DNA of 60,073 nucleotides from Fragilaria crotonensis. Its lineage: Eukaryota; Bacillariophyta; Fragilariophyceae; Fragilariales; Fragilariaceae. The notes below the pieces were generated by a model. The model saw only the letters and a list, made by a program, of their open reading frames with translations. It did no database searches and had not been told where the DNA came from. Below are positions 1 to 60,073 of the stretch, piece after piece (the first letter of the stretch is position 1; every line of letters starts with the position of its first letter). The stretch lies in contig JAKSYS010000371.1 in assembly GCA_022925895.1 (NCBI GenBank), positions 1 through 60,073 on the forward strand. Direction: 5' to 3'. The position numbers and the translations under genes were made by a program.

Positions 1-1295
1 CCCTTTCGCAGCATTGCGTAGTCATCTTCAAGGCCACGCGTTCTCCAAAACAAGTCCCCGACTGCCTCTTCTAATGACCTTTTGAGTTTGGTCCATTTCT
101 TGACTGGAGGGTTAATCATTTTCGGAGTAGCCTTACCAAATACCACACCGTTGCTGTCCAAATCTACGACGATAGTATCCGCACTCAGACTCTGTTCAGC
201 ATAAACCCAATTCTCTCGAATAACTCCCACTAAATACGGAATTGGAGCATCCAACATAGGGGAAAGAAATCTTGGGAGCAGAGGAACATAGAGATGACTC
301 CACTGGAGTGGAAACATGAGAGATTGTAGTATCTCGGCACAGACGGTGAGAATGGAATACTGACTTGAAATGAGCAAAACCTTTTGTTCTGTCAATAAAG
401 CATACCACAACACCATAATATTCTCCAAATCCAAGCATTCGAATAGAACATGATATGGTAATGCCACATACGCAACCGGTAATTTGGCTGGTGGAGCCCA
501 AAACTTGATGTGGCTGCGAAACACCTTGATTTCAATTTCGAAAGCACCAGGAGGCGGCGCAGGTATTTCGATACACAAGTTTTGAATGTATCTTTCGAGC
601 GGTGCTATCATGAGATTGGTTGTCGTTGCTAAGCGATACAGCTGCGTCAGATATTCGCGAAAGGCCAGCAAGTAAGGCCATGCACTCAAGATGCACAAAA
701 CTCGTGGAATATAGAGTGTGCTACCCTTCTGGTCAAACGTAATCTCAACAGCGTCTGACTCTGATGAATGCACTGTATGACGGCGATTATACGGATCCTT
801 ATCGGCAGGAAAATACTCTTCGTATATCGTCAAACATGTTCCATAGATTTTGCGCCCCTTGTCATTGGTCAAGGCAAAGTGGTGTACACGGGGCATGACG
901 TAAGTAGAAGATGGAACAATCGAATCTGAATGTGGATAGCAAAACTGAGTGATCATAGGATTCAGCGGATTGTCAAGGTAATCGGTCTGTGGGTAGCGCG
1001 CCGTGATTTTCGGCGAAAACGTGTGATCGTGCGATTGTTGTTGAGGCAAATGGATGTTCCCACCCGTTTTGTCGTCATGCAACTGAGTCGATGCTTTGGT
1101 AGGCGATCGAGATCGAGGTTCCATCCATCGAGGCTGACTACTGACAACGACAAAGTACTCGACAAGCCGTTGTTGAATGATGGAAGGTGCTTCCATAGCA
1201 GTGGATTCTGACGCCTTCCGTCGCACTTTCGTGGCAACCGCGGTGCGAGCAGGTGCAGCTGCTGGAGTCGGTGGAGATGTTGCTCTTCGACCCAT
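1..1295 (-). CDS. DENN-domain protein (Rab GEF type), 3' end cut by window
   Basis: An uninterrupted reading frame of 431 codons opens at the ATG at 1295 and runs off the left edge. Residues about 35-150 match a uDENN module (RLVEYFVVV, then PMITQFCYPHSD and YVMPRVHHFALTNDKG). A cDENN core follows, with the signatures LLTEQKVLLISS, ILTVCAEILQSLMFPLQW, HLYVPLLP and LDAPIPYLVGV. DENN proteins act as GDP-GTP exchange factors for Rab GTPases in membrane traffic; which Rab is used cannot be read here. The N-terminal 30 residues are Ala/Pro/Arg-rich and probably disordered. A dDENN part would lie outside the window. The gene is head-to-head with the chromatin remodeller at 3231, with 1.9 kb between. 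No intron is needed. Confidence 0.9.
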   Translation of the reverse strand, partial: MGRRATSPPTPAAAPARTAVATKVRRKASESTAMEAPSIIQQRLVEYFVVVSSQPRWMEPRSRSPTKASTQLHDDKTGGNIHLPQQQSHDHTFSPKITARYPQTDYLDNPLNPMITQFCYPHSDSIVPSSTYVMPRVHHFALTNDKGRKIYGTCLTIYEEYFPADKDPYNRRHTVHSSESDAVEITFDQKGSTLYIPRVLCILSAWPYLLAFREYLTQLYRLATTTNLMIAPLERYIQNLCIEIPAPPPGAFEIEIKVFRSHIKFWAPPAKLPVAYVALPYHVLFECLDLENIMVLWYALLTEQKVLLISSQYSILTVCAEILQSLMFPLQWSHLYVPLLPRFLSPMLDAPIPYLVGVIRENWVYAEQSLSADTIVVDLDSNGVVFGKATPKMINPPVKKWTKLKRSLEEAVGDLFWRTRGLEDDYAMLRK

Positions 1296-3230
1296 TGTCA
1301 AAACCGATGTGGTGGATCGTTGCGCGTAGGGATATGTTCAGCCGTTATGGGAAGGTCGATCACGTTCATTCACACAGCGCAATCCCTCTCGTCGTAGGCA
1401 CATGAAGTTTATTGCACAGTATCAACGGAAACGACGTGGGGAATGAGTGTGTGATTCCACAGCTGTTAAGTTCGGGCGCACAGTTAAACTTTCCTCGCCT
1501 TCGTGCGGACCGAGCTAGGCGTATCATAATGGAGCACATGTAGTACAAGGTAGTACTCGTACCACAATTAGAGGTACAGCGTGATCCGAGTACCATATAA
1601 CATGTTATATAGTAGCCCGCACTCTAGCCCATAGTATCCCACATTCGACGAAAAGGAGGATATATATGTATTCAAAACGAATAGTCAATGTCCTTCCAAC
1701 GGTTCGAGATTCACCACCAACGTGCACACAGGTATGTCATACTTGTAATTGCTTCCTGGAACTGATGACCTCCTACTGTACCTGTACCTACTGGCGGTAG
1801 ATCATTTCCTCTCTCCATATTAGTTTTTTATCGATGAGGTGAATTGTAGAAACGATCCTATCATACATGCGATCGTACCCTGGTACTCAACGTACCTGGT
1901 AGGGTAATACGTATGCCCCATATTCATATGCATATAGATATGTGGATATGTGTCATATGAATATGTCACCACAACGAGTACGAGTTCTCCAGTAAAGTAC
2001 AGTATGTATGCATAATGCATACCGGCTCCTTTACTCGGAGTAAGTGAGTACTGGCACTGTACGCTGTATGCAAAGGCTGAATTCGGGAGCATGTGGACAA
2101 TGCGACATTCGTGGTACCTGGTACCATGGAATATCACGTACGCGTATCACGTCATCACGTCCCAGCAAGTTGCGGAAATTATTCCTTTGTCTCATATGGT
2201 ATCTATGACGTTTCAGAACATCGATTCTATTAGGTTTCACATATACTACAGATCGTCCTTTCAGAATAAATTTCTTTTCCTTTACGTTGCCGCTTCCATC
2301 TGTCAACAAGTTTTGTGTTTAAAGAGAATGACCGCAACTTGCAGGTGCTGTATGCCAGTTGTACTACGGTAGTAGTACTATGTCAGAGTCTCAGAACACA
2401 GTCGGGGTCTACAAGTACTACCGGTAGTAGTACCATGGTACCAGGTATGGCAGAACAGGTACTGTACACATGTTCAGCTTGGGGTGAGAGTTTACAGGTA
2501 ACCCTATCCCTAACCATTTTCCATTATCGATTTTTTTCGAAAATCCTCTTCCCTCCTTTACTTCGTGGCAGCAGCCTCTTATTCTGCTGCATTGCTTATT
2601 GCAACAGCATTCTGTTTCAGAACAGGAACAAGCTCATTTCTCGTGGTGTTGAATGTAAGTTGGATGAATGCAACGAATCGTTCGAAATGAGTGGATATTG
2701 CCATTTTGCTATTGTGGGACGGTCCGCCGAGATGTAAAAAATGATGGTGGGTAAAATATTTGAATATGTGTTGTATGCATATTGCATATGCATACAACGC
2801 GCCAGCTATATTTTTTGGGTTGCGGCGAGAGAGCTCACTTTTTCCTCTGTTTTGCGACACCACCAATCCCGAACCTTGGCCTTTTTTGAAAACCTCACAT
2901 CGACGTATTCCCCCAAGTCGCGTTGAACCTGTTCCCACACACATCGGTCATTGTTTGACGGAAGACAACGACTTGCTACCACAAATACACCTTTCCCGTA
3001 GATCCTACGCCGCAAGTGGTATGTTGTAACGAAAAAGTCAATGGGTTTCATCGTGTTGATTGTTAGGACTCGCTTTCTTCTCATGCTCAATGAATCTGCA
3101 AACAAAATGACTTCGTTTCTTGGTTTGTTTTATGTTTGTGGACAAGATGCAGGTCCTCCCTCGTCACTACCTCTCATTCACTAACATCATCGTCGTTCTC
3201 TCTCCTGCATGCAGAAGGCATACACACCTC
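1296..3230. other. Intergenic, between two divergent genes
   Basis: No convincing gene. The stretch is packed with short palindromes: GTAC-centred ones (for example around 2400-2460 and 1540-1600) and CATATG/ATGCAT-centred ones (1915-1970 and 2005-2030). It must hold the promoters of the DENN gene and of the remodeller. ORFs of up to 140 codons here have no recognisable domain, overlap each other on both strands and are probably random. Confidence 0.7.
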
Positions 3231-6200
3231 ATGTCTCAAGACGGCGACTCGGGAGTTGGGCGAGCGCGTCGCAGAACTACCAAGGCCGTCAACTACGCGA
3301 AGGAGCAAGATTTTAGTGGCGACGAAGATGTCTTTGAAGATGAGGCCGAGGAGGAAGAACGGGCACCAACCATCACCACCAAGAGGAGGGGCCGACCTCG
3401 GAAATTGACGTCAACTCCTGTCGATGTTCGCATGGAACAAGACGACGATGACGGAGGGTTTGTAAGCAAGCCGGTGTATTTTGAAAAGGGGTACGATCCA
3501 ACCTTACCTCCCCTTAGAGAACGGTTTCCATTCTTGCCTGAGTATGAAGCCGATGGGTCACCGCGAATTGAACTGATTGTTGGCCGTCGGCCCATCGTGG
3601 ACCACAAGATTGACCAGGAGGATCCACTGGACGACCCGCAACACGACGACCACGGCGGTGCCGCCAAACGAGCTGCGGCTCGTCACCGCACTTTGGAAGC
3701 TTCTCCACCACCTACATCCAAGAAGAGAATAGGCGGGAAGGATGTTGCTGTACCAGGGTCCGAAGACGTTGAGTATGAATATTTGCTAAAATTCAAAGGC
3801 AAATCGTATCTGCATCTGACCTGGAAGTCCGGCCACGACTTGGAGTCTATGAACAAGTCGGCCAAGACCTTGTATCGTCGCTATCTGAAAAAGGTCGCTG
3901 CGGGGACCGAAGAAGGCCTTGAAGATCCCGACTTTGACCCTGCTTTTATTGTGCCGCAAAAAATAGTTGATGTAGCCGATCAAGAAATGACCGTCGAGCT
4001 GACTGATAAAGAATTGATTGAATGGGAAAGGGAACGAGAAAAGGAAATAGTCGACGAGGACGAGGACGACGATGAAATCGTGGTGGACGGTATTGAGAAC
4101 GTCCAAAAAGCGGAGGAAGCGAAAGACGATGATGCCAAAGAAGAGAAAGGTACGCAAATGAATCTGTTGTGACTCACTTCTGTTGTTTCCTCTCTCATAT
4201 ATCTCTGGCGTAGACGAGAGAAAGAAAGAGGAGTGGGATGAAGATGACATAGACTTCGCCACCCTTCCTCTTGACAAGCTTCGCAAGATTGTCAACAGTG
4301 ATGGTCCCTATTACCCCGTCATCGAGGGCTCCGACAACCCCTATCGCGACGGCTACATCACTGAGCCCCCTAAGAAAGCTCGAGCATCGTACCTCTTCTT
4401 TCAAAGCGCTATGCGCTCATATTTTCAGAAGCTCCATCCAAAGGCTTCACAAAGCGAGCTCATGACAATTCTTGGTGACACGTGGCGAAACATGTCGGAA
4501 CAGGAACAAGCTCCCTTTCTCCAACTAGCATCTGAAGAAGCACAGCAGCACGACAGGGAACGCACCATGATGGAAAAGGCGCAGCGACCGAACGAAGTTT
4601 GGCAGCCAATGCGTCGATGCCTGATGGTTCTCGATCGCCTTTGCAGTGATGGTTTCGCAAACATCTTTCTGGAACCAGTTGATGTGAAGGAGTTTCCAGA
4701 CTACGAAGACATCGTAGATCAACCCATGGACCTTGGCACGGTTCGCCAAAAGCTGAAAGCCAAGAAATACCAGGCTCCCGAAAACTTCGCCCGTGATATG
4801 CGCAAGGTATGGAACAATTGCAAAATTTATAATCAACACGGCTCTGCCATTTGGTTTGTCGCAGACTACATGTCGAAACAGTTCGAGCGACTTTACAGCG
4901 CATGGGTGCAAGAGTTTCGTGACCGCTTCCTTCGATGGGCGAATCCCAATGCTCGCCCCTGGGAGCACACCTGTAGAAAGTGTGACGGGAAGTGCGGGAC
5001 TCCGGACGACAAAATGATTCTTTGCGACCACTGTGATGCCATGTACGGTGTGGCATGTCTCAAATTGAAAAAGATTCCGAAGGGGTTGTGGCACTGTCCT
5101 GAGTGTAAGCCCAAGCTCAACACCAATAAGAATATTCGCCTGCAGTCTGCCATGTCTGAGACCGCTGCAAGGCGAAAGGCTGAATTGGGGGACGTGCCGA
5201 AGAAGAAAATAATGCAGACTATGTATTTGGTGAAATGGGCTGGTCTGGGTTACGAGTTTTGTACGTGGGAGACCAAGGAAGACATCAACGACGACGCTCT
5301 GATTGATGAGTATCACAGATTGAACAACATGACCCCAGATGAGCCGGATTTGGAAGAAGAGGAAGTTGAAACAGTTCTCAATTCTGCTAAGCATGTTTCA
5401 TTCGCCACTGCTGGCGGATCATATTGCATCCCTGATTTGCGAGTGCAACTTTATGCACAATCAAGGGCTTTCCAATTCTCAAAGTTTGGCTCCGACATTC
5501 CTGAACCTCTTGGTTCTATTGTTGGTCCCCAAACAAAAGCACTTCTAGATTCTTGCGGTGGTTTAGACAAAAAAGGGGTTGTCGCAAAAGTGCAGGGCAA
5601 TGGCGAAATAGATACCGAGGACGTTCTCAGGGCGACATCGGCGGACATCGACTAACCTGATTTACGACTTGAAGTGTCTCTTTGTGTTCACGATCTTGTA
5701 CATAGAGTTATCAGAGGTGATTCTCAGGACCTCATGAAAGTGAACTCCAACTTGCCTCCATTGCTGACCGGCGAATATGATGCAATCATTCCTATTACAT
5801 CAAAAGGATTGATGATGAACGTCGAGGAAATCCATGGGTCAGTCGCCTTTCTTGGATATCGTTCATTTCCTGACGGCAGCAAGGGACCAGCTGAAGTTAA
5901 CAACATAATTCGCAATGTGGGTGACAAAATCATTGCAGTCGACGGTATGAGTACAATCGACAAGACTTTCAAGGAAGTCATCCTCATGCTAAGGGAAAGC
6001 GGCAAGAACAAGTACGCATTCATGAGATTTCTAGAAAACCGTTATGCGGTATGCAACAGCGACCTCACAAGTGTCGGAAATACGGGGCGCTACACTGTGG
6101 AAGAGTTGCACAAGAAGTTCGCTTCCGACAGACAACGACTGCTTGTCCAGCGAAAACAGCATGTTCTAGACGAAGCTCCAGTCAAAGCCGATGCGGACGA

Positions 6201-9200
6201 AGAAGATGAGGAAGCAGACCCTGACGAAGACGGCGGCGGCTCGGAGGAAGATGGCAGTGAAGGTGAATTCGAACCTGATAGTGATGACGACGATCTTGTC
6301 AAAAATCGCAAGCTTCAAAAGGTTACTTCACCGAAGCCTTTAGAAGTAGGTCAAGAAGTCAGCGCTTCTCCAGCCATTCCCATCAGTGATGGAACCGAGG
6401 AGAATGCTGCCAAAAGTAAGGCTTCACCCGACAGTGAAGCTAATGCTGAGCACACGGCGAGCGGCGATCATACCGATCACGGAGCGGCCAAAAGCACGGT
6501 TATCATTCAGCACGAGACAACGCGATCTCTTGCCTATCGCCTCCTGGACATTGATGTTGGATACAGCAGTGATGAAGGTGGCGATGAAGAGTGTGTTTAC
6601 TTCATTGATGGCGTTGATGATACGTTTACAACAGAAAAAGAAATTGTCGTGTGCACTGAGCCTAGCACTGAAGAGGATCCCGACGACAAGAAGAAGTCGA
6701 GGAAGAAGAAGAAAGAGGAAGACGACGTGGAGGAAAAGAAAAGGGTGTTGCCAATGAAGCGCAACGAATTTGGTTCTCTTGGAGAACGAGGCAAAATCGC
6801 GGCCGCCGTCGCTGCTACGAGTCGCGCGCCGGACCCGAGCGACTTCATCAACTTCCCAGACCCATCACCCAAAGAGTTGGAAGCGATTCGCAAGGCTGAA
6901 GAGTTAGCCTTGGAACAAGAACAGGCGCTGGAGGCAGAAGCTCAGGCTGCGATGGAGGATTCACCCTCGAAGGCTAAGCGTTCAACTGTGAAGGTAGAGC
7001 AAATTGCCGTTACGACCGGAGAAGTGGTTCGTATTTGGGCAAATGCAGAGACAGCCTCGGCGACGCTTCAGATATCTCTTGAGGACATAAGGAGTATGCT
7101 CAAAGGGCATTACAACGAAGAACTTGGGGATGAAGTCGGGGATACAGATGGAGATACGCGCTTTCAGGGGCTGAAGTAACTGCCACCGGAGGCAGTTCCC
7201 GTGGCAGCAAGAAGGGTAAAGAGGCGTTCCTCGAATTTCGAGACAAACTGTACGATCCAGCCATTCCCCACGTTTATAAGAATGGGAATAAATTGCGTGA
7301 TTATCAAGTTGACGGTGTTAATTGGTTGGCTAGTACCTGGTACAAACGTCACAGTTGCATCCTCGCTGATGAGATGGGTAAGTCTGTCTTACTGATTATA
7401 CGTTGCGTTCACTGGCATTTCTGACGAGAACTTTACAGGACTTGGAAAGACGGTTCAAATCGTTACCTACATTGAGCACATATATCGCGTCGAGAAGATT
7501 CATCGCCCCTTCCTTGTTGTTGTTCCGCTTTCAACAGTCGAGCATTGGAGACGAGAATTCCAGGGCTGGACTGACATGGTTTGCTGTGTTTATCACGACA
7601 GACAAAGAATTTGGCGTGATGTCATGCGTGAGTATGAATGGTACTTTGACGACCGTCCGCATACTCCGGAGTTTCTGAAGTTTGATGTGCTTGTCACCAC
7701 CTATGACACTCTGATTGGAGACTTCGATATCATTGGCCAGATTCCGTGGCGAGTTGCTGTCGTTGATGAAGCGCACCGTCTTCGAAACATCAAGGGGAAA
7801 CTCCTCGAGTGCATGAAGGAAATCAGTGCCAGAGGAACGCTTCAGTACGGTTTTCAAAGTCGTGTACTCATGACGGGCACACCTCTTCAAAACAACACTC
7901 AAGAACTTTGGACATTGCTGAATTTTATTGAACCTTCAAGTTTCCAAGCATGGAAGAGTTTCAGGCAAAATTTGGAAACATGGCCAATCGAGAGCAGGTG
8001 GAGGCTCTACAGAAGAAGATTTCACCATACATGCTTCGTCGTGTGAAGGAGGATGTTGCCAAAGATATCCCAGCGAAAGAAGAAACTGTCATCGACGTCG
8101 AGCTCACAAGCATTCAAAAGCAGTATTACAGGGCTATCTTCGAGCATAATCATGCCTTTCTTAGCATGGGTCCGACCCGTTCGAACGCTCCGAAGCTGAT
8201 GAATATTCAGATGGAGCTCAGGAAGTGCTGCAATCACCCTTTCCTGCTCGATGGAGTTGAGAGCAGAGAAATGGAGAAGGCATTCAGCGAATTCCTCGAA
8301 CAAGGGAAATTCGCAGGAAAATCCACAGAAGCGCAGCAGGAACTCTTGAACGAGCGTGGATACGTGATGACCAGCGGAAAGATGGTTCTGCTTGACAAGC
8401 TGCTACCGAAACTCAGAGCTGAGGGACACAAGGTGCTTATCTTTAGTCAGATGGTCAGAATGCTTGACTTAATCTCTGAATATGCTGACTTCAGAGGTTT
8501 TCGCCACGAGCGCCTCGACGGGCGTGTGAGAGGAAACGAAAGACAAAAAGCCATCGATCGATTTGAGACGGAAAAGGACAGTTTCATGTTTCTCCTCTCT
8601 ACCCGTGCGGGTGGTGTCGGTATCAATCTGACCGCAGCAGGTAAGTGCCATGGCAAAGTTCCCGAACAAACACAACCCGATCTCAATTTTTTCTACAGAC
8701 ACTTGCATTATCTTTGACAGCGATTGGAACCCCCAAAATGATGTCCAGGCTCAGGCTCGTTGCCATCGTATCGGACAGACGAAGGACGTTAGAATCTACA
8801 GGCTAGTCACCAGTCGTACTTTCGAGCAGGAGATGTTTGATCGCGCTAGCAAAAAGCTGGGCTTGGAACAAGCCGTTCTCGGAACCTTTAACAATGACAA
8901 CGATGATGACAAGCCTACCTCAAAAGAAATGGAACAGCTTTTGAAGAAAGGCGCCTATGCTTTATTGGACGACGAAGACGAAGAAACCAACCAATTCTGT
9001 GCGGATGACATTGATTCCATCCTTGCCAAGCGAACCCGAACACGCGTCGTAGAAGGTACTAAGACTGCCTCTTGGTTAAACAAGGCTGGGATGGTTGTGA
9101 GCAAGAGTAAATTTGCCTCCGAAGGTGGCTCTGCTGGTGTCGACGTTGACGACCCAAACTTCTGGCAGAAGGTGATGCCTGATTTCGTCACCCCTCAGAT

Positions 9201-11496
9201 CATGCTTGAGAAGCTGAACGAATTGTCCGACATGATCGATGGCGTAAGTGTGACGAAAAAAGGTGTTGGTCGTGGCCGCGGACGATGGAAGAAGAAGGAC
9301 CAAGAGTCCAATGGTGAGGCGAAGGCAATTGAATCGGAAGGCCAACCTGTTGGCGATAGCATTGCCCCCACTGCTGGTGACCAGAACCCTGCGAATCCTG
9401 TCGAACCGGAGAATGTTGAGAAGGATGAGGATGAAGATGCAATCGATGAAGAAGAAGATGACGACGACGAGGAAAAGGAGGAAGCGAAGGCGGTGCTCTC
9501 CAGAACCAATCAGCGAAAAATTGCGAAGTTCATGGCCGACATGAAGAGTATGATGGATGGTATTCTAGAAGAAGCTGAGGACGATTCACTGCAAAACAGC
9601 GATAAGCAAGCGTGCCAAAAACTCCTTCTCACTATATCCATCAAGGAACGTCTCTTTACCGATGAGCAGAGGCATCTCGCTCGATCGTTGCTAAAAAGGT
9701 TGGAAGGTGACCGAAGGAGGCGATGCAGGACCTCAACAGATGGGCCGACATCTAGAGTTTCCAATCCGAGAGCCATTCACGAGACTCCTGAGAAAGAATA
9801 CGGCATTCCTGACGACCTTCTTATTCTCAGCAAGCAGCAAAGGCGAAAGCGGCGCAAAGATGCTGGTACAAAGCGGCGCAGCAAAAAGGGTGTCGACGAC
9901 GAAGATGACGTCGACGAAGACGGATACCTCCGGCACTCGGACGACGAGGGTGATTGGTCGGACGTTGGCGATGACATTTACGGGGTTGGAGCTAGCAAGA
10001 AGCGCGCTACCATCAGCATCAAGGAAGCTCGTCGTCGGAGAGGATGGGCTCACGACGATGATGCGGCAACTGCAGCAGGACGGCCATGGCCCGCGTTCCC
10101 TCGTCACCTTGTCAATGAGGTTTTGGGGTCACTCCTAGATGAAGTCATGGAATACGACAAGACCACTAGCGGAGGTATGTTTTCTGAGCCCGTGCCTCGC
10201 GATCAGTATCCGGAGTACTATGAACAGATTAAGAAACCCATGGACTATGGCACAATGAAAGCGAAGCTGGAGCGTGGTGAGTATCGTTCCGCACAAGCAA
10301 TGCAAAAAGACTTCATCCTTGTCATGCAAAATTGCGTGAAATTCAATGCGCCAAACTCTGATGTAGTGAGGGAAGCACGCCAACAAGCCCTCCTGCGCCC
10401 TGACGCCTTGCGCAAGGCAGCTAAAAAGTTCAACCTCTTCCTGGCCGAGGACGGTTCTGTCTTGGAGATAATCGACGACGAGAAGAAGAAAGAAACCAAC
10501 CCCGATGGCACGCCGAAGTTGAAAAAGAAGCGACGCAAGAAGGGTGACGAGCCCGACGACGACAGCACCACAAAGCCGATCAAGCGTCGCAGAACGACGA
10601 AAAAATTCGTCGTTGAGAAGGACGACGTCGACGATGACGACACTGTCTCTGAAGAAGAAGAGGTGGTCACAGAAGTGCTTAAGAAGCCAAGAATCAAGAT
10701 ACGTCTCAACGGGGACGACAAGAAGCCGAAAAAGATTGTCAGAAAGCGTAAGCAAGTTGAGGTTGATGTGGACGACGAAGGCGCAGATGCCGACGTTGAG
10801 AAAACTCCGATGCCTAAATTAAGGCGTGGCGGTAAGAAGAAGGTGGGGGCCGAAGTCAGCGAGGTACCAAAGAAGAAACGGAAAAAGGTTGAGAAGGTCG
10901 AAGGGAGCGACGACGATCATTCCAACCCCGAGCCACCGAAAGCGATCTCACCCGTGCCCGACGCACTAGCCGACGAACCCGAGAATGGCGAAAGCCTCTC
11001 CTTGTATATGAACGTTGGATACTGGAAGAGTGAGCGTGAGAAGTTAGACGGCACTTTCAAAGCTGCCAATAGCCTTTTTGCCAAGCATGGACCGTGGAAA
11101 CTTCCGGACGAGGTTGGCGAAGATCGCTTCACTTCTGTTGCTCACACCGTCTTGGCAAAGATGGCGAAGCACGATCACTACTCGGTTTTTGCCCATGCTG
11201 TTACAGAGGACGAAGCTCCTGATTACTACGACATTATCAAGAAACCGATGGACTTTGGCAAGATGTTGCGAAAGGTTGAAAAGGGAGAATACGGCAGCGG
11301 GTCGTCGGCAGCAGGTGCCCTATACGAGGATTTCAGGCTCGTGTTCAACAACTGCAACTTATACAACGACGAGGAGGGCGAGGTCTTGGAAGAAGCGACG
11401 AGAGTTTTTAGTTTGCTCCCTGAGACGTATGCCATGGCCTGTCGCTCAACTCTTGGTAAACGAAAGAACATCAAGGAACGATATTCTAAGGGATAG
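3231..11496 (+). CDS. CHD-like SNF2 chromatin remodeller with HMG box, three bromodomains, PHD finger and PDZ-like domain
   Basis: A spliced ORF of about 2,631 residues. Domains in order, by approximate residue: partial chromodomain (178-235, [18 protein letters not shown]); HMG box (360-425, [17 protein letters not shown]); bromodomain 1 (435-538, [20 protein letters not shown]); PHD finger (557-606, CRKCDGKCG to HCPEC); chromodomain 2 (641-679, [16 protein letters not shown]); PDZ-like (780-877, [20 protein letters not shown]); SNF2 ATPase (1270-1760) with Walker A DEMGLGKT split by an intron, DEAH in [19 protein letters not shown] and helicase C motif [14 protein letters not shown]; bromodomain 2 (2163-2280); bromodomain 3 (2510-2616, [15 protein letters not shown]). 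Acidic linkers join the domains. It should read methylated and acetylated histones and slide nucleosomes in the nucleus. ATG 3231 was chosen because the upstream frame looks like leader. One base is missing near 7945-7949, and an in-frame stop at 5653 must lie in an intron. Confidence 0.9.
4150..4213 (+). other. Intron 1 of the chromatin remodeller
   Basis: A 64-nt phase-1 intron starting GTACGC and ending GCGTAG. Removal fuses the acidic KEEK segment to [12 protein letters not shown] in frame. Confidence 0.85.
5561..5674 (+). other. Probable intron 2 of the chromatin remodeller (borders unsure)
   Basis: Coding-like sequence on both sides is in the same frame but separated by TAA at 5653-5655. 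A branch-point-like ACTAAC (5651-5656) lies 18 nt before an AG at 5673-5674. A donor at 5558 or 5561 keeps the frame, but neither resembles the GTA/GTAAG donors of the other introns. An alternative is donor 5623 with acceptor 5727. Confidence 0.4.
7094..7167 (+). other. Intron 3 of the chromatin remodeller
   Basis: A 74-nt phase-1 intron, GTATGC to TTTCAG. It links LQISLEDIR to [16 protein letters not shown] and moves the frame exactly as needed for the start of the SNF2 ATPase. Confidence 0.8.
7378..7438 (+). other. Intron 4 of the chromatin remodeller, inside Walker A
   Basis: A 61-nt intron, GTAAGT to TTACAG. It splits the ATP-binding motif as DEMG | LGKT; joining restores DEMGLGKT. Confidence 0.95.
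8641..8698 (+). other. Intron 5 of the chromatin remodeller
   Basis: A 58-nt phase-1 intron, GTAAGT to CTACAG. It joins GINLTAA to [15 protein letters not shown], a conserved SNF2 helicase C junction. Confidence 0.95.
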
Positions 11497-11584
11497 GATA
11501 ACGAACTTCATAACTACCATGTTTCTTACGATGAACGATGTTAGCCCTTCACCAGCCATGAGCTGCTTCTTTAGGCATAAACTG

Positions 11585-14039
11585 CTACGTAGGCGTTGAG
11601 TCGTCTTGGTCGGCATCCCCATCTTCGCTCGTCGACAAAACAGCGCCTTCTTCCTTTGGAAGGTTTGCATCATCACTTCCTTCATCCGAAAAATCCAAAC
11701 GTCGACCCTGCAGCGTCGTCCCTTCATCATCCGTCTCAAACTTGGAAATACTTACAACCTTGAGGTCTTCAAACTGATCCTCCGCGATTTGCAGAAATTC
11801 ATGCGTACTCATGGAAAATATGTTCGCGTCTTGAGACGGACGTTTTAACTTACTTCCGCTCGGTGGGCTTGAGGGTATGTCGGTCTTAGAGTTGTCGCGT
11901 AGAGAAGGAGATTGACTCAGAAAGGAGCGCCACCGAGGAACATGTGCTCCGCCCTTCTTTTCCTCGTCACATTTCTTCTCTTCCATCGACGTAGTGGGAG
12001 AATCTGGATGCACGAGAGATGATGGTTTCTTCGTTGGAGTATTAAAAACGGGGCTCGCTGATAAGTCTTGCGGCGGATCATTCGAAGTCAGTGTTAGTAG
12101 ACTGCCTTGAAATTGATGTTGCTTTGTTGGCGTACCGGCGATCTTTTCGTCGGGCGGTGACATTGCACAAGCTTTCCCGGCAGACGCATGTCCAGATCGC
12201 TTCGGTGTCGCTTCAATGTCGTCCGTCTCCACAACTGCATTGGAAGCGTCAAAAGCACGGGGTGCTTTTTGTTTGTGTAGACGATCCAAGTGATGCCGAT
12301 GGAATATAGTGCGACACCTCATCGTCATCGTCGTCATCCAATCCAACAGGCAGTGTTTGTCGATAGAGTGATCCATTGTCGGATAGCACGGATATCTGAC
12401 TCGTGGCGGAACCCCTTCGCTTTGATGGTCCATAATCTTCCCTCATCGTGACTTGAGTTGGGAAAGCCCCAAACGCCGACACCTGACCATGATCTGATTT
12501 AACGGATGTTTTGCTTGCATTTGAACCCCTCCTTACTGCCGGACCGTAATCTGATGTGAAGGATGCGTTACTCGCAAACGATCCGCGTCTCTCTCTTGGG
12601 CCATAGTCGCTGACCAACTCTTCACTACCGGTAGTTGCCGGTTCACTAGCGGCTGTGGCACTCGAATTCTGCTTCTTTCGGGCATTCATTTCCCTCAATA
12701 GTTGTTCCAATTTCTCAATTCGTTTCTTTGTGCTGGCCGTGTGTTTCTTCGCAGCATAGTACTTGCGTTGCGAGTCCATCGACGCCTCTGACAACAAGGA
12801 CAACTGGCTCTGTTGCGAGAACTGACTGGTAAGACTTTGTTCATCATCCTCGAGATCCGAAAAGTCGGCATTCCTGTCTGCAAGGTCAAAATCAAAAAAC
12901 CACGAACTTGTCTCCTTTAAATCAAACGAGTCGGTTCGATGCAATCGCGTCGCCCCTCCTCCACTTTGTTGCGAATGGACCGACACGGTTTCCTGGATCT
13001 CTTCAAAGTCCTTCATCAATTTTCGATACGATTGAACATCTATAAATCGATCTTCCAACTTTTGCAATCGTTTGGATTGTTTGTTGGACTTTTCCTGCAA
13101 TTGCACTTGTATTTGCAACTTGTTAAATTCCGCCAATGTTTGTCGATCGACGGCCCCCGGCGGTTCCGGAGGTGGATTCACGACCGAACTGTGCGCGGGT
13201 GGAGAAATGTGTGGATGATGCCTCACAATCGACGTCGGACGGGCCACACGTCGCTGATGACGGGCCTTGACTGCCGACATGGGACGAGAAGGCGATGGAG
13301 AACGATGATTGCGACGCTTTTTCTTGATGCTGTTGCTGTTGTTGCTGGTATCAAGAGGTCGACGAGAGGTCAGAATAGGACCAGGTTCCATTTCCCATGC
13401 GGAAATGGCATTGGGATCTAGGGATCCTTCGACAATTCGTTGATAGGAATCTTCTTCGTCGGAAGGTGCATCTGGGTCCACTTCTTCGGGTATCATGATA
13501 CGATCGAGTCCATCGAGGAGAAATGACGGCGATGACATTTGGTATGGTGAATTGTCATGAGATTGATAGTCACTAGCAGCAGTACCCATCGAGAGTGGAC
13601 TGACAACGGAATTTCGAATTGATGACAAGGGAGTAATCATAGAACTCAGTGGTGAGACTTGTAGAGTACTTGCACCCTTGGGAGTTTCCGGTGGCGGCGA
13701 GATGCACATGGTTGAAGCTGGTGTTGCGGGATGAGTTCGTTCCGATATTGTCGGTGATTGTGGTACAAGTGTTACGCCTGGGCTATCGCCTGTTCCAACA
13801 TCGACATGGCTGTACGTGCCGCTGAGGAGAAGTTTCAATTTGTTGGGGACACGACCGCGCTGGTGAGGCAGAGATGCCTCAGATGCTTTACTGGTACTGT
13901 TCGACTTCACTGGAGACTGATTGTTCGCCCGGGACAGCGATTGTGCTTCTGAAAGTGATATCCCCTTTTCTTTTCCGAAGAGCGCGACGTTGATCCCCAC
14001 TAGAGGATCAATGACGTGTACACTTAGACACTGGCCCAT
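11585..14039 (-). CDS. Putative N-myristoylated coiled-coil phosphoprotein
   Basis: The ATG at 14039 gives MGQCLSVHVID, a good N-myristoylation context (Met-Gly with Ser at position 6) with Cys4 available for palmitoylation, so membrane anchoring is likely. The body is Ser/Pro-rich with two predicted coiled coils (around NKLQIQVQLQEKSNKQSKRL and KKRIEKLEQLLREMNARKK). The C-terminal half has three copies of DYGPxxRRGSxxS, each holding a basophilic kinase site (RRxS). I recognise no enzyme domain; a scaffold or signalling adaptor is an inference. The frame changes by one base near 12250-12270, in a run of five A or four C, so the two halves (14039-12249 and 12433-11585) are probably one protein of about 818 residues. 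It ends 88 bp from the stop of the convergent remodeller gene. Confidence 0.7.
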
Positions 14040-15764
14040 TATTATTAACTCTTCAGAAAGAGGTGCGCTTTGCACCTTTCTGCTTTCAGGGGGCTGAGTG
14101 CTGAATGTTCAATGCTCAGTGCTTGGAGTCACCAGGGAAGAGAGTACAAGGCGTAAACCTTCCAAACTCACAATTCTTGCTGATGCGGTGATCAGTGCCA
14201 GAACAGTCTTGAGATTTTCAAATCACTCTCCGTGTTTTTTGGTAACTGGACAATCATTTAAGGGTAGAACTTGTACCATGTATCACGTTGTTCCAAGTAC
14301 AGTCCCGCGAAGGCATTTATGTTTTCGTTGGAGGAATGTTCTCTGGGCGCCAAAGTACAAGTACTGGTTGTGTTCGTCTGATAGTATACACTTGTTTTTT
14401 TGTTGAGATCGTGTAGACATCAACTACTGCCATAGTATGGAGATTGGCGTATGGCTAACGTGTTCTGTTGACCGGAGCACCTCTCTCCGATTTTAAATCG
14501 GGACGTATGCCAAAACTCGATTCACAGACCTGCATACTTGTAGATTCAATTTGCGACTCACATGCATTGATGGACGTCACAGTTTTGGGAAGAAAATCCA
14601 AGCCTGGATGGCGTCGAGAGTCCCGTTAAACCCGAAGCGATCATTCTAAGGGGAATCTGTATGAATATTTGCAAAGATCTATACAGAGTACATATGACGT
14701 ACCGTCTAGAATTGACAAGTAGTAGTGCTACTGTACCTGCTACCCACCTACTACCGTAGATTCAGCATACATACTCCACGAGTTCTGAGGTATCAGGTAT
14801 GTACAACGTTCAGGTACTGCACTACTACGTGGTACTTCATTTTACTACAAGAATAAGCAGGGATTGGAAGTAAATAACCACCGGTACCGGTAACCAAATA
14901 CCGATGGTATTATACTGTACCACTACTGTGATTTTTAAAATGCCCAATAACTGGTTACCTGCGAGTTGCAATATACCAACCAGTAACCAAGACCCTTGGT
15001 TATTTTCTACTGAGTTTAGTCGGTAGTATTTTGAATTCCGGTGTTCGGGAATACCAGTCGGAATTTCCATAAATGTTCTGTCCTGCATCAGTGTGTTTAC
15101 GGTTCATTTCTGTACTGTAGTACTGAAGTTTACTGTTACTGTAGTGTTTTTACTACCATTATACCTACCGGACGAAACCAATGGAACCGAGTAAGTACTG
15201 CGATTCGAAAAATGAAGAGAAGTTATATTCATACCGGACTGAAGGATTTTTCAATACCAAAATACCTCCCACTGCAACAGCACAATACCATTCTACCTAC
15301 TGGAGGACTGTAATACCAGATTCAACGTGGGACAGTATTATTTTTCCAATCCCTGAGAATAAGAATAGACCAAGAACCTATTGGTCTGCTACTGGCATGA
15401 AGACTTCGTACTCGTAGCAGTACCGTAATCCAAGTACCGTTGATGGTAAATCTTTGCAATGCATGGGTACAAGGTACAAGTAGCGAGTACTCTAGTACCA
15501 GGTACTGTACTTGTACCGTACTTGTACAAGAAACGTACGATGTGTTGAAGGCGTTCGAACGATCTGCACGACTGGATCCTCATTTGTATCCTCAGGATTC
15601 CGCTACGATAGGACGATCGGGGCCACCATTCTGAACGCACCCTTAACCCTGGCTTCACCAAAAAACTGTGACCGACAACAATAGTCACCACCTAATTCGG
15701 AGGATGTGTACTGGAAATCCTGAAAAGTAGAGTCTCCGCTCGTTTGGACGGGGTAAAGCCCACT
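14040..15764. other. Intergenic, palindrome-rich
   Basis: No gene seen. From 14690 to 15540 the sequence is a mosaic of GTAC, ACCGGT and CCAGTAACC-type palindromes and short inverted repeats. The 12-mer TTCCAATCCCTG occurs inverted near 14860 and direct near 15345, possibly the ends of a small decayed element. Confidence 0.6.
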
Positions 15765-17444
15765 CTAGTACTGCAATCTCAGTCGTTTGCCACGTTCGTC
15801 TTGGGACTTGGTTTCGAGGACGGTGGCATCGCGTTTCAAGGTCGCCCCCGAGAGGGTGGCAAGTGATTGAATTGTCGGCGGGAGGATAACATTAATTTCC
15901 TGTCCAAGTTCAATGCGCTCGAGCAGGTCTTTTGCCTTGTCCAACAGGTACTGTCGCTCACCCTGGGTGCAGATATCATCCCAGAGAAGTACTTTTTTAA
16001 AGAAGATTTGGAGTGGGCGATCCATGGCGAAGCAGAACTTGGCACCGAATTCAGGCTCCGATTCGAATCGAGCAGTGAGCATATTGACAATGGAGGCCCA
16101 GCGGCGGGGCTCCAGGACGTAAGAAAGGCCTTTTGTGGCTATCGATCCGTTGCACGTCATCAGTTCAAGCATGTTCAAGGCAGTGTGCAGCTGAATTCGG
16201 AGATCATACGCCGTTTTGGGCGAAAAATAGCCATCCTTCAAGTTGCCGTCACCAAGCTCCACACCTTTTGGGTGAAACATAAAAATACTAAAGCCTCCCG
16301 GTTCCATCGGGTTGTTTTTCTGCGAGAGGAACCCGTCGGAGAAAAACTTGTGAAACCCATCAACCGAATAGGTCCCATCCCAGTCTCGGGTCTCCTCCCG
16401 TAGTAAGTTTGTGGCTTGCTGACGGGTCGTGCTCTTGGTAAGAGACCTCACGAATTCTGAGATCTCCGGCGGATCATCCATGTCCGCCGTAGAGAGGTCC
16501 GTGAATAGTGTATTCTGAATTGGTAACATTGTCTCGAGTTTGGACTCCTCCTCCTCCTCTGGGTCACTCCCCGCTGGACCTAGACTCCTCATGGCCAACA
16601 TTCCCATGATCGTAATGTGATCCTGGAGGATCTCGTCCAAGCGTCCGACGGCAGACTGAGCTGTCGTCGCTGCAGCGCGTGTCAACTTTTCTTTTACGTT
16701 TCGAATCATGGTGTTCATCACGAGAGTCTCAGCGACATCTTCGAGGAAGATTGGCTTCAGCAATGCATTCTCGGATGCCCAGAGCATGGCCAAGAGGCTT
16801 TCAAACCATTCTGCTTCCGATTCCTTAATTCCTCTGAGTCCTTTGCTGTCATTGTATGAGATTTTATGTTTCTTGATAAGAGTATATGCCAATTCCTTCG
16901 CTGAAATACTCTTTGCACCTTTAGCAATGAGGAAGATTTCAGCGCTAATCAGGTGGTGATTAGGATAATTGTCTAGAACATGGTTGCCTTCTGACTGAAG
17001 TTCCCTGAACTCTTCAGCGGACTGAACTGCGAACATGCTTCTGAGGCTTGGACAGGCCGAGGAGTTTCCTGACTTGCGTCTTCCGAAGGCACCCGTGATT
17101 GGCTCCACAGCCTGGATGCGCGAAAAGGTCTTGAAAGTTGCTGTCTCGATATTCCCATTGACAAAAGCAAGAGCCAATCCCTCTCCACTACCACAGGCAA
17201 ATCCATGGTGCAGCAATTGCATATCTCCAACTTCTCCGGGGACAATGAGCATATTGAAGTTCGCACTTTCGACGATTGTCTGGGTAAGCTTGTCCACATC
17301 ATTGAGGTGACTGGCGGATTTGAGCGAGAGTGTCCTCATGTTGGCGTCGAACATAGCTTCAATGCTCCCACCATCTCGTCTGTTGCGACTATAGTAATCC
17401 GTCCAGGTGCCCCAGCAGTCGGTAGCCTTGATCGAGGCAGCCAT
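15765..17444 (-). CDS. Conserved-looking protein of unknown function, 559 residues
   Basis: An intact ORF starting at the ATG at 17444 (MAASIKATDCWG; the codon before it is GTG) with no intron. It is mostly alpha-helical in character, soluble, with no signal peptide, membrane segment or catalytic motif that I recognise. A short acidic run (DPEEEEESKLE) sits near residue 295, and the C-terminus is basic. Length, unbroken frame and balanced composition support a real protein. It lies downstream of, and on the same strand as, tRNase Z with about 0.5 kb between, so they need not be co-transcribed. The function is unknown; I cannot tell whether it is diatom-specific. Confidence 0.75.
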   Translation of the reverse strand: MAASIKATDCWGTWTDYYSRNRRDGGSIEAMFDANMRTLSLKSASHLNDVDKLTQTIVESANFNMLIVPGEVGDMQLLHHGFACGSGEGLALAFVNGNIETATFKTFSRIQAVEPITGAFGRRKSGNSSACPSLRSMFAVQSAEEFRELQSEGNHVLDNYPNHHLISAEIFLIAKGAKSISAKELAYTLIKKHKISYNDSKGLRGIKESEAEWFESLLAMLWASENALLKPIFLEDVAETLVMNTMIRNVKEKLTRAAATTAQSAVGRLDEILQDHITIMGMLAMRSLGPAGSDPEEEEESKLETMLPIQNTLFTDLSTADMDDPPEISEFVRSLTKSTTRQQATNLLREETRDWDGTYSVDGFHKFFSDGFLSQKNNPMEPGGFSIFMFHPKGVELGDGNLKDGYFSPKTAYDLRIQLHTALNMLELMTCNGSIATKGLSYVLEPRRWASIVNMLTARFESEPEFGAKFCFAMDRPLQIFFKKVLLWDDICTQGERQYLLDKAKDLLERIELGQEINVILPPTIQSLATLSGATLKRDATVLETKSQDERGKRLRLQY

Positions 17445-17939
17445 CACAATTCTTAAGGGATTTGAGCTAGCGGTAACGTTCTTAGCAATGATGCGATTGG
17501 TAGAAGTGTAAGATCGAACCTAATTGGTTCAACGTGGGAAGCTGGTGGGCTTCTCCTTCGTCATTCGCATATGATTGGATGAACAACTTGTTCCTGTTCC
17601 GAAGGTTACATCCCGGTCGGGTCATATGTGCATAATGAGATGAGAGCTCCAATTGCAGGTAATAATTGCAGTTTTCCGTTAACTTCAATCCTTGTTGCGT
17701 TTGGTGGGACTGAAGTAACAAGCACGCCGTGTCATTCGATGCAGAGTTTACAGTGCAGCATCGAAGAATCCACGTCCTGTTGTGGCTAGACGACTGGAAC
17801 ATCTCACGTTTTGCGGTCAGATCTATGTTCAAGAGGTTTCCATTGTCGTTCTTGAGGCAAGATGCCACCGACCTGGTTAAAACTAAACTGACTTGCAAGG
17901 ACAACGTGGTTATAAGATCTTCTGAGGCGCGTAGCAGAA
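17445..17939. other. Intergenic between two minus-strand genes
   Basis: No gene supported. The ORF on the minus strand here would start at TTG and shows no domain. The stretch should hold the promoter of the 559-residue protein and the 3' UTR of tRNase Z. Confidence 0.6.
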
Positions 17940-20333
17940 CTACAGAAGTTCACTCCTTGCAAACAGTCCTGGGATGGACATGATCGTCTTGGCGTCGACC
18001 TCCTGGTCGTCGTCATTACACTTTTTGTCGACTTCTTCGGGATACAGCAACCGCATGGCATCCGTAAGCTTGGCGGCCTGCGGAATGGAGACTGGGGTTA
18101 GTTTCATAAAATCGAAACAAAACACCACTGGTGTTACTAACTGGCTTTCCTCGTTGGCAGCATCCGATTTAATCAAGAGCGGCATTTTGGGGTAGCGCTG
18201 TGAAAGTGCGTCAAGAGCACGGCCTTTGCGTTCATCCTCGTGGCGACCGAAAGGGCTTCCCCTACCGTGCAGTGCTTTTTCAGTAGGGCTTCTTCTTCCA
18301 TGCCATCTTCAAAGGTTGCTTCGTGAATCAAAATGTCCGCGTGCTGGCCAAGATCCGCAAACTTGGTCGAGGGTCGACAATCCCCACTGTACGCGATGCG
18401 GCCCAGTAATTCCTTCGGAGAATCCAGCACTAGAGCAAAAGCATGACGACAATGAGAGACTGGGACTGCGAGGAGCGACGTTATGCCCAGTCGTAATTCC
18501 AGCTGTTGGCTCAATACTGGATCGGGTGTGGCTGGGGCTACCAAATCATAACAATTCAGCCAACGATACGAGCCACACACCGTCGGATCTATTGCTTCAT
18601 ACTCGACCAAGAAGTCGAACAAATTGGGCGGTGCGATCAATATCAGCGGTTCGCCCGTCTTTCGCTCTGAGAGGAGGCGAAGGATTCCCAAATGATGATC
18701 AGCGTGGGGATGGGAAATCCAGACTGCTTGAATGCTTTCGAGTAACGAATCACGGAATGCTTTTTGGTTGTCGGAGCGCAACAGTTGTCCAACTGTACCT
18801 TCACCACAATCCAAGAGGATTCGTTGGTGTCGCTCCAAGGTCACGCAAATTCCCGTCACGTTGCGATGTTTACATGGCAACGCTGATCCCGTACCCGTAA
18901 AGAGAATCTCGCCACAGCCTGATTCGTTCCTCAAGGTAGGCAGTACCATCGATTTGTCCGCGACTTCTGATGCTCCGGATAACTTAACAAACAGTTTCGC
19001 AGCTTCTACCTTTTCTTTCCATAGCTCAGACACCGCGTCATCCTTGATACCAGCTTTGGAACGTGGAATGAGGATGTATTCCAAATGGCGCTTTCCACAG
19101 TCATTGTTCCCGGAACATCATGATGAGGAGTTTCTACGACGTCATGAAGTGGCGAGGGTAAATGTCAGCATGAATCAAAGATCTCATCATACCACCGAGA
19201 CTAGCGGCCACAAATGGAGTGCTTTCTGTGTTTTGGTTGCCGTTCAGTGTTTCGTTGGCGTCCATCCAAATGTGGGTTGTACACGTAGGAAACGATTGGA
19301 CCCATGATTGATATTCGATATCTATAGTCAGGTCACGAGGGGTCATGTGCACCATGAGATCCAACTGCGTCTCCATATTTTGAATGTTCTGAAAGGACTG
19401 GAGTCGCTTGTTTTCTTGCAATTGTCGCAAAACATGCTTCGTTGGGCAGTAAACGACCACAATGGCAAGCCCAGGATGGCCAGCTTCCAGTACTTGATGA
19501 GGCTGCACAGTGATCTCCTTCCCGTCCTTAGCAAATGTGACGCAATTCCCATTCTTAAGTTGTGAATAGAGCGGTCCTTTTGGGATTCCCAATTCAGCGG
19601 CCCGATCCGGTCGAAATCGTCCCACCAAGGGCGGTGTTTGAAAAATGAATGACTGAATGGGGACTGACACTTGGTCGTCGAGTGCGTGTTGGAAGGCCAA
19701 CGCTCGGATAGTATAGTCCACGAAAGCATCAGAGTCGGAATTGCTCTTTTTCATCTTTTTCCGTTTCGGTTCGTGTATTATTGCGTGGGGCTGGTCATGC
19801 TCGCCTTCTCGGACGACAAATTCAAACCGATCTCGCCTCATAAAGTGGCGCAAGGAGTGTACAAAGGCTTGCGTCCCAACGGGACCATGTAACTCTATTC
19901 CTCCTGTAACTTCTTCAGTTCGATGTTTCGATTCGTTTGAAGGCATCTGTTGTTGCTTCCTTCCATCCGTTCCTGAAGATACTTCATTCGAAGCATTCGT
20001 CGTCTTGTCAGTCGTTCCGTTGTTCTGAGGTTGTTTGTTATTGCTCCTGTTTGCTTTTTCTTGTTGCATAGCTGCCACTGCCAACGTGGCATTCTCAGAG
20101 GCATCTGCCAGCGTCAATAATAGTCCAGGAAGCCCTCCGAGAACTGTTGGATGCAGACGAGTCAGACAGATACGTTTCACGGTCTTGAGTTTCAAGCCGG
20201 ACGCTTCGAGAAAGGCTCGTTGACAGCCTTCGCCACAATTAACAAGGATTTTGTCGCCATTTGGGGCTACTAGAAGGAGAGATGGAGTTGAATCAACACT
20301 AGCAGTTGTCAGGATACGAACGGCACTAGTCAT
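17940..20333 (-). CDS. ELAC2: Long-form tRNase Z (ELAC2-like 3' tRNA endonuclease)
   Basis: This metallo-beta-lactamase nuclease removes 3' trailers from precursor tRNAs. The N-terminal half (ATG 20333) carries the degenerate fold typical of long forms (ILVNCGEGCQRAFLEASG, LTRLHPTVLGGLPGLLLTL). The C-terminal half has the catalytic elements: GTGSALPCKHRNV, LLDCGEGTVGQL, the zinc motif SHPHADHHLG, AYSGDCRPS and ILIHEATFED. The last motif, expected as LTHFSQRYPK, appears as LTHFHSATPK because one T is missing at 18203-18205. Between the halves (19150-19080) the frame is also lost; two further missing T residues would restore a continuous reading through VPGTMTVESA into YILIPRSKAG. With those repairs the protein is about 790 residues. 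No transit peptide is obvious. The three breaks look like homopolymer errors, not an intron, because no GT-AG pair restores the frame. Confidence 0.9.
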
Positions 20334-21057
20334 TGGAGGAATTGAAAGAACGACTATTACGTCGCTGGTATGTTGATTTATGTGGCATCAAGTATCATTC
20401 ATCAAATTGACAATCTGCAAAGAATGCTTCGTCCGAGTCGGTGGTTGATTGTTGCTGTTTGAGTCCTCCGAGCCCAATGGACTACTGACTACTGTACTAC
20501 TCCTTACTACCGTAGATAGCAAGTGAAATACTACGTACTACCGCAGGTAATGCAACCAGGAACCAGGTACCAAGAACCCGACAACAATGCTGTACAGTAG
20601 ACGTAGAAGACTATACTCTACTACCGGTACCTTGATGTCCCTCCATATACAGTAGTAATTTTTCGCCAACTCACGCAAATAAATGATGATGCTACCATTA
20701 CCTTTGTGCTCGGAGTACTGCACTACTTGTACTGCATCGATCCCGTGTTGCACGAAAGCACGACGCCCGACGCATCGAATGGGTTGATCGTTATATTTGA
20801 TACTGTACCTGGTACTGTACCTGGTAGCATGCTGTAAAGATACAGCATACTGTACTCGAGAGTACAGCGTACTATCATCTCATTATTCCTAAGGACAGGG
20901 ATAGATGATGTACTGGTCTATAGCTAGTACTGGTAGGCTCATCAGCCACCCAAGAAACAACCTTCACTCGCTGCGCCACATTTCGCAAAACTTATATTTC
21001 GTGGTCCTATCGAACGACCTTCAACTATCAAGAAAAACATGCTGTTGACGAAGGGGC
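20334..21057. other. Intergenic, divergent promoters, GTAC-rich
   Basis: No gene seen. It lies between tRNase Z (minus) and the pseudouridine synthase (plus). Palindromic GTAC clusters occur at 20500-20640 and 20800-20880, including near-repeated TGTACCTGGTAC-type blocks. Confidence 0.6.
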
Positions 21058-22429
21058 ATGATTGAACGACTTGCACGCCTTTCTCCTTCCCTTTCGCCTC
21101 GTCAAACAATGGTGTTGAGCATGGAAAGGTCGTTATCGTTCACGACAACATGCGGGCTGTTGTTAACGACGCAACCAGCGCTAGCATTCATCCCACAACA
21201 TTCGAGACGCTGCCCACTGTCAACAAAGTCAACAGCAACGTCGATGCAGTCCATTTTGCAGCCAGAAGCACTGAAACATGAAATTCACGAAGCATGGAAA
21301 GCAGGTGAGACGGATGGTGTTCTCAAACTGGCAGCTGGTCTTGAAATCGAACGATACGACGTTCACGACTTGGTTTTATCCACACTCGATGCTGTCCCTG
21401 TCAGGGGCAAACAGCGGAGTGCTCAACGCCTGGATTGGGTCATGCTCTCAATTGCAAGATATTGAACTCGGCGCCGAACGCGCGTGGCAGCTGCTCGATA
21501 TCTACGATTCATTGGAGGATCTGGGCCTGACATTGTGGCACTGTCACTAGTGTACAATGCCATGACACGACCAGATTTGTCACAAAGTATCACATCTTGG
21601 GCAACATGGCGCTCGACCGAGCCCAGCGTCTCGCCAAGAAACAGGGTGGGTCAAAGACGCAAATCATTGGTAGCATCTGCGCGTAAACAAGGTGGCAATC
21701 GAGCCGACGAACTGTTCGAGTTACATGGTGTTGAGCGATTGCACGAGTCTGATCATGACCTTATTGTCAGCAAACCCAGCGGTATGGTATGCGTGCACAA
21801 GCATACGACAGGATCTGGAAAATTGACCGCTTCAAGGCGAAAGCATCAACGAGAAGGCAGCGACTCTGAGGATTTGGACATTTCCCTTGAAGCAGCGTTG
21901 CTGGATGTAGGGATTCTCCTGTCTACTATCAACGTCGATGGTCGTGGCTTAGTGCATCGGATTGATCGAGGCACGTCCGGCTGCATGATTTTGGCCAAAA
22001 CGGACGAGCGTCACGCACAGCTAGTAGCTGAATTTTTTCCTGCGCAACATCAAGAAGGAATACAGTGCACTTGTCACCCTGCCAGAGTCTGATATTCCTG
22101 ACTCGGGTTCAATAGACCTTCCGGTCCAGGGCCGACCGGCTCTTTCACATTACTCGGTTGACGAACGCGTGACATCTAACAAAGCACTTTTGCGGATTCA
22201 AACCATGACAGGTCGCAAACATCAAGTTCGTGTGCATTGCGCGGAAGGATTGCAGGCACCTATTGTTGGCGACACGAAATATGCCAATAGAACATCTGAC
22301 CCGAACGTTAGCAGCGGTGTCAAGCTGAAGGAACGGTTTTGTTTGCACGCGTCTTCTCTTCATGTTCCTGGTATACCAAAAATTGAGGCACCAGTCCCAA
22401 CCTGGTGGGAGGACAGTACTCTGAGATAG
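21058..22429 (+). CDS. RluA-family RNA pseudouridine synthase, probably plastid-targeted; frame broken by indels
   Basis: The catalytic motif is clear at about 21950: GRGLVHRIDRGTSGCMIL, with the nucleophilic Asp in HRID. LIVSKPSGMVCVHKH lies upstream, and TMTGRKHQVRVHCA with PIVGDTKYA downstream, so the family is secure. Such enzymes isomerise uridine in rRNA or tRNA. The N-terminus is a signal peptide ending TTQPALAFIPQH, which fits the diatom 'ASAF'-type cleavage motif for plastid import; the best start is then the ATG at 21109 or 21121 rather than 21058. Residues about 90-230 look helical and PPR-like (LNAWIGSCSQLQ, DIVALSLVYNAM). The frame changes about five times (near 21400, 21530, 21590, 21650 and in the T run at 22032-22037). 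All are one- or two-base events, so assembly error is likelier than decay, but a pseudogene is not excluded. Confidence 0.75.
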
Positions 22430-23085
22430 CGTAGTGTGAGGAAACCTTGTTTCAGTGAGCTAGTTCCGTTGCACCTGTTCTGACAAATAATGCATAGGGT
22501 GAATCTAGAATTATTCTCCTCGATTATGACTCAATGACTCCTCGCAGCTTGTCATCCCTTGTCCCCTCTGGGGCAGCAATTTGACGGAGTTGAGATGAAG
22601 CGAGACCTAGATAGTGTCTGCACAATCGTCCGATCTATCGGAGCCTTTCCATGTGATTATAGAACTGGGATGAGAAGGGAACTCCAATGCAGTACTTCGA
22701 TTACCCGCTATTACGTGGCGTCACTGGGTCCAGCATTTTGGCGCTTGTTCCTCTACCCTTCGTTTACAGGCAGACAATTGCTGACAACAGCGTTTCAATT
22801 GTTGAGAAACTGGCGACTCTGCTCTCTCGCGATAAACGATACACGACTCAAATGTGGCACGGACGGAGTTCGCGTTCCTGTTTGATCGCCGTTGATCGTA
22901 CACGTACTACCTGGTACAATACTCGGTGTATATATGTACTGTACATCTGCTATCAGCAACAACAACAAGAACACCCGCACAAAGCTCCTTCCTTCACGTA
23001 CTCCGAGCACACTTTGGTCGTGGCACCCCTCGACCACAATCCCACAACGAGGGAGAAACAGACCGCGTGAAAAATCGTGCAAGCC
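22430..23085. other. Intergenic, between two plus-strand genes
   Basis: No gene supported. A TATA-like TATATGTAC lies near 22929, and (CAACAA)-type sequence follows near 22955. It probably holds the promoter and 5' UTR of the small membrane protein at 23086. Confidence 0.5.
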
Positions 23086-23497
23086 ATGGAGGAATCCACC
23101 GAGTCGAACGCAGCCTCGCTCTATCACGAGGAGTTCCAGCCTCCTTTTCTACCCCTTTTGGTTCTTGTCCCATTTCTGCTCCCTGCCTTTTGGACATACA
23201 GTGTCGACGTTACGGAAGAACTTCTCCTTTGGATACAGCTGGAACATGGCCCGGAAATCCGCCGCCAGGTCTCAGATTGTATCTGCCACTCAAGTTCCGG
23301 AAATCCGTGGACTGACCCAATGGGGAGGCTGGGGTATTCGTTACAACCTCAAAGGGGATACCGGATACATCGTGAAGGATGGGCCTGGTGTTCGCATTAC
23401 CGTTCTCAACCAAAACCAGAAGGAGCAAGTTTATTTCTTCAATTGCAGCGATCCAGAAAAGGTTTGCAAATTGTTGAACTTGCCACCGAAGGAGTAG
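23086..23497 (+). CDS. Small membrane protein resembling bacterial DUF6141
   Basis: ATG 23086 begins MEESTESNAASLYHEEFQ. A hydrophobic segment follows (PPFLPLLVLVPFLLPAFW), consistent with one transmembrane helix or hairpin. After it come KSAARSQIVSATQVPEI, TQWGGWGIRY, GYIVKDGPGVRI and DPEKVCKLL. From memory, the order 'acidic Tyr-Glu-Glu, membrane segment, GGWGIR, GVRI, DPEKV' is that of a bacterial membrane family (DUF6141/PH-like); a domain search is needed. The two halves are in different frames. The shift lies near 23215-23240 (VDVTEEL to FSFGYSWNMARKS) and is one more single-base event. About 137 residues after repair. Function unknown. Confidence 0.6.
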
Positions 23498-23594
23498 TGT
23501 GGATTGGAAATGTTGTACTACTGACGTTATCACTTATCAAATTGGCTTAACTCAAAATGTCATGGTGATTACTACTGTATCCTTAGCCACAAAG

Positions 23595-24884
23595 TCAATT
23601 GGGTCCAACCAGTGAATCGATCGTCACTCCACTTGCAGCACGCGTCAATCGGTCCTTTATGGCCAAGACTAGTGCGTCATCATCATTCGAAATCGCATTG
23701 ACATCTAGATCTGGAAACAGAATCCTGGTTCCACCCTCAATTTGCTCTGCCCATCGCAACGTTTCAAAGACCGTCTGCGCGGCTTCGTCCGAATTTCCAG
23801 ACACACTCAAGTCTCGATACGCCAACGCGTGTGATTGCCAATGGATAAGAATTCCTCCAAAGTCAATAACGATGGCGGTGTTCAAGAGTTTCTGTTCCTC
23901 ATCGGACACGGCGGCAGCAGCACATTTCGCCGTGACCAAGAAACTGGGAATGTTGGGAGAATAGTGACGAACGGATTGGCCAGGAGCGACAGTAGCAATG
24001 TGGTCGGGTGAGACGCGTTTGGTTTGAAGTTCGACTCGGTACTGACTCGAAAGTCCAGATTGTGCGAGGCATTTCTCTATTTGTTGTATTGAAATTGCAC
24101 CCTGTCGGAGGATGGTAATGACACCATGTTGGTCGTCATCCACAGATAATTTTGCCACTGTGCTTTCGACGCCGACGTTGCAAACGCCATTACTTTCAAG
24201 AATCCAGACATTTTCGTATTTCAAGTCGTCCCAGACGTGTTCAGCGCTGGTGGGGCTGACGTGACCGAACTTGTTGGCGCTTGGAGCTGCAATGGGGACT
24301 TTAGCTGCGACGAGGAGAGCTTGTGCCAGCACGTGCTTCGGTGAACGACATGCTACATATCCTGTATGCGCCATCAGCAGTGGTGGGATGTGAGGTGCTG
24401 CCTTGGCAACCAGAGTTAGAGGGCCCGGCCAAAAGGTTTGCGTGAGAGATTGTAGGGCAGAATCGGTGGGATTGTCCCATAAAGGACTAGCGTCATCAGA
24501 TGATGATACGTGCACTATAAGAGGGTCCGTGAGGGGACGTTCTTTCGCAGCAAAAACTTGAAGGATAGCTTGCTCATCCAAGGCATGACAACCTAACCCG
24601 TAGACCGTTTCCGTAGGAAAGGCAACGAGTTGACCCTGTCGCAGCCTCTCCCCACATTCTTCCAACTTATCCATAGGCATGATTTTGGCTCGAATTTGTC
24701 TCGCTGTAGTAGCATCATCCGTTGTGATAGATGGTCGCGATGATGACAAGGACGACATGCTAGTAGCAATGCGTCGTGCACCTTGTCGATTGGAAACGTT
24801 TGTTTTCAATTTAAACGCAACGCTTCGTCGACCAAGTAGCATCAAGTAGAAACTCAAAATAATAGACAATGGTAAATATGGCAT
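23595..24884 (-). CDS. SUA5: Threonylcarbamoyl-AMP synthase (SUA5/YrdC type), probably plastid-targeted
   Basis: It makes threonylcarbamoyl-AMP from Thr, bicarbonate and ATP, the first step of the t6A37 modification of ANN-decoding tRNAs. The YrdC domain is complete: GQLVAFPTETVYGLGCHA, AKERPLTDPLIVHV (the KxR motif), WPGPLTLV and APSANKFGHVSPTSAEHV. The SUA5-type linker APGQSVRHYSPNIP leads to the C-terminal domain, so this is the long SUA5 form of 429 residues, not the short TsaC form. The start is the ATG at 24884 (the codon before it is GTG). The N-terminus, MPYLPLSIILSFYLMLLGRR then SVAFKLK, reads as a signal peptide with an 'AF' cleavage site followed by a Ser/Arg-rich transit peptide. 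That suggests plastid import; the cytosolic enzyme would then be encoded elsewhere. The frame is intact. Confidence 0.92.
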   Translation of the reverse strand: MPYLPLSIILSFYLMLLGRRSVAFKLKTNVSNRQGARRIATSMSSLSSSRPSITTDDATTARQIRAKIMPMDKLEECGERLRQGQLVAFPTETVYGLGCHALDEQAILQVFAAKERPLTDPLIVHVSSSDDASPLWDNPTDSALQSLTQTFWPGPLTLVAKAAPHIPPLLMAHTGYVACRSPKHVLAQALLVAAKVPIAAPSANKFGHVSPTSAEHVWDDLKYENVWILESNGVCNVGVESTVAKLSVDDDQHGVITILRQGAISIQQIEKCLAQSGLSSQYRVELQTKRVSPDHIATVAPGQSVRHYSPNIPSFLVTAKCAAAAVSDEEQKLLNTAIVIDFGGILIHWQSHALAYRDLSVSGNSDEAAQTVFETLRWAEQIEGGTRILFPDLDVNAISNDDDALVLAIKDRLTRAASGVTIDSLVGPN

Positions 24885-25421
24885 CACCCTTCTTCAGTCG
24901 AGGGGAACGCAAGTGAGGTGCAAAGGAGCATGGATCCCGGTGTGCGGCACGACTAGTCACAGTTCACATCTGATGGACTGCGGAGCTCCAAAAGATGGAA
25001 AAGCGGGAAGTCATATTGGGACTTCACGTCTGATGTCTGATTGGCTGTGGTGCTTCAGGTTATCAAGATGTGAAATTCTACGAAGATGAGATTCCGTCAT
25101 AACAGCGTCGTAAGTACTTGTCTCTTGTCGCACCGGGCACCGGGCAGCCCAACAGAGTCAGCTCCCGGCTCCCGGCACATCATCACCGTGCGCTGTGCGC
25201 CTAAACTCGAACCGGTAGGGAGTAGGGAGTAGTGCGAGAGTGCGAGTACCGGTACAAGACTCTCAACTGTAACGTACACGTGATACCGCAAATCCTAAGA
25301 GTTGGATATACCGGTAGGCACAGAGTATGATACAAGTACTGGAGTACTCGTACTTGCCGTGGGCTACAACTCCGACCACAATAGAAACGGCACCGAAAAC
25401 AGCAATACTTCACCTCACACC
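24885..25421. other. Intergenic, divergent promoters
   Basis: No gene seen. It lies between SUA5 (minus) and the ABITRAM-like gene (plus). GC-rich CCGGGCACCGGGCA and CCCGGCTCCCGGCA blocks sit at 25133-25180, and GTAC palindromes at 25245-25360. Confidence 0.6.
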
Positions 25422-26031
25422 ATGGGGAAGAAACGACAACGAGAAGATCCAGTTCAAGATATCTACCGAGATGTCATTAGCATAGCACCTCGACCTGACA
25501 CAGGAAATCCAGGAACCCCACATTCGTTTTGCATCATCTTATGATGTTTGTGTGTTGTCCTCCAAACTGGTGGTTCACACGCATGCCAACGGCTTGTGTG
25601 TCGTAACATGGAAGCAAGACCTATCGCAACGGGTCGTATCGATAGACTACCTTATACAGCCTGCTCCCGATAAAAGCGCCGCCGAACGTCGCAAACGCCA
25701 AGCGGCCTTGCTCAAAAGTCTCCTGCCGAGCACGCTCCCTGGCGTGGTCTTGCCCACAACAGTCATGGCAAACCTCACGCTGGAAGACGGGACCGTCCTA
25801 CCGGTTTATGCAGGTGTCTGGGGTACTGTAGTGGAAATCAATGACAATATGTGTCCAGAGCTACTTCAACGTGATCCTCTTCTAGACGGATATTTTGCCA
25901 TTATTCAACCAGTCACGGGAGGTTTCCCGCCTAGGACGTTGGATCGCACTTGCGATGAAACAGAAGCGAAAGTCAGCAAGAAGATTTGCGCGCAGTCATA
26001 CAACCATGATGAAACGATCAATTCGACGTGA
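25422..26031 (+). CDS. ABITRAM/FAM206-like protein
   Basis: ATG 25422 opens a basic start (MGKKRQREDPVQDIYRDV). The body matches the pattern of the animal actin-binding transcription modulator family: LVVHTHANGLCVVTW, a basic AERRKRQAALLKSL block, LTLEDGTVLPVYAGVWGTVV, EINDNMCPELLQRDPLLDGY and FAIIQP. The fold is a lipoyl/biotinyl-like beta barrel; the role in algae is unknown. The frame changes by one base near 25510-25520 (between RPDTGNP and EPHIRFASSYDV), with no GT-AG pair to explain it. The end is uncertain: another frame (26000-26237, KAQSTKQTTPYVFIAW) could extend it if a further indel is present. Confidence 0.65.
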
Positions 26032-26404
26032 AAGCTCAGTCGACGAAACAAACCACACCTTACGTGTTTATTGCTTGGGAAGGCCTTAGGTTGATTCCCT
26101 TTGGGCAGAGTTGGTTGGCATTCTCTTCAATGGATGCGGCGGCGCCAGTTGTTCAACGTAAACAGCAACTTTCTAACCCTTTTTCCAAACCGGGGATGTT
26201 GCGTCAGAGCACAGGGACCTTCATCTTTTCAAAATGAGGATATAACGACCCAGTTCAAGAGAATGCATGTAACAGAAATTTTCTACTGATGTTTTTGTAC
26301 AAGACTATGTTCATGCGTAGCAGCGAAACCAGTACTAGTATGACGCACCCGTCACAGCAGAAGAAATTTCGATGCTATAACTTAGACTTCTAAACATGAT
26401 AAAG
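26032..26404. other. Intergenic between convergent genes
   Basis: The left 200 bases could be the C-terminal extension of the ABITRAM-like gene in another frame. The remainder shows no feature. Confidence 0.4.
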
Positions 26405-26713
26405 TCATTTTTGCTTCTCTAGATCTTGCAAAAAATCGAAAGCCCCAAGCGATTGATGGTTGACGGACATATCTTCGTCGGCAACGCTCGTGTTTGATTG
26501 GGATGCCCCAGCAATGTCGACAGTGGCCGAAGCCTCTTTGGCAAAGCCCTCCTTGAGTTGGTTAAAGAACCCGTTGAATTCTTGTCGTAGTGCCGACAAA
26601 CCCTTGACTTCTCGCAACTCAGTCTTTGCCGAGGTTCGCAATATCGGGGCGTTTGTCCATGCTGGTCCGCGGATAGGGATGTCTTCCTTCGCTGTCGTGT
26701 TTCTGCCGGACAT
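26405..26713 (-). CDS. Small orphan protein, 102 residues
   Basis: ATG 26713 (MSGRNTTAKEDIPIRGPAWT) to stop at 26405. It is soluble, with a central helix LSALRQEFNGFFNQLKEGF and an acidic C-terminal tail FDFLQDLEKQK. The frame stays open upstream to about 26800 (KKDHFIFPSESIKRPSRRES), so an upstream exon or longer form is possible. The left TIR of the 12.5-kb element begins only 110 bp before the ATG, so the element sits in the promoter region. No family recognised. Confidence 0.5.
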   Translation of the reverse strand: MSGRNTTAKEDIPIRGPAWTNAPILRTSAKTELREVKGLSALRQEFNGFFNQLKEGFAKEASATVDIAGASQSNTSVADEDMSVNHQSLGAFDFLQDLEKQK

Positions 26714-26822
26714 GGTGGAATTGGTTGCGGATGTTGACTCACGTCGTGAAGGCCGTTTTATAGACTCGCTCGGGAATATGAAGTGATCTTTTTTCAACAC
26801 CCTCTCCTTTTTATAAATGAGA

Positions 26823-26854
26823 TCCGATTAGGTTTCACCAATTTGACGTCAGCA
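26823..26854 (+). repeat. Left 32-bp terminal inverted repeat of the MULE
   Basis: Begins TCCGATTAGGTTTCACC and ends TTGACGTCAGCA. It is a perfect inverse of 39271-39302; similarity stops at once outside. It contains the palindrome TGACGTCA at 26844-26851. Confidence 0.95.
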
Positions 26855-27185
26855 CCCACGTCACAGTAATAAACTACAGTGAGTCCTCCTGTAGAAGATT
26901 TTTGAAGACATCGGAAATTTGAATGGCTGACAAAACACGGAATCTTTGTTGTTGACTTCTGTCGGCGCTTTTCCTAACGCGCATGTCAACCCTTTGTCAT
27001 GCCAGAAAGATAACTGCTACATATCTCCTTCTATCAGTGATTCATGTGTTTCCCTTGTTTTGAATCACTCGAACTTATTACATTACTTTGTATTCGATTA
27101 CAACCTAGTAGGGTTGCAAATCTCCTTGAATACAAGTACACTTTTCTTCTTAATCAACACCAACAGAACTTTCTTTCTGTACAAT

Positions 27186-27925
27186 TTGATCTTCAAATAG
27201 TCTCGAATGGACAAGTAACAGTGTGTCAGTATGATGACTATTTTGTGTCACAATTCGATCTTCAAATAGTCACGCGAATGAACAAGTAACAGTATGCCAG
27301 TAAGAAGACGACTATTTGGTGTGCAATTTCGATCTTCAAATAGTCACGAATGAACAAGTAACAGTATGTCAGTACGATGCGACTATTTGGTGTACAAATT
27401 TCGATCTTCAAATAGTCGCGAATGGACAAGTAACAGTATGACAGTAAGAAGACGACTATTTGGTGTACGAATTTCGATCTTCAAATAGTCAGGAATGAAC
27501 AAGTAACAGTATGTCAGTACGATGCGACTATTTGGTGTACAAATTTCGATCTTCAAATAGTCGCGAATGGACAAGTAACAGTATGACAGTAAGAAGACGA
27601 CTATTTGGTGTCGAATTCGATCTTCAAATAGTCAGGAATGAACAAGTAACAGTATGTCAGCACGATGCGACTATTTGGTGTACAAATTTCGATCTTCAAA
27701 TAGTCGCGAATGGACAAGTAACAGTATGACAGTAAGAAGACGACTATTTGGTGTCGTTTCGATCTTCAAATAGTCACGAATGAACAAGTAACAGTATGAC
27801 AGTACGATAGCGACTATATGGTGTACAATTTTGATCTTCAAATAGTCACGAATGAACAAGTAACACTATGACAGTAAGAAGACGACTATTTGGTGTACAA
27901 ATTTTGACCTTCAAATAGGCTACTA
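27186..27925 (+). repeat. Hairpin satellite array 1 (about 11 units of ~72 bp)
   Basis: Each unit has a hairpin with perfect 9-bp arms GACTATTTG and CAAATAGTC around GTGTACGAATTTCGATCTT, then a spacer of the type GAATGGACAAGTAACAGTAT. Units alternate between two variants, one with AAGAAGACGA and one with ACGATGCGA before the hairpin. The array follows the 3' end of the GNAT/C48 cargo gene. Confidence 0.9.
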
Positions 27926-27954
27926 CATACAGCATGTACGACTACGATGAACTC

Positions 27955-30900
27955 ATTTCTTGCATTCTTCATCCGAAGTACTGTAATTGCCGTCCCGAAT
28001 TAATGTTTGCTTCCAAACACTTTGTCTATTGAAACACACGTTGCACCACCAAGTGTTTTCGAGCTTCTCTTTCATTGCAACACATGGAACATACATGCTT
28101 ACATTTCCGACACGAGTGCTTTGAAGGCTTATTGCATTCAATACAAGCATCATCCTCGTCACCAGCTTTCTTACTTCCTGTCATCCGCTCTTTGAAGGCT
28201 TATTGCATTCAATACAAGCATCATCCTCGTCACCAGCTTTCAAACTTCCTGTCATCCGCTGTTTTGAAGGTTGCTTGCATTCAATGCCAGCATCATTGTC
28301 GTCACCAGCTTTCCTCTTTCCGTCACCGTACTTTGTTTCCCAAAGTACACTGATTTCCTTAGACGATCCCGAACCTCTTCCTTACTTTTTCTGTGTTGAC
28401 ACCTTTCCAAACGTTTTCCTCTTTATTGACAAAGATGTAACCTTTTTCCGCATCTCCTCTAGCACTTCACCTGCAATATTGTCCTTAGCGCTTTCTGTCG
28501 ACTTTCAAACGTGGCATCTGCAGCTCTTCGGATTATCCGACGGAAAGCCATGTTTGGTGGATGTCCCTTTGGTTCATCGCGTTTACGTACTATACCATTT
28601 GGCGGTAGAGATGTACTTTCAAATGGACCTGGTCCGGCCTCCAATTCATTTATTGACGGCGTCATGCCCTCCCCTTCTTTTCGTTACACACACGTTTCAT
28701 TCGCGATCTAATATACGCCATTCCACCATCGTATGTTTTTTCCTTCCACCCTTTTTTTCTGTCATCTCGAGGAAACGAAATCCCTCCTTTTTAGAGTTGT
28801 GTAAATGGTACGCTGCACCTCATATTTTTCTGCCTGATTAGCTGCTGACAAGTGCATTTTCTTGAAGTCCAATGTGCGATCAAGGTACGGAATGCATTTG
28901 CGGTGCCCCTTCCCACACAGTACATCCTTTTTCCCAGGTTTGGCGATTATCGAAACACTTTCATTTTCCTTTTCAAAATTATCGCGTATAAACTTCAACG
29001 CATTTTCGACAAATGGCAATGGAGACTTCGTGTGAAAGAGCAAGGATTTGCCAACACAGATTCTTCTTCTCATCTTCTGATGCAGCATATTCAAGTCCTT
29101 CTTTAAACTTGAAATAAATGTAGCAATATGCTGTATAGACAATGGCACAAATTCACTTCCTGCGAGCGCCGTGGTCGTATGTGCTCCATCAGGCATCTTT
29201 TCGGTGTCTTGAATCTTTCTGGTGATGTATGATCTTGTTCCTGTACTGCCTCTGCTTCACCCTTTCGTGCTGGCGACTTCGTCAACGATGGATCATCCTG
29301 CTTTCGCTGGCCTAGACCACCCGACTGCTCTTCACCACTATCCGTCTTCCCTTTTTCTTTGTTTGTCGAGGCTTTCGCGAAGTCTTTCGCAACCGCTTCG
29401 CTACATCATCATTATTCATCTGGCACAAATCTGTTTCCCTGCCAAGCAACACTCTTCTTTCGACAAAGGTTGCCACTGCAATATCTTGGCTAAATCAGGA
29501 AACGCATGTCGTGGTCCGGGCATCGTTAGTTTCCAACGAAAGCGACCGTTCTATCCCCTTGCTGGGACGAAGATATTTTTGTACTCATGAGCTTCTTCTC
29601 GAACCGACCCAAAGTTGCTGCTTGCTATTCTGTCAATCAGTTGAAACAAGCTCACGTACACGTCATGCAAATAGTGAGCAAATTTTCGTGTTGATGTGGG
29701 AATGTTCCTGCCCATGCCCTTGACATTGTCATTCCTGTCAAAAGTGATGTCACCTTTCACATTCCCACTCGTGTCGAATGTGACGTCGTGCACCATGACA
29801 CAAAAATCGCGGATGAAAATCAATGATTTTAAACCACTTTGCGCCACATCCTTTGACGTTTCCTGAATTAGAATGTAATCTGGCGGTAAACTCAACGGTC
29901 GGAAGCGCCCTTCTCGATGTCACATGTCTCATTGTTCTTGTCAGTGACGACACAACCAAAATTAACGCTTTGCCGTGTGAAACCGACGTAAAACGAATGC
30001 ATGTTGAAAAACCATGGTGCAACAACCTTGTCTTTCCATGGTGAGCTTTCCTTTCTTTTCTTCTTTTGGTTTTCGTGCTTTTGCATTTGGATCATTCTCA
30101 GGACTGAGTATGAAGTGCACCAATTTGAGGAAGAACCGGCAAATTGGCGGTGGGTCAGAACGGCGACGTTTTCCAGTTGGATCAAACAAAAAATATCCAC
30201 ATTTTGTATCGTTATCATTGTTCCCAGTTTTTCCACAATTCACCGCTACGAAAACAGTCCATGAACAATCTTCATCCTCTTGTGCAGGAATGACAATAAA
30301 CGGCTTCGTGAGGAGATCCTTGTGTTGTATAATGAACTCCACCACCAGAATTGTTGCCTCCATAAACCTCTTTTGGTCAATCTCGTAATGAAAGATGTGG
30401 TTTACAAACTGTCTTCTCTCTGTATCGGTTTTTAGGTCGCGAACCGAAGATGCAACGTTCCGTCCTTCAATGAAGGATGTAAAAAGGCTCTCCATTGTTG
30501 ACACCTCAGTCATGATCTTACAAGGAATGATGGTCAGGGTCGACCAAATTTCAGCTTTACAATACCGCTGCAGCCATCCCAGAGCAATGTCCACAAAGTC
30601 TGGAGAAAGAGCGTCACCTTTGCGCGTAAGGCAACGATCTATCCAAGTCAGACGAGCACTTGGACCTTGGAATAGGTATTTTTCCATTATCGAGTTCTTC
30701 GGATGGAAGGCCTTGTCATCCCAAAATTCACCCGAGTAACAATCATAAGTTGGTGTACAAAATGTTGCCTCTTCGTATGTTAAGTTTCCGGGAAGAAGGC
30801 ATACACGGATGGACAATCAATGGTGTTGTCATTGGGATTGTTGAACAACCTTTCAATACTATCTGGTTTCTGGATTCTTGTGGGAAGGCAAAATATTCAC

Positions 30901-31498
30901 GTGTAAGGCAAATCGTCAACCACTTCAAATCGTTGCTGAATCCGAGATAGTCCTTGAGTGGACTATCATCAACCTCATTGACAAAACAGTCTCTCAAAAC
31001 TTTAGGAAATGCTTCAGTCCCTTCAGCCATTTCGGCAAAGTTGCGTCTTGAATAATAACCCCATGCCACTTTGTTCGCGGTCGGATTTGCTTTCAAATAA
31101 ACATTTACTTCATCAACACCCACCCTACACCTTACAACTTGATGCATAATCGAAAGCAAAAAAGTTGCCATTCCGTTGGCCTGATAGTCAACCTTTGTTG
31201 CCAAAAAAAGAACCAAAACAGCGTTCTCTCGTTGTACAAACGTTATAGCGCATATAGCAGTGGGTTTCTCCTTTTCCCATATACTAAGTGTCTCGCCCTT
31301 ACCAAGGCAAGATGACAGTGACTTCCGATCTGAATGGTCGTCGAATATAACATGATACAATTCATAAACAGTATCACTCGCATTGTATTCATCTTCTCTT
31401 CCAACAAAGTGAAGAATACGATATTCCTGTAGGAACGTTGGTAATTGATCACGTGGAATGCGGTGGTGCCATTTCATCATCTCAATCATCGTCTTCAT
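27955..31498 (-). pseudogene. MULE cargo gene 1: GNAT-like + C48/Ulp1-like + DUF6824-like + Cys-rich tail, decayed
   Basis: ATG 31498 (MKTMIEMMKWHHRIP). Residues about 70-170 read as a GNAT acetyltransferase core (AICAITFVQRENAVLVLFLA, DYQANGMATFLLS, GYYSRRNFAEM). After a one-base shift near 30785 comes a region like C48 peptidases of the Ulp1 type: LTWIDRCLTRKGDALSPDF, KPFIVIPAQ, then CSWTVFVAVN and GYFLFDPTGK. The usual catalytic His before Trp is a Ser here, so protease activity is doubtful. Further on (28762-29196) KKDVLCGKGH recalls the diatom DUF6824 motif. The tail has spaced cysteines (CIECNKPSK, CRKCKHVCSMCC) with a repeated segment. Several frameshifts (near 30785, 30040, 29890, 29400, 29280) split it. 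One long gene is inferred from collinear fragments; it could be two. Confidence 0.6.
28118..28325 (-). repeat. Three tandem copies of a ~72-bp coding repeat (Cys-x2-Cys peptide)
   Basis: The copies start near 28121, 28192 and 28264. On the minus strand each encodes KAGDEDDACIECNKPSK or a variant. Spacings are 71 and 72 bp, so one copy has lost a base relative to the frame. Confidence 0.75.
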
Positions 31499-31671
31499 TA
31501 CTGGGGTTCACATCCGTCAAATGGATCATCGTCATGCGTACTGGTTGCCTTCGGCGCTCTTTGTCTTCGGGGCATACTGAGGAGATGAGTTGTTTAAGAC
31601 TTGACGACCTTCAACATATACAAATCAGGTGCAGATGCTCACAGTGTCGATTGCACTAATTGTGTACAGAT

Positions 31672-32655
31672 TCTGATCTTCAAATAGTCTTCTTAGACGA
31701 AGTAACCCGTAATTTCGATCTTCAAATAGTCACGAATGGACAAGTAACAGTATGACGGTACGAAGACGACTATTTGGTGTACAATTTCGATCTTCAAATA
31801 GTCGCGAATGGACAAGTAACAGTATGACGGTACGAAGACGACTATTTGGTGTACAATTTCGATCTTCAAATAGTCACGAATGGACAAGTAACAGTATGTC
31901 AGTACGATGACGACTATTTGGTGTACGAATTTCGATCTTCAAATAGTCACGAATGGACAAGTAACAGTATGTCAGTACGATGACGACTATTTGGTGTACG
32001 AATTTCGATCTTCAAATAGTCACGAATGGACAAGTAACAGTATGTCAGTACGATGACGACTATTTGGTGTACGAATTTTGATCTTCAAATAGTCACGAAT
32101 GGACAAGTAACAGTATGTCAGTACGATGACGACTATTTGGTGTACGATTTCGATCTTCAAATAGTCGCGAATGGACAAGTAACAGTATGTCAGTATGATG
32201 ACGACTATTTGGTGTACGAATTTTGATCTTCAAATAGTCACGAATGGACAAGTAACAGTATGTCAGTACGATGACGACTATTTGGTGTACGAATTTGATC
32301 TTCAAATAGTCGCGAATGGACAAGTAACAGTATGACAGTACGATGACGACTATTTGGTGTACGAATTTGATCTTCAAATAGTCACGAATGGACAAGTAAC
32401 AGTATGTCAGTACGATGACGACTATTTGGTGTACGAATTTCGATCTTCAAATAGTCACGAATGGACAAGTAACAGTATGTCAGTACGATGACGACTATTT
32501 GGTGTACGAATTTGATCTTCAAATAGTCACGAATGGACAAGTAACAGTATGACAGTACGATGACGACTATTTGGTGTAATTTTGATCTTCAAATAGTCAC
32601 GAATGGACAAGTAACAGTATGACAGTATGATGACGACTATTTGGTGTACGAATTT
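31672..32655 (+). repeat. Hairpin satellite array 2 (about 14 units of ~72 bp)
   Basis: Same unit and orientation as array 1: arms GACTATTTG / CAAATAGTC, spacer CACGAATGGACAAGTAACAG. More uniform than array 1. It lies between the 5' ends of two divergent cargo genes, so it occupies their shared upstream region. Confidence 0.9.
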
Positions 32656-32816
32656 TGTTCTTTGACGAGTGTTCTGAGTGATGTCGCCCTTGAGCACTGA
32701 CGTACTTCTGACACATGCGACGTGACAGAAAGTATAAACTCTGATCACATTTTTCCTCCTTCGATTCCCTTGCCCAACGCTGTTGCGAATGGTTATCAAA
32801 CGGCAGAAGCAACTTG

Positions 32817-33058
32817 GAAACCATCATGAGGACGTCAAAACAGGTCACTGTTATCTGTGACTCGGGGCACAGTAACAGCAGTTCCAACCTTGACGTCACA
32901 AAAAGCATGATGAGGAGTACGGTTGTGGAATGCAAATGTAGCAACGAGGAAACCATCATGAGGACGTCAAAACAGGTCACTGTTATCTGTGACTCGGGGC
33001 ACAGTAACAGCAGTTCCAACCTTGACGTCACAAAAAGCATGATGAGGAGTACGGTTGT
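32817..33058 (+). repeat. 132-bp direct repeat (1.8 copies) with TGACGTCA
   Basis: Copy 1 is 32817-32948; copy 2 starts at 32949 and is identical until 33058. Each copy has TGACGTCA (32891-32898 and 33023-33030), the same palindrome as in the TIRs. The unit is a multiple of 3 and an ORF crosses it, but its place upstream of a TATA box favours a regulatory repeat. Confidence 0.8.
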
Positions 33059-33117
33059 ACAGAATGATACCACAAGTGAGAACATTGGCAAGACTGGAAA
33101 ACGAGGTTTTCAACATG

Positions 33118-33125
33118 TATATAAA
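33118..33125 (+). promoter_or_regulatory. TATA-box-like TATATAAA upstream of cargo gene 2
   Basis: TATATAAA lies 60 bp after the second TGACGTCA repeat and just before the coding-like stretch starting near 33137. Inferred from position only. Confidence 0.4.
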
Positions 33126-33154
33126 TCAAGGAAAAGTCAAGCATCACGACGCAG

Positions 33155-34150
33155 GAAGCATACAAGAAGGCAATAGAAAATGGCAAGCCAAAGAGTGTTT
33201 ATGCAAAGAAGCAATTATTTGAAGAAGAAAAGGCTAGATAGTTTGATGCAAGTTTCGTCGTCCCATGAGCATTCACTGGGCAAAACACTGTTGCAGAACA
33301 GTTGTAAACCTTATTCTATAGTGGAGCCGATATGGAAAACTCAACGAGACTTCGCAAATGCATAGGTGATGCGCACATGCTGTTTGCAATCAATGATCTT
33401 AAAGTCATTGACACTATGTCTGGTGCCCGTTTGATTTTACCGAGTGGGGATAACGTATTCACTTTGATCCCACGTCCGTATGTTGTTGAAAAACTTACAA
33501 GGGTTAACCAAACCATCGAGGCACTTCATGCACTTGAGGATGCAGAATCCAAAGCAGAAGTGCGTGGAATTAAACGAGTACCTGTTGCGGAAGATAATGG
33601 CAAATACACCACTGTTGGGTTAAAGCCAAACCGTGGTTCAACTGGTATTATCGAGTCTTGGCCGAAAACATTAAGTGACTGGAGCAAGACACAAATCCGT
33701 GACTTAATGAAGAGGTGTCATGAAGTTGCAAAGGATTCATTCCAGGGAATGATCTTCGAGGACTCCGTAGTGCCCAATGGTTTGCCGATTGGCCAAGTAT
33801 GGTAGGTATGCCATCTGAACCAATTTGGGGTAGTCTTGCCTGTGGCAAAACTATTGTTTGAATTCGCATACCGATGAGGATTTTTCTATTCCTTGACAAC
33901 CATTATTTCGCAACATGGATTGCAACGGGTCGGTTTGATAAATACCGATTGGATGCCGACGTAACGAACTACTTTGCATTTGCAGAACAAGGGTGCCGTG
34001 GCACTGAGGCCGGGAGATATGTTACTTTTCAATCCATTGTATCAGCACTGTTTGACATCCCGCACATTGCAATATCAAGAGAAAGATGTGTTTTGTGTGT
34101 CGTTATACCTGAAGACAGCAGTTGTTGGAGGAAACAATAATACCAAATAG
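33155..34150 (+). pseudogene. MULE cargo gene 2: protein with beta-helix/2OG-oxygenase-like C-terminus, decayed
   Basis: One frame reads coherently from about 33140 (QEAYKKAIENGKPKSVYAKK) into MENSTRLRKCIGDAHMLFA (33332), but is interrupted by TAG, TGA and TAA in the same frame. A longer open part, 33332-33805, includes KVIDTMSGARLILPSGDNVF and DLMKRCHEVAKDSF. After frame changes near 33797 and 33985 the C-terminus reads ALRPGDMLLFNPLYQHC, VFCVSLYLKTAVVGGNNN. From memory this ending is common in algal proteins with a double-stranded beta-helix resembling 2OG-Fe(II) oxygenases; the iron ligands are not secure here. The stop codon TAG (34148-34150) comes from the first unit of array 3. The start is unknown; the gene is surely broken. 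Confidence 0.5.
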
Positions 34151-35600
34151 TCGCCGTCGTACTGTACTGGTGATACTCGTACGTACGACTATTTGAAGAT
34201 CAATTCGATCACCAAATAGTCGCCATTGTACTGTACTGGTGGTTCACTGTGATGACTATTTGAAGATCGATTTCGATCACCAATAGTCACCGTCGTACTG
34301 TACTGGTGATACTGTACTGTGACGACTATTTGAAGATCGAATTTCGATCACCAAATAGTCACCGTCGTACTGTACTGGTGGTATCGTATTGTGATGACTA
34401 TTTGAAGATCAATTTCGATCACCAAATAGTCACCGTCGACTGTACTGGTGGTACTCACTGTGATGACTATTTGAAGATCGATTTGATCACCAAATAGTCA
34501 CCTTGTACTGTACTGGTGATACCAGTGACGACTATTTGAAGATCAATTTCGATCACCAAATAGTCACCGTCGTACTGTACTGGTAGTACTCGTACTGTGA
34601 TGACTATTTGAAGATCGAATTTCGATCACCAAATAGTCGCCATTGTACTGTACTGGTGGTACTCGTACTGTGACGACTATTTGAAGATCGAATTACGATC
34701 ACCAAATAGTCGCCATTGTACTGTACTGGTGATACTCGTACTGTGACGACTATTTGAAGATCAATTTGATCACCAAATAGTCGCCATTGTACTGTACTGG
34801 TGATACTCGTACTGTGACGACTATTTGAAGATCGAATTTCGATCACCAAATAGTCGCCATTGTACTGTACTGGTGATACGTGCTGTGACGACTATTTGAA
34901 GATCGATTTCGATCACCAAATAGTCACCGTCGTACTGTACTGGTGGTACTCGTACTGATGACTATTTGAAGATCAATTTCGATCACCAAATAGTCGCCAT
35001 TGTACTGTACTGGTGATACTCGTACTGTGACGACTATTTGAAGATCGAATTTCGATCACCAAATAGTCGCCATTGTACTGTACTGGTGATATCAGTGTGA
35101 CTATTTGAAGATCAATTTCGATCACCAAATAGTCGCCATTGTACTGTACTTGTGATACTCGTACTGTGATGACTATTTGAAGATCGAATTTCGATCACCA
35201 AATAGTCACCTTCGTACTGTACTTGTGATACTCGTACTGTGATGACTATTTGAAGATCGAATTTCGATCACCAAATAGTCACCTTCGTACTGTACTTGTG
35301 ATACTCGTACTGTGATGACTATTTGAAGATCGAATTTCGATCACCAAATAGTCCCCATCCTAGTCATGATGTCGAACAAGAACGAAAGTCTAAGTCGATC
35401 ACCAAATAGTCGCCATTGTACTGTACTGGTGATACTCGTACTGTGATGACTATTTGAAGATCGAATTTCGATCACCAAATAGTCACCTTCGTACTGTACT
35501 GGTGATACTCGTACTGTGATGACTATTTGAAGATCGAATTTCGATCACCAAATAGTCCCCATCCTAGTCATGATGTCGAACAAGAACGAAAGTCTAAGTC
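34143..35600 (+). repeat. Hairpin satellite array 3 (about 21 units of ~72 bp), hairpin inverted relative to arrays 1 and 2
   Basis: The unit hairpin is GACTATTTG AAGATCGAATTTCGATCAC CAAATAGTC, close to the reverse complement of the array 1/2 hairpin and with a stronger inner palindrome (GATCGAATTTCGATC). The spacer differs entirely: TCGTACTGTACTGGTGATAC and variants. It sits between the convergent 3' ends of cargo gene 2 and the transposase. Near the right end about 200 bp are duplicated: the terminal unit CCCCATCCTAGTCATGATG appears near 35352 and again near 35557. Confidence 0.9.
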
Positions 35601-35631
35601 AACATTGTTATTAATTCTAAATGTACTACTT

Positions 35632-38600
35632 TTAAAAACTCCATGATGAGACATATGTTTTGCACACCTTGCCAACAGGACACCCCGAAACTAGGGACCC
35701 TTTGGGTGGTGGTTTCTCAGAAGCCATGTTGGCTTTCTCGGTGAAGATAATCTTGTCGAGTGCCTCCTCAACAAGAAGACCTCTCTCTTGTGGGCTTTTT
35801 GAGGCATCAACAAGACTAACTAGTTCCTTTGCTCTTGGCATAATGCTGTCGTACGCATTGTAACGTTCCAATTCGGATACGTCTTCATGGTGAAGAGCAC
35901 GTGATCCAAAATCAATGCAGTCAGTTTCTAAACTCGTAGATTCCATGAGGATGTCGTCATTGTCGTCAAGATGAGTATTCGTGTGCTCAGTTTCATGACC
36001 AGCGTCGATGAGTGGTTCCTCAGGCAAGTGGATCTCTTGCGACATTGATACGGGAACAGTATTTTTGGCATTCTTCAGGGCAATCTCAACCTCATCCCTG
36101 GTGTAGTTTACGACACTGTCCAGTTTTGAGGGTTTTTGGAAAAGGGAGTCAATGGTACTTTCAGTGGCATTTCTGAATTGCTCATTTGAATTCTTCCCAC
36201 ACTTGTAGACACGATGGAATGGAGAGAAAGTATGATCGTCATTCTTTGGAATAAAGTTTGGGCCTTTGCAATCATTCTCACGTATTGATTCCAGCTTCTG
36301 CTTTATCTCTTTCTCAGTTAGTGAGCAATCACTCTCCTTCTTCATTGAGAAATAAATATATGATTTCCACCAACGTACTGAAATGTCGTGGTGACTGATG
36401 TTTGATTGCTTGCATAATACTTCTTCACATGCATCATGTGTGGGCAGATGACACCATTGCATTCGTAGTAGTTGCAGTCACACATCAGACAAACCCTGTT
36501 GTCAAAGTCTTGTGAGGTGACAGTGTACACTCTGTGGAAGCATGGAATCAAAGAATGGACATCACGGTCAACTGACCGAACAACAAGCCATTTGAAAGGG
36601 CTTGCTCTCCAAGAAGCATAGCTCGCATTGATCAAGAGCGAATTTCAACATGAACTCTGCAGGAAGGGTGACATCATTGACGGTGGGAGAGTTACTCCAG
36701 GTTGCTCTTCCAAACAGGGCACTAGCCATATATCGTTGGTATAGGTCAAATTTGTTGGAATCGGTGTCAACTTGAATTTTGACAGATTTGTCAACACCGT
36801 GCTGTGGAAGCACACAGGAAGGACCAGCTTTGATAGCATTATTTGTACCTTCGTGCCCAGAATTTGTGTTGGTCTCGGTGTCTCACCCCTTCCTCAGATA
36901 AAAGCAATAACTCTGCTCTTGTGGAATTATGTAATTGCGGATAAAGTGCAATATCTTTTCTCCACCGTCCTCCCCAAAAATTGCCTTAATAGTGTCTGAT
37001 TTCAAGTACATATGTAAAAGGGCGTAACTTCTTTGATGTTGACGATTCTTTTAGAAAAATGGTATCACAGATAACACACAGAATAAACATGTAGGTGTAC
37101 TCACATTTCGTACTCGTCTTGGAAAAGTATCCCTCGGCGCATCCAGCTGTAGATCCAGGTTTTTATTACTCTTACCTGCCTCTTGGCGGCATCATCCTTG
37201 CCTCTCCGATAACCCAAGCCTTTACAATTTCGTCGCCAGCCTTGATCAACAAGGTGCCACCCACATCGAGTACGTACTGCATTGACAAAATGTGTGGAGA
37301 TGGCATAGTCAACTTGTGTCATTTCTTGGGAATCACCGTCAGTCATGATAAGTTTCACAGCATGTAGTGATTGTGCACCAAGAAGAACAGGAATGGCTTC
37401 TTGGAATAGCCAACGGAAGAACCAAGATCGTTCATTCGGGGCAATGCACCTAACAACCACAGTCACCTTTCCATTTGAATCTTTCACAGAGAGTGTCAGC
37501 AATGGTCTGCTTTCATTGTTCGTCTCATGAGTGCCGTCAACGCATACAACTTCAGGAAAAGCGTGGAACAGGCGCCTGCCTTCTGGTAAAACCCAACAAC
37601 AGGCAATGAGTATATCCTGGTCTTCCCTTGCACCAACCGCAAGTCTGCTTTCCAAAGCATATTTCTTAAAAGTGGATGTCTCTGCCACCTCCAGAGGTAC
37701 TGGCTTCTCGTGAATAGGTGAAGTGTCATCAGTGTCATCATCAGTTGGGATAACAGAAAGGCTGGTTAGTTCACCTGATAAATCATGAGGAATGGCTTCA
37801 GTACGTGCAGCCTTTACACTGTTACCACGTAGTTCTTTTGATTTGCCATGATGATACAGACAGACATACGAGGCACCACTTTTTTTGTAAGTAACTCAAC
37901 ATATTCTCACAGGGTGAAGACTCCGATGCTGTTGTGGTAGCATGAACATTTGGGGGAAGCCATGAAGTCTTTTGCCATTTTTGTAAATCCTTGCACATAT
38001 GCCATCTGACCACGAGTAAAAATCTGACCCGTACGGGTTTTAGTAAACAGAGCCGCTTGGGCAGGCTGGATGTTGGCAACACTCATTGCAGCAACAGTTT
38101 CCAGGGTTGTAATGTCAAGAAAGCGTTTACGATTCCTTATTTCATTGGAAAGAAGAGGAGGATGGCCAGTGTGCTGATTGTTTCCAATTCCGCAAACAAG
38201 GAAAAAGCTATTATGGTCAATTCGGAGTGTGAATTTGACACGACAAGTGCAGGAGTTACCACGTAGAGTTGAATTGCGACGTTTCAATCCGATGCCAGAA
38301 CTCTTGCACCCACGGGCATTCTTCTTATCACCAGTGTAGGTGGTAACACGATAAGAATCGGTTCCAGTACTTTGGTTCGGTGTGCAGGACATTCCTCCTT
38401 CTTCTGATGAATACTGGCGGAAATTACTGCATTTCAATACGCGTTGGTCAGTCAGTAGTACATCTGTGACATTGGTTGGGGAACGCAAACCATAACCATT
38501 GGAAACAAGGGCACAATTCCCAACAGATTTGGCAGCTTGGAGTAAGTCAGTGATAAGACTATGGCCTCCTGAATCCTTTCGAAATCCACCATTGATGGGA

Positions 38601-38803
38601 TAAAGAGATGGACTGAACCGAATAATATGCTTGGAACCCTTGTACATGGAGGTAGTGTACTGAAAGAGGTCGTACTCCTTTTCCAATGATGCATTGAAAT
38701 CATCGGTTGCATGACAAAAATGACCTTTGAAAGGCAAAGAAGCAGTCCATGACATAGCCTTGAGAGCAGATAGAGTCTGGTCCACAGCATGGGGATCCTG
38801 CAT
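35632..38803 (-). pseudogene. MULE transposase with zinc finger, DDE core and SWIM finger, decayed
   Basis: ATG 38803 (MQDPHAVDQTLSALKAM). Near 38210 is a FAR1/MuDR-type finger (CTCRVKFTLR, NQHTGHPPL). The MULE DDE core lies in 37101-37688: FPEVVCVDGTHETN (first Asp), LIMTDGDSQEMTQVDYAI (second Asp), RTRCGWHLVDQG. A probable 77-nt intron starts GTGAGT at 37104 and ends near 37028. Its removal continues into YALLHMYLKSDTIKAIFG, then TGA at 36893-36895, then TNTNSGHEGTNNAIKAG, typical of MULE transposases. The SWIM finger is CDCNYYECNGVICPHM (around 36450). Frameshifts also occur near 37900, 36600 and 36400. The C-terminus (35632-36380) is acidic and of unknown fold. In this state no functional enzyme can be made. 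Confidence 0.8.
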
Positions 38804-39270
38804 CAATGGTACTTCTTGTTGTGGATGATCCTAAAGAGACCGAAACATGGGGTTGGCAACAAATTAATCGGTAGGTGGTTGCTATAGTAATGCAAGCAAA
38901 ATGACAACAGATAGAGAGCAAACAAGAGCGAAAACAGAACAAGGGCAACAAGAGAAACAAAAGCAGCAAGGAGAGCAAGAACAACAAGAGAAACAATAAT
39001 GACAGGGAGACAAAGTGCCATACCATCGTGGTCGTAAAATATCAAAATGATGAGTTTTGTGCGAGTAAACTCAAATCCACTACTGGTACCATGTTTTATA
39101 CACATCTAGACACGATCATTTTTATTTCTATTCAAACAAATGTGGAGCAGATTTATGTTCCTTATCTAGAACGTAGTTTTGCACAAGAGTTGGTTTGAAA
39201 AGAGGGCGGTGATAAAGTCAAAGAGAAAGATTCCGTGCAAGTTAAATTCCACAACTAAAGTGCTAAAAAA

Positions 39271-39302
39271 TGCTGACGTCAAATTGGTGAAACCTAATCG
39301 GA
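39271..39302 (-). repeat. Right 32-bp terminal inverted repeat of the MULE
   Basis: Begins TGCTGACGTCAAATTGG and ends CCTAATCGGA. It is the exact reverse complement of 26823-26854. It contains TGACGTCA at 39274-39281. Confidence 0.95.
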
Positions 39303-41150
39303 CCCGCCGAGTGGTGAGTTGGAAGATTTAACCTATACTACTTTCTATATTTATTGAATATATCGGACATCGGGCACGATAAGTTCTCGGCATATAAGTC
39401 ATAAAGGCACATTATTTATGGATCGGAGCTTTAAGTACAAAGTCATATAAGCACATTCTTGAAGGATCCGGGTTTTAAGTACACCTGCTTAAGCCCCATC
39501 CATGTTGTAAGTAAAAATTAACTCTGACGTGTTGTAAAGAATCCTCGTAATTAAATGAATCGACGACCACGTTTGCAGCGATGTCCATGCTATGTGCAAA
39601 GAGCATATCGGTTTCATTCAGAGAAGTCATCTCGATTGGGGGTCATTTCCCATTTGTTTCCATCTACAATTTTCAAAATCTCCCCAGAAGGAGGTTTTTT
39701 TTTGTAACCTGCTGCGCGGTTGGCGGACTGGAGTCGATTTTACGTACACAGAAAACCCACAATTTTAGAATAACTCTTGTTTGTTTGCTTTACCGAGAGT
39801 GACTTCCGGTTGTTCATTTTTTGTGCAATTGGACTCACAATTATTGTTGTAATTGTGGCACAACCTTTACCGAAGCCTGTCATCATGGAGGAGGAAGACA
39901 ATGCTATCAATTTTCAAACCAAAGCCCTGTTGTCAGTATTCCATTCTTGCCGTAAATAGAATGCTACATGATTTGGAGTTGTTGTTCCCCAGCTCCAGCA
40001 GTACTAACCCAATGTTCTCATCAGCAATTCCATTCTTTGTCTTCAATTATGCTTCTCCACAAGGCAGACTGATGTGCATGTAACAACTGCAAGCGCATTC
40101 CTAACAATAGATAACAATGCCCAGCATAGCTAGTGACAAGTCTTCTTGACATTTGTGAAGATGGAAGTCTTGATCTTCTTTCCAATATGAATTGGAATCC
40201 AGTCCCACACTAAACAGCAAGCAAGAACCCCCCTTAACAGGCAGGAACTAGTGGAACTCGCCAGCAACAAGCCCATTAGTTGTGTTGGTAGGAGTGCCAT
40301 CATCTGTTTCTGCAGTGACTGTTGCAGCAGAAAGCAAATACATTCATTTTGATGATGACGAGCTAGCTATGATCTTCTTCTATATATGTTCAGCAGGCAA
40401 CAACAACAAGCCAAATGCGGTGGTGCCCGGCAGCTGGTGAATGAATGTCACCAAAACCTCAGCAAATAGCACAACAGCCAACACATCCACCGTAACGTTT
40501 GAGACAAACATCAGCATGCAATGAAGGCACTGACAAAATGCTTGATGAATGAACAGTACCTGTCAGTGAGAATGAGTAGTCAGCTCCTTGACGAATGTGC
40601 GAGAACAGTCCAAGAAGGACAAAAGCTAGATCCAAGCAGAATCATGATTGCTTGAAAAAATATAAAGCCAGGTTTGATGTACTTCCCTCAGTAAGCAGTG
40701 ATTAGTTATGTTAACAGTAGCTAACCAGATTCATAGGTCCGGAATTTCGGCCTTCAGGTCATCAAATGGTTTTTCTGGTATCAAGGATTACAAAGCAAAA
40801 AACATGCCTTCTTTCATGATTCCCTTCTTCTTGGCACCACTTCCATAATCTGCTGGACTGCTCAATTGACGCGAACATTCAGCTTCCCCTAAATGATGAC
40901 GATACATCAGACTGCGTTAGGGTCTGCACTACTCCCATATGGAATGTATCAATTCCATGTGTTCGACTTTGTTCACCCGTTTGTAGGCCGTCATTCCACC
41001 GCCACCATGTCGTGACCACCAACGTTGGTAATTGGTACTACCAGGTACCAGGTACCAGGTACTGTACGTACTATGAGTACTGTAGTGCAAGTGTTACCTT
41101 ACGATACTGTGTACTGTAGTATTGCGCATACGATGCGCATCTATCCACTA
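39303..41150. other. Gene-poor spacer between the MULE and the TA-flanked elements
   Basis: No gene supported. At about 39400-39485 there is an imperfect double repeat (AAGTCATA, GCACATT, GATCGGAGCTTTAAGTACA versus GATCCGGGTTTTAAGTACA). The region 39580-40700 is rich in CAACAA/AGCAAC words and short ORFs without domains, perhaps old transposon remains. GTAC palindromes return at 41030-41100. Confidence 0.5.
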
Positions 41151-43008
41151 TGGCTGGATTCACGAAGAGGATTCGCGAGGTAGAGCTCTACGTACTAGTA
41201 CCACTATTTTTTTAGCGCTCGCATATTGAAAATTGATTTACACGCCAAATCACTTGCTTTTCATTCCATTGACCATGGCAGTGAATATCTCAACCAATTC
41301 TTGATATTCCGTGGAGCTTCTTGAAGCTACATCATCTCCTTGCTCTTCATGAGTGAAAGCACATTGAAGCTCCACAGAAAACGCAGTTTTGATAAATTCA
41401 CGACCATTCCAATTTCTACTGATCACGCGCCAGGAGATGGCAGTAAAGGGGAGCACCTTCTTCTCTTGTGATTCCAGAAACGTTGTCTGATGAAGAGAAC
41501 AGTTACCAGCATGTTGCCCAATTGAGTGTTGGTGTCAGTCATACCAAATGTCACGAACCATGATGACGATGACAGTGGATCTTGGGATGGATCCAGATTC
41601 GAACCCTTAGAGCATCCCCACCCGAGGCGAACACGTGGTGAACTCCGTTTGGAACATTCTTGGAAGCATTTTCACCATTCCTACTTTTTCCTTTCAAAAT
41701 AAGGACGGAAGAGGCTCACAGAATGTCACTCCTCGGAACTTTTGCTCCCCAGACGTTGGATCAATTTGTTGGCTGTCGATGTGTCGACCGATGGCTTGCT
41801 CTCACGACGTGACATGTGAAGTGCCATGAGTTGGGCATGCATTGCCTGGATACAGATGAAGGTCATAGCAGACTAACAGGGAAGATGAATTTGATACTGT
41901 CACCGATGAAGCCTCTGTTGTTGGTGTGCTCCTTGATGGTGCTAGCAAGCAGCTCCAAACGTTTTGGCTACTAGAGCCCAATCCTGGTTCCATCGCTGGA
42001 TCAATGCATCACGGCATCTCGTGATCTGTTGTCACTGCTAAGAGATAAGGAATCACCCATCATCATCCTGCAGGACTCGAGTCATGGACACCGCACGTGT
42101 GAGGAACTTCTTGACGCTGGGAGCCCTTCACTTGCATTTGTCACCCGACACGGCGGTGGTGCGCAAGTTTCGAGATTTTGCTGTAAAACCTATCCAGAAG
42201 TTGCCAATTCTCTGCCCATTCAAGTTCATGAATCGGGAGAGACAGAATTGGCTGATATATGTCAATATCAATTTGAATAACCGGACTTCTTGGCCAGTAT
42301 TCGATTTGTCAGGATATGTCAATGACCAGCCAAGATATCTCATACAAGATTGGCATGAACTACACAATCCTGCTGCCCAATACAAACCTAATTGTCAACA
42401 ACTTCAAATTGATTGGTGTTGATTGAAAGATCAAATGCTACTTTCTGAGTGGCTGCCTCACCCTGCCAAGAAATTTGAACGAATATGCTACTATGGCACA
42501 TCTCGGATGTATTTTGTTGGGTGCGGCCTGCAATCATGTTGCGTACAATCATAATGCTGCTTTCTTTAAAGCAGACCTCACTATATTTATCCAACAAGCC
42601 GGGCAATCAAGAGCATGGCGGATGAGATGGAATCACTTTGATTTCAGCATACCCTTTCTTGGTGTTCGACTGTGGGCTCATTCCTCCTGGTCATGACTCA
42701 TGACTGCTCACCATCTTGTTGCCATTACCTTGCTTTGTTGGTGCAGATCTCGTCACGCTGGCGCTCACGTCGCGGGTTCTGAAACTCTCGAACATTATAT
42801 TGTACATCGACTAGACTAGCTACTTCTTCATTGCCACAGTTGGGGTCTATTTCGGCTAGATGAACAAAAGCTGCACTGACAACCCGATTAGAATCACCAA
42901 TTCAGTAGCTGTACCGTAACCTTGGTATACTTTTGACGTCGGAAATAAAAAAATTAATACTAGGCCTACGTAGAGCTACCTCGTGTACCCAAAATATGCA
43001 TCCAGCCA
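41151..43008. mobile_element. Non-autonomous Tc1/mariner-like element, 1.86 kb
   Basis: It starts TGGCTGGATTCA and ends TGCATCCAGCCA, flanked by TA on both sides (41149-41150 and 43009-43010). The inverted repeat extends inward imperfectly: CGAGGTAGAGCTCTACGTA on the left, CGAGGTAGCTCTACGTAG on the right. The outer ends resemble those of the autonomous element at 43959 (TGGCTGGGTGCA), so its transposase may mobilise this one. No transposase ORF inside; ORFs of up to 112 codons (42084-42422) are not recognised. Confidence 0.65.
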
Positions 43009-43010
43009 TA

Positions 43011-43833
43011 CAGAACATTCGGCCTCTGGAGCAGTGGACAAGTGAACACGGATTGACGTTTTCCACCGTTTTTTACTATCGGCGTTTTTGGGAGTATATA
43101 AGTCACTCTTTATTTCAGAGTCTTTAACGGCTTTTTTGGATGGTTTTTACTCAATAACTTCACCAATTCCTGAAACGACGATGAGATCGTGCAACTTTGA
43201 GTTCCTTGTATATGTAGGTCTCATGGGTTGCACGTTCGCATCGAACTTCCGATTTTCAAGATTGTCAACTTTGAGCATGATCATCGACTTCCACGTGGCA
43301 TGGAAAATATGCGTGTACTGATTCCACCGTAGATTTCTACAGAAGAAAATCTGATCTTCAAAACTCGCGTTCAGGCACGTTGTGAAACACCGTGTTGTGA
43401 ACACACAATGTTGCTTTGAACCGACAAGAATCTCATTGTCATGCGTCCAAAACACAATTTACACGGATAATCATCAATCAAATAACTTGTATAATGTTAC
43501 ACTTGATAATATTATAGTCAACGTTTTTCTTGTTGTTGCTTGAAGAAAGATTGTGGAGGGCATTTTAGGGATGAGGACATGGTGACACACAACATCTCTC
43601 GCGACGTCAACACGAAGCATAAATACTGGGATACTCCAGTACAAGTAAATTCACGAAAGAGGAGCAAGAAAAAAATTTAACGTCTGATCTAAAAAAATCA
43701 ATGCTGTCTTCGTCATTATATAAATACATATTGTGAAAGGCGTTGATTGAAAGTTAAACAAGGGACATTTTTTATATAAAGTTGCGGCACATAACCAGTC
43801 ACTTGTCCACCTCTCCAGAGGCCGAATGTTCTG
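43011..43833. mobile_element. MITE-like element, 0.82 kb, TA-flanked
   Basis: It has terminal inverted repeats of about 35 bp with two mismatches: CAGAACATTCGGCCTCTGGA from 43011, then GTGGACAAGTGA; the inverse ends at 43833. It is flanked by TA (43009-43010 and 43834-43835). It shares its left TA with the right TA of the neighbouring 1.86-kb element, so the two abut. TATA-like TATATAAG/TATATAAA lie just inside each end (about 43093 and 43773). No coding capacity. Confidence 0.8.
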
Positions 43834-43958
43834 TAGTGTTGGGTTCATGGGTACTGTATTACTGTACTACAGTAGTACTGTGTTACCGTATTACTAGAGT
43901 ACATGCTACTGTAGCAAGGGAGACAATACTCGTAGAATCCGGAATCGTTCAACCTATA

Positions 43959-46900
43959 TGGCTGGGTGCAAAAGCGGAAAAAATGTAGTAGAAATACGTA
44001 GATCTGGTACAAAACGTCAGCAAAACCTCAACCTTGTGAATGAACCCATGGAACATAAAAAAAATGGCGCGCTGCTTTTCGTGCTTTGGTGATCCGACAA
44101 TGATGGTCCATATCTCGACGGGAACATTGCAGCTCAAAGTAGTAGGACCGGTTATAGCTCATTAATTAGCAGTATGAGCGAGATGTTGCCTTACTACATC
44201 GGGCGGCAAGGCAGTAGTCATTTTATTCTCGCTTCATTTCAATCTGCCATCTGCGAAACCTCCCTCCACAATAAATGGTTGCACGTTGACGTTTTGCATG
44301 AATATATGCATCAACGATACTGCTCCAATGGCCTTCATTTTAGCATAGCCACAATGACCAGATGTATCAACAAAGCTTGTCAAGGCAGCTCGTACATTGC
44401 TAACTACGCGGAGCTTCCCAACGGTACGAAGCTCGACATGTATATACAGCATCAACGATGTAATGGGGAGACAAAAAAGTCCTATTACTATTACATTACT
44501 AAGAACGGAACAGCAAAACCAACCCTTCCTTCAGCGCGTAATGCAGCAGCCTGGGAAGCAGATGTTGTTGCTGTCAATAGGCTTCTCCCTCCAGCGACCC
44601 GTCAACGGCCCGAACTTGTCAACGTCGTACTCAGCACCAACAACGACACCAATAAAAAACGACGACCACCACCACCACCATCCTCGTCTCCGGACGAGGA
44701 TGCAGCAGGAATAAAGAGGTCAAGACGACACGGTAGATTGTTGAATGGGGGGAGCTCCATAGCGCCATCGTGTGATGACGCTACTTCATCGCCCGACGAT
44801 GATGCCATTTTGGCATCGTCGTCTGAGGAACGACATCTTGAAGCAGCCATAGATATCACTGAAGAACACACGGCGGCAGTAGGTAGCCAAGATGACATCC
44901 ACAGTAACAATGTTTCTTCATTGGCTTCCTCGCATCGTCATTCTGAAACGTATTGGGACTCTCCTGAAGCCAAAAAGCTGTTCCGACCGCTAGATTCTGA
45001 GCCCACTGTCATTGCTGCCATCGATAACCAAATCGAAACCCTTCGACACGTCAACAAGAGTGCAAATGCTTGCGTCGACATCATCGCTGGAAATCTCGAG
45101 GACGAACTAAACGAAGACGATATCACACAACATCAAAAATGGGTCATTCAACAGAAAGCACAATATCTTGCCTTATCCCTGCAACTTGCGAAGGACGAGA
45201 TGAACGCGTGGACATGGGAAAAATGCTGTGAGCACGCAGTCTGTCAACTAGAAAGGCAAGGCGTGACATACGCTACTCACCATGAAACCGTTTGCAAATG
45301 GTACCGAAGCTTCCGCGAGACACGTCGGTTTCTCATTCCACAAACCAAGAAAAACCTTCCGCCATTTCTCCAAGATAATCCAGACATCTGTACCAATATA
45401 AAGGAATATGCTCGGGAGAACCTTGACACACTCAGCATCGAGATGCTCAGTGAATACATCCACGACAAAGTCTTACCAAACCTAATCATGGACATTTTGA
45501 ACGAGACAGAGAAAAGTGTGAGAGCGATGATGGCAACCAAGAAGGACGAATACAACAACCACCTTCGGCTTGTTCTCAAGCAATATGGGCTTACCTGCGT
45601 GAGCCCTGCAACAGTCTACCGCTGGATGATCCGCCTTGGCTTCCGGTATCAGCCAACTCGCAAAGGGTATTACGTCGATGGCCACGAACGACCGGCCACA
45701 ATACAATATAGATGGGATTTCTGTCGGCGCTATTTTTCATATGAAAGAAGGATGCATCGCTGGGTGCAAGTAACCGAAACTGTGGCAAAGCAACTTGAGA
45801 ACGAGGATATGATTGCAAAAGGAAGCGGTTACTCTTACCTTACTAATGACTCGACTCCAATGCGAGAATACCATGTCGACAGCTTTGACCCCAAAAAGAG
45901 CAAGGAGTTCTTAGAACAAACTGTGACAACCGAATTTGGTGGCAACCTCTCTGTCCGCATTCAACCATCTTCCAAGCCATTGATAAGTTTTGGGCACGAC
46001 GAATGCATATTCAAACAGTTTCCAACGCCCACGAAACAGTGGTACGGTCCCAACAAAGAAACGTTCATTCGCCCGAAAGATGATGGACATGGGATAATGA
46101 TCTCTGCTTTCCAATCGAGGGAATTTGGATTTGGCCTTGATGTGACGGAGGCAGACCTGAAAGAAGTGAACAGACGACGAGAAGGGGTTAGATATCGTGA
46201 CACACAAGCTGCACTCGAAACGAGGAAAAGCGAATACAAGTCTCCACTTACAACTTCTCCGTTCGTTCGGGAGTTTGAGTACGGACAAAACGCAGATGGC
46301 TACTGGACATACCAGCACATGGTGCTGCAGCTTGAGGACTGCGTGGACGTTCTCAATGTTAAGTATCCTCAAGAATATGACTTTCTCTTTCTATTCGACC
46401 ACTCTTGTGGTCACGATCGACAACGAGAGGACGGATTAAATGTGGAGAAGATGTCAAAAACCTACGGAGGACGAGCGCAGCGGAAGATGCGTGAGACAAT
46501 GATCAAACAAAGTCAAGGATACCTCGGCCCGCACTCACCTAAGCTTCAAGTCGGAGACACGCAATCGATGGTCTTCAATGCAATGGACTCAGGTCCTTTC
46601 TGGATGACAGCAGTGCAGCGGGAGGAAACTCGTCATGACCGAATTCTGGACGAGCCTACAACGCGAGAGTTCACAAAGGACGAGCTAGTTCGAGCGCTGA
46701 AGGAACGAGGAGTTAGCGCAAAAGGCAGGAAACCAGCAGTACAAAAAATTGCACAAGAGCATGGCTTACCAATAAAGGAGACGAAGCCAAAAGTTGTCGA
46801 GGGATGGGAGGCTAAACCAAAGGGCCTCCTACAGGTTCTTTGGGAACGCGGGATTGTTGATGAGTCAAGGCTTTCAGACTATACAATCAACGGAAGGCAA

Positions 46901-47642
46901 AACGGGTATGGTATAGTCGACAAAACCTTCGCCTTGAAGTCATTGATGGCCAACTGCCTCGACTTTGAGGAGGAAGAGACACTTCTTCAATCAATGGGAA
47001 GAGAAATGGGGGTTCTTGTGGATCGGACGCCGAAATGCCACTGCGAGATGGCGGGGGAAGGGATTGAGTACTCGTGGGGATGCGCCAAAAACAGTTTCCG
47101 TCGTGTGCCCTTGAATCGGAGACGTGGGAAGGACAACTTTCGAAACGTCGTCAGAATGTGCCTGTCAAGAGAAAAGGTGTTAGTGACAGAGCGAATCCGA
47201 TTATTCTCAAGACGAGCAAGGTCTTACATCTGCGCATATTATATGATTTGGTGCAATCGACAGGAGAGAGGAAGTGATGAAGTGAACGAAAGTGCACTCA
47301 CAACAGATCCCGTCAAGATGGAGAAGATGATTAAACACTTCAAAACGCATCGTTGCGCACTCGATTTTGATCACAGCTTTTGCAAGGCGACATTCATTGA
47401 CTTAACGAACGAAGATTAATGGCAAAGAACAGTAACAACTGAATAGAATGTGACAATACCATTTATGACGACGACAACAATGGAAAGATCAACTTACGTT
47501 TGTTATGGATGACCCCCGCCAGATGGATCTTTGAGGCTCAAGGAATTGCTGATGTCACACTCCGAAAATTTGTAAACAGAATATATTCTATACTGCATTG
47601 TACGTCTTGCTACTATTCCAAGCATTAGCGTGCACCCAGCCA
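43959..47642 (+). mobile_element. Autonomous Tc1/mariner-like DNA transposon, 3.68 kb
   Basis: Ends TGGCTGGGTGCA (43959-43970) and TGCACCCAGCCA (47631-47642) are flanked by TA (43957-43958 and 47643-47644). Inside, imperfect inverted similarity continues (TAGTAGAAATACGTA against TAGTAGCAAGACGTA). It contains one intact transposase gene occupying nearly the whole element. Confidence 0.8.
44174..47419 (+). CDS. DDE transposase with SAP motif, intact (1,081 residues)
   Basis: A single unbroken ORF from ATG 44174. The N-terminal part (1-350) is Ser/Asp-rich with a poly-Pro/Ser stretch and acidic segments. The middle has helix-turn-helix-like parts (ATHHETVCKWYRSF, VSPATVYRWMIRLGF). The catalytic core follows the IS630/Tc1 plan: ISFGHDECIFKQF (first Asp), FLFLFDHSCGHDRQREDG (second Asp), PKCHCEMAGEGIEYSWG (Glu). 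Between the second Asp and the Glu is a SAP-like DNA-binding motif, FTKDELVRALKERGVSAKGR, then GLLQVLWERGIVD. From memory, fungal genomes hold a related large transposase with HDE, FDN and FHCELN-type motifs. No internal stops, unlike the other transposases here, so this copy may be recent or active. Confidence 0.88.
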   Translation: MSEMLPYYIGRQGSSHFILASFQSAICETSLHNKWLHVDVLHEYMHQRYCSNGLHFSIATMTRCINKACQGSSYIANYAELPNGTKLDMYIQHQRCNGETKKSYYYYITKNGTAKPTLPSARNAAAWEADVVAVNRLLPPATRQRPELVNVVLSTNNDTNKKRRPPPPPSSSPDEDAAGIKRSRRHGRLLNGGSSIAPSCDDATSSPDDDAILASSSEERHLEAAIDITEEHTAAVGSQDDIHSNNVSSLASSHRHSETYWDSPEAKKLFRPLDSEPTVIAAIDNQIETLRHVNKSANACVDIIAGNLEDELNEDDITQHQKWVIQQKAQYLALSLQLAKDEMNAWTWEKCCEHAVCQLERQGVTYATHHETVCKWYRSFRETRRFLIPQTKKNLPPFLQDNPDICTNIKEYARENLDTLSIEMLSEYIHDKVLPNLIMDILNETEKSVRAMMATKKDEYNNHLRLVLKQYGLTCVSPATVYRWMIRLGFRYQPTRKGYYVDGHERPATIQYRWDFCRRYFSYERRMHRWVQVTETVAKQLENEDMIAKGSGYSYLTNDSTPMREYHVDSFDPKKSKEFLEQTVTTEFGGNLSVRIQPSSKPLISFGHDECIFKQFPTPTKQWYGPNKETFIRPKDDGHGIMISAFQSREFGFGLDVTEADLKEVNRRREGVRYRDTQAALETRKSEYKSPLTTSPFVREFEYGQNADGYWTYQHMVLQLEDCVDVLNVKYPQEYDFLFLFDHSCGHDRQREDGLNVEKMSKTYGGRAQRKMRETMIKQSQGYLGPHSPKLQVGDTQSMVFNAMDSGPFWMTAVQREETRHDRILDEPTTREFTKDELVRALKERGVSAKGRKPAVQKIAQEHGLPIKETKPKVVEGWEAKPKGLLQVLWERGIVDESRLSDYTINGRQNGYGIVDKTFALKSLMANCLDFEEEETLLQSMGREMGVLVDRTPKCHCEMAGEGIEYSWGCAKNSFRRVPLNRRRGKDNFRNVVRMCLSREKVLVTERIRLFSRRARSYICAYYMIWCNRQERGSDEVNESALTTDPVKMEKMIKHFKTHRCALDFDHSFCKATFIDLTNED

Positions 47643-47875
47643 TATGTCATTCTGTATGCATGTCATAAGTCTTGAGTCGTGGCGACTCGTGACTCTTGAC
47701 ACCTTTTCTTCATCAATGCGCGGCGTCACATGAAAGTCATAAGGCGAAAAGAAGTACCACAGCAGTAAATACTGTCACATGTCGATGCATGCCAGTACTG
47801 TCACGGTTGATCCCGTGATTCCACTGATGATGGATTGACAACCACATTTTTTTTTTCAGACTCTTCTTGGACGCG

Positions 47876-49904
47876 ATGTTGTTGCCCTCCTCCCGACTTC
47901 TCCTTCTTCGCTCAGCGGCAGCTGCAGCACGACAGCATCGTTACATTCCGTCGTCCTTGAAAGTGAATCGATTCTTCAGTGCATCGTCTTCTTTGCATGA
48001 TGACGATTTGCCTCCGAGAGAATCCATGCCATTTGATGTTCTGATAGTTGGTGGTGGACCAGCAGGACTCGCCGCGTCAATTCGGATCAAGCAACTGTGT
48101 GCGCAACATGGAAAGGATTTGAGTGTCTGCTTGATTGATAAAGGAAGGTGTGTTGGCCTTTGTTGACTTGGAATCGAAGTTCATTTGCGTTTCATGTTGA
48201 GTTGTACCTGTCGCGGAGCAAAACAACAGGTTTTCCGATATTGAATCACACCACACCGACTCCATGACACAACACAAAACATGGCGCTTGGACCGATACT
48301 CACACATATTTTTTCGCAGTGAAATTGGCGCTCACATCCTATCTGGAAACGTCTTCGACCCCCGTGCCATGAAAGAACTCTTTCCCGACGACGATTGGAT
48401 CGAGGCCTTTGAAGAAGACCAGGGAACCCATGCGACACCCGTCAGCAAGGACGAGTTTCTCGTACTTACAGAGAAATCTTCTTTCACAGTTCCGCACATG
48501 CTTTTACCACCCCAACTCCACAATGAAGGCAATTTTGTAATCAGTTTAAGCCAACTCTGTCGTTGGCTTGGCACCAAGGCTGAAGAACTTGGAGTTGAAA
48601 TATACGCCGGTTTCGCCGCATCGGAAGTTCTATACAACGAAACAGGAACGTCGGTTCGAGGCATTGCTACCCGCGATGTCGGTATTGGCAAAGATGGCGA
48701 ACGCAAACCTACCTTTGAGCGGGGCATGGAGCTGCAAGCCCGACAAACGCTCTTCGCTGAAGGTGCCAGAGGATCGTGTTCTGAGAGTATCATGTCGAAG
48801 TTTCAATTGAGAGATGGGAAGCAGCCACAGACGTATGGCTTGGGTATAAAGGAAGTCTGGGAGATACCAGAGGAAAATCATCAGCCTGGTTTGGTGCAGC
48901 ATACTATTGGTTGGCCTCTACAAACAAATTTGACGGACAAAATATTTGGAGGTTCATTCCTGTATCATCAAGCGCCCAATTTAGTCTTAATTGGACTTGT
49001 CGTTGGACTTGACTACGCCAATCCCTATTTGAATCCATACCAAGAATTTCAACAATGGAAGACCCACCCCGCGATTCGAAAGCACCTGGATGGAGGTACC
49101 TGCATCTCATACGGCGCCAGAGTCTTGAACGAGGGCGGCTACCATGCCATTCCCAAGCTCACTTTTCCTGGTGGGGCCCTCATCGGATGCGGGGCTGGTT
49201 TCTTGAATGCTGTCAAGATCAAGGGATCACACGCGGCTCTTAAGTCGGGCATGTTGGCGGCGGAAGCAGCTTTTGAGGCGCTCCAAAATGGCGATGCGGT
49301 ATCCGAAACGGGCGAACTGCCGGATGCAGCTCCTCTCGAGCTCACAGCGTATGAAGATTCTCTCCACAAATCGTGGATTCGAGATGAGCTGTACGAAGTA
49401 CGCAATTGTCATGAAGCATTCAGTCGATGGGGAGTTGGAGGTGGCCTCATTTATTCGGGCATTGCGGCTCATGTGACCAAGGGACGCGAACCTTGGACAC
49501 TCGACCACACTGTCCTTGACGCGGACAAGACGCAGCCTAAGGAGTACTTCGAGCCAATCAAATATCCGGCTCCCGATGGTGTTCTCACTTTCGACTTGCT
49601 TACCAATTTGCAGCGAGCTGGAACCTACCATGCTGAAGATCAACCTAGTCATCTTAGAATCAAGAAAGAACTGGCCGATGTGCCAGAATCGCAATCGATG
49701 CAAGTGTATGGTGCCCCAGAACAGCGTTTCTGTCCAGCAGGTGTCTATGAGTATGTGGAAAAGGAGGCAGGGGAAGATCCCAAGCTTGTGATTAATGCTC
49801 AGAATTGTATTCACTGCAAGTGCTGCAGCATCAAAATGCCTAAGGAGTACATTGATTGGACCGTGCCAGAAGGCGGAGGAGGTCCTCAATACCAAGTTAT
49901 GTAA
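47876..49904 (+). CDS. ETFDH: Electron transfer flavoprotein-ubiquinone oxidoreductase (ETF-QO)
   Basis: It passes electrons from ETF (fatty-acid and amino-acid oxidation) to ubiquinone in the inner mitochondrial membrane. Exons 47876-48147 and 48320-49904 give 618 residues, a normal length. The N-terminus, MLLPSSRLLLLRSAAAAAR, is Arg/Ser/Ala-rich and lacks acidic residues: a good mitochondrial presequence. FAD binding: FDVLIVGGGPAGLAASI. After the splice, DKGSEIGAHILSGNVFDPRA, then LFAEGARGSCSE and the ubiquinone-side TFPGGALIGCGAGFLN. The C-terminal 4Fe-4S site has RFCPAGVYEY and NCIHCKCCSIKMP, giving the four cysteines. ATG 47876 was chosen as the first in frame. The frame is intact, which shows that not every gene here has indels. 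Confidence 0.96.
48148..48319 (+). other. Intron of ETF-QO
   Basis: A 172-nt phase-2 intron, GTGTGT to TTCGCAG. Splicing makes DKGSEIGAHILSG, a conserved ETF-QO stretch. Confidence 0.95.
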
Positions 49905-50659
49905 AACATTTCTGTCGAGCTGTCAGTGACGACCTTTCGGGACTGACTTGTGGAGGGATTGCGTTGTTGTCCAGGGTTGTTGAGCTCGCATACTAGGCTC
50001 CGGCTTACAGATTCAATCTCGTACGATAACTTTTGATCTTTTGAGTGATGGTGCGGGAAGGTCGGAAGAAAATGCTGGGCCAATGGAAAGTGGTGTCCAG
50101 TTCGAGGATCCCAAGTCCCAAGACACTGGTACTGTCTATTACGCGAGTAACGTACGGTCTACAACGCAGGTTAAATGGTGTGTCGTAGTAGGTACTACCG
50201 GTAGTAGTACTCGGAGTGTCATCCATTTTTGCATATACATACGTGTAGTTGTTTCGTCTCAATACATAGGATTTTTGGTCACAAGATATCGGCATGCAGG
50301 TAACGGCGGAGCGGGACCGAATCGATTTTAGGGAGGTTGTGTATAAAAAAAAGAGGAAAATTCTGGTCCGTCTCGCTGTTGCGCGTCCGTTACCGTTGAG
50401 AACGGCAAACTCAAGTTTCAAGCTGTATTTGAAAATGTTATACTCACACATTTGATCGAAGTCGGCAACGTCGAAAAAATCCTCGCAAGCCAAGGGACAA
50501 TCACATTTCTTCCATGAACAACCGATACAACTCTCGCAAGTAACCCATCGTACTCGGCTCACCAAAATTTCATTGGAATCACTGACCAATCTGCTCTTAG
50601 TTGTTGAGTTACGTAAAATCCTTGTTTCGACCTCACTGATCTCGCAGTGAGGCTCTGTC
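49905..50659. other. Intergenic, between ETF-QO and the TPR gene
   Basis: No gene supported. GTAC/ACCGGT palindromes lie at 50130-50210. A 270-codon minus-strand ORF crosses it but overlaps the start of the TPR gene and has no recognised domain. Confidence 0.5.
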
Positions 50660-51817
50660 ATGCCAACTACAATTCTGTCGACCCTTGGATGCCCTCCAAG
50701 CCTTCGAGAATTTGGGAATTCGGAAGGTGATGTCTCGTACGAACTCGATTCGTTGCAATCCACCAGCGACAGTTTAAGTGTTGGATCGGCCGTGAGTGCT
50801 GATTCCTTTGTATACATTCGAGGAAGTCATGGCTACAACTGCGACGACTATGACGAACATGATGACTTTGTCGATCCCTACCTTGCCAACAATCGACGAA
50901 TTAGTCATTACCGAAAGAACCCATCGATTAGCCCAGTAAGAACGCTTGTCACTGCCACCATGGATGATGATGACGATACGACAACCACAGATGACGACGG
51001 GAAGGAAGAGGTGCACGGTGCACAATCACAACCGCTGATGCAAGGGCTGCCTCAAAATCTCGAAATTCATATCAAATCATTCGAAACCATCAAATGGGAC
51101 GAATCAGAGCTTCAACGACAGAGAGAAGAGCTTTCACCGTTGCAGCGAAAGAATGTTCATGAGCGCTTCTTCTGGAACACGATCGTTTCAGACCGGATCA
51201 AGCACTATGGAGGAGCGAAACATATACGAGTCGCCGAGGGGCTCATGTTACTAGGAAATGCACATATGAACTGCGAAGAATACGTGGATGCGCTCAAAGT
51301 CTACCGATCCGCGGTTCGTATTTTTCGAAAGCTTCGCGGAGATACGCACCTCACAGTCGCCAGTTCCCTCGACAAGGTCGGTCTGGTTTGCTGTCGCTTG
51401 CAAGACACCGAACACTTAACGCTCGCACTCCACGCATTGGGCGAAGCCTTCGCCATACGTTACGAAACACTTGGACCGATTCACGTCGATACCGTCGATA
51501 CTCTTAACAACATGGCTGGGGTCCATTGGCACCGACGTGAATACGAACAGGCCCGCGAAGCCTATTGGGAGGTCTACGCAGCCCGCCTGGTCCTTTTTGG
51601 CCCCCGACACCCATCCGTGGCGGTAACCGCACACGCCCTAGGGTCGGTTCACTTGAATTTAGCACAAACTCGGGACGCAGCCCGTTATTATGGACGGGCA
51701 CTGGAAATTTACAAGGATATGCGACTCACGATGGAAAATCCTGCCCTGCAAAAGCTCGTAAGGGATATGGCAACACTGACACGCGTCACTGGGAGCACCG
51801 TGGATGTAGAACGCTAG
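50660..51817 (+). CDS. TPR protein, kinesin-light-chain-like repeats
   Basis: 385 residues from ATG 50660, no intron. The N-terminal 130 residues are Ser/Asp-rich and disordered (DDDDDTTTTDDDGKEE). From about residue 185 there are four or five tandem repeats of roughly 42 residues of the TPR_12 type: AEGLMLLGNAHMNCEEYVDA, VASSLDKVGLVCCRLQ, HVDTVDTLNNMAGVHWHRRE, HPSVAVTAHALGSVHLNLAQ. Such repeats bind protein partners. The spacing resembles kinesin light chains, but the coiled coil needed to bind kinesin heavy chain is not seen, so it is probably a generic adaptor. Many such proteins occur in diatoms (general knowledge). The frame is intact. Confidence 0.85.
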   Translation: MPTTILSTLGCPPSLREFGNSEGDVSYELDSLQSTSDSLSVGSAVSADSFVYIRGSHGYNCDDYDEHDDFVDPYLANNRRISHYRKNPSISPVRTLVTATMDDDDDTTTTDDDGKEEVHGAQSQPLMQGLPQNLEIHIKSFETIKWDESELQRQREELSPLQRKNVHERFFWNTIVSDRIKHYGGAKHIRVAEGLMLLGNAHMNCEEYVDALKVYRSAVRIFRKLRGDTHLTVASSLDKVGLVCCRLQDTEHLTLALHALGEAFAIRYETLGPIHVDTVDTLNNMAGVHWHRREYEQAREAYWEVYAARLVLFGPRHPSVAVTAHALGSVHLNLAQTRDAARYYGRALEIYKDMRLTMENPALQKLVRDMATLTRVTGSTVDVER

Positions 51818-53562
51818 TAAAGCGGCGGTTGTGGTGTATTTGGATTGGATCATTGGGTTAGGCAAACACATTTTGGATTCACCCCATGTTGCGATTGCTG
51901 TTGTTGCCACTTGTACCAAAGTCGAGACAAGTCTCGACGGCTTGTGAGGATGTGCCACTTTTCCGAGCAGGTTCTTTACGAAGGTCGAGCGGTGGCGTTA
52001 TACGTCCAATTCCTCCCGAGTGAGTCGTGGTGCATATACTAAGTGCAAGTCTCGAAGTGGTCTGGTTCGATTTCACACTTCCACTTGAATGTCAAAACAG
52101 GATCAGGTACTCTAGCGAGATCACACTCCGCGTACCTGGTAGTCCAGAGGGGGAGTACAATCGAGTAGGTTGCTTGAAGTGACTTAACTCTCAATTGAGC
52201 TACAAGACTAGAGAGGCCACATTCATTGGAACGAGATTATTGAACAAGTATGCAGTGCAGTACCAAGAACTCCGGGTCCCACAAAACAGTTAGCACACAA
52301 TGCTTTTAGTTGGCCTTGGTAGGGTCAGGTTGAACTGCCTCTAAACCCCCCACCTTTCACAATGCGTGAGGCCAATGACAACCTGTTGCGAGTCCACTAC
52401 TACTAATGATGGTACAAGTACTAGTTATCCTAGCTACACCTTCCTCTTTGTCCAACATGGCAAATTGAATGCTAAATCTCCTTTACAATTGGAGTCAATG
52501 AGTCCAGCCAGAAGGTCAACATGCACAACATTTCCATCAAGCTCTTTTCGGAACCTCCTTATGGACATGTTATGAATGCCAGCACTTAATAACAACCCAC
52601 TTTATAACCAGGGCATATGAAATCATTGGTGCTTTACTACTAGCCTCTTCAGGGGGGTCTCCTGAAGGTGACTAACAATCCCCTTTTTGAATGGAAAACA
52701 TCAACGGGCAGTCCAGGCCTTCATATTGAATCATGAATCAAGGAACCTTGAAGGTCTGTGAAAGGTTTGGTTGCTTCATAATCAACATCAGCAGATAAAG
52801 AAACATGCCTCTTAGGCATATTTGGCACTGCAAATAAATCATCATTTAAATCCACAACAGTAAAAAAAATTTAACAAAATTCAAACCAGAGAAGGGTGGC
52901 AAGAATGCTGCATTGTCATTCTTGTTTAAGCAGTCACAGAAGGAGAACCAGGAAAACTAGCAGCAGTGGGAGGATGGCATCTTTGTGATGATGTGTTCAC
53001 CACCAGACCATGAACGAGAGCGAGCAGCAGGGAGCGACAAGTGACCCTATTTGGATGTGCTTGAGCATTCACAAGAGACCTTCGATTCCAATTCTTTGTT
53101 GACAGACATTTTGATGATACATATGATGAGGTTGAGCTGTGTCTTCTTGTCAGTGACAAGGGCATGGCAGAGCAACAGCACCAGCACCAGCACCAGCACC
53201 AGCAACTACAATCCTAGAACAAAGAAGTTATTTAATGCACACATGATGGAGATATCACATGATGAACACACCACCGTGCTGGAGTCACTGCAATATGACA
53301 TCAAGCGTGGCACAAGTGTGGCACTAATGCAAATCCTTGATTATGGCTGAGGACCCTGCCTTTAAATGATTCAAACGTTCAGCATTCCACCTGTAGCTGC
53401 TGGCACTTGTTGTGAAGCTAGAGAATATTACATGTGGTTGGACTTAAGGGTGTACCATCATTTTTACATCCTCATCCACCTTAAGCTATTGATGGCTTGA
53501 ATTGTTGTCAAGTTCATTTTGACTCACATTTTGTGATGACAGCATGTCGGTCTCGGAGCTAG
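51818..53562. other. Intergenic and decayed transposon DNA
   Basis: 51818-52300 is ordinary intergenic DNA with GTAC motifs. From about 52320 the base composition changes to that of the Plavaka-like region. No terminal repeat found. Short ORFs only. Confidence 0.5.
53175..53206 (+). repeat. (CACCAG)n microsatellite
   Basis: About five perfect hexamer copies, flanked by AGCAAC. Confidence 0.85.
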
Positions 53563-56514
53563 CTAAGCAAAGTTGGATGCCCACTCTGTATATGGTTTTG
53601 TCTCAAGAACTGTGGAACTGTTGTGTGAGATGGATATAACAAAACAGGGGGCCACGACAGTGTTTCCAGAGACAAGGTGGTATGTTGGAGACCACTTCCA
53701 CTCCCTCAACAGGGTTGACTTGTGTTCTTTAATTTCTTCTGTTGTGGATTGAACAACCAGTTGGTATTTCTTGTCCGGATCCTTGGGTGAGTCAACAACA
53801 ACTACAATAGCCAAACGACAGGGAAACTTCCCATGTTCCCCAAAGTCAATTATCATCCAGTCATGTATGGGACCATCCGACTGATAGCAGGGATGACATC
53901 AAAAGGTATGGACATCTCGTTTGTATTCAGTACAAATGGTAATTGTGTCAGATTCCTTAAAGGAATCAAAAAGAAACTCAATCAACGCCAGGGGAAGGGT
54001 AAGTAAATCACTGTGAGTTCTGGTGTCCCATTCATTTTTGTACTGAAGAAGTTGTTAACACAATTTGACTTGACAAACACAGCCAAATGTTGCTTGTCCA
54101 GTGCTCTGAAAGATTCCATTCCTGGTTATTTCATAATCATGGTGGCTGTTGGGTAGGTCAGCATCACAATCTGGTTGCTCCCATATGCGTGTGTGTATGT
54201 GTCAATCATGAAGGCGTACATTAAACATTGGGCTGCCTGAAGTTCATATGCAGAACCCTCAATTCGCTTCTGTGCCTGTCTCCCAGGGTGCTTTGCAGCA
54301 GGAATCAGCAGTGACTCCGGATGCTGTGCACAAAAGTTCACTGGAGAGCCAAACCGAGACATAGCATCCACAATGTGTAGCAACTCGTGCTCAAACTTTG
54401 GAAACTTCCATGCATCCTCGGCATTGCTTTTCTGTCCTTCTTTCCTTATGATGGTTCCCTTTTTCTTGCCCTTTTTCTTATCATCTTCCTCTCCCTCAAC
54501 TTTCAACGGAATGGACTGTTTGCACATATCCATGAAATTGTGAATGGAATCCTGATGTTTCTTCATTTCCTTTGTAACATGTGCTGGATTGTAGTTTCCC
54601 AGTAATGACTCTGGTTTAGCCAAGCATCAAAACAAAGTAGAGATTCAAGTACTTCCAGGACCTTGGGGACCTTCTTATTTGTTCTTTTCTCAAGACATGA
54701 TTGGATCATTTGCCATCCTGCTTCATCATATTGGAAGAGGATGACAAACAAAAAAACAAGGCCAACGCGTTCTGATGCAGTTATCTTTGTAAAATTTGTC
54801 ACCCCATTGCTGAAATCTGTTGATGGATACTCCTTCCGGTGGGTTTGGCAATGAGCTTTGTGAAATGCTATGGCAAGGTCATCAAACACAGCCTTCTTGG
54901 ATGCTGGAAGACTGTCCAATATAAGTTTTGTTACTTTCTCGATGACACCTTTCCAAAATGCATGCATTGTCTCCACAGGAGTGAGGACCCCAAAGATTCC
55001 ACGCTCAGGGTCGGCAAAAGCAATATGATCAAATGTATTCTCAAGTTAATGTTGAGACCATCGTTTCCTGAGATCATCATCATTACTCCTGGCAATCAAA
55101 CCCATATCAGAGGCTACCAGGTATTTGCAATGGACGTCACAGTTCTTCAGATCATCATAATTGACATCACAGCACCAATGAGGACGTTGGATTCCCCTGG
55201 TGTGAACACCATACTGACCACACAGCAAATCTCCTTCTTGCATATCTTGAATGATGAACAACACACATGTGACAATGTCAACACAGATTCTACCCTTGGG
55301 ACCGATTGACAAATGAACACCACACAGTTGTGGTTAACATTTCCAAAGGACTCCAAGACAGCATCCAGCTCCTTATGATAGATACTAATGGCATTGCCCA
55401 TACAAAGTGTCTGCTTCTGAGCTGATGATGACTTCCTCTTGGGGAGAAAGCCATGATAGCCCCATGCCTTGATACTCCTTCTGAATTTTTCTCTAAAAAT
55501 GGCTGGAGTGGACATGTAGGTTTTAAGTGAAAAGCGATCATTCCCTGTTACAGAGGAGTTACAATCAATCCATTGGATGATTGGAACAAACAATTGTTTC
55601 TGAGGATCTGTGATTAATCAATGATACGCCTTGCGATAGACACTCCCGGACAGTGCCTCACCCAAAACATAGCTGCCTTTCAATTTGTGGTAGGGCTTCA
55701 GGGGATCATTGATATCAATTACAAGGTTTTCTGCAGTCATAATGCTTGGATTTTGCAGCAAACTTAGCAACTGTGAAGCAAAATCAAAACATATCACATC
55801 AGATGGAGAGCCATGATCTACATCCACTCTTTGTAGAAAGGGAAGCAGTTTTTTCCCATTACAAACTGAGTTGATTAGGGCATCAACATTTTTGGCACAA
55901 GAGAGTCCACCCACTGGGTTGTAAGTATAATTATCAGCAGATGCAGAGCGTGCCCACTCCAGAACTTCACCAAAAGTGTAGTCGGGTGCATTGGCATGGT
56001 CCAGGATCTTGAGGAGAGAAACAGTCCATTTCTGATCGGTAGTATACATGAAGTTGGATCGAAATGATGGGGCTTCCACATCTTCATCTAGTGCAGAATT
56101 GGTACAGGTAAGAATGTTTGGGTCATCACTTAACACCCAAAAATCATTACTTTTGTTGCAGTCCTCAATATCCTCACAAGAAGTGCTTTCAACTTCCACA
56201 CCATTGCCAGCGGGAGACTGCAGAAGCTTGTCTGTGCCAACAAAATCCATGTGGGAATCATTCACCATATGTCGCCTTAAAAGGGCAGGCCTCTTGTTAC
56301 TTGTCCATGTCACATTCCCATCCTCATGGCAATGGTGTGAAACAGAAGCACTATGTGGTGCTGCAAGATGTGATTTCTTCACAGTGAATTTATAGCACCA
56401 GATGGTTCTATCAATATGCTGTGTATATGCTGCTTGATTGGAAAAGGGTTTCTTGTTGAATCTTGGGCAGAAGGGGTTTTGACAGAAGAGCAGGGGTGCC
56501 TTTGAGGACAACAT
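53563..56514 (-). pseudogene. Plavaka/CACTA-like transposase, decayed
   Basis: ATG 56514 with an N-terminal C2H2-like finger (CQNPFCPRFNKKPFSNQAAY, then TQH). Then DINDPLKPYHKLKGSYVLGE and VYRKAYH, an in-frame TGA (55618-55620), FVPIIQWIDCNSSVTGNDRF, IIQDMQEGDLLCGQYG, an in-frame TAA (55046-55048), FDHIAFADPERGIFGVLTPV, METMHAFWKG, FPKFEHELLHIVDAMSRFGS and RPGRQAQKR-like AKHPGRQAQKR. The C-terminal part at 53563-53856 (FGEHGKFPCRLAIVVVVDS) fits the same protein. From memory this order is that of Plavaka-type transposases of fungi and their algal relatives. Frame changes near 55310, 54600 and 54100. CACTA-type ends were not found. Confidence 0.7.
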
Positions 56515-57576
56515 TTTGAAGAGGACGTTTTGAAGAGGACAAGTGAAGTGAAAATGAGATGTTGAAAGATGTCAGGACACAGATTCACTGCACAGAAGTT
56601 TGGGAAAGCATGCATTCAAATTGTTCATGTACTTTCGGTACACTTTTTGGTGTACTATGTAAAAAATGAAGGGGGGTGTGGTATGAATTCAAAATTCAAA
56701 AACCCTGCATGAATGTGTAGAACCTACCTACCAACTTGGAACTTGGTAAGAAATTCAAATGGTGGAAAAATACTATCCCACAAACAGGATTTTCAGTGTT
56801 CAAAATTTGGCGCACAATTGAAAGTTTTTCCAACAACAAGCAAGCACAAATATGACCATGGCATCAATGACACAGGAAACAGCAGCAGGCATGACTGCCT
56901 TAAAGCCCAGCTCTAGGAAACAATAGAGAGAGTTCATAAAAGGCATGCAACGAGTGACCACAGATCCCAATGATCTGATTCAAAGTGAAGATGAGGAGAG
57001 GAGGTGCCACTGAAAATGGATACAAAACAAGGACAGAAGCATGCATAGGGAAATCCACCATCCTTACCTTCAACTATTAAAATTGGAAAATCAAGTGACA
57101 GCCAACTAACATCATCGGTTCCAGGGCTAAGCAGCTTAATGGACATGAGCATGACGGAAATTTCAGAAGAGAATCAAATCAGTATGATCAAGACTTGCAT
57201 CAAAAAACACGTGTTCTCTATTTGGAAGTTCTATAAAAAGACTTTCATTCTCATTTCAGTGAAGATGAGAGAACACTGAGTGGCTTTATCATGAAGCACA
57301 CAAACATTCGAGGAACCCAAAACTGGTGGCTTGGAATGCGGAGAATAGTTGTAAAAACATACACTGATCTTCGGAACAATGCAATAAAAAACATGCAAAT
57401 GAAATTCAAATGTGAGGAATTGAAGTGAGTGTACTTTGCCAAGTCCCAAGCATACTCACACCCACTTGCTTTCAACATCAAACACCTTGCATCCAGAGGG
57501 ATTCACTTCCCATTTATGAACATATGGACACAGCCTATACAGTGGATGCAAGGATGAAACCAGTTACCTCCTCAAG
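56515..57576. other. Spacer between the Plavaka-like transposase and its divergent companion ORF
   Basis: No gene seen. AT-rich, short ORFs only. It would hold the promoters of both genes. Confidence 0.4.
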
Positions 57577-58360
57577 ATGAGGGATAATATCTGCTACTAT
57601 GCCCAAATCTTAGACAACTACGCCCCATGCATTGTTGGCAGCAGCAAGTGGAATAACATTGTAAACATGGAGAACCAGCACTGTGCAACAACTGACAGGA
57701 AAGTATGGAGCAAGAAAATCCTGTCCATAAGTGATGAAGCATTCATTTTGCTGTGCCTGATCAACTATGGGAAGAGGTGGTTTGCCAAATTAGTTAAGAT
57801 AGAGAAAATTTAAGTTTATCCGAATGGTTTGTCCAGGACAAACAACAAGGAACTGACTTGTTTTGTTATCACTCGTTGGAAACAGCAAATTGGTACATGG
57901 ACAGATGAGGACAACAAAAACCTACCGGTGAGTTACACTATGATAAATGAAATGAACAAACCACATCCTAAAATCAAACCAATCTTTGCAATACCATGTT
58001 CCGCATCCACCACTTTATACATTCTCCAGGAACAAGGGTGCTCATGATAATGGGGGAGGCTGTGGTTGGTCACAGGCTGGAATGAGGAAATACGATGAAT
58101 TATACATGGCCATCAAGAATGATAGAAAAAAATCAGCCCCAACATTCAACCAGGAACTACTAAAAATGTTTCTGTCAAGAAGGAAAAAGGAGTCTGGGCG
58201 GGGGGTCAGGAAACAATTTGATGACAAGGGTAAGAAACGCCCACACAACAAGTGCATGGATGTACTTGACAATGACTCTGATGAGGAGGATGATAAGTAC
58301 TACTCCAGGTGTCTTGCTTCTGAACTTGTCTACAGTGAAGTGAAAGTGGAGGCAGTTTAG
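57577..58360 (+). pseudogene. Companion ORF of the Plavaka-like element, decayed
   Basis: Coherent fragments: MRDNICYYAQILDNYAPC (57577), TAA at 57811-57813 in the same frame, SRTNNKELTCFVITRWKQQ, then after a shift near 58030 GGGCGWSQAGMRKYDELYMA and a basic/acidic tail (GKKRPHNKCMD, DNDSDEEDDKYY). From memory, the 'GGGCGWS..G..RYNEL' pattern recurs beside transposons in diatom genomes; no enzymatic motif is known to me. It is divergent from the transposase, so it may belong to the same element. Confidence 0.45.
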
Positions 58361-59934
58361 AATTGATCAGACACATAGTAAAGAATAGTAGAATGCTTCA
58401 TCAAAGCCACACGAATAGGCACATTAAAACTAATCTCCAACCAAAGTTAAAATGAGTGACATTAGCTACTACGTACATCAATTATATGAACAATGTCAGC
58501 TCAGAACTACTGAGGTGATTACTTCATACACACTTCACAGCAAACTTCTTCTTTTTGCATGTCAAATTGAAGAAGTGGTATAGTTCATATATTTTAAGTC
58601 CAAGAGCTCAGGAATTCCACTCAAACACTAGTAAACATGAGTCTGCAAAATTCAGGATTTGAAATTTTGGAGCTCAGGAATGCAAAGTATGAGCTCCTAT
58701 GCAAGAGATGAAAAAAGTCAGGAAAAATGAATTTTGGAGTTCAGGAATACGAGGAAACCCACTTCATACACATGCTCTTTAGTCCTAAGTTTTTACCTAT
58801 ATTTTAGGTAAAAATTATGAACAAAAATTATTGTCATATCAAAGATAATTGGTTTTTCATATCCAAGAGCCAACTTGGTTTTGGCACCCTTAGATGGAAT
58901 GTATTGTTCAGTACCGCCGGGTTAAAAAAACAGTGAACATTGTTCAACAGTAACAAACCGTAAACAAAACATAAGCTCCTCAACAACACTTCTTTTCCAA
59001 ACCTTTTTGATTGAGCCTTTGAACGGGTAGTACATTTTGAAGGCAAATGGAAGGTTTCTTGTCATCGTTTACTTTTTATGTTTCTCCGTGGCTAAAACTT
59101 GCACTCCGCGTACTCGAGTACTAGTAGTACAGTACTGTATAATGAACCTGTACTGAGACTTAGTATGACATACTTGTACTCCGAGTGGAACATTTTCTGT
59201 CTATGCATATAATGCATATATGACATACATACAGTATACACATACTGTATGTTGTATGAATAACAGGCTGACGCCGTTACGTTGGTATTTGCTGCTGCAA
59301 CTTGTATCAGTAGCGTAGGACATGCTCAGTTCTTCCATACGTCACCAACTGAGTCTGGGGTGTGGGTGACATGTTACATGGTGTCAGGAAAAACTACAAG
59401 TACTAGTACTCTACGACAGTATGCCACAGAGTTAACAAGCGAGTTGATTCCAGGGGGTTCGGAATTTCCTGACTAACATATGTAGATTCAAGAGGATCAC
59501 AAGTACCAAGCAAGGAGCATGTCAACACCCCCAACCATGCTAAAGTTCTGGAAGTATATTTGCTGGCGTGTGCATGGTCTATCAGTGCGTCGATGTTCGG
59601 CATCCAACAGTACAAGTGCTGATGCGCACTCCTGGAATATGGCATGTTGGTTTCGATCATCCTAGGTCTAGAGAGAGGAAGGTTTGTCGGGGCCAGGTCT
59701 GTTCTCGATAGCAAGAAAGCGTCTCTAGTTTATATTTATTTTATTTGTGAGGTCACAAAGCATCTTGTTGATCCAGTCTTTATGTAGCGAGGGCTGGTCT
59801 TTGTGGTTGTTGGGCGACACGTTGTTGTCAAACGACTTCTTCGTGATGTGACTGAGGAATGATTGTTTGAGATAGGGTGTTGTGAGGTAGCACTCGCTTT
59901 GATAACACTCGTGTGATAACGCCCCCAGTATGGA
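58361..59934. other. Long intergenic stretch
   Basis: 58361-58800 is AT-rich with imperfect repeats of TCAGGAAT and GAATTTTGGAGTTCAGGAAT-type words (58605-58750), possibly subterminal repeats of the Plavaka-like element. 59105-59260 has dense GTAC and ATGCATAT palindromes like the other intergenic regions. No gene supported; the minus ORFs at 59403 and 59736 lack domains and start at doubtful codons. Confidence 0.5.
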
Positions 59935-60073
59935 TTAAGAATCGTCAGGGCCATACTCGTCGTCCAGTTTGTGTCGCTTGCTGTCGTTTTCCACGTCATA
60001 CTCCTCGTCGTCTTCGGTAACGTGAGGAAGCGATATCGGGATCATCTCGTGAGATTGTGAGGAATCAAGGTGG
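59935..60073 (-). CDS. C-terminal end of an unidentified acidic protein, 5' end outside the window
   Basis: From the right edge the minus strand reads HLDSSQSHEMIPISLPHV, TEDDEEYDVENDSKRHKLDD, EYGPDDS, stop at 59935-59937. The acidic, low-complexity but biased composition and the clean frame suggest a real protein tail. Nothing shows the function. Confidence 0.5.
   Translation of the reverse strand, partial: HLDSSQSHEMIPISLPHVTEDDEEYDVENDSKRHKLDDEYGPDDS

Follow-up and report, generated by a model that had tools for sequence, protein, structure and literature searches.

A Mutator-type transposon family of Fragilaria crotonensis that usually replaces six target bases and carries a conserved-looking accessory gene set

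Does a long segment bounded by inverted repeats in the diatom Fragilaria crotonensis represent an ordinary Mutator-like element (MULE) that has picked up foreign genes, or a lineage with its own mode of integration and its own gene set? The window analyzed here is a stretch of 60,073 nucleotides (contig JAKSYS010000371.1), in which the first-pass annotation had placed, at 26823-39302, a MULE with perfect 32-bp terminal inverted repeats (TIRs), a Mutator-type transposase, hairpin satellites and cargo genes.

The two 32-bp TIRs were found to be identical, as claimed. The element was extended by 3 bp at each end because the triplets RGA and CCC beside the TIRs are fixed across the family-1 sites (40/41 and 39/41 non-redundant sites, respectively); an odd end triplet occurs in two sites, C437m (right) and C505 (left). 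In the window the terminal triplets are AGA on the left and CCC on the right, and no target-site duplication (TSD) lies outside them. The end repeats measure 32-35 bp in family 1 and about 178 bp in C54. The features of the element are listed in Table 1.

Table 1. Coordinates of the element and its features in the window; catalytic and zinc-finger residues are candidate assignments by motif.
Feature	Position	Strand	Remark
Whole element	26820..39305	.	12,486 bp; ends shared, a few exceptions aside, by the 41 family-1 sites that are non-redundant
Left TIR, 32 bp	26823..26854	+	180 TIR matches genome-wide
Array A1, dyad tandem	27178..27918	.	72-73 bp unit; arms CAAATAGTC/GACTATTTG
Gene 1, about 1,200 aa	27956..31575	-	no intron needed; start codon and length as predicted from the sequence
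Gene-1 internal tandem repeat, 71-72 bp	28117..28313	-	near C-terminal zinc finger
Three Ulp1-motif stretches in gene 1	29800..30264	-	aligned by motif with the presumed Ulp1 catalytic positions
QSGLKS, without Cys	29800-29841	-	Ulp1-like stretch of gene 1, aligned by motif
FDPTG, Asp retained	30172-30195	-	Ulp1-like stretch of gene 1, aligned by motif
SW in place of HW	30238-30264	-	Ulp1-like stretch of gene 1, aligned by motif
QANGMA	31166..31183	-	gene 1; presumably the GNAT acetyl-CoA motif
Array A2, dyad tandem	31711..32662	.	separates genes 1 and 2, which diverge
Gene 2, about 430 aa	32745..34137	+	HxD...H motif
132-bp tandem duplication in gene 2	32808..33058	+	44-aa peptide repeat
Array B, dyad tandem	34142..35600	.	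orientation opposite to A; between 3' ends of gene 2 and transposase
Transposase gene	35635..38830	-	frameshifted in window; MULE domain and SWIM-type zinc finger
CxC...CxH	36429..36491	-	transposase; taken to be a SWIM-like zinc finger, by motif
NTNSGHEGTNNAIK	36829..36870	-	transposase; presumed candidate catalytic Glu, by motif
LIMTDGDSQE	37323..37352	-	transposase; presumed candidate second catalytic Asp, by motif
VCVDGTHET	37521..37547	-	transposase; presumed candidate first catalytic Asp, by motif
Right TIR, 32 bp	39271..39302	-	identical to left TIR

The Mutator-type transposase was borne out by a Pfam scan, with matches at 37101-37688(-) to PF10551 (MULE, 4e-14, above its cut-off) and PF21056 (2e-14). 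In single-ORF scans of the window it was the only gene with a supported match, since short indels interrupt this copy; the long frames came from other copies. A majority consensus of the coding sections did not clear the frameshifts.

Genome-wide, the family-1 TIR gave 180 matches with up to three mismatches (91 forward and 89 reverse), and the pattern read backwards, used as a control, gave 0. Thirteen long copies were compared, namely the window element and 12 taken from pairs among the matches listed, so that the total may be higher. The layout seen in the window, gene 1 (-), gene 2 (+), transposase (-), was found in 11 of these 13 among the matches listed. The TIR is thus not unique and the genes are present in other long copies, and the proposed multi-copy family with a common gene order is real. 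Median pairwise substitution in the three sections compared was 0.22% (12 copies), 0.27% (11 copies) and 0.16% (12 copies), with a largest value of 1.37%; these figures leave out C130 and, for section B, also C93. The window element is a recently active copy, one of a large family. With a probability of roughly 0.6, we read it as a DNA transposon that is young and autonomous and belongs to an unusual MULE-type lineage.

Of the features that define the MULE superfamily, a MULE-type DDE transposase and TIRs are present and a TSD of 8-11 bp is absent; for this last reason, the element is not a canonical MULE, even though it uses a MULE-type transposase. A clear TSD, defined as at least 8 of 9 matching bases, was found at none of 69 non-redundant insertions (0/41 in family 1 and 0/28 in family 2). 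The family-1 sites were drawn from the first 100 of the 180 TIR places plus 65 places of one variant, and the family-2 sites from 100 of 232 places plus 65 places; C689 (the same locus as C387) was dropped from the count, as were C81, C137s, C376 and C753, each of which duplicates another locus; with C376 and C753 kept in, family 2 would number 30 sites. Matches of 7 of 8 bases occurred at one site per family, about equal to the mismatched controls (1.7% and 1.3%).

Empty counterparts were obtained for 17 of the 74 sites queried (28 + 26 + 20, duplicate loci included); the search scored the best candidates only, and further empty sites may exist among the other 57. At 13 of the 17, that of the window included, the element stands in place of exactly 6 bp of target DNA. 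The empty allele of the window site (C46) carries CATGTA in place of the element, and its colinearity extends across 2.8 kb (98%). In two of the sites, C40 and C449, the value of 6 bp is reached only if a run may differ by one base or if two mismatches next to the junction are allowed; the counterpart of C451 is just 89% identical, and C670 has three counterparts, one with 8 bp of flank lost. The four remaining sites are C418 (2 bp), C297 (about 0), C119 (8) and C325, where 2 bp become 6 if one ATGT unit differs. A pyrimidine-purine (YR) step is central in 10 of the 13 hexamers; at ten other offsets, such a step occurs in 0-4 of them. Landing of the element usually deletes six host bases, whereas known relatives duplicate a few. 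Neither the missing duplication nor the target loss had been noticed in the first-pass annotation. Literature searches on missing duplications and target deletions yielded no report of a target deletion.

Gene 1 is broken in the window by short indels, and long open stretches of it were found in C451, C183 and C305. Its parts are a GCN5-like GNAT domain, a SENP/Ulp1 fold, stretches of DUF6824 and a weak zinc-finger match. DUF6824 is a diatom marker; a literature search on it found nothing. The union of an acetyltransferase-like and a Ulp1-like part in one gene, as first described, is supported by profiles and predicted models. A profile of gene-1 relatives matched NAA60 (E 3e-6), and the GNAT part of the predicted model matched GCN5 (Z 14.7). 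In the model of the C305 relative, which is of medium confidence (pLDDT 58), the Ulp1-like part matched SENP7 (Z 16.7 over 242 residues). The best 50 Foldseek rows for the gene-1 model were acetyltransferases only, and the SENP fold was detected by VIA-align alone; the Ulp1-like part is supported as a predicted fold. By motif mapping, the position ahead of the conserved Trp is occupied by S, D, I or N in all eight aligned rows that cover the site, which indicates that the catalytic His is absent. The Ulp1-like label thus holds for the fold, and the domain, judged by its motifs, is without an active Ulp1 triad.

Gene 2 has an open frame of 420 aa in C105 and one of 433 aa in C305, and its HxD...H motif is invariant in seven relatives. 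No supported match was found in Pfam, PHROG or NCBIfam, no solved-structure relative with support, and IMG/VR yielded no relative under the settings applied; the predicted structure (pLDDT 34) was uninformative on the fold. The initial 2OG or beta-helix reading of this gene comes from the motif only and is unproven. Length variation was observed in both accessory genes: insertions of 263 bp (C77) and 132 bp (C765) lie at the gene-2 duplication, and C93 has lost one 72-bp unit of the gene-1 internal repeat.

The hairpin satellites were recovered as the dyad-symmetric arrays A1, A2 and B, all with units of 72-73 bp, which occupy the gaps between the genes. In the sister families, the arrays have other sequences with matching arms (two gaps examined).

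The three-gene set also occurs at C388 and C860. Divergent gene-1 loci show 26-40% identity, and gene 2 is kept as a neighbor in 6 of 10 among the matches listed. Genes 1 and 2 stand together at C783, C84, C592 and C258 with no transposase nearby among the matches listed, and GNAT-Ulp1-like ORFs of 26% identity at C317 and C55 have neither gene 2 nor a nearby transposase among those matches. A weak gene-1 fragment was also observed at C130:59231 (E 4.5e-5), outside the ten divergent loci. All three genes are under purifying selection, which is strong for the transposase (dN/dS 0.13-0.20) and gene 2 (0.05-0.20) and weaker for gene 1 (0.37-0.69, with two comparisons high at 0.65-0.69). Because the gene 1-gene 2 pair is kept in six of the ten divergent loci, the two genes look like a conserved core. 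The extra genes reported earlier are present, and they look like core genes rather than chance cargo.

The missing duplications could be explained by a canonical MULE whose TSDs were erased by later mutation or by recombination among its many genomic copies, given that MULEs generally duplicate 8-11 bp according to the superfamily description in PMC6446971. This explanation is scarcely credible: the long copies differ by about 0.2-0.3%, yet not one of the 69 sites retained 8 of 9 bases, and the empty counterparts put both flanks in one unbroken locus with 6 bp where the element sits. Inter-copy recombination is unlikely because it would not yield such counterparts. An exact deletion with intact flanks would also be expected if the transposase or another nuclease cut both target strands twice, 6 bp apart, and the element were ligated in without strand transfer. 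Joined ends are usually variable, however, whereas here there is mostly uniformity both in the ends of the element and in the loss of 6 bp, and the central YR step fits the type of preference seen in strand transfer into bent DNA; we regard such end joining as unlikely.

For the accessory genes, capture of unrelated host genes by one element, in the manner of Pack-MULEs, could draw on the solitary gene-1-like ORFs at C317 and C55, which make a host source possible, but the shared neighbors in divergent families and purifying selection leave it highly improbable. Genes 1 and 2 might instead be transposition helpers of the mudrB type, with the dyad arrays serving as sites for the transposase or as terminators of transcription. 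All eight copies of 2.4-3 kb that were compared lack genes 1 and 2, and arrays are retained in the six of them included among the matches listed; array B lies between convergent 3' ends; in addition, mudrB is apparently needed for Mutator integration, as described in PMC6446971. Array A2, however, has divergent genes on its two sides, copies only some 160 bp long have both element ends and no room for an array, and the GCN5-like domain suggests chromatin, so that we consider a helper role somewhat doubtful.

The boldest reading, tentative and at less than even odds, is a DDE lineage with reversed stagger, hence the exact 6-bp loss, and a self-addressed de-silencing kit. In this kit, a fusion of GCN5-like and dead SENP parts would act, together with an oxidase-like partner, on the fast-evolving dyad arrays of the element itself. 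In the reading we favor, the DDE-SWIM transposase would bind the TIRs and engage a target centered on a flexible YR step. The two element ends would then be joined to the target at a spacing of 6 bp, in a stagger opposite to that of ordinary MULEs, which would leave the 6 bp as flaps to be trimmed rather than as gaps to be filled. Less certain than these integration steps, genes 1 and 2 would protect the element from silencing. The gene 1 product would acetylate histones and would attach to the dyad arrays of the element or, via the dead Ulp1-like fold, to SUMO; the gene 2 product would be an oxidizing chromatin or DNA enzyme. By analogy, the whole would be a VANDAL/VANC-like self-addressed anti-silencing system made of other proteins.

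Among known systems, Kaonashi plant MULEs carry a Ulp1-like gene. The element described here shares with them a Ulp1-fold gene on a MULE (fold only, from a medium-confidence model) and differs in the fusion of that fold to GNAT and DUF6824, the absence of the catalytic His in aligned relatives and the lack of a TSD. MULE-Diatoms group 37 is described in PMC6446971 with "No TSD and not indicated", one ORF and TIRs of 123-124 bp. By description, it has in common with our element a MULE transposase with a SWIM finger (here by motif) and the missing TSD, whereas three genes and a short TIR are present here; the 6-bp target deletion is not mentioned in that group's description (PMC6446971). The Arabidopsis VANDAL MULEs, as outlined in PMC5735166, bear motif arrays in their non-coding DNA, arranged in tandem and differing between families, and their VANC proteins contain peptide repeats in tandem. 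Family-specific non-coding arrays, extra genes on a MULE and accessory proteins with tandem peptide repeats are present here as well, and by analogy the layout would point to a comparable function. In contrast to VANDAL/VANC, the accessory proteins are of GNAT, SENP-like, DUF6824 and HxD..H type, the arrays are dyads and there is no TSD. Fungal DNA transposons with a putative TET/JBP dioxygenase, proposed to counter silencing, offer a further parallel, although no MULE is among the lineages named in the abstract (PMC12730594) and gene 2 has no supported Pfam match.

Cut-and-paste DDE transposons are recognized and classified by their target duplications, which are set by the geometry of strand transfer. 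A fixed 6-bp loss, if true, would mean that this geometry is reversible within one superfamily, and that duplication-based annotation tools miss such elements. With many near-identical copies and empty counterparts, the target-loss claim is directly testable in the genome. If the proposed role holds, the accessory genes and arrays would represent an independent invention of transposon-borne anti-silencing.

The insertions have precise ends and no clear target-site duplication (TSD), and at most testable sites 6 bp of target with a centred pyrimidine-purine (YR) step were lost. The perfect 32-bp TIRs claimed in the first-pass annotation were found to be identical and inverted. The proposed search with this TIR returned many matches, 91 forward and 89 reverse, in the genome that the window belongs to (62.1 Mb in 881 contigs), and the pattern read backwards gave none there. 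Because the three bases flanking each TIR were nearly fixed (RGA on one side at 40 and CCC on the other at 39 of 41 non-redundant sites of this family, family 1), they were included in the element.

Positions of the element, its features and the sites compared with it
Feature	Position	Description
Element	26820-39305	window
Left TIR	26823-26854	32 bp
Right TIR	39271-39302	32 bp
Two repeats	39396-39483	44-bp unit, just beyond the element
Array A1	left end-gene 1	72-73 bp units
Array A2	gene 1-gene 2	72-73 bp units
Array B	gene 2-transposase	72-73 bp units
Empty allele of window element	C46:64670-67479	
Family-1 copy	C451:24573-36982	between two ends of a family-2 MITE
6-bp empty sites, family 1	C304, C143, C268, C451, C40	CATGTA, AGTATG, ACTATG, CATGCT, ATAGGA
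6-bp empty sites, family 1	C437, C150, C416, C658	TCGCTT, GACATG, ATAGGG, TATATT
6-bp empty sites, family 2	C670, C142, C270, C449	TGTAGT, AGTAAG, AATGCT, CCTGGT

For comparison, 11 more copies of roughly 12 kb were taken, plus one measuring 9.6 kb and a number of shorter ones. The same ends were also carried by members of 0.5-6 kb and by MITE-like ones of about 160 bp. The end of a related family (family 2), TCCGATTAGAATGCAAGGAAATGACGTCA, had 232 genome matches at up to two mismatches, its control pattern none. The palindrome TGACGTCA, which we take to be CRE-like, was conserved at the inner TIR end of both families.

No TSD beyond mismatched controls was detected in 28 copies. At least 8 of 9 matching bases were found at none of the 41 family-1 and 28 family-2 non-redundant sites, and 7 of 8 at one site per family, as expected from controls (1.7% and 1.3%). 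Joined flanks of 74 sites were searched for empty counterparts, and those of 17 were read. Exactly 6 bp stood in place of the element in 13. For C40 and C449 to be counted, a run-length difference of one base or two mismatches in the flank must be allowed; the C451 counterpart has 89% identity, and of the three C670 counterparts one is missing 8 bp of flank. The other four held 2 bp (C418, C325), about 0 (C297) and 8 bp (C119). The empty allele of the window element aligned without interruption to that element's joined 2.8-kb flanks, at 98%. In 10 of the 13 hexamers the central two bases were a pyrimidine-purine step, against 0-4 of 13 at ten other offsets; if the chance of such a step is taken as 0.27, the binomial P is about 3e-4, for a test picked after the hexamers were seen.

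At C268 (9 of 9 fetched), C416, C658 and C142 (3 of 3 each), repeat copies share the 6 bp, so at these sites the hexamer is the old state and an excision scar is ruled out. When the transposase joins the element to the target, the stagger between the two strands may be the opposite of that in other MULEs; the six target bases would then be trimmed as flaps. Alternatively, the target might be cut twice and the ends joined, instead of strand joining with a reversed stagger.

The annotated Mutator-type transposase was upheld by a Pfam MULE match (4e-14), alongside ZSWIM1-3 RNaseH-like (2e-14). By motif, the transposase also has candidate D, D and E residues and a SWIM-like zinc finger. For gene 1, a ten-relative profile recovered the proposed acetyltransferase-like part (NAA60 and other N-acetyltransferases, 3e-6). 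DUF6824 (PF20710) matched its end in two stretches (9.9e-12), where there was also a weak match to the FYVE_2 zinc finger (0.0084, under the cut-off). The predicted structure of the C305 relative (mean pLDDT 58, pTM 0.53) aligned with GCN5 (Z 14.7, 2.8 Å, 157 residues), and its part after the acetyltransferase with SENP7 (Z 16.7, 4.3 Å, 242 residues), SENP2 and Ulp1; the best 50 Foldseek rows were acetyltransferases only. Ulp1 has His directly before a conserved Trp. By motif, gene 1 has S, D, I or N there in all eight aligned rows covering the position, and S or A at the Ulp1 Cys position except in the C317 and C55 rows. The Ulp1-like claim is supported as a modelled SENP/Ulp1 fold, and because the His and mostly the Cys positions are replaced, the middle part is called a putatively dead Ulp1-like domain. 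In gene 2, an HxD and a His further on are invariant across seven relatives; profile and family searches and a predicted model gave no support for a dioxygenase beyond this motif.

The hairpin satellites reported between the genes proved to be three arrays, each unit with inverted arms CAAATAGTC/GACTATTTG. At C388 and C860, 52-bp units with arms GGCGGCATT/AATGCCGCC occupy the gene 1-gene 2 and gene 2-transposase gaps, to which the sister-family comparison was restricted; C54 lacks gene 1, and its arrays, which lie on both sides of gene 2, have arms CGACATTA/TAATGTCG. The array sequence changes between families and the dyad stays. Genes 1 and 2 both contain peptide tandem repeats whose unit number varies, of 71-72 bp in gene 1 and of 132 or 135 bp in gene 2. 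VANC of VANDAL MULEs is described as lifting methylation and as binding to tandem motifs that lie in the non-coding parts of its own family (PMC5735166). The accessory module (genes 1 and 2 and the arrays) is best compared with VANC and may function similarly, although its proteins carry other domains.

The gene order gene 1 (-), gene 2 (+), transposase (-) was shared by 11 of the 13 long copies, counting the window's own. Gene 2 is inverted and poorly preserved at C93, and inverted with gene 1 absent at C130; it is also inverted at C305. These inversions perhaps arose by recombination between arrays A2 and B, which have opposite orientations. Median pairwise substitution in three gene sections was 0.22%, 0.27% and 0.16% (largest 0.71, 1.37 and 0.74%; 12, 11 and 12 copies). 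Short indels, mostly of 1-2 bases, outnumbered substitutions in most copies, which suggests uncorrected long-read errors in the assembly. At several the window copy differs and all others agree, and most of its frameshifts are read as sequence errors. Long open frames exist elsewhere for gene 1 (579 aa, C183; 961 aa, C451; 897 aa, C305) and gene 2 (420 aa, C105; 433 aa, C305). Long extra ORFs within the C41 and C130 copies look like a nested, presumably Ty1/copia-type, retrotransposon.

Translated genome searches listed ten divergent gene-1 loci (26-40% identity) beyond family 1 and close relatives. Gene 2 adjoins gene 1 divergently at six, so that genes 1 and 2, previously regarded as cargo, look like core genes instead. 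The transposase accompanies the pair at C388 and C860. Among the matches listed, none of this type lies near the pair at C783, C84, C592 and C258; the pair may be domesticated, or it may move with other transposases. C312, C20, C317 and C55 have neither gene 2 nor transposase nearby among these matches; the GNAT-Ulp1-like ORFs of C317 and C55 (26% identity), which retain the Cys, are a possible host gene or source. dN/dS ranged from 0.13 to 0.20 for the transposase and from 0.05 to 0.20 for gene 2; gene 1 had 0.37-0.69, its two top values coming from C305-C451 (may include frameshifted stretches) and C388-C860 (very few differences).

MULEs have been described with 8-11 bp duplications, and a table in the same source gives a group 'MULE-Diatoms' as 'No TSD and not indicated', with one ORF and a SWIM finger (PMC6446971). 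The lack of duplication in diatom MULEs had thus been noted there; the literature search found no report of the 6-bp target deletion, the three-gene core or the dyad arrays. The element uses a MULE-type transposase, yet fails one defining MULE feature. The site of the C451 copy has a counterpart without it at C482. Matching loci on separate contigs (C387/C689, C76/C137, C304/C46) suggest retained haplotypes, which are useful for insertion polymorphism.
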